Positions 1 to 64,000 of a DNA stretch of 64,000 nt are shown here, one piece after another. A program made the position numbers and the translations under genes. Each line of letters opens with the position of its first letter. The first letter of the stretch is position 1. The notes under the pieces were generated by a model. It saw nothing but the letters and a program-made list of their open reading frames with translations. It made no database searches and was not told the DNA's origin. The stretch is taken from NCBI RefSeq assembly GCF_000208925.1, contig NW_001914903.1, forward strand, positions 1 through 64,000, in the 5' to 3' direction. The DNA comes from Entamoeba histolytica HM-1:IMSS (taxonomy: Eukaryota; Evosea; Mastigamoebida; Endamoebidae).

Positions 1-470
1 ATGAAATATAAATAATGAATGAATGAATAATAATGTAATATATGAAATAATAAAAAGAAAAGAAAGATAAATAATAAAGAAATATGATGTATTTAATATA
101 TAATATAATTTATTATCAAATATAATAATAATATCAAATGATGAATTATTTTTATTTCAAAATATTTTGCATCAATAAAATATGTTGCTAAATATTTTGC
201 ATCATTAAATTTTGCATCATTAAATTTTGCGCTTTTTTTATTTGTTGAAATAAAATTTGCATCCTTTATTTTTTTCTTTCTTTTCTTCTTTTATCATCTC
301 TTTTGTTTTATTACACTTTATCTTCTTTCTTTTTATATTCTCTACTTTCTACTTTTATTCTTTCTTCATCTTCTTCTACTTTTTACTTTCTTTTTATTCT
401 TTTATATCATTCATTCTCTTCTTTTTCAATTATTTGCTTTTTTTTTTCTTTTCCGAATAGAACAAATAAA
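1..470. other. AT-rich, T-rich spacer without a gene
   Basis: The first 160 bases are A/T-rich with no recognisable unit. From about 245 to 460 the plus strand is almost pure pyrimidine; its ORFs translate only to F/S/Y/I low-complexity peptides. I see no gene here. The T-rich strand could be the antisense of a Lys/Glu-rich LINE ORF1 remnant, but the similarity is too weak to claim. Confidence 0.6.
160..265. repeat. Short tandem-like repeat with core ATTTTGCATCA
   Basis: The core AATTTTGCATC or ATTTTGCATCA recurs five times within about 100 bp, some copies separated by only TTAA. The units are imperfect and unevenly spaced. It looks like a decayed minisatellite. Confidence 0.6.
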
Positions 471-1326
471 CAAAAGAAGTTATACAGAATAAAAAGCAAC
501 ATAAAATTAAATGAACATGATGATGAAGAAATTAAAAACAAAGTAATAGAAAGAATAAAAATATCTAAAAAATATATAATGATTAATAAAGAAAGAAATA
601 AAATGAATAAAAAATGTCAGAAACCATGGAAATAAAATGGTGAATGAATCTAATAAGAAAAAAATAGAAGAAAGATACAATAAAATATACAAAATAACAA
701 TGTTACAATAGAATAAATGAAATTATATAAGAAACACAACTAATAACAAATAAAGAGAAATTGAAAATAAAATAAACATCATGTTGAATAAGAAGTACAG
801 AAATTATGGTAATGTTATTATAACAATAAATGAATTACATTTAAATCTAATGAAAATAAATGATTAGAAATATTCATTGAAACAATATAAAAATAATAAA
901 AGAAAAGAAAATGGATATGTACTAAATAAAAGATAAAAGTGGAATAATAAATGATATGACTGGTGATTTATATCACAATATCAATTGAGAGTGTTAGAAT
1001 AAAAGAATATATACAATGAATTAAAGAATAGGGTGATGAAAATTGAGAAATTAAGAGATATCAAATAATTGAAATGATAATTTCAATAAACAGTTTAGTA
1101 CATACAGAAAACATTAGAATAAATGAAAAAAATAAAAATTGAAATTGGCATTTTTAAAAAAGTTAAAAATTAAGTCATTAAAAACATGCTAAACAGTATT
1201 GAACAATGGATCTAATATAACCAAATATACTCTATAGAATTTCTATGAAATGACAAAGTGATGAAATTCGTCTCCCCTTATCCAGAAATAACAGAACCTA
1301 ATTCTATTAATACTTAATTAATTGTA
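470..1326 (+). mobile_element. Degenerate, internally deleted non-LTR (LINE) copy
   Basis: This stretch aligns piecewise with the larger LINE at 3062-7775. Positions 500-620 resemble 5105-5220, positions 720-880 resemble 5345-5490 (including the shared words ATAACAATAAATGAATTA), and the end at 1265-1326 resembles the 3' end at 7715-7775 (GTCTCCCCT, then TTCTATTAA and ACTTAA). The reading frames are full of stops. Much of the RT region is missing, so this is a dead copy. Its 3' end lies directly against the tRNA-bearing inverted repeat. Confidence 0.7.
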
Positions 1327-1593
1327 TATTTAATATTTGATAATATTAATAAGAAAATAAATAAAAAAGAAAAATAAAATGGTCCCGGCGGGGATCGAAC
1401 CCGCGACCCTCGCATTTCTCTTTCCTATAAGTACGATGCACTACCGACTGTGCTACGGGGCCTTCTTATTTTTATTCTTCTATTTGACTATTTCTTTTTG
1501 ATTCTGAAACAATGTTGACAAGTCAGAAACAACTCACAAACTTTAAATAATTTCATGCTTTGGTTTCCCTATTTATTATCTAGCCATGACGTT
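1327..1593. repeat. Left arm of a 267-bp inverted repeat carrying tRNA-Ile
   Basis: The reverse complement of this segment matches 8008-8275 with only one single-base gap (an A in the run near 1546). Outside these limits the similarity stops abruptly. The arms enclose 6.4 kb that hold the SINE-like insertion and the large decayed LINE. The inner part (about 1495-1593) belongs to the hairpin repeat described at 7940-8105. Confidence 0.93.
1380..1462 (-). tRNA. tRNA-Ile(UAU) with a 10-nt intron
   Basis: Read on the minus strand this folds into a full cloverleaf: acceptor arms GGCCCCG and CGGGACC with one mismatch, D stem GCAC/GTGC, anticodon stem TCGTA/TGCGA and T arm GCGGG-TTCGATC-CCCGC, with discriminator A. 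The anticodon loop is 17 nt. Placing a 10-nt intron at the usual site after position 37 leaves the loop CTTATAA with anticodon TAT. It is identical to the copy at 8140-8222 and stands in opposite orientation. Confidence 0.93.
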
Positions 1594-2100
1594 TCATTTG
1601 AATATGAATTTTGCTTAAACAATGTTTCAATGAATGTAATGGTGGTATTATAATGGATTATTTTTTGCTGTAATATAATAATGGATATTTATTAGATGAA
1701 ACTAGAAATATATATGGAATAATATCAAAAGAAAGGTATATACTTGATTTAGTTAAGACTAAATGAAATTATACACGAGAATATAGTATAATGACATGTT
1801 AAATCACCATAAAATAAGAAAAATAAAAATATTCATTAAAACTAAAGTAAAAATCAAATATCGGATTAAAAAGAAAAACTAAGCATAAAGAAGAATGAAA
1901 AATACAATAATGAAAAATAAATAAAATGTTTCATTCACAAGTCAAGAAGAAAATTTAAATAATAAGTAAAATAAATAATTAATTCTTTTTTAATTATGTA
2001 TGAATAATTAATATCCGTTAGTAACGGATAAATGACGACTTTATTAACACTTAATTATCCAATTATTATTTTTTTATTTTGAATATTATATAATGTATGT
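1594..2100. other. AT-rich spacer with a 19-bp perfect palindrome
   Basis: I see no gene in this spacer. At 2012-2030 lies a perfect palindrome, TATCCGTTA-G-TAACGGATA, which is unusually GC-containing for its surroundings. It could be a binding site or a remnant of an element end. Confidence 0.6.
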
Positions 2101-2780
2101 TTATTATGTTTATTATTTCATTTGTTAATACTCTTCAATAATTGTAATTCTGTTTTGTTTCATTATTCTATTTTATTATCATCTTCTTCATCACTGCTGT
2201 TTCTCTTTCTATACTTGTTGCTCTTTCATTTCTCTTAATATCATTTTATTTGAGTCTCTTCTTATTTATGTAATTTTTTTGTTATTTATTAAGTTTCTTT
2301 TTCACTACTTTGTTCTATTATAACATAACCTTCTTTTACAATTTCTTGTACTACAACTTTATCTATATTTATTGTATTTTCAATATTGTTATTATCAGAT
2401 TTATCTTCATTATTCATTTTTTTTTTCATTCTTTGGTTTTGTATTATCGTATTTATTTTATTTCTTTATATATTCTTCTTTTATTCGATATTCTTTGTTT
2501 TTAATTATTTCTATGCTATATTTATCAATTCATGTTTGTATCGTTTTGTCATTCTTTCTATGATTCTTTTATTTCTTTTACACTTTCTGTTCATTTATTT
2601 CTTTATACTTTTCTTTTTATTATTATTTTGTTGACATTCTCTTCTATTTTCTTACCTCTTTATTGTTTCTTTTCATATTCTTCATATCATTCTTTTCTTT
2701 TCCTTGATGCTTTTTCTTGTTTTTGTTATTTGTCCTTATCATTATTTCTTATCTTTTTGTTTTATCTTATTTTTCTTATA
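2100..2780 (-). other. Pyrimidine-rich tract, possible antisense LINE ORF1 relict
   Basis: The plus strand is nearly all T and C. The reverse complement reads as Lys/Glu/Asn-rich, coiled-coil-like peptide pieces broken by stops, similar in composition to LINE ORF1 (for example a stretch reading DKVVVQEIVKEGYVIIEQ on the minus strand). Only composition supports the link. No intact gene is present. Confidence 0.35.
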
Positions 2781-2801
2781 TTTTCGGGGGAGATCCTTTT
2801 C
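2781..2801. repeat. Left target-site duplication (21 bp)
   Basis: A 21-bp sequence with core CGGGGGAGATCC is exactly repeated at 3057-3077. The two copies bracket the SINE-like element at 2802-3056, as expected after target-primed insertion. Confidence 0.85.
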
Positions 2802-3056
2802 GGAGATGAGCTATAACAGTATGTTATGGATATACTCTCCTTAAAACAACAATATAAAGAATGAGAAATATTATATTACTGATTAAAATCAAAATAAAAG
2901 TCAGGCAGCAACTTAATTGAGGAACCATTTAAGTCGAGCATGCTTGCAAAAACTTTATTTGAATAGAAATAAAGCGTGTTGAAGAAACTGATTCGCTCAC
3001 TTCTCAACATGATGAAAACCTAAAAAATAAGGTTAATCATAATTGATTTCTTTTTC
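2802..3056 (+). mobile_element. SINE-like structured element, copy 1 (255 bp)
   Basis: This segment is nearly identical to the reverse complement of 55876-56142 and is flanked by perfect 21-bp direct repeats. It begins GGAGATGAG and ends in a T-rich tail. Four hairpins can be drawn in order: 2802-2840 (GGAGA/TCTCC plus ATAAC/GTTAT), 2911-2933 (ACTTAATTG/CATTTAAGT), 2953-2974 (CTTTATTT/AAATAAAG) and about 2979-3009 (GTTGAAG/CTTCTCAAC). No ORF is present. The T-rich 3' end would suit a Pol III terminator. I infer a short non-autonomous retroelement or a retroposed structured RNA; I do not recognise the family. Confidence 0.8.
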
Positions 3057-3077
3057 TTTTCGGGGGAGATCCTTTTC
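3057..3077. repeat. Right target-site duplication (21 bp)
   Basis: This is an exact second copy of 2781-2801. The decayed LINE ORF1 begins within a few bases after it (ATG at 3080), so the insertion probably hit the 5' leader of that LINE. Confidence 0.85.
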
Positions 3078-3079
3078 CA

Positions 3080-4499
3080 ATGCAGGAAATACAACAAATT
3101 TTAATGCCATGGCTATTGTATAAAACATTTGGCTCTTGTAAAGAAAAGCAAACAGGTCATAGAAATCCAAGGTCACACAATAAAAAAAGAAATGTCAATA
3201 GCAATAAATGGCACAACAACAATAATAATGGTAAAGGATATACCAAGGAAAAGTGTTTAGAAGTCAAAAAACACAAAGAAAAACAAATAAGAAACAAGGT
3301 AAATACAATAATAATTACACCCATAACAAATATAAATGGTTAACAATAAATGATATACAAAAAGAATAAAAAGAATAACAAAGTAGTGGAATAAAGGAGA
3401 ATACAAAGAAATACTTAAAAAATATGAAGGTAAGAAGAAAAAATGGTATGATATCCTCCAAAAAGTATATTCACTTAAAAAGAAAAAGATAATTGAAAAC
3501 ATTAAGGAAGAAATTAAGGAAAGAACAAAAGATTGTGAAGAAAAAGACATTAAAGCGATTGAAGAAGAAATTAAAAACAAAACCCAAATAAAGAAATGAA
3601 TGAAAGATGTAAAAATGCATGAATAATAAATAGCAAAGAAAGTATAAAGAAAATACAAGAAGAAACAGAAAAGAAAGAAGAAGAAAATGACAAAGAAGAA
3701 ATACTTACACTTCAAAATCAAATTAATTAATTAAAAGAAAAAGTTAAAGAATGCAGTATGAAAAGAGAGTAAGAAGAACAAGTGATTTCAGAAGAAATCA
3801 AGGAAAAAGTAAAGAAATCGTTAGAAAAGAATTTGAAGAAGAAATTACAGAAATGAAAACACAAAATAAAAAGGTTCAAACAAGTTATAATGAAATGAAG
3901 AAAACGAAAAATTAGAGGAAGAAAACACTAAACTACAAGGGAAAATAAATGAGATAAAAGGAAAGAAAATCATTGAAGCAAATAATAAAGAAGAAAAAAT
4001 CCGAAGTATCCAAGCTAATAAAAAGAAGATTGAAAAAGAAAATGAAGAAATGAAGGAAGAAATTGGAAAGCTGAAGAAGAGAAACAAACTGCTAGAATAA
4101 AAGGCAAATACATTAGAGAAGAATGTTGAAATGATAGAAAAAAACACTGAAGAATTAAAGAAAGAAATAAGAGATAAAGAAAAACAAATCTCTGAATATC
4201 AAAAAATTGCAATTAAAAACCAAGAAATTGCAAAAATAACAAGAGAAGAATTAGACAACACACAAAAAGAAAATGAAACACAAAAACAAGTCATATCAAA
4301 ACAACAAGATGATATTGAAAATTTTATTTCACAGAAGGAACTAGAGAAGAAGAAAATGATGACACTTGTAATAAATGCACAACCAATATTGATGAAAACA
4401 TCATCAGTGACGATGAAGATAAACGAAAATACTCCTATGAAAAAGACAGTATTTGAAAACGAAGAGAAAAGCACTGATTGTCAAAAAAACAAGAGATGA
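3080..4499 (+). pseudogene. LINE copy A ORF1 (broken)
   Basis: The N-terminal piece (3080-3343) is rich in N, H, K and R, like the basic N-terminus of ORF1 at 59846. Downstream pieces, including an open stretch at 4131-4499, are long Lys/Glu/Gln coiled-coil sequence, matching the second half of ORF1 in copy B. Multiple stops and frameshifts interrupt the frame. By family, ORF1 is a nucleic-acid-binding protein needed for retrotransposition. Confidence 0.7.
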
Positions 4500-5385
4500 T
4501 AAACAGACAAGAAATACAACAAACCAAAGAAATAAAATTTTAATTGAAGTGTTGTATTGTTTTGCAATTAATTGGTTAAATAAAAAGTTATATAAGAAAT
4601 TAAGAAAGAACAAATTGAAAGTATAATAAAAGTGATAAACATTAATGTAAATAATGAAAAAGAATATATTAATTGTATTAAAATGTCACATAAAAGAAAG
4701 TACTAAACAATACATTAAAATGAAAGTAAATGATATAATATAAAGAAGAATAGAGTGTAATTCAATAATAAAAAATCATAATAAAAAATAACTCTACAGA
4801 AATTGATGAAGAATATCTTAACACTATCATCAATAAAATAAAAGAAATGAAAGTAGAAAATGTTCAAACATTAATTACTACTTTCAAAGAAAAGAAGCTG
4901 ACTGATTAATAAGAGAAATTAATAATAGATGGGTATAATCAGGAAGCAGAATGGATTATCTGCAAGATGATATGAAGAATATTTCAATGGTTATGCACCT
5001 CTATCTCCAAAATAAAATAATAAGAGATAAAAATGATGAAATAAAAGAAATCCTAAAGAAAATAAATAGACTAGAAGATTTGGTCAATGAAATTGTACAG
5101 AATCAAGTGCATCATGAAATTAAATGAATATGATGAAGAAAATATTGAAAACAAATGAATATAAAGAATAAAATACCTAAAAATATATGATGATAATGAT
5201 TAAAGAAAGAATTAAATTTAATAAGGAAGAAATAATCAGAATCAATACAAATAAAATCATGTTTGATTCTAACAAGAAAATTAAAATAAGGAAGAAATAA
5301 AAAATGAAATATACCCAAATAACGATATTACTTTAGAATATTTGAAATCGTTATATGAAACACAGGTGAAATCAAATAAAGAGAA

Positions 5386-7700
5386 TTGAAAATAAAACAA
5401 ATCACCTCGTGGAATGAAAGATATGTCAATTATGATAGTGTCATAATAACAATAAATGAATTAAATTTAAGTATAATGAGAATAAATAACTGGAAAACAC
5501 CAGGAATAGACACTATATATGGGTATTATTTGAAAAGGATGTCATCATCAAGAGAAGCCATTCTCAATATCTTCAATGAATGGTTGAAATTCCATGAAAA
5601 TATCCCATTAGACATGGTAAGTGGAAGAACTTTATTAATCCACAAAGTGATAGGAATGATGTCATTAATTATCGTCCTATCAGTTGTACAAATGTAATTA
5701 TGAAAGTATTTACCTCCATATTAAAAGATAATATTCACAGAAGACTTAATATGAATAGTGAATCATTTAAAATTAGTAATAACCAACTGGGATGTAAACT
5801 ACATTCTCTTGTTGCTAAAGAAGGAATAATTAATAGTTATATGTTAAATCAGCAAAAAGAATAGAAATACCCAAAATATGTGGAGTTATATTATGACATC
5901 AAGAAAGCATATGACACTGTCAACCATGAATGTGTAATTGAATCATTAAAATCTTTTAATCTAGATGGTTTCATCATAAACATAATAGAAAGTATGCTGA
6001 ATAGATGGAAGATACTCATAGGTTATAAATATAATGAATACCTAGGTAGTATTAAATTAAATAGAAGAATTTTACAAGGTGATTCCTTATCCCCTCTACT
6101 CTTCATCATACAGATGAATGTAATTTCTCAAATCATCGAAGAGAAAATCACAAAATCAAATCACACATTATATATGGATGGTTTGAAAATAATGACAGAA
6201 AGTAGTGAAGAAATGTGAATAATCCACTATGAAATTAAAGAAATAATAAGTTACATATTGAGATGAATGAGAAAAAAACCATGAATGGTATTAAAAAACA
6301 ATAAGGAAATATAAAATTGAATGCAAAACATCCCAGTCATTGAAGGTGAGGACTTGTATAAATATTTAGGAATATGGCAGTCCGACGAAATTGATGACAC
6401 CTTCAATTGTAAATCCATCAAAGAAAAAATGATGAAGAAGATGGAAGAAATAAACACTGATGAAAGTAGTAATAGAAGATATATTACAAGAATAAACACT
6501 GAATTAATTTCTGTATTCAGATATTCAGCATCAGTTGTAAATTGGAAAGTAACTTAGACAAAATGGATTTGGAGATAAGAAAATATTTAAGAAAGGCAAA
6601 ATACATTGGTGAAACTCCAAAGATAGGTTGTATGTCCCTCTAGAAGAAATGGGTGAAGGATTAATAAATATAATGGACGAATATGTTATTGAATTAGTTA
6701 GAACAGTGATGTACTACTGTACAAGAGAAAGTGAAATAAGAAATAACATATTAGATAGATGGTACAGTAAGAAATGAACATGGAATAGAATTAAAACAAT
6801 AATTCATAAAATCCCAGAAACAAAAATAGAAGAAATAATAAATGAAGGGATAGAAAAGAAAAAAGAAAAAGAAGTAGTGGTAGAAATAAAAAAATTATTG
6901 ACCGACCAATACATCAAAAAATGGAAGTATCATCAAATAAGTGAACATTTTAGAAGATTATTTGAGTCAAAATAAGTAGATAAAACTACTATAGATAAAT
7001 TATTGAAGTTTATCATTATTAAAAAGAATTCATTTTTACAATTAACTAAAATGCAAGATTGAGCAATGTTCAGATTGTATAGAAAAATGAAAATAAAGAA
7101 AAATAAAATGTTGAAATACTACCAACTTTGTAAATACAATATAACAACAGTAGAACACATTCTACTATCTTGTATTGGTCATAAAAAATCACAAATAGAA
7201 AAACATGACAATATATGCATTATCATATCGATTATTAAGAAAATATAAATGAAATAACCAATATAAAAATCTCTTTATGAAACAATGTTCCAATATAAAG
7301 ACATTATTATGATATGGAACGAACAAATAATGCAAAAAGTGATTGATAATATCACAAAATACCATATATATGCATTAAATAAAAAGAATAAAACTAGTCT
7401 AATATTTGATATGACTATTGTGGCTGATTACAATATTAATTGAGTGTATTTGAAGAAAAGAAACATGTACTATGAATTAAAGAATATTCTAATGAAAATA
7501 GAGAAAATAAAAGATGACAAAATAATTCCAGTAGTAATCTCAATTAATGGAATAATAAATAAAGTATTAAATTAATTAAAGAAATAAAAAATGAGATTAA
7601 TATCATTAAAGAAATTAAAAACCATATAATAAAGAACATGAAGGATGTGATGGAATACTGCTTCAATCACAACCAAACATACTTGTAGAGCTACTAGAAG
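5386..7700 (+). pseudogene. LINE copy A ORF2: reverse transcriptase/endonuclease (broken)
   Basis: Reverse transcriptase blocks appear in order: NNWKTPGID near 5490, NYRPIS (after a frameshift), YYDIKKAYDTVNHE from 5887, LQGDSLSPLL near 6075, and YMDGLKIM near 6175. The last has Gly where the catalytic YxDD box needs its second Asp. YKYLGI follows near 6358. A zinc-knuckle-like CKYN...HILLSC lies at 7130-7180. Near 7400-7560 is an endonuclease-like tail with IIPVVISINGI. Many of the in-frame stops are TGA, but TAA and TAG also occur. This is an inactive relict. Confidence 0.85.
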
Positions 7701-7939
7701 AAGACTCGGTGGACTTGATTAGTCTCCCCTGATGCAGGAACAATAGAAGCTAGTTCTATTAACACTTAAGTAATTGCTTTATTATGTTGAATATATCATT
7801 AACACTATGACTATGTTTTATCTCATTGAATAAAAACAACCACATAATGAACTTTTCTTGATAACACTCAATATATTTAAATCAAAACAGTCATTAACAA
7901 ATATACTTTCATGTTGATAAATAAGTAATATCACCATAA

Positions 7940-8105
7940 CTATATCATAATAAATAGTAATAAATAATAACCAATTAGTTTTGAATAATTATTATCTCAC
8001 CAAAAGTAACGTCATGGCTAGATAATAAATAGGGAAACCAAAGCATGAAATTATTTTAAAGTTTGTGAGTTGTTTCTGACTTGTCAACATTGTTTCAGAA
8101 TCAAA
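7940..8105 (+). repeat. Hairpin repeat upstream of tRNA-Ile
   Basis: This stretch is related to 56380-56545, and its inner part to the reverse complement of 1495-1593. Shared words include TTATCTCACCAAAA, ACGTCATG, AAGCATG, ATTATTTTA and TCTGAC. The flanks of AAGCATG can pair with sequence about 45 nt downstream (GAAAC with GTTTC). In the 56-kb copy the same positions pair with a different sequence (GATTCGAAG with CTTCGAATC). This suggests a conserved stem. The tRNA begins about 35 bp downstream. Confidence 0.7.
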
Positions 8106-8275
8106 AAGAAATAGTCAAATAGAAGAATAAAAATAAGAAGGCCCCGTAGCACAGTCGGTAGTGCATCGTACTTATAGGAAAGAGAAATGCGAGGGTCGCG
8201 GGTTCGATCCCCGCCGGGACCATTTTATTTTTCTTTTTTATTTATTTTCTTATTAATATTATCAAATATTAAATA
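8008..8275. repeat. Right arm of the inverted repeat carrying tRNA-Ile
   Basis: Matches the reverse complement of 1327-1593 over 268 bp with a single one-base gap. It includes the complete tRNA and about 54 bp of 3' flank. Confidence 0.93.
8140..8222 (+). tRNA. tRNA-Ile(UAU) with a 10-nt intron
   Basis: Sequence identical to the minus-strand gene at 1380-1462, with the same cloverleaf and T arm GCGGG-TTCGATC-CCCGC. The anticodon TAT follows T33, and a 10-nt insert after position 37 fits a spliced intron. T-rich sequence just downstream (ATTTTATTTTTC) can terminate Pol III. Entamoeba tRNA genes are usually found in tandem arrays; this pair is not in one. Confidence 0.93.
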
Positions 8276-9814
8276 CAGCCCAAAAATGATTAACGTGCCA
8301 AATGAGATTTATATTTTCAATTGTATATGGACTAATAAACTTATCAGTTATTGATAATTAAAGTTTGATGATTGAAATTAACATTAACTAAGAAATTATG
8401 ACTATAAATAATATATTTCTCCCATTTATACTTAGTCCTATTGTTACAAATTAATAGTATAAATAGTGAAATTATATAAGTTAATATAATAAAATATAAA
8501 TATATTACAATTAATGGTACTAAATAACAATTAATAATTTTTTTTCTTATTCATTACCAGTCTATTAGAACAAGCAATTTATTATGTACTTATTATTTCT
8601 ATTTAATATGTCAATTAACCATATTAATTATTTTTGATAATATAAAAATAATGGTCTCAATTAGTCATAGAACCTGATAAATACTTTTAAATTTCATTTA
8701 ATACAATTATATATCCATGTTTATATTAACTTTTATAGACTACGATTAATTTCTAATAAACAACTAATTCATAATATTGCCCATAATTTAATTTTAGATA
8801 ATGATTTAATAGTTTCATAACGAGTATTAACGAAAGTACTTTTCTAAATTAATTATTGATAAGTATATGATAAACATAAAATAACACTTTCAAATGAAAT
8901 AGAATTAAACTATTTAAAAAATTAATTTCAACACGATTACATTAATATTATTAATATTTAACACTTATAAACATACAAATTGAATAAATAAATAAATTAA
9001 AAATATAATAAAACTTGTTATTTATTAAATTGTTGCATTTAAAATTAAACACTTCTTACTTTTATAATTTATACTTTCTAAATTCTCTTATTTATTCAAT
9101 TCAAAAAGTATCAACCTAAACAACACATTAAACAATATTATACTAAAATAAAAAAATCATATAACTTACTAAATGACAATACACTAATTAATTAATAAAA
9201 TTCAATTAAACATTCATTATATAAAGTTGATTATATGAATAAAAAAGAGTATTCTATTGTATTTGAAAATCAATAAAAATAAAATATATAATATATAATA
9301 TTCAAAATAAAATAAACAATGAAAAATTTATAATTATTAATATTGAAGTGAAAGCTGTTAAATTATTATATGAATTTCATTAATAATTCTGAAATATTTA
9401 ATTATTTAATTTTTATTCATTATTTTATAATTACATATTTAATATACTTTTAATATATTGAACATATAATTAATATTGTTAATAAGTTCAATATTGTCTT
9501 AATATTTTTTTGATTAATAAAAATTTTTATTAATACATTTAAATAAATAAAATTTATTACAACTACAATGTTATTAACAAATAAATTTATATAATATTCA
9601 AGTAAATTATATTAATTATTGAATATTATCATTACATTTTATTTTATTAATTCTTTTATAAATTCTTTTATGATTCATTAAATTAACATAACAGTTATTG
9701 AATGTTCATTAGTGTTATAAGAAAGTTTAACAAATTAGTAATAAAGAATTTAACAAATAATTTAATAGTTTAATTAAAATAAGATTAACTTATTAATACA
9801 AATCAATTAATTAA
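8276..9814. other. 1.5-kb AT-rich spacer
   Basis: Extremely AT-rich with no ORF, no repeat unit and no RNA gene that I can recognise. Base composition is clearly poorer in G and C than the genic block to the right. Confidence 0.7.
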
Positions 9815-9905
9815 ATGTTAACGGAATTTGCTTCGGTTGTTCCTGGATCATGAGAGTCAAATCCAATCATTTTGTCTTCTTCTAGTAGTTCTAAAGTATA
9901 CTTTT
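9815..9905 (-). mobile_element. Inverted LINE 3'-end fragment
   Basis: Read on the minus strand it gives ACTACTAGAAGAAGAC, then CAGGAACAA and GTTAACATTTAATTAA. This matches the LINE 3' end at about 7690-7775 (CTACTAGAAGAAGAC, CAGGAACAA, TTAACACTTAAGTAA). Only about 90 bp remain. Confidence 0.7.
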
Positions 9906-10025
9906 TGAAACTATAATTAATTTATTAATATAAATACAAATATTTTATATATTCATTCAACTATTATCTTTATTTATTTTCTTTATATATTTGTTATGTT
10001 ATTACAACAACATCAAACAAAAAAG

Positions 10026-19657: not shown

Positions 19658-20491
19658 TTTATATTTTTTGTGTTTAACCCAATGATGTAGTGAAGAGTTT
19701 CTGATGAATAATAAAATAGCAAAAAAATGTGGATCTTTCGCATTCATCACAAAAGCTATTATATTTCAATGAATGAAACACTTGATCTCTGAGGGAAATG
19801 ATAATAATAATATTTTTTTAATAAGAAACCAATATTAATATTAATTATTCATTATCATATCATTAATTATAATCAAAAAATATATTACTTATATATCTTT
19901 TTAAATATTATTTGTTATTAATATAGTTATAATACTTTTTCTGTTTCCTATTTGTTTCTAAAGATGATTTGTTTATGCATATTAGTATTTACAACTTATT
20001 TTTGAATACATATTTTTAACTTGAGCTTAATAATGAGATAATACTTCCTTCTCTCTTATTGTAATAACTAAAAAATTTTTGTGAATTATTCATAGTATTA
20101 GACTAATAATCTTGAAGTTTTTTTTTGAAGTAATTCATCTATTGAATATATTTATATTAATATTATTGATATGTAATGTTTTTCAAGCACTTTAAAAAAA
20201 GTTTAGTTAGTAATTATTTAACTATTCATGCAATTTTCATATAAATTACAAAAAGTTGTTGTTTTATAAAATATTTTATATTCACTAAAATTCGGTAAAA
20301 AAAATTATTAATACTTTAATTCCTTTACATTAAAAAAAAAACAAATTTGTTGAGTTAGAATAATCTATTTTAATTAAACTTTAATAAAAAAGAATTTTGT
20401 TTAATTTTGAAAGACAAAAATAAATCTATAGAGTGAAATAGTCACACCCTTCTTTTCGTTAGACAGGTTTATTTTTAATACTTTAACTTTT
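19658..20491. other. 834-bp spacer between convergent genes
   Basis: AT-rich, without an ORF. The left part contains the snoRNA-like candidate at 19697-19799; nothing else recognised. Confidence 0.6.
19697..19799 (+). ncRNA. Possible C/D-box snoRNA
   Basis: A C-box-like CTGATGA at 19701 and a D-box CTGA at 19789-19792 lie about 85 nt apart. GTTTC just before the C box can pair with GAAAT after the D box (one G-T pair, two-base offset). The segment is more mixed in base composition than its AT-rich surroundings. No guide target was established, and short boxes arise by chance. Confidence 0.22.
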
Positions 20492-21175
20492 TTACTTTTT
20501 TGATAGTTTAACTAAGTAGTCTAATACATAGTCTTGCATTGATTTTTGAGAATGATTTGATAAGATAATATTTATGACAGTGGTTATATCAAAAGTAATA
20601 ATAAATAATGTTTTATCAACATTATTCATATATGGAAGAGTAAAATAAAGAATTATAAGGAATGGAAATTCATTAATAAAATCCATAGGGACAAATAGCC
20701 TAAATGGTTTAACAGGAATACCAAGACAATAACTTATAATTGGACCATACACATCTGAGCCATAACTTTTAAATAATGCATAAATTGAACAAATAAGAAA
20801 ATGATTTCCAGAGAAATATTTATCTGAGAAACTTAAAAAAGTGAAACACCCTGCCCTCATAGCCTTAACAGCCAAACAAAAGTCATCTATTAAAATATAT
20901 TTCTGTAATAAAGTAAAAACAAAGTTTGATTCGAGAATAACAGCTACTGATGTATGAACAACCATAATATACAAGCTAGTATTAACTTGATAATCAAAAA
21001 TAATTCCACTAAAGAACGTGTTACAATAAGCAAACAATACTGAAAGGAAAATCCTATGAGAAAAATTTTCATATTTTTGTAATGCTTTATGAATATGAAA
21101 TTGAGTTGCAATTGAATGAATAATTTGACAAATTGGATGTTGTAAATAAATACATATTTGTGGAATTTGGTTCAT
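20492..21175 (-). CDS. Multi-pass membrane protein, possibly TRIC-like
   Basis: 227 residues with about six hydrophobic segments (roughly 40-60, 68-90, 92-112, 120-140, 150-165, 172-195 and 200-215; boundaries uncertain). Order and some words resemble TRIC cation channels: a segment ending GIIFDYQVNTS where TRICs have ILADLLLGEP, then LAVKAMRAG near the conserved VAMKEV helix, then YGSDVYGPIISYCLG near the GSG segment. TRICs are ER or vacuolar potassium channels that balance calcium release. The resemblance is weak and the KEV lipid-binding motif is not intact, so the family call is tentative. The gene is complete and intron-free. Confidence 0.45.
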   Translation of the reverse strand: MNQIPQICIYLQHPICQIIHSIATQFHIHKALQKYENFSHRIFLSVLFAYCNTFFSGIIFDYQVNTSLYIMVVHTSVAVILESNFVFTLLQKYILIDDFCLAVKAMRAGCFTFLSFSDKYFSGNHFLICSIYALFKSYGSDVYGPIISYCLGIPVKPFRLFVPMDFINEFPFLIILYFTLPYMNNVDKTLFIITFDITTVINIILSNHSQKSMQDYVLDYLVKLSKK

Positions 21176-21691
21176 TTGAGAATTAAGTGAATTAAAACTA
21201 TTAGATTATTTCATTTAAACATTTAGAAATTTGCTTCACTATTTATGTTCTATAAATAGATTCTCTTTTAGAAGAATATTTAATATTCCATTTTGTTCCT
21301 TTGTTATAGATGTAGATGTACAGAATATCATATCATTTGAATAATAAACTAAAAGAAGAATAAAAAATATAAAATTAAATAAAAAAAAAGGAGTTGTGCT
21401 GAACTTTGACAATTATTATCAACAAAATTTATAGACTCTTTCTCAATTATTAAAAAAAAAGAAACAATAAATAACACAAAAAAATATATTATTAATGGAG
21501 AATTAAAGTTAGTCTATCTACTCATCAAATTAATAAAAAAACTACTTTTGTTTATGACTAACAATGAGTAATAACACTAAATTGAATGGTTTGTTACTAA
21601 TATATTGGTTTTCTATAAAAGAACTAACAAAATTTTAATAAAAAATCAAATAATAGTCTTAACAATCAAATTAGAATTGAAAAACTGGCAC
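21176..21691. other. 516-bp spacer
   Basis: Holds the promoter side of the membrane-protein gene and the 3' end of the Pol I A43 gene, both on the minus strand. AT-rich; no other gene seen. Confidence 0.55.
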
Positions 21692-22387
21692 TTATTCTAC
21701 TTTTAAAATTTTGCAATGAGAATCATTCATTTCACCTTCAATAATAGGTGGGTTATGGTTGAAATTCATTCCACGAATTTTAAAACGTGCTAATACATCA
21801 ATTTGTAATTTAGGTGATAGTCGTTCACGAACAAGATCAGTACTTACTTTTACATTAAAAATGCCATATACCAATAATGCTATATGGTCGAAACTTTTTT
21901 GACATACAGTAGCAACTAAACAAATAAATTAAATATCAAACACAATATAAAAAATATATATATAAAACAAACTCAAGTACGTATTGATTACTGGTCTAAA
22001 GACAATACAATTTAATTTTAAACGAATAGTAAGAATACCAGAATCAAAAGAAGTTTTAGTTTTTTCAGGAACTTTGAAGTTTTTATATGACATAATTATT
22101 CCTTGGAAAGTACCATTAACATAAGAAGTTAAAAGATAACTATCAATAATCTCTTGAATTGACCCTTTAATATTTTTTAAATGATGTGGATATAATGAAA
22201 TTGAAAATGGTAATTCACAATCAATAAATGGTGTTTTTTCATTTTCTGGAGATGCACGAAGACCATTTAATAAAATATCATATTTTGAAAGAATAGAGAT
22301 ATTGGTTGTGGGTCTAGTTCTTAATTCTTCAATGAAATTAGAGATTGCTTCAGTTGTTTCTTCTAATGAAATTTGTTTAACCTTCAT
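21692..22387 (-). CDS. RNA polymerase I subunit A43-like (Rpb7 family)
   Basis: Two exons (22387-21973 and 21915-21692) joined across a 57-nt GTTTGT...TAG intron give 212 residues. The N-terminal Rpb7-like region reads LPFSISLYPHHLKNIKG, then GTFQGIIMSYKNFKV, parallel to LGVPLAYDNIKV in human A43. LTIRLKLNCIVFRP (near residue 125) matches HLNIEADFVIFCP. Across the splice junction VINTYLIATVCQKSFDHIALLVYG lines up with QKLMGIVNKVSSSHIGCLVHG, confirming the intron. The A43 stalk binds Rrn3/TIF-IA for rRNA transcription. The protein lacks the long C-terminal tail of animal A43. Pol III Rpc25 is the alternative, but its N-terminal MF start is absent. Confidence 0.7.
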
Positions 22388-22498
22388 GTTTAAGTAGGTT
22401 TTAGTTATTTAAAGATGTATTCTAAAAATAAAAAAGGGCTTTTTTTTTTGTTTTTTCATAAAAATGAAATAAAAAATTAATGAAAATAATTCAATTTA

Positions 22499-23671
22499 TT
22501 GATGGAAGAGAAAAAGAAAATAGAATCTAAGCCTAATAATTGTCTTAGTAGAAAAGAAAGAAGAGAAGCTTTTAAAAAGAAAATTAAAGGTAGAAAAGAA
22601 ATGAAAAAGAATAGAATAAATCAATGTAAAGAACTTGTTGAACAAAAGATTGAGATTATTGATGGAATGAGATGGGTTGTTCCATATCTTTATTGGTTTG
22701 AAGTTATGGTTAAAGAGAGGTGGATTGGAAAAGAAATTAAAGAAATAATGAAAGAAGAATTTCATTATTCAGACGATGACATTACTAGAGCATTTGAAAA
22801 AGGGTTATTAAAAATTAAAAGAAATAATAATGAAATAAATGAGAATTGTATTGTTATACAAGGAGATATTTTATTAAATCAAATACATCGTCATGAATTA
22901 CCTGTTCCATATTTGTTACCAATTATTTATGAAGATAATGATGTTATTGTTGTCAATAAACCAAGTGGAATACCTACACATTCAGGAGGAAGATATACAG
23001 AAAATACAGTTATAAGAATATTAGAAAAAGAACGAAACATAAAATTGTTTGGAGTTCATCGATTAGACCGTTTGACAAGTGGAGTATTACTAATAGCTAA
23101 AAGTTCTGAAATAGCAAATGAAATACAACGTCATTTTATAAATGCATATAAAAAATATATTTGTAGGGTAATTGGTTATATGGATAGTTGTATTGTTAAT
23201 AAGCCTATTATTGAAACATCGTGTATTACTAAACAACGAGTTACTGTTGGTTGTGAAGGAAAAGCTTCAACTACTATTTTTGAACAAATTCAATATGATG
23301 AAAAAACTGATACAACTCTTCTTTGGGCTATTCCAAAAACAGGAAGGATGCATCAAATAAGAGTTCATTTAAGTTATGAAAATCATCCAATAGCGAATGA
23401 TTCAATGTATAGAAATAAAAACGAATATTGTACTCATTTTTCTATTCCAGAAAACTGGAAACAACCAGAATGTAAAGAATGTACTTCAGGAATTGAAATA
23501 CCTCAAGAAAATTTATGGTTGTCTTGTGTTGAGCTTTCAGTTGAATATCATGGCACAACGAAAACATTTATCTCCGAGATTCCAAAATGGGGAACAAAAA
23601 ACTATGATTGTAGTAAAGATCTCCAAGAATGGAGAACAGTTCATAACCAAATACTTTCAGAAGTTAATTAG
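22499..23671 (+). CDS. RluA-family tRNA pseudouridine synthase, Pus9/RPUSD2 type
   Basis: 390 residues. The catalytic motif HRLDRLTSG is at 187-195, with the nucleophilic Asp at 190. Before it come NKPSGIPTHSGGRY (near 158-171) and the Pus9-type leader VKERWIGKEIKEIM, FEKGLLKI and IHRHELPVP (near 127-137). After it comes KTGRMHQIRVHL. The leader and HRHELPVP distinguish Pus9/Rib2 relatives from bacterial RluA. Pus9-type enzymes convert U32 of tRNAs to pseudouridine. The Lys/Arg-rich first 50 residues may bind RNA. The head-to-head A43 gene starts only about 110 bp upstream. Confidence 0.9.
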   Translation: MMEEKKKIESKPNNCLSRKERREAFKKKIKGRKEMKKNRINQCKELVEQKIEIIDGMRWVVPYLYWFEVMVKERWIGKEIKEIMKEEFHYSDDDITRAFEKGLLKIKRNNNEINENCIVIQGDILLNQIHRHELPVPYLLPIIYEDNDVIVVNKPSGIPTHSGGRYTENTVIRILEKERNIKLFGVHRLDRLTSGVLLIAKSSEIANEIQRHFINAYKKYICRVIGYMDSCIVNKPIIETSCITKQRVTVGCEGKASTTIFEQIQYDEKTDTTLLWAIPKTGRMHQIRVHLSYENHPIANDSMYRNKNEYCTHFSIPENWKQPECKECTSGIEIPQENLWLSCVELSVEYHGTTKTFISEIPKWGTKNYDCSKDLQEWRTVHNQILSEVN

Positions 23672-23895
23672 AGTTATAATAAGTTGTTGGTAAATGATAT
23701 AAAAGAAATTTAAAAAAAAAGTTTGGTATGTCCAACTCCAAAACAAAACAAAATAATTTGCAGAAAACTAGCATATTTGAAACAATAATTGAAATACACT
23801 ATTGAAGGAAACTTTGTTTAGTTCCTGATTTTAGTAAAAAGTCAAAGAAAATTCATAATAAAGAAATGAATCTTAGTTCATCTTGATTCTTATTT

Positions 23896-24201
23896 ATGCA
23901 ACTGTACCAAGACTTACATCACTGTTTTATTTTTGATAAAAAAGAAACGAATCAAATATTTATCCCTTGTGCTTCTCATCCTTTACAATTAGATGATTCA
24001 TCATGTTCTAGTTCTTGTTCTTCTATTATACTTTCACCTATTGAAAGAAATTTTGTTCCTCCTCCTAGAAATTCAAATCCAATTTTAAATGATCCACTCT
24101 TTTGTCAGTTACATACTAACATTTCACCTTCAAATATGATTTGTTATTCAACAAGTATTTCTTCTGACTCTTCATTTGATGACTGTTTTATTTTTGAATA
24201 A
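23896..24201 (+). CDS. Small serine-rich protein of unknown function
   Basis: 101 residues with a Ser/Cys-rich centre (DDSSCSSSCSSI) and a Pro segment (FVPPPRNSNP), ending in an acidic SSDSSFDDCFIFE. Codon use resembles the neighbouring genes. It has no recognised domain, no signal peptide and no membrane segment. Ser runs next to acidic residues suggest phosphorylation, which is inference. Its short length leaves some doubt that it is coding. Confidence 0.45.
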   Translation: MQLYQDLHHCFIFDKKETNQIFIPCASHPLQLDDSSCSSSCSSIILSPIERNFVPPPRNSNPILNDPLFCQLHTNISPSNMICYSTSISSDSSFDDCFIFE

Positions 24202-24504
24202 TAGAGAAGATTGTATATTTCACTAATTTTAATATGAATAGGATATTCATTATTTATGATGTTTCTCACTTAAATTCCATCTGGTTGTTGATCTTTTTGT
24301 TTTATATTTTAAATTTTTGTTATTTGAAACAAGTTATTGAAATATAGGAACAATCTTGAAAAAAATTTGTAGATTTGATTACAAAAAATACTTCGAGAAA
24401 AACGTAAAAAAATGAAATGAAAGGGAAAAAAATAGAAAATAAGAGATAAGATATTAATAAGAATCTAAAAGCATCTCAAAAATTTTAAGGAGAAGTTAGA
24501 TTGT
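24202..24504. other. Promoter-side spacer of the DOCK gene
   Basis: AT-rich spacer of about 300 bp. No separate gene seen. Confidence 0.5.
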
Positions 24505-27500
24505 ATGACGCAGAAGTTGTTGCCTTCAGACTTAGAAGAAATCTTTGGGATTGACATCAACATAAAAGAAGTTAAGAAAAAAGAAGAAAATGAAACAAAA
24601 AAACCGAAGAAAATGAATGAGCAAAACCAAAAAATTTTACAAAAATTTGACGTTTGTTTAAAGGAGTTGATGTAAATAATAATTTTATGATAAATAAAAA
24701 AGGATAGATTTATTTATTTATTAGAGTTATGACACAGAACATAATGGAGAATTAGATGTATATCAATTAAAGAAGTATATTGAAAAAGAATTTAATATTT
24801 GTTTAACTGAAGAAACAATTAAATATCATTGTGGTCAAACATTCTTACAAAAAGCTTATAAAGTTCAACGAAGTGAATTTATTGCATTTCATAAATACAT
24901 TACATCTAATTTAAATGAAATAATGGTTTGTTTCAATTATTAAATATGTAATAATAAAAGAAAATAAAAGTATTTATTACTTTTAGAAAGAAAAAACAGG
25001 AAATATTTTTAATTCATTTGAAAATCAATTTGCTGATAAAACTGGCGTTGATATTCAATACAAGTATCTTGATAGAAATATTTTTACTATTTCTTCATTT
25101 GATAAACCACATGCACTTATTTCTCCACAACAACAACGTCCAAATGATAAATACCATCAAATTATTTACAACCAATTATTTAATCAGTCAATATCAATTT
25201 TTCAAACACCAAAAAAATATGTTAGTGTATTTGAAGGTAAAGAACCAACAAAAGTCTCATTATCATCTAATAATGAAGAGTTTAATGTTGACTCACTCAT
25301 TCAAACAGAAACACGTAAACCTGGTTCAAGAAAGAAAAAGAATAAATTTTTATTCCAAAATTTTAATGCTAAAATTACTTCAGATGAATTATTATATTCA
25401 ACAACATTATGTAACGCTCAACCTCGTCCTATTCAAGAATTATTAAAAGTAAGAAAACCTACTATTGTTAATATTACCAAATTTCAAATAAATATGACTA
25501 CCGATAATTTATATTGTAGAATGAGTTTATATGATAAAAATTATATTAAATTAACATCAGACTTCTATTTTACATTAACATCAGATGTTTTAAAAGATCA
25601 TATAAAAGAAAATAAACCACTTAATGTTCCATTAGTATCAATTCCTTTAAAAGAAGAATTTATTGGAGAAGAAGAAAATTATGTTGTGTTACAAGTTTAT
25701 AAACAAATGGATCCAAATATTGATTTTGCACGAGAAATTTTTAGTGACGAAGGTCAAAAAGAATTAAAAACTAAAAAGAAATATATTGATGGAATTAAAG
25801 AATCAACTCGTATCTTTGAACAAAAAGGAATGTTACAATTATTAATGTTTAGTGCTGCGTTAATTAAATTTAAACCAAAATATGATCCATTTAAATTAGT
25901 TAAACCAGTAGGAGATCCTAAAGATGTTGTTTCAATGATTAAAGATGTTGATAGAATGAAAACTTGTGGGTATTGGGAATTTTTATTTAAACCATCAAAA
26001 AAAGAAGATGTTCATTATGATGGATTTATGGTAACTAATACTCAAGATGGGACAAATGGGTCTCAATTTTGTACTATGACTGATTTATCTATTCAAGAGA
26101 AAGAGGATATTTTTATGGACTATGAAAATTTATTATTTGTTTATCCAACTGAAATTTGTCTTGGTAAAGAGAAAAAAAGAAATGGAGTTTGTGTTACTGT
26201 TTATCTAAGAGATAATGATAATGACAAATTTACTCCAGGTGTATCTAAACCAATGGCGGCTATTTATCCAATGGCTAATACTCCTATACAATCACTTACA
26301 AGGTCATTTACTACTGCTGTATCAGTAGACAAGATTGGTCATTTTATTGATGAAATTAAGATCCAATTGCCTTTCCCTTTAACTGATAAACACCATTTAT
26401 TATTTCATATCAAAGACATAAATTGTGAAGATGGAACAGAGGGAAGACATTTCTATGCTAAACTTCCATTATTAGATAATGGACAAATTATTGAAAATAA
26501 AGAACACACTGTCCAAATTATGAAAGAAATGACAAAAAAATATTTAAGTGTAATTGATAATTACGATGTAACAAAAGTTTATTTAAAGGTCAATATTCGA
26601 TTAGTCTCTACTATTTATCCTGAACATTCTTCAATTTCAAAATATTTATCAGGAACAGAAAGCATTAATAATATCATTACTGTTGATAGTAAATTGGATA
26701 TCCTTCATTTCTTTCCTTCTATTCTTCAAAAATGTCTAGAAGATGCTACTTCAGGAAAACAAGAAAGTCTTATTAAGTTATTTGAAATAGCCAATTTGAT
26801 TGAAAATAATAAAGAGATGTCTCAAGATCAAAAAGAAAAGTATCGAATATATAAGAGTCCAATAATACTCGATAGTATCAATCATTTTGTTTCATATAAA
26901 AGTGATGATGGGAGATATTATTGTCAAGTTATTACTTCATTACTACCAGTATTATTTGCTAAAAATGAGAATATTTGTAAAGAACGATTAAAATATAGTT
27001 GGGTTATTTATTCATTATTAATCAAGTCAATTATTGGATATTTAAAGGATTATAAAGCATTTGATGCTCCTAACTTTCATGATTTTTGTTTTAGTGAGCA
27101 AGGAAAATATGTTGGATTTAATTTATCTACAAATGTTTCTTTATGTTCTGAATTTATTTGTTATTGTTCAGACTTAGATATTGTAGAACTCAGTGTAATT
27201 AGAGACGCTAATTTGTTCTTTGCTGAATTCATTAGAGACTTAGCTATAATGTGGAGACATGATGAAATGGCAAAACTTGTTGATACTCATCTTGATCGTC
27301 TTTCAATGCTTAAAATACATGACCCAGAACAAGCAAATTTCCAACAATTACTTCGTCTTGAATTTATTTCAGTCTTAGCTGAAAGTGATAGGTTATATCA
27401 AATTAATGGACCACAATTACTTGAAATTAAAGAAATTAATAAATTAAATGATCAACTACAACAACGACACACTTTAATGTTTATTATATTAAGACAGTAC

Positions 27501-30500
27501 TTCCAATTAATATTAACTCATGATAAAACAATTAGTAAAATGGCATTACAAGAATTAATTAATATTATGAATAAATATGATCTTGATAAACAATTTTCAA
27601 CTCAAACAGAACGTGATAAATTCTTTAATATGATATTTCCATTTGTATTATTTATTCTTGATGATTCAGAAAAAATTAATGAATGGAAAGCAAAAGATTG
27701 TTTAGCAGATTTATATGATATTGAATCACTTTATGTTATTTTCTTCTTTATTCTTAAAAATTTAAAAGAAGAAACCGTTCAACAGTGGTTAGTTTCTGAT
27801 TTCCTTCCAAGTCTTCTTAATTCATTATTAACTCATATCAGAAAAGCATTATTATTATTTAGTAGATATCCAAACACATTTATTCCAAATACATCAAAAA
27901 CTTATATTAAGGAATTAATAACTATACTTAATGATATATCAAAAAGTGCCCCAAGTTCTAAAACCCCTTCACCTGGGCTAAACAGAAACCAATCATCAAC
28001 TAAATTACATCCAGGATTAGGACTTGGTGTTTCTGGAAGAAGATCATTATTATTAAAGAAACCTGTAGAAACAACATCTGAAGAAATTCCACAATCACCT
28101 AGAAAAGGAGAAAGGTCAAGTCCATCCTTAGATGGAACAAAAAAGATAACTGGGTTTATGGAAAGATCAGGAAATGCACAATTTTTAGCAGGAAGAAATA
28201 GGTCAAATTTGATGACATCATCAGAAAATAATACTAATACTGGTAGAGGTACTGAAGATGATTTAATTATTGACATTGCATTGATTTCAATGGATTTTGT
28301 TGAAACTACTATTGGAGTATTGGTAAATGAAGAAAATACTCAAGCACTTGAAAGAGCACAAGAAATTATTTCATCAGTACTTTTTGAAGTTAAACCAAAT
28401 GATAGTTATCTTATTAGTTTATACGAGTTTATAAGAACTATGATTATTACATATAAAGAATTCATTTTTAAAAGACCAAACAACTTAGCTTTGAACTTAC
28501 TGAAAAATTTATTGCGACTTTCTAATTCAGCTACTAAAAACCAAAAAAATTTTGCTAATAACTTAATTTTCATCTTTGCTAAAACAAATTTCATTGTTAC
28601 AGGAAATACAGTTTCTACAATAGTTAATGCTACAAGTGCTTTGTCAGAGCTTCAATTTAATGATGTTCATAGTATTGAAGAGTCAATTAAAGGTTTAGTT
28701 AATTTGGCAGAAAAGTATCATGATAACTTTAATAATAAACTTCAAAAATGCATTGAATTATCACTTAATGAAGGAGTTAGGAGAAATAAATCATTACAAC
28801 GAGTTCAACGATTATACAAAGCAATTGATGCAGGTGATCTTGATGTTTTTATTACATTTGTTTTAGAATGTATTAATGTATTAAATGGATTACTTGACTT
28901 TACAATAAATGCAGAACCAACAGTAATAAATGGATATATTGGAATGAAAAGAGAGTTAGTTAAAATGTTTAAAACAAATGAAAGTTCTAAAATGGTTAAA
29001 TGTTGGATAGAATTTATTGAAAGTAAAGCTATGAATATCAGTGAAACATTTAATTCATTCCTTGAAGAAAAAATTAAAGAAATCAACATTCAATATAATA
29101 ACTGTATTGAAAAAATCAATTTATTGGAAGGAAAGTGTGATACTAATGAAAAGGAAATGAAAGACTTAGAAGAAAAATGTAAGACTAATAAAAAAATTGG
29201 AGAACAATTATTAGACTGGGCAAAGAAATCACTCTCAATTGATAGTTGTGACTTAGAACCATTCGATGATGTTCAATTAATTAGAAAGATTGAAGAATTA
29301 GAAAAAGAACAAACAAAAAGAAGTAATGAAGTTAAAACTATGTTAGATGAATATACCTCATTTGATAAAACACTAACAACTTTTAAGTTATCTTCTAATC
29401 CATTATTCCCTGTTACGAGTCAAGAAATGAGTGATGGTGTTAGAAAAGTTCTTCAATTACATCAGTCACGAATTAAAGCTGTCAACAGTCATCTACAAAC
29501 AAGAACATCATATGACTCAGAAAAAGAAAGATATACTAGTAAAATACGTTCATTTGAAATGGTGATAGAAAGAAAATATTTTGATATTTGCGATGATATT
29601 ATGACATTACCATTTAATAAAATTTTCTTAAAAGAGTCTATAGATAAATTAAAAGGATTAAACCAAGTATATGTTAGTGATATTAATAAACTTACTCATA
29701 AGAAAGAAAAAGTTGGAGGATTAAAACCATCGTGGGAAATTGCTTATTGTAGTTGGGAAGAAAGTATTAGTTATGCTATATCAGTTGTGGAATGGTTAGC
29801 ACAATTAATTGAAAATGTTAAGAATAATGAAGAAAATATATTACAAATGAAGAAATGGTATGATAATGAACGAACATTTGTTAAAACAGTGATATCAGCA
29901 TATTTATGGGATGGATTATATATTTCATTAGATAAAGTTACCATGAGACAATCCAATGACTATTTGAACACTCTTACCAAAGTTTCACAATATTTATTGG
30001 ACCATGTCAAGGAAGCAGAAAAACAATATGAAGAGGCAAATCGTTTAATTGAAGAATTACGAAAAAGAAAGAAATTACCAATAGGATTTAAATATCTTCA
30101 AATGGTACAAAAAGAACATTTTCAAGAAGTAGAACCTTTAACAAAGCTATTTGTTGATAAATGGAAGGAAGAAGAGAAAGTTGAAAAAATTAGAAAAGAC
30201 TATGCAGCATTATTTGAAGAATTTTTTAATGAAACTGATAAAATTTGTAATACAGAACCATCAAAAGTTCCTGGTTCTGTTATTCAAAAAGTACAAAGTT
30301 TAAGAGATAAATTATTGATTTATGATGAACAGAAAATAGACAAGTTAAATCGATATTGTGACTTAAAAAGAAGTGAACAAACAGTTTGGGCTAGGTGTTC
30401 TGCTTTAGGTATTCCTGAAAAAGAGGTAAAACAAGAAAATAATGCTAATAAATCTCCAAGAAGTTCCATTTACCTATACAGTGGTAGAAGTCCTAGTCTT

Positions 30501-32120
30501 CAAACTCCACAAACTGGGTTCCAAAGAGGGTCAAGAAGAGGAGATGAAAATAAAGATATTATTGGATATTTTATTACAAATGAAGAAAATGTTAAACCAG
30601 ATTGTTTCTATGACCTTTCTGTTGGTCAAAGAGAAGCATTTGATAAAGACTTAAAGATTGTACAAGACGATATTGTAAAAATATTAAATAATTTGAATAG
30701 CCTCAATGAATTAAAGAATCAATCACAAGATCCACAATTTGTGCTTGGTCGATATTACCAATTTGCTATGGACTATGTTTCTGCACCTCAATTACACATG
30801 ACTTGGATCGCAAAATTAGCAAACGAACATAGAACAAAACAACAATTTGTTGAAGCAGGATTATGTGAAGTTCATTTAATACTTTTCATTCACCATTTAT
30901 TACCAAGTGAATTAGTGTCAATCAATGTTGATTCTTTAAAAACAACTTTTGGTAAATTTGTTAGAAATACTTCTGTTCCTCCTAATCCACAATTCACTGC
31001 TCACCTTACAGAAGAAATGATTCTTCAACATATTACTGCTGCATGTCATGATTTTGAGCAAGGTCATATGCCATGGTATGGATTAACTGTAGCATCCGTT
31101 GTTATTCCATATTACATTAAAAAGAATAAATACAAAGAATTAGGAAATATTCATGACTTTGTTAATAGAATGTATGATTCATTGATAAATCATAATGGTG
31201 ATGGTGTTGTACGGGATTATCTTCAATTTTATTATGTTAGATTATTTGGAAAAGTATTTGGACCAGAGTTAAATAGATGTTCCTTCGTTTATTCTTCAAC
31301 AAAAGAAAAAATGTCATATTTATTAAAAGAAGTCACTGATATTCTTCCACCATCTTTCACTGGGGAAAAACATATTTTACGTTCATTAGATCAAGTCAAT
31401 GATACTGTATTGAACGCACCAGATAATGAATGTTATATTCTTTGGACTCAAGTCCAACCAGTCTATGATAATGGAGACTTTATTCAATATAGCTCAACAT
31501 TTAATTTTGATGAGTTATGTGTTAATAGAGAAGAAGGAGAAGAAATATTATCAACATCAAATGCTCCAGCATTGAGTTTGTTTAAAAAGAGAACAGTCTT
31601 ACAAACAGATTTTGTATTACCTAGTTTATTAAAAAGACAAAGTGTTATTAGTCAAAGTGTTGTTTATTTAACTCCAATAGAAATAATTATTGAAGAAATT
31701 CAAAAGAGAAAGAAAAATATTGATTACTTCCTTTCAGAAAGTAAAAAATTCTTTGGAGAAGTTGCTTTTGATATTATAAGTTTCTTACAGAAGAGTATTG
31801 GGGATTATTTCTTTGGTTTAAATGACAGTCCAGTTGGTAAGTCAAATATCTTTAATACCATGAAAATTATTGATGTTTTAGATATTTTTTATAAAGACCT
31901 AGACCGTTTTGACATGGTGTTATACAATAAATTGTTTGATATTTTAAAAGAATCTACTAATTGTTGTTCTGAAGCTCTTGCAGTCATTAAAGAGAATTCA
32001 AAAATTAGAAAGAGTAGTGCTAATTTAGAAAAGATTGAACGTGAATTACCAAGAATTGATAGAGTTCTTGATGATATAGAAAAGAGATTAGAAGAGAAAA
32101 AGGAGGATGTCATTGCATAA
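24505..32120 (+). CDS. DOCK-family guanine nucleotide exchange factor with N-terminal EF-hand
   Basis: Exons 24505-24651, 24725-24925 and 24987-32120 join in phase 0 across two GTTTGT...TAG introns (73 and 61 nt) and encode 2493 residues. An EF-hand-like loop spans the first splice (KFDSYDTEHNGELDVYQ, residues 48-64). The C2-like DHR-1 is at about 495-710 (NLLFVYPTEICLG, then TVYLRDND). A Ser/Pro-rich linker lies near 1110-1200, a coiled coil near 1480-1520, and the DHR-2 GEF domain in the last 500 residues (QLHMTWIAKLANEHRTKQQF, then EAGLCEVHLILFI near 2070, and YILWTQVQPVYDN near 2265). DOCK proteins activate Rac/Cdc42 through DHR-2 and bind phosphoinositides through DHR-1. A Rac GEF would act on the amoeba's actin-driven motility and phagocytosis (inference). 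Confidence 0.92.
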
Positions 32121-32397
32121 TAATTCATAGGCATTCTGTTTTATTCAATTGATTTTTAATTTCAAAATAATATTGTTTTATAATTTTTATTGTTTAATAA
32201 TCCAAAATACAAACAGGTAATAATAAAACACTTTTATAAATTCATTATTATATGAATTGAAGAATATTTTTAGTCGTTTATTAATTTATGGATAATTATG
32301 GATGAAACGACTTTGTATTTTTGTGATTGTTTTTGTATCATTAAAATAAAAAAAAAATAAAATAAAAACTAAAAAAAACATAAAAAAATTTATATAT

Positions 32398-32775
32398 ATG
32401 AAAGCAATAATTATCGTTTTTGTGTTTGCTCTTGTTTATGCAAATAAACAAGGATTGGTTCAATTAAACAAAAGTAATCATGAACTTGTATTAAAGCAAA
32501 ATAAGAATGTTATTGTCAAATTCTTTTCACCATATTGTCCACATTGTGTACGTTTTAGTCCAATTTATTCTGAATTTGCAGTAAAAATGCAAAATGAAGA
32601 AAATTTAGTTGTTGCTGAATTAAATTGTGTTGACTTTAGAGATTTATGTGGGTTCTATAAAATTAGAGGATACCCAACTGTGAATTTTTATCATAATGGT
32701 GAATTTGTTGAAAGATTTGGACAACAAAGAACTGTTGATAATTTAGTTGAATTCTCTAAGAAGAATATGAAATAA
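32398..32775 (+). CDS. Single-domain protein disulfide isomerase-like protein
   Basis: 125 residues: signal peptide (1-15, MKAIIIVFVFALVYA), then one thioredoxin fold with active site CPHC at 47-50 (FFSPYCPHCVRFSP) and the cis-Pro loop GYPTV (Pro93). It should act in the ER or secretory pathway on disulfides. The usual PDI active site is CGHC; CPHC shifts redox potential and is the DsbA-type dipeptide. There is no KDEL-like tail (it ends KKNMK), so retention is uncertain. An extra Cys pair (77, 84) lies outside the active site. Confidence 0.9.
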   Translation: MKAIIIVFVFALVYANKQGLVQLNKSNHELVLKQNKNVIVKFFSPYCPHCVRFSPIYSEFAVKMQNEENLVVAELNCVDFRDLCGFYKIRGYPTVNFYHNGEFVERFGQQRTVDNLVEFSKKNMK

Positions 32776-32801
32776 TTCAATTAATGTTCGTCTTTATTTA
32801 G

Positions 32802-33554
32802 TTATTTTAAATCTAAATATTCATCTGCTTGATGACTTTGTGCAACTAAACGATCAAACTTTTCTTCTTCTTTTTTAATTTGTTGATTTGCACATTTTCC
32901 TTTTTGAATAATACGATCTATATTTTTGATGTCTTGTTGTGTTAATTCTATTGAGTTATTTGCATTTTGTAAGGCTTGTTGATAAATAGAATCTCTTTCA
33001 TTTTGATTTAAACTTTGAGTTGATTCTTCTTGTTGAAGATAATTTTCCATTAGTGATATTTCATTGTCAATAGCTGTTTGTTGTGTTCTTTTTTGAGGAA
33101 TAACAGGTAATGGTTTTTGAATTGGTTTTTGTTGTGTAAGTTGCTCTTTTTTAATGTCGTTATAAACTTGACTTAAGATCTCATCAACTTGACCACTAAA
33201 ATCTTTATCATCTGATATTTTGTAAGTGTCTTGAGGAATATAGTCATTTGTCGATAATTGATATGTCGGTTGGACCACAACATATTCTTTTTGGTTATCA
33301 TTATTTTTTAAAGAAGGGAAAGACGTTACTTGTTTTTCTTGAAGTTGTTGTTCTAATAAATTAACTCGGTCTTTGTACATTTTTAATGCATCAATACACT
33401 GACCCAATATACTTTCATCTTTAATAAAAGCTATTTTTTGTGAAAGTTCTTCAATACCATTTTTGTATAAGTCAATTGCCTCTTGTTTCATTCCATTGTT
33501 TTCTTGTTCAATAGCTTTTTTGAATGTTTGAATTGAATGTTCTATAATTTCCAT
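32802..33554 (-). CDS. MIT-domain protein
   Basis: 250 residues. Residues 1-75 form a MIT-type three-helix bundle (FKKAIEQENNGMKQEAIDLYKNGIEEL, given here in part: AIEQENNG...EAIDLYKNGIE), which in other proteins binds ESCRT-III tails. The middle is Gln-rich, and residues 150-250 are predicted helices with many Gln. No AAA ATPase follows, so it is not Vps4; it resembles stand-alone MIT adaptors. It sits in convergent orientation to the PDI gene with 26 bp between the stops. Confidence 0.7.
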   Translation of the reverse strand: MEIIEHSIQTFKKAIEQENNGMKQEAIDLYKNGIEELSQKIAFIKDESILGQCIDALKMYKDRVNLLEQQLQEKQVTSFPSLKNNDNQKEYVVVQPTYQLSTNDYIPQDTYKISDDKDFSGQVDEILSQVYNDIKKEQLTQQKPIQKPLPVIPQKRTQQTAIDNEISLMENYLQQEESTQSLNQNERDSIYQQALQNANNSIELTQQDIKNIDRIIQKGKCANQQIKKEEEKFDRLVAQSHQADEYLDLK

Positions 33555-33615
33555 TTCTCAGGATTAAATTTTAAGTTCACATTGTTTTTTCTAAGAACTA
33601 AAAAACAATAAAAAT

Positions 33616-34221
33616 TCAAAGTAAAAATGCAATGAAAAGAAGGAATGAAACTATAGAAGTAATTGTAGTTTGACTTTTTGTTCTTTGATTTATATGCACT
33701 CTGTTTTGGGTATTGAAGATATAATCTTTTGAACGACACATCATTCCTAATGGAGAATTTTCACCTTTACATCCTAATTTTCCTGAAATGATATTATGTT
33801 TATCACATTGAGCAGTGAATGGTTTATCGTAATGATCAGGTATTTGGCACAAAGGGTCTTTAAATGTATATAATGTAAATTCAGTTGGATTAGTATTTGT
33901 TTTGTTAACTTTTACAAATGCCATATTTTTATTCATTGATCTAAAACAAAATTTTCTCGATGGTAATGGTGTACATTTATTTTCTTCAATATTGTAACAA
34001 CCAAGTCTTCCTCTTCCAGTTGTAAAATCACAATTTGTATTTAATATTTCACGTTTAGCACAATTAATCATTGCACATACTTTTAATGGGTAGTCTATTC
34101 TACTTATAGGATTAACAGTAGATGTTGTTGGACTAATAAATTGTTTTTTTTGAGTAGCTTTAAATAATAAATTATCCTCAAAAGCCAAACATAAAAGTGG
34201 TAAGAATATAATAAAGAACAT
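33616..34221 (-). CDS. Small secreted cysteine-rich protein, probably GPI-anchored
   Basis: 201 residues from the ATG at 34219-34221. An upstream in-frame ATG (34320) would overlap the protease gene, so it is rejected. The protein has a signal peptide (MFFIIFLPLLCLAFEDN), about ten Cys between residues 48 and 160, one N-glycosylation site (NKTN), and a hydrophobic C-terminus (SIVSFLLFIAFLL) preceded by a Thr/Ser stretch. The tail fits a GPI-attachment signal better than a spanning helix. No family recognised. It lies 55 bp downstream of the M16C protease stop on the same strand. Confidence 0.7.
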   Translation of the reverse strand: MFFIIFLPLLCLAFEDNLLFKATQKKQFISPTTSTVNPISRIDYPLKVCAMINCAKREILNTNCDFTTGRGRLGCYNIEENKCTPLPSRKFCFRSMNKNMAFVKVNKTNTNPTEFTLYTFKDPLCQIPDHYDKPFTAQCDKHNIISGKLGCKGENSPLGMMCRSKDYIFNTQNRVHINQRTKSQTTITSIVSFLLFIAFLL

Positions 34222-34276
34222 TATGATTTTAAGTTCTAAAAAATTAATTAAAAAAATTATCAAAAAATTTCTTTTA

Positions 34277-37186
34277 TTAAAGTTTTTCAAAGACACAAAC
34301 TTTCTCTGAAAAGACTCCATTTTGTCTCTTTATTGCTTCTTGTGGAGAAATAGTGCAAATAATATTCTTCTTTAACCCATTAATAATAATAGAGGATTGT
34401 TCTTTTAAACTTTCAAGAGTAACTTGGAATAATTGTTCACGAATTACTTGAGAACTTCCAAGAGTATTGTTCAAATAAGAATTACAACATGTGTTAAAGA
34501 ATCCTGAAATAGTCTTTGGAGCATCAATATCAGCAAAAATACCAATAAGATAATTTTCAATTTCTTCTTGTGTAAACTTCATATTTTCTAAATAATCTAC
34601 AACTTTGTCGTATGTTATAAGGGTTTCATATAAATGAGGATCACGATATGAAGTGAAAATAGCATTTCCACTATATGAATAAGACATCCAACTTCCATAA
34701 GCACCACCTTCAACTCTAACCTTATTCCATAAGTATTCTTTTTCAATAATTTCTAATAATGCTTTAAATGCTCCATTAAAAGTTACTCCCATAGAAGCAA
34801 AATTAAATCCTTTACCAACATAATTTACTTTAACTGGAACTTGAAGAGCCTCATTTTTAACCACTGGATTTGGATATTCTTGAGTTTTTCCCATTTCTTT
34901 TCCATGAAAAACTGATTGGAGAGAAGTTAATTGTTTTAAAACATCTTCTTTAGTATTTTCTTCAGAACAATAAAACAAAGTACAACGATCAGTACTGAAA
35001 ATTGTATGATACATTTCTTCAAGAGAATGAAGGAATGCAAGTCCTTCTTTTTCAAAATTATTTCTTAACTTAACATCTTCTAAATAGGAAGTAATTCCAT
35101 TTAAGTATTCTTCAATTACTCCTTGTTTAGAAAGATATGACTTTATTCTACTTGATAGTGGATAATAAGAAGCGTTCTTAATAACATCTTCAGAACGTAC
35201 AATAAATTCAGATAATTTCTTTTGTAATATTTTAACATCAAATTGAATGTCATTCAAAATTTCAGCAAGTATTTGTATGCCATCAGTAATATAACCATTT
35301 AATACTTTACCTGAAATTAAGAAATATGGTTTAACATGATTGATATCTTCAGTTGTAGTACCTAAATGAGAATCAACATGAGTCTCTACTTCAAATGTTA
35401 ATTTACCAAAGTTAATATCAATTAATGATCCAAGAGTTAGATAATTATGTTGTTTTGTATTAAATGATTTAATGACAGATGCTAAGAAATCAGCAACTCT
35501 TAATTGTTCAAGTGTTAAATCACTTAAGTCAAAGAAATACTTAAAGTATACAATTCCATTAGTTACATCAACCTTTCTATATGTTTTAATTGAATTTTTA
35601 ACTTCTTCAAGAGAAAAATCTTGTCCTTTTTTATCAATGTCACTCAATCTTAAATGAGGGATAGTAGCAATTTGTTCTGGAGTATCTTCTGCTTGTTGTC
35701 TACGTTTTAACTCAGCACAAGTATTTTCTATTTCTTTAATTGCTTTTTCATCAAAATCTTTACTCATTTCAGAATGTCGTTCTTTACTTTCTTTTTCCCA
35801 TGTCTCAGTTAATCCTTTTGTTGGTACACAACGTACAACAATATGTCTATCATTTTCAATCAAATATTTTTGAACTATATCTTCTAAATAATGATTTTTC
35901 AATCCTTCTCTAACTTTGGTAATTATCCAATTTACTCTAAGACTACGGAATAAATCTGTATCATCATGAGCATGAGCATAAGCACATAACATTGCATAAA
36001 CTAATCCTTTTGGATAACCTCCAAATGTGCATTCTTTTAAATCAAACTCATGCTTATTTAATATTCCAATAGCTCTTTGTTTATCAAAACCATCTTTTAC
36101 TATTTTTTGTAATTCTTCATTAACAACTTGTTTAAATTGATCTAATTTAGATGGATCTGCATTTTTAGCAACAACAGAGAAAAATGGAGTTTTATAATCA
36201 ATTTCAAATTGCCCAATAACATTCTTTGCAATTCCAAGTTCTTTCAATTTTTCATTCAAAGGAGCTCCTTCAACTGTGACTAGTAATTGTTGAATAATGT
36301 TTAATGCAAATTGAACTTCAGGATTACAATTACTAATTTTCCAAGCATAAACAAATACATCTTTCTTTTCATCACTTTCTTCTGAATCAATTGGGTATTG
36401 AATAGTTTCAACTGTACCAGAAATATTTGTATCTTTATCACTGACATGTGATGGGGTTTTAAATCCTTTTCCATGGAAATATTCATTCAAAACAGTAAGT
36501 TCATCATCAATCAATGTTAATGGAGAGTATAAAACAGTTAATGAATTTGATGGGTGATAATGTTCTTTATAAAATTTTAAGAATTCGTCATATGTTAATG
36601 TTTCAATATCTTTAGGAATACCTCCAGATTCATATATATATGTACCATCATAAAGTTTTTGAGAAATAACTCTGTCAGCTAAAGTTACTGCATTTGTTTC
36701 GCTTTCCTTCATCTCATTATAAACAATACCATTAAATCCAAGTTCACCGTCTTCATTCTTTTCCCACCTTCTACCTTCTTGGTAAAATGGATAAATATCA
36801 TTTCTAACACGTGGTAAGAATACAGCGTCAAGATATACTTTCATTAAATTCTTGTAATCAATTTCATTAGTTGTTGCAATAGGATACATTGTATGGTCAG
36901 GGAATGTAATTGCATTTAAGAAATTTTGTAAACTTCCTCTTAAAAGATCAGCAAATGGCTCTTTTGTAGTATAATGGTCACTTCCACTTAAACAACTATG
37001 TTCAATAATATGAGGAATTCCTTTATTGTTAGTAGGTGGTGTTTTAAAAGAAATAGAAAATGATTTATTTTTGTCATCAGATAATATTTTAATAACTTTG
37101 GCTTTAGTCTCGTTATGTTCAAAAACAATACCAGTAATATTATAATCAGGTAATTTTTCCCTATAAACTTCAGTGAAGAATTGCAT
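34277..37186 (-). CDS. M16C zinc metalloprotease, PreP/Cym1 type
   Basis: 969 residues, the usual length of presequence protease. The inverted zinc motif HIIEH is at 59-63, with the third ligand probably Glu158 in YNEMKE. The C-terminal half has the R/Y pair region near KVRVEGGAYGSW (about 815-825). PreP enzymes degrade targeting peptides in mitochondria and plastids. This organism has only reduced mitochondria-like organelles, and the N-terminus (MQFFTEVYREKLPDYNITG) shows no leader peptide; it starts right at the mature enzyme. It may therefore be cytosolic or use an internal signal. The protein is not truncated and the active site is intact. Confidence 0.92.
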   Translation of the reverse strand: MQFFTEVYREKLPDYNITGIVFEHNETKAKVIKILSDDKNKSFSISFKTPPTNNKGIPHIIEHSCLSGSDHYTTKEPFADLLRGSLQNFLNAITFPDHTMYPIATTNEIDYKNLMKVYLDAVFLPRVRNDIYPFYQEGRRWEKNEDGELGFNGIVYNEMKESETNAVTLADRVISQKLYDGTYIYESGGIPKDIETLTYDEFLKFYKEHYHPSNSLTVLYSPLTLIDDELTVLNEYFHGKGFKTPSHVSDKDTNISGTVETIQYPIDSEESDEKKDVFVYAWKISNCNPEVQFALNIIQQLLVTVEGAPLNEKLKELGIAKNVIGQFEIDYKTPFFSVVAKNADPSKLDQFKQVVNEELQKIVKDGFDKQRAIGILNKHEFDLKECTFGGYPKGLVYAMLCAYAHAHDDTDLFRSLRVNWIITKVREGLKNHYLEDIVQKYLIENDRHIVVRCVPTKGLTETWEKESKERHSEMSKDFDEKAIKEIENTCAELKRRQQAEDTPEQIATIPHLRLSDIDKKGQDFSLEEVKNSIKTYRKVDVTNGIVYFKYFFDLSDLTLEQLRVADFLASVIKSFNTKQHNYLTLGSLIDINFGKLTFEVETHVDSHLGTTTEDINHVKPYFLISGKVLNGYITDGIQILAEILNDIQFDVKILQKKLSEFIVRSEDVIKNASYYPLSSRIKSYLSKQGVIEEYLNGITSYLEDVKLRNNFEKEGLAFLHSLEEMYHTIFSTDRCTLFYCSEENTKEDVLKQLTSLQSVFHGKEMGKTQEYPNPVVKNEALQVPVKVNYVGKGFNFASMGVTFNGAFKALLEIIEKEYLWNKVRVEGGAYGSWMSYSYSGNAIFTSYRDPHLYETLITYDKVVDYLENMKFTQEEIENYLIGIFADIDAPKTISGFFNTCCNSYLNNTLGSSQVIREQLFQVTLESLKEQSSIIINGLKKNIICTISPQEAIKRQNGVFSEKVCVFEKL

Positions 37187-37760
37187 TTGAATGAATAATA
37201 AGATATGAAGTTTTTGTTTCTTATAATTATTTATTATTATTATTTTATTATATTACTTATTGTAATATAAAAATTGGTATTTATTAATAAAGAAATTAAG
37301 AAATATATATCGAGATATTATCCAAGGAAAAGGATTTGCTAAAGTGTGGTTAAGATTAAATGAAAATTAAACATAATAATATAGTGGTAATGAAATGTTT
37401 TCTTCTCTCTTTCATAGAATAAAGTAAAAAAGAGGAAATGAAATTGTTTAAAATTAAGGCAAAAAGCAAACAAAAACTTAAACGGAAGTATTAAAACAGA
37501 AAAAGTTTGAGAAGACATTAATAGGAAGAAATAAAACAAAGAAGTGCTTTCCTCATTTTCCAAGAAAAACTTAAAGAATAGATTAAACACAAAGATTACT
37601 CTTTTTTTAAAAAAACAACTCAGGAATGGGATTATTCTCCACTGAGCAAAGAAGAATAAATGAATATTCTATTTAACACTTTATTACCAAATTTTTATTA
37701 AATTAATTTTATGAATAAAAAAAAAGAAAAGAACTTTAAGAATTTAAAATATAAAGAAAA
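37187..37760. other. Divergent-promoter spacer
   Basis: 574 bp between the divergent protease and TBC genes. AAAAGAACTTTAAG at 37729-37742 resembles a GAAC element just before the TBC ATG. No gene seen; the F-rich antisense ORF here looks like noise. Confidence 0.55.
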
Positions 37761-39621
37761 ATGAAGAAACAAAATCAGTTATCTAGACTACGTACAATTC
37801 AATTAATTGAATCAGATACTGATAATATTTCAGATAATAACACAGTTAAAGAAAAAGAAACAATAGAAAATTATGAAATAATTGATCCTTCAAAAATGCA
37901 AACTTCAAATAAACAAATATTATTACCATTGACGAACAAAACTATAACTGTTCAAAATCCATTAAAAATAATGTCTAAAACTGAAACCACACCACCTATT
38001 TCAAGAACAGGAACAATTGAATTAAAAGAAAGTATAGAATCAAATGAAGAAGATTTTGAAGACATTGAAACGTTTTATGATTGTTATATTAAATTAGATA
38101 TTTGTTTAATATATGGAGTAATGGTTTTATGTAAAGTTTGTTAATTAATTATTTATTAACATTGTTATATTAATTTATTAGAAACGTGGGAATTATTATT
38201 TAAATTATATACCAATACAATTTGTTAATAAAGAAGTTGGATTATTAAATATATTAATTAACAAAACAATGACAAATAATTTTGATAGTTATAAATATTC
38301 TATTTGTTTAACAAATCTAAGTTCATTTTATCTTTATGAAAGTTATGATTCAAATGAAATTTATAATTTTAAACCAATTTCAAAGGAAGATATACCAGAA
38401 ATTTATCCAAATTTTGAGTTTCATGGAAAATATGCAAAAACTACTGCAAACCATTTAATGGAAGAATTAAAAAAGATTGACTCACTTAAAATTGTTCAAG
38501 ACAATAAGAATGACATTAACTTTATTATTTTTCATATTAATTTAGAACGTGTTCGTACTTGTTTATTAGGCACTATCTCTCCTTGGGAAAGAATGAGTAG
38601 ACCTGATCTTATTAGACAACGTTCTTCATTAGTTTTAACAAAACATATAGAAGGAATGAATGCATTATCAAAGAAGACATTAAAAACATTTATGGATTCT
38701 GACGGTAGAATATCAGAAGAAAATATGGATTCATTAAGAAGGACTGTATATTATAGAGGATGTGAACCAGATATAAGAGAATTTGCATGGTTATTATGTA
38801 TTGGATATTATAATTATCGTTCAACAACTAAAGAACGTAATGAATTTAATGAAAAAAAGAAAGCAGATTATGAAAAAATTAAAAAAATATGGCAAGAAGC
38901 TCTTCCAGAACAAATTGAAAATTGGAAGTTTTATACTTCAACTAATTCACAAATAGATAAAGATGTTAGAAGAACTGATAGAAATGACTCTAAATTTGTA
39001 GATTTAGAAGGAAAGAATTGTAAAATATTAAAAAATGTTTTAATGACATATTCTTTTTTTAATATGAGAGTTGGATATGGTCAAGGAATGAATGATATAT
39101 GTGCGTTATTAATGGATATTTGTCATGAAGAATCAACATTATTTTGGATGTTTAAATATGTAATGGACTTTTTACAACCATTTTATTTTTGTAAAGGTGA
39201 TATTATTATGAAAGCATTAAGAAAAAATGGTTCGATATTACGTTTTGTATGTCCCCAATTAGCAGATTATTTTGAGCAAGCAAACATTGATTATTTCTTT
39301 TGTTATAAGTGGAATGCATTATTATTTAAAAGGTTCTTTATAAATGAAGATTTAATAAGAATTTGGGACTCAATTTTTGCTTTTCCAGAAAGACATTTAT
39401 ATTACTTTATTTCTATGTGTATTATTAAAGAATATTCTGATATTATTATTTCAAAACAATTTTCTTTAGATGAATTGTTCATATTTATTCAAAGTTTAAC
39501 TAATAAAATTCCTGTTGATATTATTTTTGATGCAGATGTGTTATATCAAGAATTTCTTAAAACTGCAGATCCACTTAATGTTCAGTTTGTCTATGAAAAA
39601 TTTAATTACAAACAAATTTAA
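37761..39621 (+). CDS. TBC-domain Rab GTPase-activating protein
   Basis: Exons 37761-38135 and 38182-39621 join in phase 0 over a 46-nt GTTTGT...TAG intron, giving 604 residues. A Ser/Thr/Glu-rich leader (1-110) is followed by a region resembling the N-terminal domain of Gyp7/TBC1D15 (LEELKK...INFIIFHI). The TBC domain spans about 310-560: YYRGCEPDIREFAWLLCIGY; the arginine-finger motif IDKDVRRTDR near 382; the glutamine-finger motif VGYGQGMND near 422. Both catalytic fingers are present, so it should be an active RabGAP. The probable substrate is a late-endosomal Rab if the Gyp7/TBC1D15 relation holds (inference). Confidence 0.9.
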
Positions 39622-39718
39622 TTCAATTCTTTAATTATGTTATTTATTCATTTTTTTTTCATTTTAAATTAAAAATTAGTCTTTTTTAAATTGAACTTAA
39701 AAAAATGAGTTTATTAAA

Positions 39719-40450
39719 ATGTGGAAAGAACAATGGATTACATTTTTAAAGAAAAGAAAAATTGATATTATTATTACTTTTATTGTTTTTGTTCTTTCTA
39801 AGTTATTTGGTCTTTTACCTCCTTTTAAAATGGAAACTCCACATAATCATCCTTCTTATCATTATTCAAAACATGAAAATACTTTCACTAGAAATATGAC
39901 AATTACAATAGATTTCTTTATTCCTTTAATTTGTATCATTCTTTTATGTTTAAAGAACCATTATATATCAGGTTTATTTAATTCAATATTGTCTTTCATT
40001 TTTAATGACTCATTAAATGGAACTATCACTCAATTATATAAAATATTCGCTGGAAGACCTCGTCCTTTTTATTTCAATGGTTGTAATCCTTCATTATATA
40101 CTTGTACTAAGTCATTTCCTTCTGGTCATTCTTCATTTTCTATGGCTGGATTATTGTTTTTATCTTTATTCCTTTATTTTTATTTCAAAAAATCAAATAT
40201 TCATTTAAATTCATTATCTTCTGTGTTCTTCTGTGGACTTCCATCGTTTCTTGCTATTATTATTGCAGTTACAAGAACAAGAGATCATTATCATCACTTT
40301 TCTGATATTCTTGGTGGTTCAATTCTTGGTGGATTTGTTGCTATTATCTCTTTCTTTTCTACATTTCAACGTTTCTATACAGAAGAGGAGGATGAAACTG
40401 TCGATTATGAAATCATAAATAATAAAACAGTTCTTTTAGAAGAAGAATAA
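39719..40450 (+). CDS. PAP2-family lipid phosphate phosphatase
   Basis: 243 residues with about six membrane segments. The three phosphatase motifs are intact: K108..GRPRP (KIFAGRPRP), PSGH at 134-137, and R186-x5-H192-x3-D196 (TRTRDHYHHFSD). Enzymes of this type (LPP/DPP1) remove phosphate from phosphatidate, lysophosphatidate or diacylglycerol pyrophosphate at membranes. The C-terminal tail is acidic (TEEEDETVDYE) and probably cytosolic. A GAAC-like element (AAATTGAACTT) lies about 30 bp upstream of the ATG. Confidence 0.92.
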   Translation: MWKEQWITFLKKRKIDIIITFIVFVLSKLFGLLPPFKMETPHNHPSYHYSKHENTFTRNMTITIDFFIPLICIILLCLKNHYISGLFNSILSFIFNDSLNGTITQLYKIFAGRPRPFYFNGCNPSLYTCTKSFPSGHSSFSMAGLLFLSLFLYFYFKKSNIHLNSLSSVFFCGLPSFLAIIIAVTRTRDHYHHFSDILGGSILGGFVAIISFFSTFQRFYTEEEDETVDYEIINNKTVLLEEE

Positions 40451-40847
40451 ATAATAATTAAATTTTTCATTTTTTTATTAAAGTTTATGAGAATAAAATA
40501 CCCATTTATTTTATTTACCAATATTATATTAAATAACCTGTTTTATATGAGTAATTTGAATTGTTTAATTGAATTGTTTAAATTAAATTAATGATATTTA
40601 AAAATTAATTTTCATTTTTACTATTTTATCAGAATAGTATTAATTTCTTGTTTTATGAATAGTATTTACATTTGATACTTCCTCTTGTTTTATTGTATTA
40701 TTCAAAAACAGATTTATAAATAAAATTTTGTTTTTATAAAACAAAAAAAGTCAAACAAAATTGAAAGAAGGTAAAATTTTTTAATTAATAAAAAAATACT
40801 AATAAAAAATAAAAAACAATAAAAAAGAACTTAAAAAATATTTAGAG
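40451..40847. other. AP-1 mu promoter-side spacer
   Basis: About 400 bp, AT-rich, with no gene. The core element at 40821-40835 is listed separately. Confidence 0.55.
40821..40842 (+). promoter_or_regulatory. GAAC element of AP-1 mu
   Basis: AAAAAAGAACTTAAAAAAT lies about 20 bp before the ATG at 40848. The same word (AAAAAGAACT) stands before the PP2A A gene at 58779. Confidence 0.5.
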
Positions 40848-42131
40848 ATGTCAATTGCAGCACTGTTCATACTTGATTCTAAAGGAAGAACAGTTATTAG
40901 TAGAAATTATAGAGGTGATATTCCTATGAATGCTGTTAATCAATTTGTAACTAAAATAACAGAAGAAGAAGAAATTAATTTATGTCCTGTAATATTAATT
41001 CAAGACATCACATATATGTATGTCAGACACAATGGATTATATTTTATGGCATTTACAGATCAAAACATTAATTCATTGTTAGTAGTATCATTTTTGACAA
41101 AATTAATAGAAGTGCTTAAGACATATTTTGATGTTGTAACAGAAGAAACAATACGAGATAATTTTGTTGTTATTTATGAATTGTTAGATGAAATGATTGA
41201 TTATGGATATCCACAAATAACAGAAACTAAAGTTCTTCAAAATTATATCACTCAAGAAAGTCATCGTATGAATATGAAACAAGTTCAATCATTACTTCCA
41301 GTTGTTACTGGTGCAGTTTCATGGAGAACTCCTGGAATTAAATACAGAAAGAACGAAGTATTTGTTGATGTAATTGAAAAAGTTAATGTATTAGTTTCAC
41401 AGAATGGGTCATTATTAAGGTCAGAAATTCTAGGAACTATTAAGATTAATTGTAAATTATCTGGAATGCCAGAATTAAGACTTGGACTAAATGAAAAAAT
41501 TAATATTGGAGATAGAATGGAAAGTAATAAAAATCAAGTACAAAAAAGAGCTGAAATGGATGATGTTAGTTTCCATCAATGTGTTAGATTAAGTAAATTT
41601 GATAGTAATAGAATTATTGGATTTGTTCCACCTGATGGAGAATTTGAATTAATGAATTATAGATTAACTTCAAATATTAGACAATTAATTTGGGTTGAAT
41701 CAGTAATTGATAGAAAGAAGAGAAATAGAATTGAAATCTTAATTAAAGCAAAAAGTTTCTTCAGAGAAGCTATTAATGCTAATAATGTTCAAATTAGAGT
41801 TCCTGTTCCATCTGATGTCTTTAATCCACAATTTAGATCATCTATTGGAACTTGTAGTTATGAACCACAAAATGATTGTGCTTTATGGTTTATTAAAGTA
41901 TTTCCTGGTAATCGTGAATTTATGATGAGAGCATCATTTGAATTACCATCAATAAGAGATGAAGAAACTGATAAAGAAAAGAAACCTGTTCGTGTTAATT
42001 TTGAAATACCATATTACACTGTAAGTGGTTTACAAGTAAGATATCTAAAAGTAGTTGAAAAAAGTGGATATCAATCATATCCTTGGGTTCGTTACATGAC
42101 TTTTGCTGGTGATTATTGTTTTAGAACATAA
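40848..42131 (+). CDS. AP-1 complex mu (medium) subunit
   Basis: 427 residues, matching animal mu1 (423). The longin domain spans about 1-140 (IRDNFVVIYELLDEMIDYGYPQ near 115-136), then the hinge AVSWRTPGIKYRKNEVF, then the mu homology domain (165-427) with SGMPELRLGLNEKI, FHQCVRLSKF and FVPPDGEFELMNYRL. The end VEKSGYQSYPWVRYMTFAGDY is nearly the mu1 end IEKSGYQALPWVRYITQNGDY. The complex sorts cargo with YxxPhi signals between trans-Golgi and endosomes. These landmarks favour AP-1 over AP-2, AP-3 and AP-4. Confidence 0.95.
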   Translation: MSIAALFILDSKGRTVISRNYRGDIPMNAVNQFVTKITEEEEINLCPVILIQDITYMYVRHNGLYFMAFTDQNINSLLVVSFLTKLIEVLKTYFDVVTEETIRDNFVVIYELLDEMIDYGYPQITETKVLQNYITQESHRMNMKQVQSLLPVVTGAVSWRTPGIKYRKNEVFVDVIEKVNVLVSQNGSLLRSEILGTIKINCKLSGMPELRLGLNEKINIGDRMESNKNQVQKRAEMDDVSFHQCVRLSKFDSNRIIGFVPPDGEFELMNYRLTSNIRQLIWVESVIDRKKRNRIEILIKAKSFFREAINANNVQIRVPVPSDVFNPQFRSSIGTCSYEPQNDCALWFIKVFPGNREFMMRASFELPSIRDEETDKEKKPVRVNFEIPYYTVSGLQVRYLKVVEKSGYQSYPWVRYMTFAGDYCFRT

Positions 42132-42237
42132 AAAAAATGAATAGTTATCTAAAACAAATTGAATACTTTTTTATTCATTACTTCGGTATTTATAACATTA
42201 TTTTATTTTTCTTTTATAAAAAATGATTAAATTACTG

Positions 42238-44310
42238 TTATTTAAATAACCGACCACTGAAACTTGAACCTAATTTCTTTGATGTTGTAGTTGTAGTACC
42301 TCTTCGGATTAATTCTGAAGAGTCTGGAATTGGTTCATCTATTATAGGAACTTGATGATATGTGATAATATTAAAAATACGGGTATTAATTTCAGATGCA
42401 ATAGGATCAATTAATCCATCACCTGAAACTAAATGACGTTCATCTTGTTTAACCCCATCAAAATATTTAGGGGCAATAGCATTAAATTTATTGTAGTCAA
42501 TTTCCATATCAGATCTTAATGGAGGTTGATTATTTTCAGTATACATTTTAATCAACTTTGTTAATAATTCAAAACCATAAGGAATCTCAAATGGAAGAAT
42601 TACTTCCCATTTTAATTTTCTTTTATCACTTTGGAGTGCAACTTCAACAAAGTTTTCTGTATTAAATAATGAAAGAATATTGTCAAAATCTGCATATGGC
42701 ATTTCAACTAATTCATCTACATCAATTGTAACTCTATTTGTAACTGCTTTAATTCTATCACCAGGAAGAATACCATCTTTTGGCATTGGTGTTTCTGTCA
42801 TGACTCTAGCAACATCAGGATCATTAGCATTATCACATTTACTAAGTAAGTTCTTAATTTTTTTGATAATTCTTTCAGCATTATTTACATCTCTAAGGTC
42901 ATGTTTATTTGGATTAATGATAGTGTCAACAATATTTTTAACATACTCTATTGTTTCCATTCTTTCAGTATGTTTTTCCATTTCAAGTCTTTTAATACTT
43001 CTTGAGTCATCTCCCGTACGTTCAGGGGTTGAAGTATAAGTAAAAGCATCTAATTTAGCATCGAAACTTAAACTTAATTCATCTTTATCACTATTAACGT
43101 CAAGAGATAACAATTTATCTAAAACAGTAATTTCTGTTGATGATTTATCAATAGTTTTTGAATAATCCATTGAAGTTGATTGATACATTGCACCTAATTT
43201 TTGATTAATAACAGAAGTAACTGCAGTAGCAGAACTAATTGAAACTGAGTTTTGGTCATCTTCATTTTTTTCTTCTTCCATCTCATCAAATTTTTGTTCT
43301 TCATTAATATCTTCTTTAGGTAATTGATCTTTAGCAGAATATATTTCATCTTGAGTAAATGGTTGACCATCTAAAGAGACGTTTAATGAAATTTGAGGAG
43401 TTCCAAAATCATCTTCATCTTCTTCAAACATAAATGGTGGTAAATTTTTACAAATTTCAATACGATAATCATCAATATTACAAATATCATTTCCATCTAA
43501 TATAATTGATTTAATATTAAACATTTTTCTAAACACATATTGGACATTACTTAAATCTAATATTCTATTATTTGCACAACTCTAACTAAGATAAGTATAT
43601 ATATTATTTTATTAATTATTATAACAAACAAGTTCTCTTAAATTAAAACATTTTTTAAATATATTAATATCCATTAATTGATTATTATCAAAAGATAACA
43701 CTGAAATAGACAATGGATTTGATATATAAACTGATGTAATTTGATTATTATCAGCAATAAAAGCGTCAAGAGGACGTTCTGTGATATTATTAATCTTTTC
43801 AATTTTATTATTACTAACATCTAATACTCTTAAATTTGGGAATACAACTTCATTAAAAATATCTTCTAATTCAGTTAGTCCACAATTAGTTAAAGAAAAC
43901 TCTTCTAAATTTTCCCATTTAGCAGTTGGTATATTCATTAGTAATGAAATAGATTGTAAAATAATATTATCTAAATGTAAAGTTTTAAGGTTCTTATAAA
44001 TATAATCTTTTGTTAAATCAACACAACCACCAATGTTTTGTATTTTCAATGATTCTAATTGACAATATTTACAAAATTCAAGTAATAAAATATCATTGTT
44101 TTCTTTCTTCATTTGTTCATCTTCTCCATCTTCTTCTTGTGTAATAATTAAACACTTAATTGGAGCTGCCATCTCTTTCATATCACAAAAGGAAAATTCT
44201 GGATGACTAAGTCCATTAATTAACATAACAACTGATGGAGTAAGTTGAATAAATTTTCCTTGATCAATTTGTTGTTTTATTTTAGTAATTTCATTCTTAA
44301 CTTCTTCCAT
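42238..44310 (-). CDS. Leucine-rich-repeat protein with long acidic/helical C-terminus
   Basis: Exons 44310-43630 and 43581-42238 join in phase 0 over a 48-nt intron (GTTTGT...TTAG), giving 674 residues; the join NLRELSCANNRILDL restores an LRR. Residues 90-280 hold about six LRRs (LKTLHLDNI, LEEFSLTNCGL, LRVLDVSNNKI and similar). The rest has an acidic stretch (FEEDEDDFGTP) and a conserved-looking segment WEVILPFEIPYGFELLTKLIKMY near residue 560. No catalytic domain recognised. LRRs suggest a protein-protein scaffold. An earlier TAG for the 3' splice site would put a stop right after it, so the later TAG is used. Confidence 0.8.
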
Positions 44311-44559
44311 TCTTTTTTTTTATTTTTTCAGTTCATTTCTTCATAATTTTTTTATTTTTTCTTTATTTTTTTATTAAGTTTTGATTTTTTAGTTTTTATA
44401 TTAAGTTCTTTAATGAAAACATCAAACAAATGATTTCTACAATCAAGTTTATATGACGTGTTATCTTTTCATTCAACCAGGGTTTTTAAATTCTTTAAGC
44501 TAATTAAGAAAGAAACTAAAAAAAAGGAACTTCATCAAAAAAAGAAATTAAAATATTTT

Positions 44560-45081
44560 ATGAGAAGAATCAATACTGTTGCTGTTAAACGATTAACAAC
44601 TGAATATAAAAAATTAACACAAGACCCACCTCCAGGTATTACTGCTGGACCTATAAGTGAAAGTGATCTTTTTGTTTGGGAAGCTGTTATTATTGGACCT
44701 GAAGGGACTGAGTATGAAGGAGGAATATTAACAGCAAAATTAGTATTTCCACCAGATTATCCAATGAACCCACCAAAGATGACATTTACTTGTCCAATGT
44801 GGCATCCAAATATTTATCCAAATGGTGATGTTTGTATTTCTATTCTTCACCCACCAACAGAAGATCCTACTCATTATGAACAAATAAGTGAACGATGGAG
44901 TCCTGTTCAAAATATTGAAAAAATCCTTCTTTCAGTTATGTCTCTTTTATCTTGTCCAAATTGTGAATCACCAGCAAATGTTGATGCTGCTGTTATGTAT
45001 CGAACCAAACGAGATAAATATATTAAGAAATGCAAAGAGTGTGTTGAACAATCAAAATCAAGATACCGTTCTAAAAATTAA
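44560..45081 (+). CDS. Ubiquitin-conjugating enzyme E2, Ubc7/UBE2G type
   Basis: 173 residues from MRRINTVAVKRL. The HPN motif (82-84) precedes catalytic Cys92 in NGDVCISILHPP. The loop PPTEDPTHYEQISERWSPVQ is the acidic insert that marks the Ubc7/UBE2G/Cdc34 group. In yeast and animals Ubc7-type E2s serve ER-associated degradation. The in-frame ATG at 44458 adds 34 Lys-rich residues and lies upstream of a GAAC-like element (AAAAAGGAACTTCATCA), so the later start is preferred. The C-terminus is basic (KSRYRSKN) and has no membrane anchor. Confidence 0.92.
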   Translation: MRRINTVAVKRLTTEYKKLTQDPPPGITAGPISESDLFVWEAVIIGPEGTEYEGGILTAKLVFPPDYPMNPPKMTFTCPMWHPNIYPNGDVCISILHPPTEDPTHYEQISERWSPVQNIEKILLSVMSLLSCPNCESPANVDAAVMYRTKRDKYIKKCKECVEQSKSRYRSKN

Positions 45082-45155
45082 GTTGAATTAAATTTATAAA
45101 AATACTTCTTCTTTCTTTTTTTTTTCTTTTTAAACTTAGTTTGTTTAATTTAAAT

Positions 45156-47042
45156 TTAATCAATCCATTCAAGTGAAAAACGAACTTCTTTTTGATTTTT
45201 AATATAATATGCTTTTTCATTTCTAATATCATTTTGATAATGAATTGTCCATTCTAATTCATTTGGAACTTTCTCTGGTGTCCATCCTAAGTTTGTAAAT
45301 AATTCTATTCCTTCACTCAATGATATTTTTATTTCATAATGAATATAATGTTCATCACTTGATTTCATTTGGAATAATTTATTAATTATATTAACTATAT
45401 CAAAATTAGGTAATCGTTTCTCTATATCAATAAAGGCAAAATACCTTTTTTCAAATGAATTAAACCATTCTAACATATGATTTAATGATTTATTACTTTC
45501 ACTATTACTAATATTAAATGCTTCTTCTAAATTATTGTCATTAATAATATTTCTTTCTAATTCTCTTCTAATGTCATATGAAAGATCACATGCCTCTCTA
45601 TTAAAATATGAATGACAAATTAAAGATGGATTAAAAACAGTATTTGAATGTGTTAATAATAGTGGAGTTGTAATAAGTAAAGTTTGAAGATAATCAAAGA
45701 AATATTGTTGAGGAGAAATAGATTCAAGTACATTTAATAACTTTTCTAATTCTTCTTGAACATCAATAAAATGATGAGGAATAACATCCATTAAATTTCC
45801 TTGACATACTTCAAAATATCTTGCTAAAACATCATCAGAATATATTGTTCTATTTAAAAAAGGACTTGGATGAGTTTCATTATATTGTTTTCTCATAATT
45901 TTATACCAATCTAAAAACTGTTCTAAAGTAGGATGATTTTGTTGATGAAGAGTAAGAAAATATCGAGTGTCTTTAACAAGAATTATTTGTAAATCTTTTT
46001 CACTTGGTTGTGAAAAAGCAAATCCAATTTCAAGTAATTCATCATTGTCACGTTCAATTTGGTTATTACTAATTTCTAATATATAATTAATAGCACAAAG
46101 AATATTATAAATTTTTGGATATTCTTTCTTTGGTAATGAACCACATCCATAAATATGATTTATATTTATATATTCTTTTATTATTTCTACAAAATTATGA
46201 TAAAGATTTCTATGTTCTAATAAGTCATGACAATGATAAACTGCATATTGACAATATAATGAAAATATAGAATTATATGGAATCATCTTTTCTCTTTTAA
46301 TTTCTTCAAAATCAAATTTTTCACATAAAAATGAAATAAAACTTAGTTTTGTATGATATTTTTTATGTAAATATATTTCTTTAATATCTCTTTTATTAGC
46401 TTCAGATAACATATCGCTAATTTGTTGAAATTTAGTATAATACATAGGAAGTATTTCAGTTTCTCCATCAATTATAATTTTCCATTGTGATGAATTAGTA
46501 AATAAAAATTCATCAGTATTTGATACATATGCTTCAAGACATATTTTATCAAAATAATTTAATCCTCTACAATAACACATTTTATTATCATTTAATGGTG
46601 GGCTATTTATATAATATTTATGTACTGTTTCATATTCTAATTCATTTCCAATACCATACATCATTTCTTCAAATTCTTTTAATGAATTATAACTCAAACC
46701 ATTTCTACTTCCTTCAGAAATAAACATCTTTCCTTGTGGTCCTGTACCAATTATAATTTCTATTGTTTCAACAAATATTATAGATTGAGGAAATGCTTGT
46801 TTCCCAGCAGCTAGAATAAATCTCATAAGTTCATCACCAACACGTTCTTCTATAGTAATTTTAATGTAATTAGAACAATGAAAAAAAGGATGACTTGTTG
46901 AAATAGTTTTTAAATGGATATGATAAATATCAGATTTAATTTTATAAACAATATTAGTATTATTTCTCTCCATATCACGTATTAATTGTTCAAATGGTGT
47001 TTTCACAGAATTGTCAATATAATCTCTTCCAACAGCTTTCAT
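45156..47042 (-). CDS. 628-residue protein of unknown function
   Basis: Begins MKAVGRDYIDNSVK and is open for 628 residues. An upstream in-frame ATG at 47072 exists, but it precedes a GAAC-plus-initiator motif (GAAGAACTAAATTCA) at 47054-47068, so the 47042 start gives the short leader typical of this genome. The protein is rich in aromatic and acidic residues and appears all-helical from about residue 200. No signal peptide, membrane segment, coiled coil or catalytic motif is evident. Residues 15-110 may form a mixed alpha/beta domain (SIIFVETIEIIIGTGPQGK). I do not recognise it. Confidence 0.75.
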   Translation of the reverse strand: MKAVGRDYIDNSVKTPFEQLIRDMERNNTNIVYKIKSDIYHIHLKTISTSHPFFHCSNYIKITIEERVGDELMRFILAAGKQAFPQSIIFVETIEIIIGTGPQGKMFISEGSRNGLSYNSLKEFEEMMYGIGNELEYETVHKYYINSPPLNDNKMCYCRGLNYFDKICLEAYVSNTDEFLFTNSSQWKIIIDGETEILPMYYTKFQQISDMLSEANKRDIKEIYLHKKYHTKLSFISFLCEKFDFEEIKREKMIPYNSIFSLYCQYAVYHCHDLLEHRNLYHNFVEIIKEYININHIYGCGSLPKKEYPKIYNILCAINYILEISNNQIERDNDELLEIGFAFSQPSEKDLQIILVKDTRYFLTLHQQNHPTLEQFLDWYKIMRKQYNETHPSPFLNRTIYSDDVLARYFEVCQGNLMDVIPHHFIDVQEELEKLLNVLESISPQQYFFDYLQTLLITTPLLLTHSNTVFNPSLICHSYFNREACDLSYDIRRELERNIINDNNLEEAFNISNSESNKSLNHMLEWFNSFEKRYFAFIDIEKRLPNFDIVNIINKLFQMKSSDEHYIHYEIKISLSEGIELFTNLGWTPEKVPNELEWTIHYQNDIRNEKAYYIKNQKEVRFSLEWID

Positions 47043-47053
47043 TATATTTAAAA

Positions 47054-47068
47054 TGAATTTAGTTCTTC
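47054..47068 (-). promoter_or_regulatory. GAAC plus initiator just upstream of the unknown gene
   Basis: On the minus strand GAAGAACTAAATTCA combines the GAAC core with the AAATTCA initiator word, 11-12 nt before the ATG at 47042. It overlaps the first codons of the longer ORF, which argues against that longer start. Confidence 0.5.
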
Positions 47069-47153
47069 TCAAATCTTATTTTTCAAAAAAGAAAAATTAT
47101 AAAGAAATAAAATAATTAATACAAACTAAAAAATTAAAATAAATTATGTTTAA

Positions 47154-50100
47154 TTAATCTTCACTTAAGAGTGTATTAAAAGCAAAATTTAAGACTTGCA
47201 TTATTTCATTTATACTTAATCTTTCTTGTGGATTATTTTGCCAACATTTACAAATTAGAATATAATACCAATCTGGCATTCCTTCAGGTTGTAATAACCT
47301 TTTTCCATCACAAACAAAATCAGCAATTTTCCATGGAAATTTAAATTCTTCAACTGGATATGCTTTATCCCATTTCCATATTTCATATAATACAATAGAA
47401 AATGAAAATATATCAATAGGAGTTCCATATTTTGATTGACATAAGATTTCTGGAGCCATATAAGCAGGTGTTCCAACTGATTTTGTAAAGGTTATGTTTG
47501 TTAATAATAAATTAAAATTCCTTGAAGATCCAAAATCTGTTAACTTTGTATTAACAGCAACACCTTCTTCTAAAGAAAATATTAAAATATTATCAGGTTT
47601 AATATCACGATGAAGAATTCCATTTGAATGAAGGTATTGAATACCTTTTGCAGTATCTATCATAAATTTAATTTTTAATCGAGGTTTTAAATGTAAGTTT
47701 TTATTTTTCATCAAATCTCTTAATGACCCATACTTTGCAAATTCAGTAACAATACACATCTTACTTGGAATAAATACTGCTCCATAGAAATAAACAATAT
47801 AGTCTGACCTAAACTTATCTAACATATCAATTTCTTTTTCAAATTCTTCTAATTCATCTTCTTCACATTGTAATTGTTTTAATCTTTTAATCGCAACTTT
47901 ATTTCCTCTAAATATTCCAAGATAAACAATTCCAAATGATCCTTCTCCTATTTTCTTTTCTTCTATTAAATCATCGTAGTCAATATGAGTAGACATTTGT
48001 GTTGTATAACTGAATGAAATAATATCATTCATTTTATATTTTTTATGTGAAGAATTAGAAATTATAACAATTGAATCATTCATACTTCCTGAACATAATG
48101 GTGTAATATAAATTTCAACTTCACATGCTTCTCCTTCAGGAAGACATATAGTTTGTGGGACTATTCTTAATGAATATTTAGGATATTGTGTTTCAATATA
48201 AGTAAATTGTATAAAAATTTTATTTTTTGAATCATTACCAACATACAATATTGTTCTTGATTCTACACCTACGGGTAATCTATCAGGACCTTCATCAAAT
48301 AAAAGTGATTGTTTATCAAATACTAATGGAGAATAATTATTAAATTTATAAAAATGAATATTAGAATATCTTATTGAAAAAATGTTTAATCCAGAATCAA
48401 TATTAATATATCCACTTGACAAATCATTTTTTTTATATTTATTAATTTTAATAGCAATGTATATAATTATACCTATTATTATTGCTGAAATTGATATAAA
48501 TATAATCAAACTAATAAGTATAACTGCAATAATATTAACAGTACAATTATTGTTTTTAAGATGATAAAAGAATGAACATTTAGTACATATTTGACCATCT
48601 GATGTAATACAATGTTCAATAGTTGAAATAGAAACACATTTTTGTTTATCATTTTTATTTAAAACATATTCTTTATTACATTTAATACATTGTATCGAAG
48701 TACAATGCTTACAATTAGCTTCACATGTTGTACAATGAGAGTCTTGAGTAATTCTATATCCATTTTCACATGAAATACATCCAACAGTATAATCAACTTT
48801 TAAACAATGTTCAAGCTCTGAAATTGGAGAACATTTCACTCCATTAAGATAATATCCTTCACTACAATTAGTACATCCAGAAAAAGAACATTGAATACAT
48901 TCACCAAATACCTTACAACTTGAACAGGTTGTTTTATTAATAAAATAACCATCTTCACATATAACACAACCTGCATCATTGAAAAAAGGTATTAGACAAT
49001 GTGTTTGATTGGAATATATACACAAATAAGATTGAACAATGTATCCTTGATCACAACTGATACATCCTTGTGATGTACAAGAAGTACAATTATCTGGACA
49101 ATTAACACATTTCATTGAGTCATCTAAATAATATTTTGTTTCACAAAGTGAACAACGTCCATTTTTATATTCGACACAATGAGCTTGTTCCATCACTTCA
49201 TTTGTTATTTTCTCACATAATCCTCTAACTAAAATAAATTCAGATAAACATTTTTCACATGTATTTTCATTTAAACAATAAGAACATCCATCAATACATT
49301 TTGTACATTGACCCTTGCTTAAATAAAATCCTTCTTCACATTGGTAGCATTGTGATTTGTTTGTTGTTTCTAAACAATGACATTGTTCTTTAGAAATGCA
49401 TTGACCATTTGAAAGAATAACATAACCTTCTTCACATAGATGACATGTCTGTTCATCACATAATAAACAATGACCATAACGTTCTGAACAATTGTGACAG
49501 ATTCCTTCAATAGATACATATCCATTTTGACATTTTGATTGTTTTCCATAAATATATAACTCAACTGAGCTTGAATTAATACAAGAAATCCCATCCCATG
49601 TGGTATTTTTCTCACATAATATACAAGTATTATTATCACAAACTAAACAATTTGATGGACATGGTTTACAATTACCTGAAGATACATCAAATTGATATCC
49701 ATCTACACATTTCATACAAACACTGGTTTTCCATTCACATAAATCATATGATGAAGACAAAACACAATTATTCATTGTATTTAAAGAATAATTGGTCATA
49801 CAACTGAGGCATTGAGTGAAATTACAAGTATTACAAAATTCAAATTTTTTTGAACATTCTTTACAAATACCATTTTCCAAATAATGAGTTGAACTACATT
49901 GATAACAATGAAAACCATATGAGATACACAATGGGTCAGTGGGTTCAATAGTTGAACATGTTCCATTTGCATTTCTGTAATAATGTGACTCATCACATAT
50001 TAGACAATTTGTTGTTTCAACAAAGTATTGAACAAAACAATTTCCATTTGGTTCAATCAAAAATGAGTTACTAATTCCAGTTTTGAGAATAGAATACATT

Positions 50101-53100
50101 AAAGGATTTGTTGATAAAATTAATGTACCATCAGTAGAATAAACATTAACTGGTGTATCTAACATATTAAATGAAAGAGTGGAGTGTGTTGTATTTAATA
50201 TTAATTTTTGAACATTTTGTTCAATTGATATAGTCTTTTTAATTATATCAGTAATTATGATATTCTTTTCAATAATTAATGTTGAAGGATTAACTCCATT
50301 CAATGAATAAACATTGTTAGAATAACTTGATTTAATTGTTACTGTACAATTAGGACTAACTGCATTACAGGGACATGAATAGTCAGGATAATCGTTAATA
50401 TCTACATACAAATAATCACCAGTTACATAACAAAATTGTTGAATCAAATTGAGTTTTCTACAAGTATTTTCATTGTCTTCAGCACCAAGTAAAATAACTC
50501 GTTTATCACATGAAAGTGGGAATGTACTTTTAATACTTCTTGATCCAACTCTAACTAATATAATGATGTTGTTTGTATTATTAATCTGAGGATTTAAATT
50601 AAAATAAATTTGATTTGGGGATGGGTTAATAGAGAAAACCTCGTTTTGAATATCATAGTCTGAAATAATTGAATTAAGTTGAATTTGATTAACAGTTTCT
50701 GTGATAGAGATTGTATTATTACTAAATACTAATTTGTTAATACTGATATCTGTTAATATTTTGATTGGATTTGTAACATTAAGTGTATTAATCAAATTTC
50801 CTTTTAAACTTGTTTGTATTTCTGATTGGTGTATTTCTAATAAATCAATATCATCGAAAGTGATTATATTATTTGAACATAATGAATTTAATGAAATACT
50901 GAAATGGTTTGATTTCATTGTTACAATTCCACTTTGGTAAAGAATAAGATTTGACTCTAACTTAAGTTGAACCTTTTCACAATTCATATAAAGTTCATTC
51001 TGTGGTATAAAATAACACTCATTCCCTTGACAAGGGCAATAACTTATACTAAATGTTGAATTAAACCATTTAGAATTAATATTACAAGTCACTTCATTAT
51101 TAATATCATTTATTGGACAAATTCTCATTAATGTTTCATTACTTAAATTTATTTTTTTGTATTTTTCTTGTATTGTTTCTATAACACTTCTAATCTTTTT
51201 AGATGAAAGTAATTCAAAACATCCCATCTGTTGAGGATCTATTTCAATTTTATTAACATTCATTTTACCAATTCCCCTTTCTTGAAAAATAACTTCTTTA
51301 TTTATATTACTAATTAAATGCATATTTAATTTATCAATGGTCATTAGTTCATTTAGATATATACGAGAATTAGAATTTACATTAATACTATTACATTTTA
51401 TAGGTGTCTGGATGGTAATATCAAAATCATCAAACACACATTTATTAAATGAAATAAATAAATTTCCATTTATTGTTGTAGTTGAATCGGTAAACAAGAG
51501 ACTATTCCAATGAGTATTATTTTTTTCTATTCTCAATTCTTTTCCAATCACTACTAAATTCCTTGTTATTTCTGCTTGGTCATAAAAACAATCAAATACA
51601 TCAAATGTGTCTGAGTCATTAATTAAACTTGTCTTGCAATCACATCCAATACTATTATTCTTAAACCCAAATCTTGAATAATTATTGTCATTACACACTA
51701 TTCCAATAATACCAGAAAATATTTCACAAGTACTATTTGATGCAATAAATAATATTGCATTATTATTAACATTTGTAGTAATTAAGTCTTTAATGATGCT
51801 CTTTTGAGAAAACCTCAGATATTCAACTCTTTCTGGATTGTAAGAAAAGTCTAATGTTTCAATCCTGATATTAATATCAAATATAACAGGTGACTTATGT
51901 TTATAATAACCAACAGTCATTTCTTTTCCATTTATAAGAGTCATGTCAGTTGTTCTAACATCAATTTCTTTCCATTTTACAGGAGTGTCAACAGTAAATA
52001 CATTATTATTAACAACAAGTGTTCTTTCAGTACTGAATTCTAAACAATCGTTTTGTACAAAAATATCACCTTTTCGTTGACAATCACAATTAATAGATTT
52101 ATTAGTTACCAACGTATATCTATTTAATGTTCCTTTACACTGAAGAGAAACAGTTTGTAACTCATTAGATAAAATACCAACAAAAAGAACCTTTGTAGAA
52201 TCTAGTGTAGTAATAACTTCATTAATGACAATATCATTTCCAAAGTTAAGAAAAGGATTGTAGTCATTAATTACCAATGTAGTAATCTCCATTCTCCCAT
52301 TCAGCTTAAAATCAAATTTTGGTTCAAAACTTGTTACATTAAGAAAGTGTGTTGTTAACACAATTGGTTTTGTAACCATTAACATATCCCATTGTTCTGG
52401 GCCTTCGTATATTGACTCTGAATTAATAATAAGACACAAATAAGGAGAATATAATAAACAGTCCCACTGACCAAATGTTGAATTACTCCATACACAATCA
52501 CAACCAATTTGTTGTAATGATATTCTGTAATATTTATCTTCTATAAAACAATTGGAATAGAAAGGAGTAGGCTGTTTTATAGAAGATAGGAAAAGTACTT
52601 GGTTAGTAATATTAAACATTATATCTATTTGTGAAATTTGAACATTTCCATCAATTTTAATTTGTGGAATAATATCTCCATATTGCATTAGTTTAATAAA
52701 TGAATTATTACCGAAAATATTAAGGTTAGACAAACATTGGATGGTATTTATTTGAACTGTATTTAAGTAAAATGAAATATCACCTTTAGGAATGATTTTA
52801 TTCCAATCACTTTGTATTTCAACTCCATCTTCTATAAGAACATCTCGTGACTTAGAATAATCTGCACAGTCCCATAAGTTATAATTACTTGTTAAATTCA
52901 AAATTTTATCTTTTGAAGAACATTCACATTTTGAAGTTAGTCTATAACTAATTCTAAATGGACTTATTTCACATGAACTAAATGTGTTTGTTGGATTTGT
53001 TAATTTAGAATTTGAAATATAAAACCAATCATCTGGCATAGTGACAGTTTCTATTGATGTGTCCCAAACAGCCACTTTATATTTGTCTGTTATATTTAAT

Positions 53101-54887
53101 AAAGTAATGTAATTTCCATAAACTTGAATATTTCCCATAGCCACTATAGTTGATTTACTTTTTAATAATAAAGTTGATTCAGAACCAATACACCGAATCT
53201 CTTTCCATGAATAATTAATAGTAATATTATTCGTTGTATTAATATAAAGACTATAAACATTAGGATTCAATAAACAATCCCATTGCTCTATTTCATTATC
53301 AGAAGAACTTTGAATAGAACAACCACATCCAATTTGATTTCCTTTAATCAAATATCTTGTTTGTTGTGGATTTATTGAACATCCTATTTCTATAGCTTCT
53401 GGAACTGATACTGAAAATGGTGCTATAAAAACAATTGCATTTTTATTTTCCATAATCACATTAGAAATATTTGGAAAAACGGAAAATATTAATTGACATT
53501 CATTTGTTATATACAAACTGTAAAATATTGTTTCTCCATCAACATGAACTTTTCCCTTACAAATAAACATATCTGCAATTAATTGATATCCATCACTGAT
53601 GTTAATATTAACTGAATTCTCAACAGACACATTCTTCCATTTCATTGTTTGTTTAAGAAAAATGTCATTAGTAATCATTAAATTCTTTGAAGAAGTATTT
53701 TGGCAATCCCATTCTTTAAATGAAGTTAATGTTGAATCAGTTGGAGTACAATAACAAAGAGAAGTTGATTCTGAAGAAACAATTCGATCATACCCTTGAT
53801 ATAATTCACAGTGACTTTGTTTTAATGTAGAAGGTAATGAAACAATATTCTTAGCATAAAAGAGAATTGAGTTTACACTGAGTTTAGTATTAGATAAAGA
53901 ACCAATCTTGATTGAATCAAACCAACATAATTTTGAATATGTTAATGTACCAATTTCTAAATTACCAATAAATATAGTTGGAGTTGATTCCCATTGATTG
54001 ATAATTAGAGTATTAAAAATTATAAGATGAATATATTCTTTTTGAATAATTAATTTCTTCCATGTATTTGTTGCTGTTAAATTATCTTTATTAACAATTA
54101 AATTAAAATAGTCATGATAATATAAACAATCATTATAATTGTATTGAATGTCTTTCTCTAATACACAACTACAATCAGAACCTTCAGTATATCCATATCG
54201 TAACATATCTCCCATATTACATAATTGTTGAGGTTGTTTACCCATATTTTCAAAGTAACAAGGTTGAACACTTTTCTCTCCTATAAAAATAGCATTTGTA
54301 TTAGTTGGTAATGGATGATTTTGATCATAACTACTTACAAATACCCAAGGATATCCTGTAACTTCAAGAAAAGCACTTGGAAATGTTTTAGTTTTAATAT
54401 CCAAATACGGTTGATTGTCTGTGTGAAAATAAAGAGGAGATGAAGTTGTTAATACAATAGGTTTATTTGATTTATTTGGTTGTTTAAAAATAATTCTTAT
54501 TGAATCTGATGCAAATGAATGAATCCAAAATTTCGCTTCTGTATTTCGTTGTTCAATGATAAGTGTTTTTAGAGAAGTTCCTTTGACAATAGTAATAAAT
54601 TTATTACCTGACCATTTTTCATTAATAATTGTCAATTCTTCTTCACATTGATCAAAAATGAAACCATCACATGCACTTGAAATTTGATCCATACATATGT
54701 CACTCTGGATTAATCCATATGATTCATATGTTGGTTCTAACTCATTCCACGTTCCCCATTTCCATCCATTTCTATCACAAGATGAAGGTTGTTCTTCAAT
54801 TAATACTGTGACATTATTAGGGTCGTTACAATATGTCCCACTTCCAAAGCAAAGTGAGACAATAATATGAATGAATATGAATAGCAT
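47154..54887 (-). CDS. Receptor-like transmembrane kinase (TMK) with Cys-repeat and CXXC ectodomain
   Basis: 2577 residues with no intron. Signal peptide 1-16. Residues about 17-1620 hold a large ectodomain with a recurring unit of about 140 residues. Each unit is marked by C-x-C followed some 15-20 residues later by (W)DC; C-x-C lies near 237, 377, 522, 654, 796, 934, 1086, with degenerate ones near 1286 and 1506. A CXXC-rich, furin-like stretch follows (about 1632-2113; CxxCxxGY modules), then one membrane helix (about 2115-2150) and a cytosolic kinase (about 2300-2570) with GEGSFGIVYLG, VAIK, HRDIKPDN, DFG and APEIL all intact. Entamoeba TMKs are a large, variably expressed receptor family; ligands are largely unknown. 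The kinase is of the tyrosine-kinase-like group. Confidence 0.95.
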   Translation of the reverse strand: MLFIFIHIIVSLCFGSGTYCNDPNNVTVLIEEQPSSCDRNGWKWGTWNELEPTYESYGLIQSDICMDQISSACDGFIFDQCEEELTIINEKWSGNKFITIVKGTSLKTLIIEQRNTEAKFWIHSFASDSIRIIFKQPNKSNKPIVLTTSSPLYFHTDNQPYLDIKTKTFPSAFLEVTGYPWVFVSSYDQNHPLPTNTNAIFIGEKSVQPCYFENMGKQPQQLCNMGDMLRYGYTEGSDCSCVLEKDIQYNYNDCLYYHDYFNLIVNKDNLTATNTWKKLIIQKEYIHLIIFNTLIINQWESTPTIFIGNLEIGTLTYSKLCWFDSIKIGSLSNTKLSVNSILFYAKNIVSLPSTLKQSHCELYQGYDRIVSSESTSLCYCTPTDSTLTSFKEWDCQNTSSKNLMITNDIFLKQTMKWKNVSVENSVNINISDGYQLIADMFICKGKVHVDGETIFYSLYITNECQLIFSVFPNISNVIMENKNAIVFIAPFSVSVPEAIEIGCSINPQQTRYLIKGNQIGCGCSIQSSSDNEIEQWDCLLNPNVYSLYINTTNNITINYSWKEIRCIGSESTLLLKSKSTIVAMGNIQVYGNYITLLNITDKYKVAVWDTSIETVTMPDDWFYISNSKLTNPTNTFSSCEISPFRISYRLTSKCECSSKDKILNLTSNYNLWDCADYSKSRDVLIEDGVEIQSDWNKIIPKGDISFYLNTVQINTIQCLSNLNIFGNNSFIKLMQYGDIIPQIKIDGNVQISQIDIMFNITNQVLFLSSIKQPTPFYSNCFIEDKYYRISLQQIGCDCVWSNSTFGQWDCLLYSPYLCLIINSESIYEGPEQWDMLMVTKPIVLTTHFLNVTSFEPKFDFKLNGRMEITTLVINDYNPFLNFGNDIVINEVITTLDSTKVLFVGILSNELQTVSLQCKGTLNRYTLVTNKSINCDCQRKGDIFVQNDCLEFSTERTLVVNNNVFTVDTPVKWKEIDVRTTDMTLINGKEMTVGYYKHKSPVIFDINIRIETLDFSYNPERVEYLRFSQKSIIKDLITTNVNNNAILFIASNSTCEIFSGIIGIVCNDNNYSRFGFKNNSIGCDCKTSLINDSDTFDVFDCFYDQAEITRNLVVIGKELRIEKNNTHWNSLLFTDSTTTINGNLFISFNKCVFDDFDITIQTPIKCNSINVNSNSRIYLNELMTIDKLNMHLISNINKEVIFQERGIGKMNVNKIEIDPQQMGCFELLSSKKIRSVIETIQEKYKKINLSNETLMRICPINDINNEVTCNINSKWFNSTFSISYCPCQGNECYFIPQNELYMNCEKVQLKLESNLILYQSGIVTMKSNHFSISLNSLCSNNIITFDDIDLLEIHQSEIQTSLKGNLINTLNVTNPIKILTDISINKLVFSNNTISITETVNQIQLNSIISDYDIQNEVFSINPSPNQIYFNLNPQINNTNNIIILVRVGSRSIKSTFPLSCDKRVILLGAEDNENTCRKLNLIQQFCYVTGDYLYVDINDYPDYSCPCNAVSPNCTVTIKSSYSNNVYSLNGVNPSTLIIEKNIIITDIIKKTISIEQNVQKLILNTTHSTLSFNMLDTPVNVYSTDGTLILSTNPLMYSILKTGISNSFLIEPNGNCFVQYFVETTNCLICDESHYYRNANGTCSTIEPTDPLCISYGFHCYQCSSTHYLENGICKECSKKFEFCNTCNFTQCLSCMTNYSLNTMNNCVLSSSYDLCEWKTSVCMKCVDGYQFDVSSGNCKPCPSNCLVCDNNTCILCEKNTTWDGISCINSSSVELYIYGKQSKCQNGYVSIEGICHNCSERYGHCLLCDEQTCHLCEEGYVILSNGQCISKEQCHCLETTNKSQCYQCEEGFYLSKGQCTKCIDGCSYCLNENTCEKCLSEFILVRGLCEKITNEVMEQAHCVEYKNGRCSLCETKYYLDDSMKCVNCPDNCTSCTSQGCISCDQGYIVQSYLCIYSNQTHCLIPFFNDAGCVICEDGYFINKTTCSSCKVFGECIQCSFSGCTNCSEGYYLNGVKCSPISELEHCLKVDYTVGCISCENGYRITQDSHCTTCEANCKHCTSIQCIKCNKEYVLNKNDKQKCVSISTIEHCITSDGQICTKCSFFYHLKNNNCTVNIIAVILISLIIFISISAIIIGIIIYIAIKINKYKKNDLSSGYINIDSGLNIFSIRYSNIHFYKFNNYSPLVFDKQSLLFDEGPDRLPVGVESRTILYVGNDSKNKIFIQFTYIETQYPKYSLRIVPQTICLPEGEACEVEIYITPLCSGSMNDSIVIISNSSHKKYKMNDIISFSYTTQMSTHIDYDDLIEEKKIGEGSFGIVYLGIFRGNKVAIKRLKQLQCEEDELEEFEKEIDMLDKFRSDYIVYFYGAVFIPSKMCIVTEFAKYGSLRDLMKNKNLHLKPRLKIKFMIDTAKGIQYLHSNGILHRDIKPDNILIFSLEEGVAVNTKLTDFGSSRNFNLLLTNITFTKSVGTPAYMAPEILCQSKYGTPIDIFSFSIVLYEIWKWDKAYPVEEFKFPWKIADFVCDGKRLLQPEGMPDWYYILICKCWQNNPQERLSINEIMQVLNFAFNTLLSED

Positions 54888-55875
54888 AGTTTAAAAAAAA
54901 AATAAGATGACTTTCAAAAGCTTTATTTTTTTCCTTTTTCTCAGTTTTCTAACAATCATTTTACTAATTGAAATTTCCTCTTTTTTTTCTTGAATTATCT
55001 TTTTTATCTTCTCTCTTACATTATTAAACATCTTTTTTAAATAAATAATTTATATATCCTCACCAATTTTACTCAAAACTATGAAAAATTAATAAACTCT
55101 TGATTTTAAATGAATTTTACTCTCTTTTTGTTTATTTCAATATATACAATTATAAGAAGATTATTTGAATATTCAAAAAATAAAATGGTAATGTTAAATT
55201 TAAAATATTAAAGAGAATTTTCATTTTATTTTTCTTATTGAGGATAATTTAAATTTAGTTATTACTCATGTTCAATTGTCTTTTTATTAAAACTAAATGA
55301 CGTTATTTATTCCAATAAATGAAAATCATAAAATCCATAGTACAATAGAATGAATAAAATTAACCAAATTGTAACAATAAACAACTGACTCTTAGTAAAT
55401 AAGAATTATTAATTTGTTAACTTTTGTTAAATCCAAACTCAGGGATTTACAAATATTTTTTTAAAATAAAACTAAGTTAAAAGATACTAAGATAAATGAA
55501 TTGATTCTTAAGAAACGAGAGTTGTATATTTTATTATTATAAAGAGTAATTACCTTATAAAAATAAAGAGTGAAAAAGGTTGTTTTGATAAAATAATGTA
55601 AATTAATATCATTTATCAGAAATTTGATAATTTTTATTAGAATTGATTATTATACTGTCAAATAAATATATTGAAACAATTAGTTAATTTCCAAACTAAA
55701 AGTAATAAAACTGAAAACATAAAATAAAGAGAAATACTTAAAAAGATAAGATAAAGAAGTTGAAAGATAAAATAAGTAAAATAAAAGAGAAAGAATAAAT
55801 AAAAAAAAAGAAAAAGAGAGTATAACGTTTGATTCTATTAATTTATTTTTCACTTATTTTATAATTGTATTATTT
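54888..55875. other. AT-rich spacer upstream of the TMK gene
   Basis: About 1 kb of AT-rich sequence with no ORF. The left part is the TMK promoter side. An A-run at 55876-55893 marks the T-tail (minus strand) of the SINE-like copy to its right. Confidence 0.6.
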
Positions 55876-56142
55876 AAAAAAAAAAAAAAAAAAGAAATCA
55901 ATTATGATTAACCTTATTTTTAGGTTTTTCATCATGTTGAGAAGTGAGCGAATCAGTTTCTTCAACACGCTTTATTTCTATTGAAATAAAGTTTTTGCAA
56001 GCATGCTCGACTTAAATGGTTCCTCATTTAAGTTGCTGCCTGACTTTTATTTTGATTTTAATGAGTAATATAATATTTCTCATTCTTTATATTGTTGTTT
56101 TAAGGAGAGTATATCCATAACTTACTGTTATAGCTCATCTCC
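55876..56142 (-). mobile_element. SINE-like structured element, copy 2
   Basis: The reverse complement matches 2802-3056 almost base for base apart from small changes and a longer T tail (18 T). Hairpin 2 is perfect here: ACTTAAATG pairs with CATTTAAGT. Hairpin 3 is also perfect (CTTTATTTC/GAAATAAAG). I found no clear target duplication around this copy. Confidence 0.8.
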
Positions 56143-56300
56143 TTTAACCTTCGACACACCTTAAAGAAACCCTATTCCTTGATAATATCCTTATGTTTAA
56201 TTTTTGTGCAACAATATCAATTATATATGCGTCTTCTTTAATAAATGATAATTCTTAATACATAATACCTCCTTAGTAAATAATAATCCTTATAATTAAT

Positions 56301-56370
56301 AATGAATAACAATACACGTTAATGAAGAACAATACACCTCAATGAATAACAATACATGTTAATGAATATT
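56301..56370. repeat. 20-bp tandem repeat, about 3.4 copies
   Basis: The units at 56301, 56321 and 56341 share AATGAA(T/G)AACAATACA followed by a variable 4-base end (CGTT, CCTC, TGTT). A partial fourth unit begins at 56361. It lies between the SINE-like copy and the hairpin repeat. Confidence 0.9.
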
Positions 56371-56379
56371 AATCTTTTA

Positions 56380-56545
56380 TAATAATCACTTCTAATAAAT
56401 ATTAATAATAATAAACAGTTAGTGTTGAATAGATATTATCTCACCAAAAACACGTCATGACCAGACGATAACTGGGAGATTCGAAGCATGGGATTATTTT
56501 AGGGTTTCATGTGGTGTCTCTGACGTGCCATCTTCGAATCCAAAA
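56380..56545 (+). repeat. Hairpin repeat, third copy (no tRNA)
   Basis: Related to 7940-8105 over about 165 bp, with the shared words listed there. Here GATTCGAAG at 56479-56487 pairs perfectly with CTTCGAATC at 56532-56540, and ATGG with CCAT extends the stem after a one-base bulge. No tRNA follows; the EMC8/9-like gene starts 82 bp downstream. Confidence 0.7.
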
Positions 56546-56626
56546 TTCATCACTTGAAATAGAAAAAATTAAAAAAAAATAAAAATGAAAAAAACTATAA
56601 TTAATTAAATTTACAAACATTAATCA

Positions 56627-57037
56627 ATGAGTGAAATAGTCTTAAAACAATGTGTTCGCCATTGTCTTAATTATCCTGCTAATAACTGCTATGGGTATAT
56701 TTGTAATGGAGAAAAAGTTATTGCTGTTTCACATGCACCTTGTCTTCCTCCACTTAACTCTATTATATATGATGAAATAGCAGAAATAGGAATTGAAGCC
56801 ATGTATGTTTCAAGTACAACGTCAACAGTTCCACATCCATATCTAGAATTTGCTAAACAAAAATCTATCCCAATAATTTATTTAATTTCATTGTATAATC
56901 CTTCTAAACGAATTCAAAAATTTAAGTTTAATTCTAACAATAAGTGGGAACCAACTACAATTGAATGTGAATTAAAAGGAGTTATTGGTGATAAATCAAT
57001 TAAAGAATTTGAATCAATCTATGAGAATTCTTATTAA
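56627..57037 (+). CDS. EMC8/9-like (UPF0172) protein
   Basis: 136 residues. CVRHCLNYPANNCYGYICNG fits the MPN-like start of EMC8/9 (VLHGAKYPHCAVNGLLVAE). LPPLNSI follows, then KFKFNSNNKWEPT (for VYEHHENRWRC), and the ending KEFESIYENS parallels LVDFDNHL. The metal-binding JAMM residues are absent, as in EMC8/9. The ER membrane complex inserts tail-anchored and multi-pass proteins. The protein is shorter than the usual 200 residues, with the middle region compressed. The resemblance is by eye; another inactive MPN protein is possible. Confidence 0.5.
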   Translation: MSEIVLKQCVRHCLNYPANNCYGYICNGEKVIAVSHAPCLPPLNSIIYDEIAEIGIEAMYVSSTTSTVPHPYLEFAKQKSIPIIYLISLYNPSKRIQKFKFNSNNKWEPTTIECELKGVIGDKSIKEFESIYENSY

Positions 57038-57080
57038 TTTACTCATTTTCGGTTTATCTTTTCTCTTTTAGATCTTAAAC

Positions 57081-57095
57081 TTAAAATTCATAGTA
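57081..57095 (+). promoter_or_regulatory. Initiator of the 81-aa gene
   Basis: TTAAAATTCATAGTA directly precedes the ATG at 57096. AAAATTCA matches the Entamoeba initiator consensus; the implied leader is only about 5-10 nt. Confidence 0.6.
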
Positions 57096-57341
57096 ATGTC
57101 TGTTCCATCTCTCACTACACCAAAAGTTCAAATTTATATTAATACAACTGGGGTTGAATTTGTGAATGGTGAAGAACAATTAGAAAAGGGTGATAGCACT
57201 TATGTTCAAAAGCAATCACCATGTATCATTGATTATTCCAAACTTCTTTCTCAACTTGAAGAAATTAAGAAACAAACTGATCAAATGTTAAAAGACAAAC
57301 AAAATCTTTGCAAAGAACTTGGCATTGATTTTACTATCTAA
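57096..57341 (+). CDS. Small acidic coiled-coil protein of unknown function
   Basis: 81 residues, reading MSVPSLTTPKVQIYINTT, then a helical C-terminus (LLSQLEEIKKQTDQMLKDK) that may form a short coiled coil. The initiator AAAATTCA stands 5-13 nt before the ATG, the best promoter match near any gene in the window, so I think it is real. No family recognised. It lies 58 bp downstream of the EMC8/9-like gene on the same strand but has its own initiator. Confidence 0.65.
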   Translation: MSVPSLTTPKVQIYINTTGVEFVNGEEQLEKGDSTYVQKQSPCIIDYSKLLSQLEEIKKQTDQMLKDKQNLCKELGIDFTI

Positions 57342-57562
57342 ATTGTTATTTATCGTTAGGTATAAATTTATTCTATTTCTTTTTAAACCCTTTTGGGGTT
57401 TAATCAATTCACCTTTTTTATATTGGAAAATTACTTTCTGACTAAATACATTTCCTATTTTTATGAAAGAAAAAAAAAGAATGACAAAATAATAACTATA
57501 TTAGAAGAAATGAATTTTTATTTTGTATATTGAGACCAAAAGAATATAATATAACCACTGAT

Positions 57563-58268
57563 TTAGAACAAATAACATTTTTTCTTCTCTTTTTGCTTTT
57601 TAGGACCACCTTTACCAGCTTCTTCAGGTGCATCACTGTTTTGTTGTTTACGAATTTCACGAACAAGAGTATAAAAAGCTTCCTCAATGTTTAATTTATT
57701 TTTAGCAGAAGTTTCAATATACTTAACACCAAGTTCAGCAGCTTTATCTTTTCCTTCTTTTTCACTAACATCACGATCTTTTACTAAATCGACTTTATTA
57801 GCTACAAAAACAATTGGAAAAGATGTAGCTTCTTTAACTCGAAGAATTTTATTTTGATAATTTTTAATACTTTCGAAACTATTACGGTCAGTAACACTAT
57901 AGACAATTAAGAAACCATGACCATTACGGAAATATTGATCAAGCATTGAAGCGTATTCTTCTTGACCAGCAGTATCAAGAATATCTAATACACAAATACG
58001 GTTATCAACAGTTAATGTTTTTCTATAGCAATTTTCTAAAAGAATTAATAACATTTTTATTTAATTAAAAAGACATAAAAACAATTTTGTTTCTAAGTTT
58101 AGTCTTTTTCTTTACTACTAACAAAATTATAAACAAACCAATTGTTGGATCATAATCTATAATAAAATGACCTTGTGTTAATTGAATAGTAATAGCAGAT
58201 TTTCCAACACCACCATCTCCAACAAGAACTACTTTATGTAATTCTACTTTATAGTCTTCCTCCGCCAT
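57563..58268 (-). CDS. Ras-family small GTPase
   Basis: Exons 58268-58139 and 58035-57563 join over a 103-nt GTTTGT...TAG intron that splits codon 44. The join [13 protein letters not shown] restores switch I of Ras (YDPTIEDSYRK). The 200-residue protein has P-loop GDGGVGKS (17-24), DTAGQEEY (switch II, Gln68), NKVD (123-126), ETSAK and a CaaX box CYLF after a Lys-rich tail. A Phe-ending CaaX box can be read by farnesyl- or geranylgeranyltransferase; the polybasic tail favours the plasma membrane. The Gly12 equivalent is retained (GDGGVGK). It should switch on/off as usual. Confidence 0.95.
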
Positions 58269-58834
58269 TATTTAGAATAAATTCCTTTTTCAGTTCACTC
58301 TTTTACATAGAGTTTCTTTATATTTTTACTTTTCTCATTTTATACCCTTTTCCCGTTTTTTTTCTCTTATTTTTTCTATTTTTTTCTTGTTTTTTTTATA
58401 GCTTATATTTAATTTTTTTTTTGTTAACTTTTATTATTTATTTTCTGTTAAGTATTTTTAGTTTTTATTTTATTTTTAGATTACTCTTCTATTTTAATCT
58501 TTTTCATTTTGTTTCAATTTTCTGTTTTCTTTACCTCATTAATATCAATCCTTTATATCTAGTTCATTTTCTTAGTTATTCAAGGGGTCATTTCTTTGGT
58601 GATGTGGATTAAGTAACTAAATCAACCACCAAATAAAAGATAAGTGTTATGTGAAAAATTTTATTACTTTTATATTAAGTAACTTGAAACTTTAAACAAA
58701 CAAATATTACTGGGATTAAAAAATGTTTTTAAATAACATAAAATAGGATTTAAAATTTTTAAATTTTAAGAAAAAATTAAAAAAGAACTAAAAAATACCA
58801 AAAAAATAAAAAGATTTAAAATCAAATAACAAGA
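58269..58834. other. Divergent spacer between Ras and PP2A A
   Basis: T-rich in the Ras-side half and AT-rich in the other, with no gene. AAAAAGAACTAAAAAAT at 58779 is a GAAC element about 50 bp before the PP2A A ATG. Confidence 0.55.
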
Positions 58835-59761
58835 ATGGCTGATTCATTGTATTATTCAGATAGATTAAAAGCTGTTGAAAGTTTAGAAAATCCTACTTTA
58901 GAACAGTTATTCCCATTTTTAGGAGATCAAGATCCATCTGTCATTGTTACTGCATTAAATAAACTTCCAAACCAACAAACACCTTTATTAGTTGAACCAT
59001 TAAATGAACTAGCTAATAACGTTAATCCATCTATTCGTTGTGTTGTATCAACTTTAGTTTCATCAACTCTTCCACATAAAGAAGCTGTTGATTTAATTAA
59101 TAAACTATTAAAAGACGATTCTTCAGATGTAAAAATTACTTCATTAACAGCTGCTCAAACTTTACTTGAGTCATGTAAATTAGAAGACTATTTTAGTTTA
59201 GTTTCTTCTATTATTTATTTAACTAATGATCCAGAATGGAGAGTACGTTCATTTGTTCAATTATTATTACCAGAAATTGTTTCTTTTATTGGTGCTGATC
59301 TTGCTCAAAAAGTTATTCCAGTTATTAAAAATGGTCTTAAAGATTCTTGTCTTGAAGTTCGTAGACAAGCTGTTTTATCAATGGCTGATATGGTTAAAAT
59401 GTTTGGATCAGACTGGGGAAGAACTTACATTATTCCAATCATTTCATTATATTATACACATCCAAATTATAAAATTAGACAATCTACTATTGCAGCAATG
59501 GTTGAAGTTGGATGTGTAATGGGAAAAGACTCTTTCTCTACTGCATTCCTTCCAATGATCTTAAATTTAGCATTTGACTCTACTTCTAATGTTCGTTTAA
59601 CAATTTTACAACAGTTGGGTGTTCTTATTCAAAGAAATATTTTGGATCAAGGTACTGTGAACTCTCGTATTGCTCCATGTGTTGAAACATTATTAAAAGA
59701 TAAAGACAGTGATGTTGTAATGATGGCAAATAATTTAAAACCTCTTCTTCATCCAGAGTAA
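58835..59761 (+). CDS. Half-length PP2A scaffold (A) subunit, HEAT-repeat protein
   Basis: 308 residues made of HEAT repeats: DPEWRVRSFVQLLLPEI (for AKWRVRLAIIEYMPLL), LEVRRQAVLSMADMVKMFG, GRTYIIPIISLYYTHPNYKIRQ (for [20 protein letters not shown]) and SNVRLTILQQLGVLI. The match is to the C-terminal half of PP2A A, where the catalytic subunit binds; canonical A has 15 repeats and about 590 residues. The N-terminus MADSLYYSDRLKAVESL looks like a real start. It could scaffold the catalytic subunit without a conventional B subunit (inference). Confidence 0.8.
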   Translation: MADSLYYSDRLKAVESLENPTLEQLFPFLGDQDPSVIVTALNKLPNQQTPLLVEPLNELANNVNPSIRCVVSTLVSSTLPHKEAVDLINKLLKDDSSDVKITSLTAAQTLLESCKLEDYFSLVSSIIYLTNDPEWRVRSFVQLLLPEIVSFIGADLAQKVIPVIKNGLKDSCLEVRRQAVLSMADMVKMFGSDWGRTYIIPIISLYYTHPNYKIRQSTIAAMVEVGCVMGKDSFSTAFLPMILNLAFDSTSNVRLTILQQLGVLIQRNILDQGTVNSRIAPCVETLLKDKDSDVVMMANNLKPLLHPE

Positions 59762-59845
59762 TAGTATTCATTTATTATCACTTAATTTTTTTCAATTTTC
59801 TTTTTCATACTTTATTTCTTTTATTATTTAAATAAACTCTATAAG

Positions 59846-61437
59846 ATGCATTACAGGAGACACCACAAAAAATACAGAAAAACAAATAAACAAAGAAGAA
59901 GAAATTCATATCAACCAAGAAATATAAATGACAGAAGAATGAGTGAAAATAAGTATTATCTGTATGGACAGAGATACATGAATAATCACACTAATCATTA
60001 CAATAACAATTATTACCATAACTATCACAACATTGATGATACAAATCGTTTCACTCATCACTTCATTCATAATCATCGTCATAAACACTTTAATAATAAT
60101 TTCAACAGAAATAAACAATATCAATATAATAGAAATAAATATCATAATAACACTCAAAGAAGGTATAAACAATATCAAAATAAGAAACAAAACAGAAATA
60201 AAAAAAAAGAAATCATTGAAATACAAAACCAAGAATATTGGAAAAGACTCTTTGAAGAAGAAATTAAAATACTTACACCACAAGAAGTAGAAGAAATTAA
60301 AAATACCAAGATTAAAGAATATACATCATCAACAATATGGAGAAGATGGTATTTTCTTGCACGAGAAAAAACAAAAACAATCAGAATGGAAGAAGAAACT
60401 ATTAGTATGACGATGGAAGAAGATGATAAACAATTCAATCAAATAGAAATAAATGATAATAGAATATACAATAACTATGTAATGAGTATTGAAAGTGAAG
60501 AAGACGATGATAAAGATTCTACGAGAGTAGAAGCTAGGCTTGCTGAGGAGAAGAAGAAGCTGGTAGAAGAGGAGAAGAGGCTTGCTGAGGAGAAGAAGAT
60601 CACTAAAGGAGAGAAGAAGAGGCTGGTAGAAAAGGAAGAAGAAAACAGTAAAAAGAAAAAAAGAGTAGAAGAAATAGAAAAGAAAGTGGAGGAGGATATG
60701 AAAGAGAAAGAAGAAATGAAAAAGGAATTACAAATAAAAGACCAAACCATAAAAAAACTAACTAAGGATATTATGGCATTAAAGAAGAAGCATGAGAAGG
60801 AGATAAACACAAAAAACCACGAGTGTGATAAAAAATATTCAAATTCAATGCTGAATCTGAAAGGAAAAGGTCTGAAGTAAATAATTTAACACAACAATTG
60901 CTCTTCCTGAAAGATAAATTATCTAAATTAGAAAACGAAAATACACAAGAAGAAAAGAAGAAAGATGAGGTAAATTACAATATAACAGACTCATCAGAAT
61001 CACAAATAGTAATTGACCTCTCCCCCAATGTGGTAGTAGCTGATGAAATATCATCAAGTGAAGATGATCTTCCAAAAAAAAGAAAGTTAATGCAGAAATC
61101 CATTGAAGAAATTGATATTCAGCATAAGAAGATCACCACATTTGAATTAGACAATCAAAAAAAACGGGGGAAGCAAACAGATAGAAAAGAAGAAATTTTA
61201 ACACTTTATAAATGTTTTGTTTTGAAATTATTTGAAAGAAAATTAAGAGGTCAACTTAAAGAAGAAATAATAGAAAGATTAATACATGAATTTGGAATTA
61301 AAGTAAATGATATTAATGAATATAAAGAAATATTAAAGAAGACATTTAAAATAAAGAATGAAATAAAAAGAGAAATCAATAGAATAATGGAGGAAGAAAT
61401 AATAAAACATCAATGGAAAGATAATGAATTAAAATAA
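59846..61437 (+). pseudogene. LINE copy B ORF1 (one frameshift)
   Basis: 59846-60880 encodes 344 residues: a basic H/N/R/Y-rich N-terminus (MHYRRHHKKYRKTN, then RRNSYQPRN and others), a segment LTPQEVEEIKNTKIKEYTSS, then a long Lys/Glu coiled coil. A single -1 shift in an A6 run near 60833 joins it to 60898-61437, ending KHQWKDNELK. Together this is about 530 residues. By family ORF1 binds nucleic acid. Apart from the shift it is open. Confidence 0.85.
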
Positions 61438-61449
61438 ACAATAACTAGA

Positions 61450-64000
61450 ATGAACAAGAAAGAAGAAATAGAAGAAGAGGAAGTAATGAAAATATTTAAA
61501 GAAGAAGAAATGAAAGAACAAGAAGATATACAATTTATTAACTACTATTACAATAAGAAGAAAGTACATCAAATAATTAATATTATTAATAAAAAATGAA
61601 ATATTAATCAATACATTAGATGATTATTACCATTATATTAAATCAGTATCTTCCACTATTAACATCATGAATAAAAATAAACAAGAAAGAAGTGGAAAGA
61701 GAAGTATAGAAAGAATATTACAATCAAAAATATGTAGATTAAGAGATTTACTCCATAATAAACAATATATGAAATTAAAAAGAATATTACATATTAAGAA
61801 ATATGATATATATCATATTAAAATAAAAACAAATAAACAAATAAACTATTATAAATACCTCCGAAAGATGAAAATAATAGAAATAGAAGCAAGAAAGAAT
61901 AATTTGAAAAGAATAAGATTGAATTATAAAATGATGAAATATGGAAAAAGACAACATCTAAATAAGCCTAAAGAAGATGAATATCCAGATAATATCTCCA
62001 CTATTAATTTCTGGAAATGAATCTATGAAACTAATACCAATATAGATTTCCTGAATATTAATTTATATGAAATATTAATTGAAAACAGAATTAATAATAG
62101 AATGGCTATAATCACTCCCAATGAACTAGAGTGTGCTATTAAATTTATTGCTAACTGGAAGGCACCGGGAGTTGATAAAATACAAGGATTTTGGATTAAA
62201 TATTTAGAACAACCAAAGAAATACTTATTAAAATTATTTAATGAATGGTTAAATAATCCTAATGAAATCCCTCTCCATTTTATTCAAGGAAGGACAATAT
62301 TAATATATAATAAAAGTAATAAATTGGATCCACAGAATTACAGACCAATAATTTGTTTAAATTGTCTGTTAAAAGTGTATACATCAATATTAAAGATGAA
62401 AATAGAAAGCCAATTGATGCTAAATCCAATTGAAAAACAATTATCATTAAATCAAATTGGATGTAAGAAATACACATATGCATCAAAAGAAGGATTATTA
62501 TACAACACTATAATCAATCAATTATTAATAAAGGCTAAATGGAAGTGGTAGAAACATATTATGACGTCTCCAAAGCATATGATAGTATTAATCATCAATG
62601 GATTAAACAATGCTTAATATATTTTAATATCCCACTTGTAGTAATTAATAGTATATTATATATATTAAATAATACATATCTTAATTTATATTATAATCAA
62701 GAAAGTGTAGGTATTATTAATGTAGAAAGATGAATAATACAAGGTGACAGCCTATCTCCACTCTTATTTGTATTATCTATTGATGTATTATCTAAACAAT
62801 TAGATAAACAAATAAACAAATTAAATAATAAAATGAATGGAGAAGAAAAACAAGTCAAGTTAAACCACATATTGTATATGGACGATTTAAAAATAATGAC
62901 TAATAGCCTCGATGAAATGGAAAAAGCATACAAATTAACTAAAGAAATATTTAATGCAATAGGATTAAAAATTAATGTAGAAAAGAGTGGGATAATGACT
63001 AATATTAATAGTCAAATAAATAGTGAATTAGCTGAATTACCAAGAGTAACTAATGATAATCATTATAAATACCTTGGTATTGAAATATGAGATAAAGTAA
63101 ATATTAATAAATACTGTACAAGAATATTAAATGATGTATCTTCTATTTTATCATCATTAAACACTATGAAATATAGCATTCTCAATACAATAAGAAAGAT
63201 TAATAGTGATATAATCTCAAAATTAAGATATGGATTTTGTATTGTCCCATGGAAACTAGGAGAATTGGTGAAGATAGATAAACAAATAAGAAAATCATTG
63301 ATTCACCTCCAATTATATAGTAGAAATATCCCAAAAAGTAGACTATATGTTAAAATAAATGAATTGGGATTAGGATTAATGTCAGCAAGAGATGAATGTG
63401 CTAAAGAATTATTAAGAATATATTTAAAATATAAGTGGAGATCAAGCACAGAAATATGAGAAACGATAGAAACAATAAAAGAAAATCCAAATGGAATAAT
63501 TAAAAGAATGAAGAAAACATTTGGTAAGAAGATTAATTTTAATGAATTAATGAATGTAATAGAAATAAATGAAAGAAAGCACAATGTAAAGGAAATATTT
63601 GAATGGGTAAATAATGAATTAAATGAAAGATATTTAAATGAATGGAAAGAAAAGAAATGTGGTGAATATATAAGATGTGCAAATGGCACTTTTAATGATA
63701 AGAAATTAACAGTAGCCACTTGGAGGTCATTAAATATAAAAAGAAATGCATTCCTCCAAATAGTAAAGATGCAAGAAGGAGTAACTATGACAGGAAATAT
63801 TAAATCAAAAATACTCCAAAATGATGCTTTAAAATATTGTAAACATTGCCCTAACACAATTGCATCTATTAATCATATATTGTTATGATGTAATGAAAAA
63901 GAATCAAATATTAAAACATGATTATGTTTGTAAACAAATATTTAAAGACTTATTAATTACACATTTTAATGAATTTGATGCTATCGACTTTAATAATCCT
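61450..64000 (+). pseudogene. LINE copy B ORF2: reverse transcriptase and endonuclease (few lesions)
   Basis: Starts MNKKEEIEEEE 12 nt after ORF1. A frameshift in an A6 run near 61595 and another near 62540 occur. RT motifs: NWKAPGVDKI, NYRPIICLNCLLKVY, YYDVSKAYDSINHQW (from 62557), IQGDSLSPLLF (near 62740) and the intact YMDDLKIM (near 62875), then YKYLGI. The zinc knuckle CKHC...HILL-TGA-C is at 63838-63891. All stops between 62539 and 63888 in that frame are TGA (62731, 63088, 63457, 63886), and the one at 62018 is also TGA. A final shift near 63905 leads into DYVCKQIFKDLLITHFNEFD. Confidence 0.88.

Follow-up and report, generated by a model that had tools for sequence, protein, structure and literature searches.

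The segment at positions 2802 to 3056 (+) of the analysed window, a stretch of 64,000 nucleotides from Entamoeba histolytica HM-1:IMSS, is, judged by its sequence, a 5′-truncated insertion of SINE2, a non-autonomous retroposon of the EhSINE2 family. We find that SINE2 and the coding end of LINE2 ORF2 have a predicted 3′ hairpin domain in common, which is supported by covariation. The element family is already known; the RNA fold is, within a limited literature search, so far unreported and is the new part of this analysis. The family, the direction of the element, its target duplications and the common folded 3′ domain are read from the DNA itself. Overall, we consider it quite likely that the insertion is a truncated EhSINE2 that arose from an RNA polymerase III transcript, through recognition of its 3′ hairpins by LINE2 and target-primed reverse transcription.

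The insertion (copy 1) lies between perfect 21-bp target-site duplications, 2781 to 2801 and 3057 to 3077 (both +), which consist of the same letters, and it includes a short T tract at its 3′ end (3051 to 3055). Both features had been described correctly in the first-pass annotation, as had the lack of resemblance to a known RNA: nothing in the element comes near the gathering score of any Rfam family, and there is no tRNA call. The annotation had also treated the 255-bp unit as a whole element that starts at a hairpin. The sequence upstream continues, however, in 39 of the 39 other copies with flanks compared, and the 5′ end, mostly GATTCGAAGATGGCACG, lies about 350 to 420 nt further upstream in 37 of 40 copies compared. 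Because other copies extend upstream to this common 5′ end, position 2802 is a truncation point and not the 5′ end of the element, and copy 1 represents the final 255 bp of an element of about 625 bp. Internal 20-bp repeats are missing from copy 1, as expected from the truncation. The opposite strand was rejected as the sense strand, being contradicted by LINE orientation and by the side of the truncation. Counted by eye, there are five local stems within the 255 nt rather than the four annotated. The inverted second match in the window is real (97.2% identity over 254 bases), and, as annotated for hairpins, pairing is better there in the inner part of hairpin A, which is mismatched in copy 1 and mismatch-free in copy 2.

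The family, which had gone unrecognised, could be assigned from copy 2, a full-length SINE2 of 647 bp (55894 to 56540, −) followed by a T18 tail (55876 to 55893, −). It carries 3.5 internal 20-bp repeats (56300 to 56368, −) with the Tandem Repeats Finder (TRF) unit TAATGAATAACAATACACGT. This is the same repeat as the published 20-bp unit of EhSINE2, motif AATGAATAACAATACACG/CTT/C (PMC3716655, in the part available to us). The 52 copies with both ends assigned measure about 525 to 690 bp, mostly 600 to 670, in line with the EhSINE2 range of more than 400 bp up to about 600 bp; copy 1 keeps only 255 bp of this. Target duplications are pyrimidine-rich (pyrimidine content judged by eye), as in EhSINE2, and the 3′ end is common with LINE2. 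Because the internal repeat, the length and the T-rich duplications agree with the published description, we assign the family to EhSINE2. The available parts of PMC3716655 and PMC2657916 likewise give EhSINE2 and Ed_SINE2 a 20-bp repeat of varying number, a length of about 600 bp, pyrimidine-rich duplications and a 3′ end shared with LINE2; copy 1 differs in being 5′-truncated and without repeats. We found no mention of RNA folds, a pseudoknot or a scarcity of T4 runs in those parts.

A genome-wide search covered 16.95 Mb in 392 contigs and found at least 56 copies. Protein comparisons place the host as E. histolytica or a very close relative such as E. nuttalli: a protease encoded in the window is 87% identical to its counterpart in E. 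dispar, 62% to that of E. marina and 50% to that of E. invadens, and the triosephosphate isomerase and cysteine synthase of the genome agree with the E. histolytica entries PDB 1m6j and 4il5 at 250 of 250 and 335 of 337 residues. With the 255-bp query, the best 40 of 142 candidates were about 97 to 100% identical over nearly the whole query. Allowing up to 3 mismatches, the 3′ pattern occurs at 56 places and the 5′ pattern at 53, compared with 0 for a reversed-pattern control. A 5′ end was assigned by script in 52 of the 56 copies. The remaining four are copy 1, L036 (truncated, with an upstream match of 47 nt only), L017 (rearranged, its 5′ pattern found further upstream) and L109 (an old copy). 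When target duplications of 13 nt or more are counted and one mismatch is allowed, 43 of the 52 copies have one, compared with 18 of 416 mispaired flank controls (medians of 22 and 10 nt). The view of the element as a mobile SINE that duplicates its target is thus borne out genome-wide. Among the nine copies without such a duplication, four belong to the swapped pairs described below and the others are L028, L103, L107, L108 and L112; three of the five older copies (<93% identity) have no duplication of 13 nt. The T tails of the 56 copies have a median length of 15 (range 2 to 38).

In the flank comparison, no target duplication surrounds copy 2 itself (best 10 nt). Copy 2 and a further copy beyond the window (L042, C349:64587-65232, +) are inverted relative to each other, and each bears the other's target duplications. 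The same flank swap is seen between L011 (C311) and L013 (C115), and in both pairs the swapped flanks match in both directions over 18 to 22 nt. The swap between copy 2 and L042 is as would follow from inversion of the intervening ~8 kb or from an assembly orientation error; for the swapped pairs generally, the choice is between recombination between copies and assembly error. Swapped target duplications mark SINE2 repeats as sites either of rearrangement or of assembly error.

LINE machinery had been proposed for the mobility of the element, and there is indeed a partner LINE whose 3′ end resembles that of the SINE. Among 30 reverse-transcriptase loci fetched, four match the final ~159 SINE bases at about 70% identity, and a fifth (L069) matched the RNA covariance model. 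The SINE-like stretch lies downstream of the LINE reverse transcriptase, in the same orientation. LINE 3′ ends mostly read TAATAATTGACC and then T's, SINE ends TAATTGATTTC and then T's, so that an AATTGA box and a T run terminate both. This comparison draws on 40 LINE 3′ ends listed from 250 candidates, of which 20 were fetched, three of them from the SINE-matching reverse-transcriptase loci, and 19 distinct ends were used. Translated in frame at four loci, the SINE-like stretch encodes the ORF2 C-terminus, with EENPIEDIS.N as its last residues. The TGA stands two bases before the T tail (TGA-CC-T(n)), leaving no 3′UTR. Upstream of this stretch, stops or frameshifts interrupt all four loci; L063 also carries a stop within it.

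At seven of the eight places fetched, about 2.5 kb separate the reverse transcriptase from the LINE 5′ end upstream of it, and the first ~30 bases of the LINE resemble the SINE head. From the length (about 4.8 kb at one locus, C224; Ed_LINE2 has 4,735 bp) and the ORF layout, the partner is probably LINE2; we take EhLINE2 to be an R4-type non-LTR retrotransposon. The pairing of LINE2 with SINE2 is already published, and the LINE2 of E. dispar is listed as R4 type, in the part of a table in PMC3747384 available to us. EhLINE2 and Ed_LINE2 resemble the SINE in the 3′ ~159 bp, in about the first 30 nt and in the T tail; unlike the SINE, they code for ORF1 and ORF2, and their 3′ RNA domain is coding sequence. 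In the window, part of the reverse transcriptase of a partner-type LINE lies at 62533 to 63087 (+), with the 3′ end just past the window (C349:64163-64563; L042:208-365). An ORF1-like frame of a LINE2-like copy occupies 59846 to 60880 (+) and begins MHYRRHHKKYRK; other LINE2-like copies have the same ORF1 start codon within a few bases of their 5′ ends.

SINE2 would be transcribed into an RNA of about 630 nt that ends in U's, most likely by RNA polymerase III. The first-pass annotation had suggested a Pol III transcript, a proposal that gains indirect support from most copies and meets contrary evidence in the older ones. Before the tail, 45 of 52 copies have no run of four T, despite 8 to 12 A4 runs. 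Copy L009 would be expected to hold 5.0 T4 runs and has none; equally T4-free sequences came up once in 2000 dinucleotide shuffles and ten times in 2000 simple shuffles. Four LINE loci have 2.3 to 11.7 T4 runs per kb. An early TTTT does occur in 11 of 38 distinct 5′ rows, in two of them from a later change. Scored against the A-box and B-box consensus sequences, SINE2 has an A-box-like match of 9/12 at nt 11 and a weak B-box-like match of 9/11 at nt 54, which 4.9% of shuffles equal. The scarcity of T4 favours Pol III transcription; the older copies with TTTT, the weak box matches and the polyadenylation reported for the related EhSINE1 speak against it.

These older copies spread nonetheless, as they could if SINE2 were a Pol II transcript polyadenylated like EhSINE1; the T-rich target or the DNA primer, rather than a U-ended RNA, would then supply the T tail of SINE2. 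SINE2 targets are indeed T-rich, and PMC2996970, in the part available, describes the transcripts of EhSINE1 as both abundant and polyadenylated. We regard a Pol II origin as a serious possibility, if a somewhat improbable one: a poly(A) run at the 3′ junction is present in none of the 40 copies with 3′ flanks compared, and the lack of T4 from most copies of a sequence so rich in A4 also argues against it.

The 3′ RNA domain lies at 2891 to 3050 (+) in copy 1 and 55894 to 56053 (−) in copy 2. It is identified by alignment A1, by independent folds and by a covariance model (R1), which scores the two at 182.5 and 188.3 bits; both copies are themselves part of the model's alignment. In copy 1, stem A spans about 2902-2946, stem B 2953-2974, stem C 2975-3011 and the terminal stem about 3017-3036, with the AATTGA box after it (all +). 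Computed apart, the SINE and LINE consensus folds have z scores of −6.0 and −4.3, and in each case none of 500 dinucleotide shuffles folded as low. A1 is a sequence-only alignment of 42 SINE rows (from 56 3′ ends after removal of duplicates, both window copies kept) and 19 LINE rows. Over the last ~150 nt, the independent folds have 50 pairs in the SINE and 47 in the LINE. From these, we chose as shared the 29 that fall at identical columns; they form the long stem A (outer and inner part) and stem C.

The annotated conservation of hairpins is upheld by compensatory changes between SINE and LINE 3′ ends. Five of the 29 common pairs are changed on both sides (A-U/U-A, A-U/C-G, C-G/A-U, A-U/G-C and G-C/A-U) and two on one side. 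Random placement of the same substitutions in stems A and C gives a mean of 0.63 double changes, and none of 20000 trials reached five. Similarly, 29 of 31 SINE-derived pairs are kept, compared with a mean of 21.9 under random placement (0/20000 reach the observed value). With all 50 SINE pairs, 64.2% of LINE cells pair, compared with at most 46.8% when slid by up to 4 columns; with all 47 LINE pairs, 75.5% of SINE cells pair, compared with at most 43.3%. In the combined groups, pairing extends to 86.1% of cells; shuffling among sequences lowers this to 82.2%, and sliding to 32 to 41%. The covariation score is 0.129, compared with 0.075 shuffled (0/500 as high) and up to 0.072 slid; this covariation rests on one deep comparison, of the SINE lineage with the LINE lineage. 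Two of five measures, the count of double-changed pairs (55/500 shuffles as high) and of pair types (496/500), show no excess over shuffles, perhaps owing to the dominance of two groups. The predicted SINE and LINE folds each contain stem B, about 3 columns off register in the sequence-only alignment. The terminal stem is partly shared, and helices 3 and 5 pair in 68% and 73% of cells.

The similarity to LINE2 might instead reflect only descent from ORF2, or gene conversion, under amino acid constraint and with no RNA structure selected. The stretch is in frame and ends ORF2. The codon positions vary almost alike among LINE copies (3.0, 3.5 and 4.4%), so that no selection sparing the third position is visible. 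Yet mere descent seems unlikely to us, given five pair-keeping double changes where 0.63 are expected and the fate of a decayed LINE2-like 3′ end in the window (10812 to 10970, +; R1 28.6 bits), which served as a control. This copy is of similar divergence, with 109 of 156 bases alike, and has lost the structure: it keeps 18 of the 29 pairs and breaks 11, with no compensation. An extended 3′ fold in LINE1-type ends was rejected: a consensus built from 22 distinct ends, which include a few that are not LINE1, shows none (z 0.44), and the sole structure to stand out is a 7-bp terminal hairpin some 17 nt ahead of the T-rich end.

We propose the following route for the mobilisation of SINE2. The ORF2 protein of LINE2 would recognise the 3′ hairpin domain of SINE2 as a mimic of the 3′ end of LINE2 RNA, where the mimicked domain corresponds to the last ~50 codons of ORF2. 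The protein would nick a T-rich target, an A-rich DNA 3′ end would anneal to the U tail, and target-primed reverse transcription would then copy the RNA. The T runs of varying length could result from slippage on the U tail. An early stop of copying at 2802 would leave the truncated copy between its 21-bp duplications. The choice of polymerase, the recognition by protein and the priming on the U tail are steps that we infer from these sequences. We further propose, tentatively and as an idea nearly as easy to believe as to doubt, that the last ~50 ORF2 codons double as an RNA address that the LINE2 protein must bind. SINE2 would then be a stripped parasite that kept the fold, dropped the coding and added a 5′ pseudoknot for binding or protection, its pairs having been kept by matching changes since the split. 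A multi-hairpin domain inside coding sequence would provide a testable answer to how an Entamoeba LINE selects its own RNA and that of its SINE, with a U tail replacing poly(A) in the proposed recognition scheme, and the exact base pairs are given as targets for mutation.

The shared domain has parallels in other systems. In stringent-type LINE/SINE pairs, as described in the available parts of PMC3747384 and PMC5135761, the SINE takes over the LINE 3′ end and 3′ stem-loops are conserved. Here too, the 3′ ends are homologous (about 70% over 159 bp, in the same orientation) and compensatory changes support the 3′ stems (five of 29 pairs, with stem B and the terminal stem out of register). Those pairs, according to the same parts, have short stem-loops in the 3′UTR and A tails, whereas the Entamoeba pair has several hairpins in the ORF2 coding end and T tails. 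R2 has a folded 3′UTR that is bound by the R2 protein (PMC12222951, in the part available), and SINE2 and LINE2 likewise have a folded 3′ RNA. Unlike R2, the Entamoeba pair has no rDNA target, no full HDV ribozyme signature and no 3′UTR.

The 5′ head of SINE2 is a candidate pseudoknot, for which support is weaker than for the 3′ domain. P1 joins nucleotides 1-9 to 55-63 and P2 joins 12-20 to 84-92; the two stems cross each other and are free of mismatches in L009 and like copies; the head of copy 2 (56449 to 56540, −) has a CC to TT change in P2. Crossing perfect stems of 9 and 9 bp occurred in none of 2000 shuffles, and the energy of the nested fold is unremarkable (z −1.2). Of 41 distinct heads, 38 were used; L152, L153 and the divergent head at window position 1500 were dropped as unaligned at nucleotide 1, and these three are divergent and pair more poorly by eye. 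In the 38 rows, 92.8% of cells pair, compared with 91.4% shuffled (0/500 as high) and 30 to 40% slid. One P2 pair changes from C-G to U-A in eight rows and one P3 pair from G-C to A-U in ten. The covariation score is 0.116, compared with 0.089 shuffled (0/500) and 0.090 for the best slid version; double-changed pairs (112/500 shuffles as high) and pair types (423/500) show no excess over shuffles in these rows.

The helix order of the HDV fold is P1-P2-P3-P1′-P4-P2′. The SINE2 head follows this order, its P1 starts at nucleotide 1 of young elements, as in an HDV-like pseudoknot, and its crossing stems are those that no shuffle produced. The head might accordingly be a self-cleaving ribozyme of HDV type that, as in R2 elements, releases the 5′ end of the RNA. 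The available part of PMC3774820 describes the HDV-like fold, its order in part, and the 5′ HDV-like ribozyme of R2, whose 5′ RNA is folded and pseudoknotted as in the SINE2 head. Self-cleavage is nevertheless very improbable, and we rejected it: there is no Rfam ribozyme match up to E 10, the candidate catalytic C in J4/2 is T in eight of 38 rows, a 9-nt joint separates P2 and P3, P1 lacks its end pair in 16 of 38 rows, and older copies have common sequence upstream of P1. These older heads (L107, L108, L112; L140, L144-L147) share an extension of about 12 or more bases ahead of GATTCG, reading CTTGAGATAAGG or similar, and most of them also hold TTTT; they represent an older subfamily with a longer 5′ end.

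A SINE-type 5′ pseudoknot in LINE2 was rejected, as it was not seen in the seven LINE 5′ ends read, where only about 30 nt are alike. Eight places had been fetched, of which L135 had no match, and one of the seven ends begins with 31 SINE bases. A LINE2-like copy, L137 (C370:200-1100), has first 31 bases identical to the SINE2 5′ end; it appears to be a SINE-LINE chimera, perhaps of template-switching origin.

Within the window, copy 1 matches copy 2 only from the truncation point on, which might suggest a stand-alone structured ncRNA gene, or part of some unrelated large repeat, with no mobility of its own. Such an origin is scarcely credible and is refuted by the copy survey, with its 56 copies, target duplications, common 5′ end and LINE-related 3′ end.

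Other repeats surround copy 1 in the window. Two inverted copies of one tRNA-like gene lie at 1380-1462 (−) and 8140-8222 (+). Each adjoins a divergent SINE 5′ end (1500-1640 and about 8102-7948, respectively), which is probably SINE3-like. The two tRNA-like/SINE pairs enclose a LINE1-like element at about 3062-7790 (+; limits by eye), with its reverse transcriptase at 5664-6251. Copy 1 sits at the 5′ edge of this LINE1-like element, and the SINE2 copy L012 has the same sequence directly downstream as copy 1.
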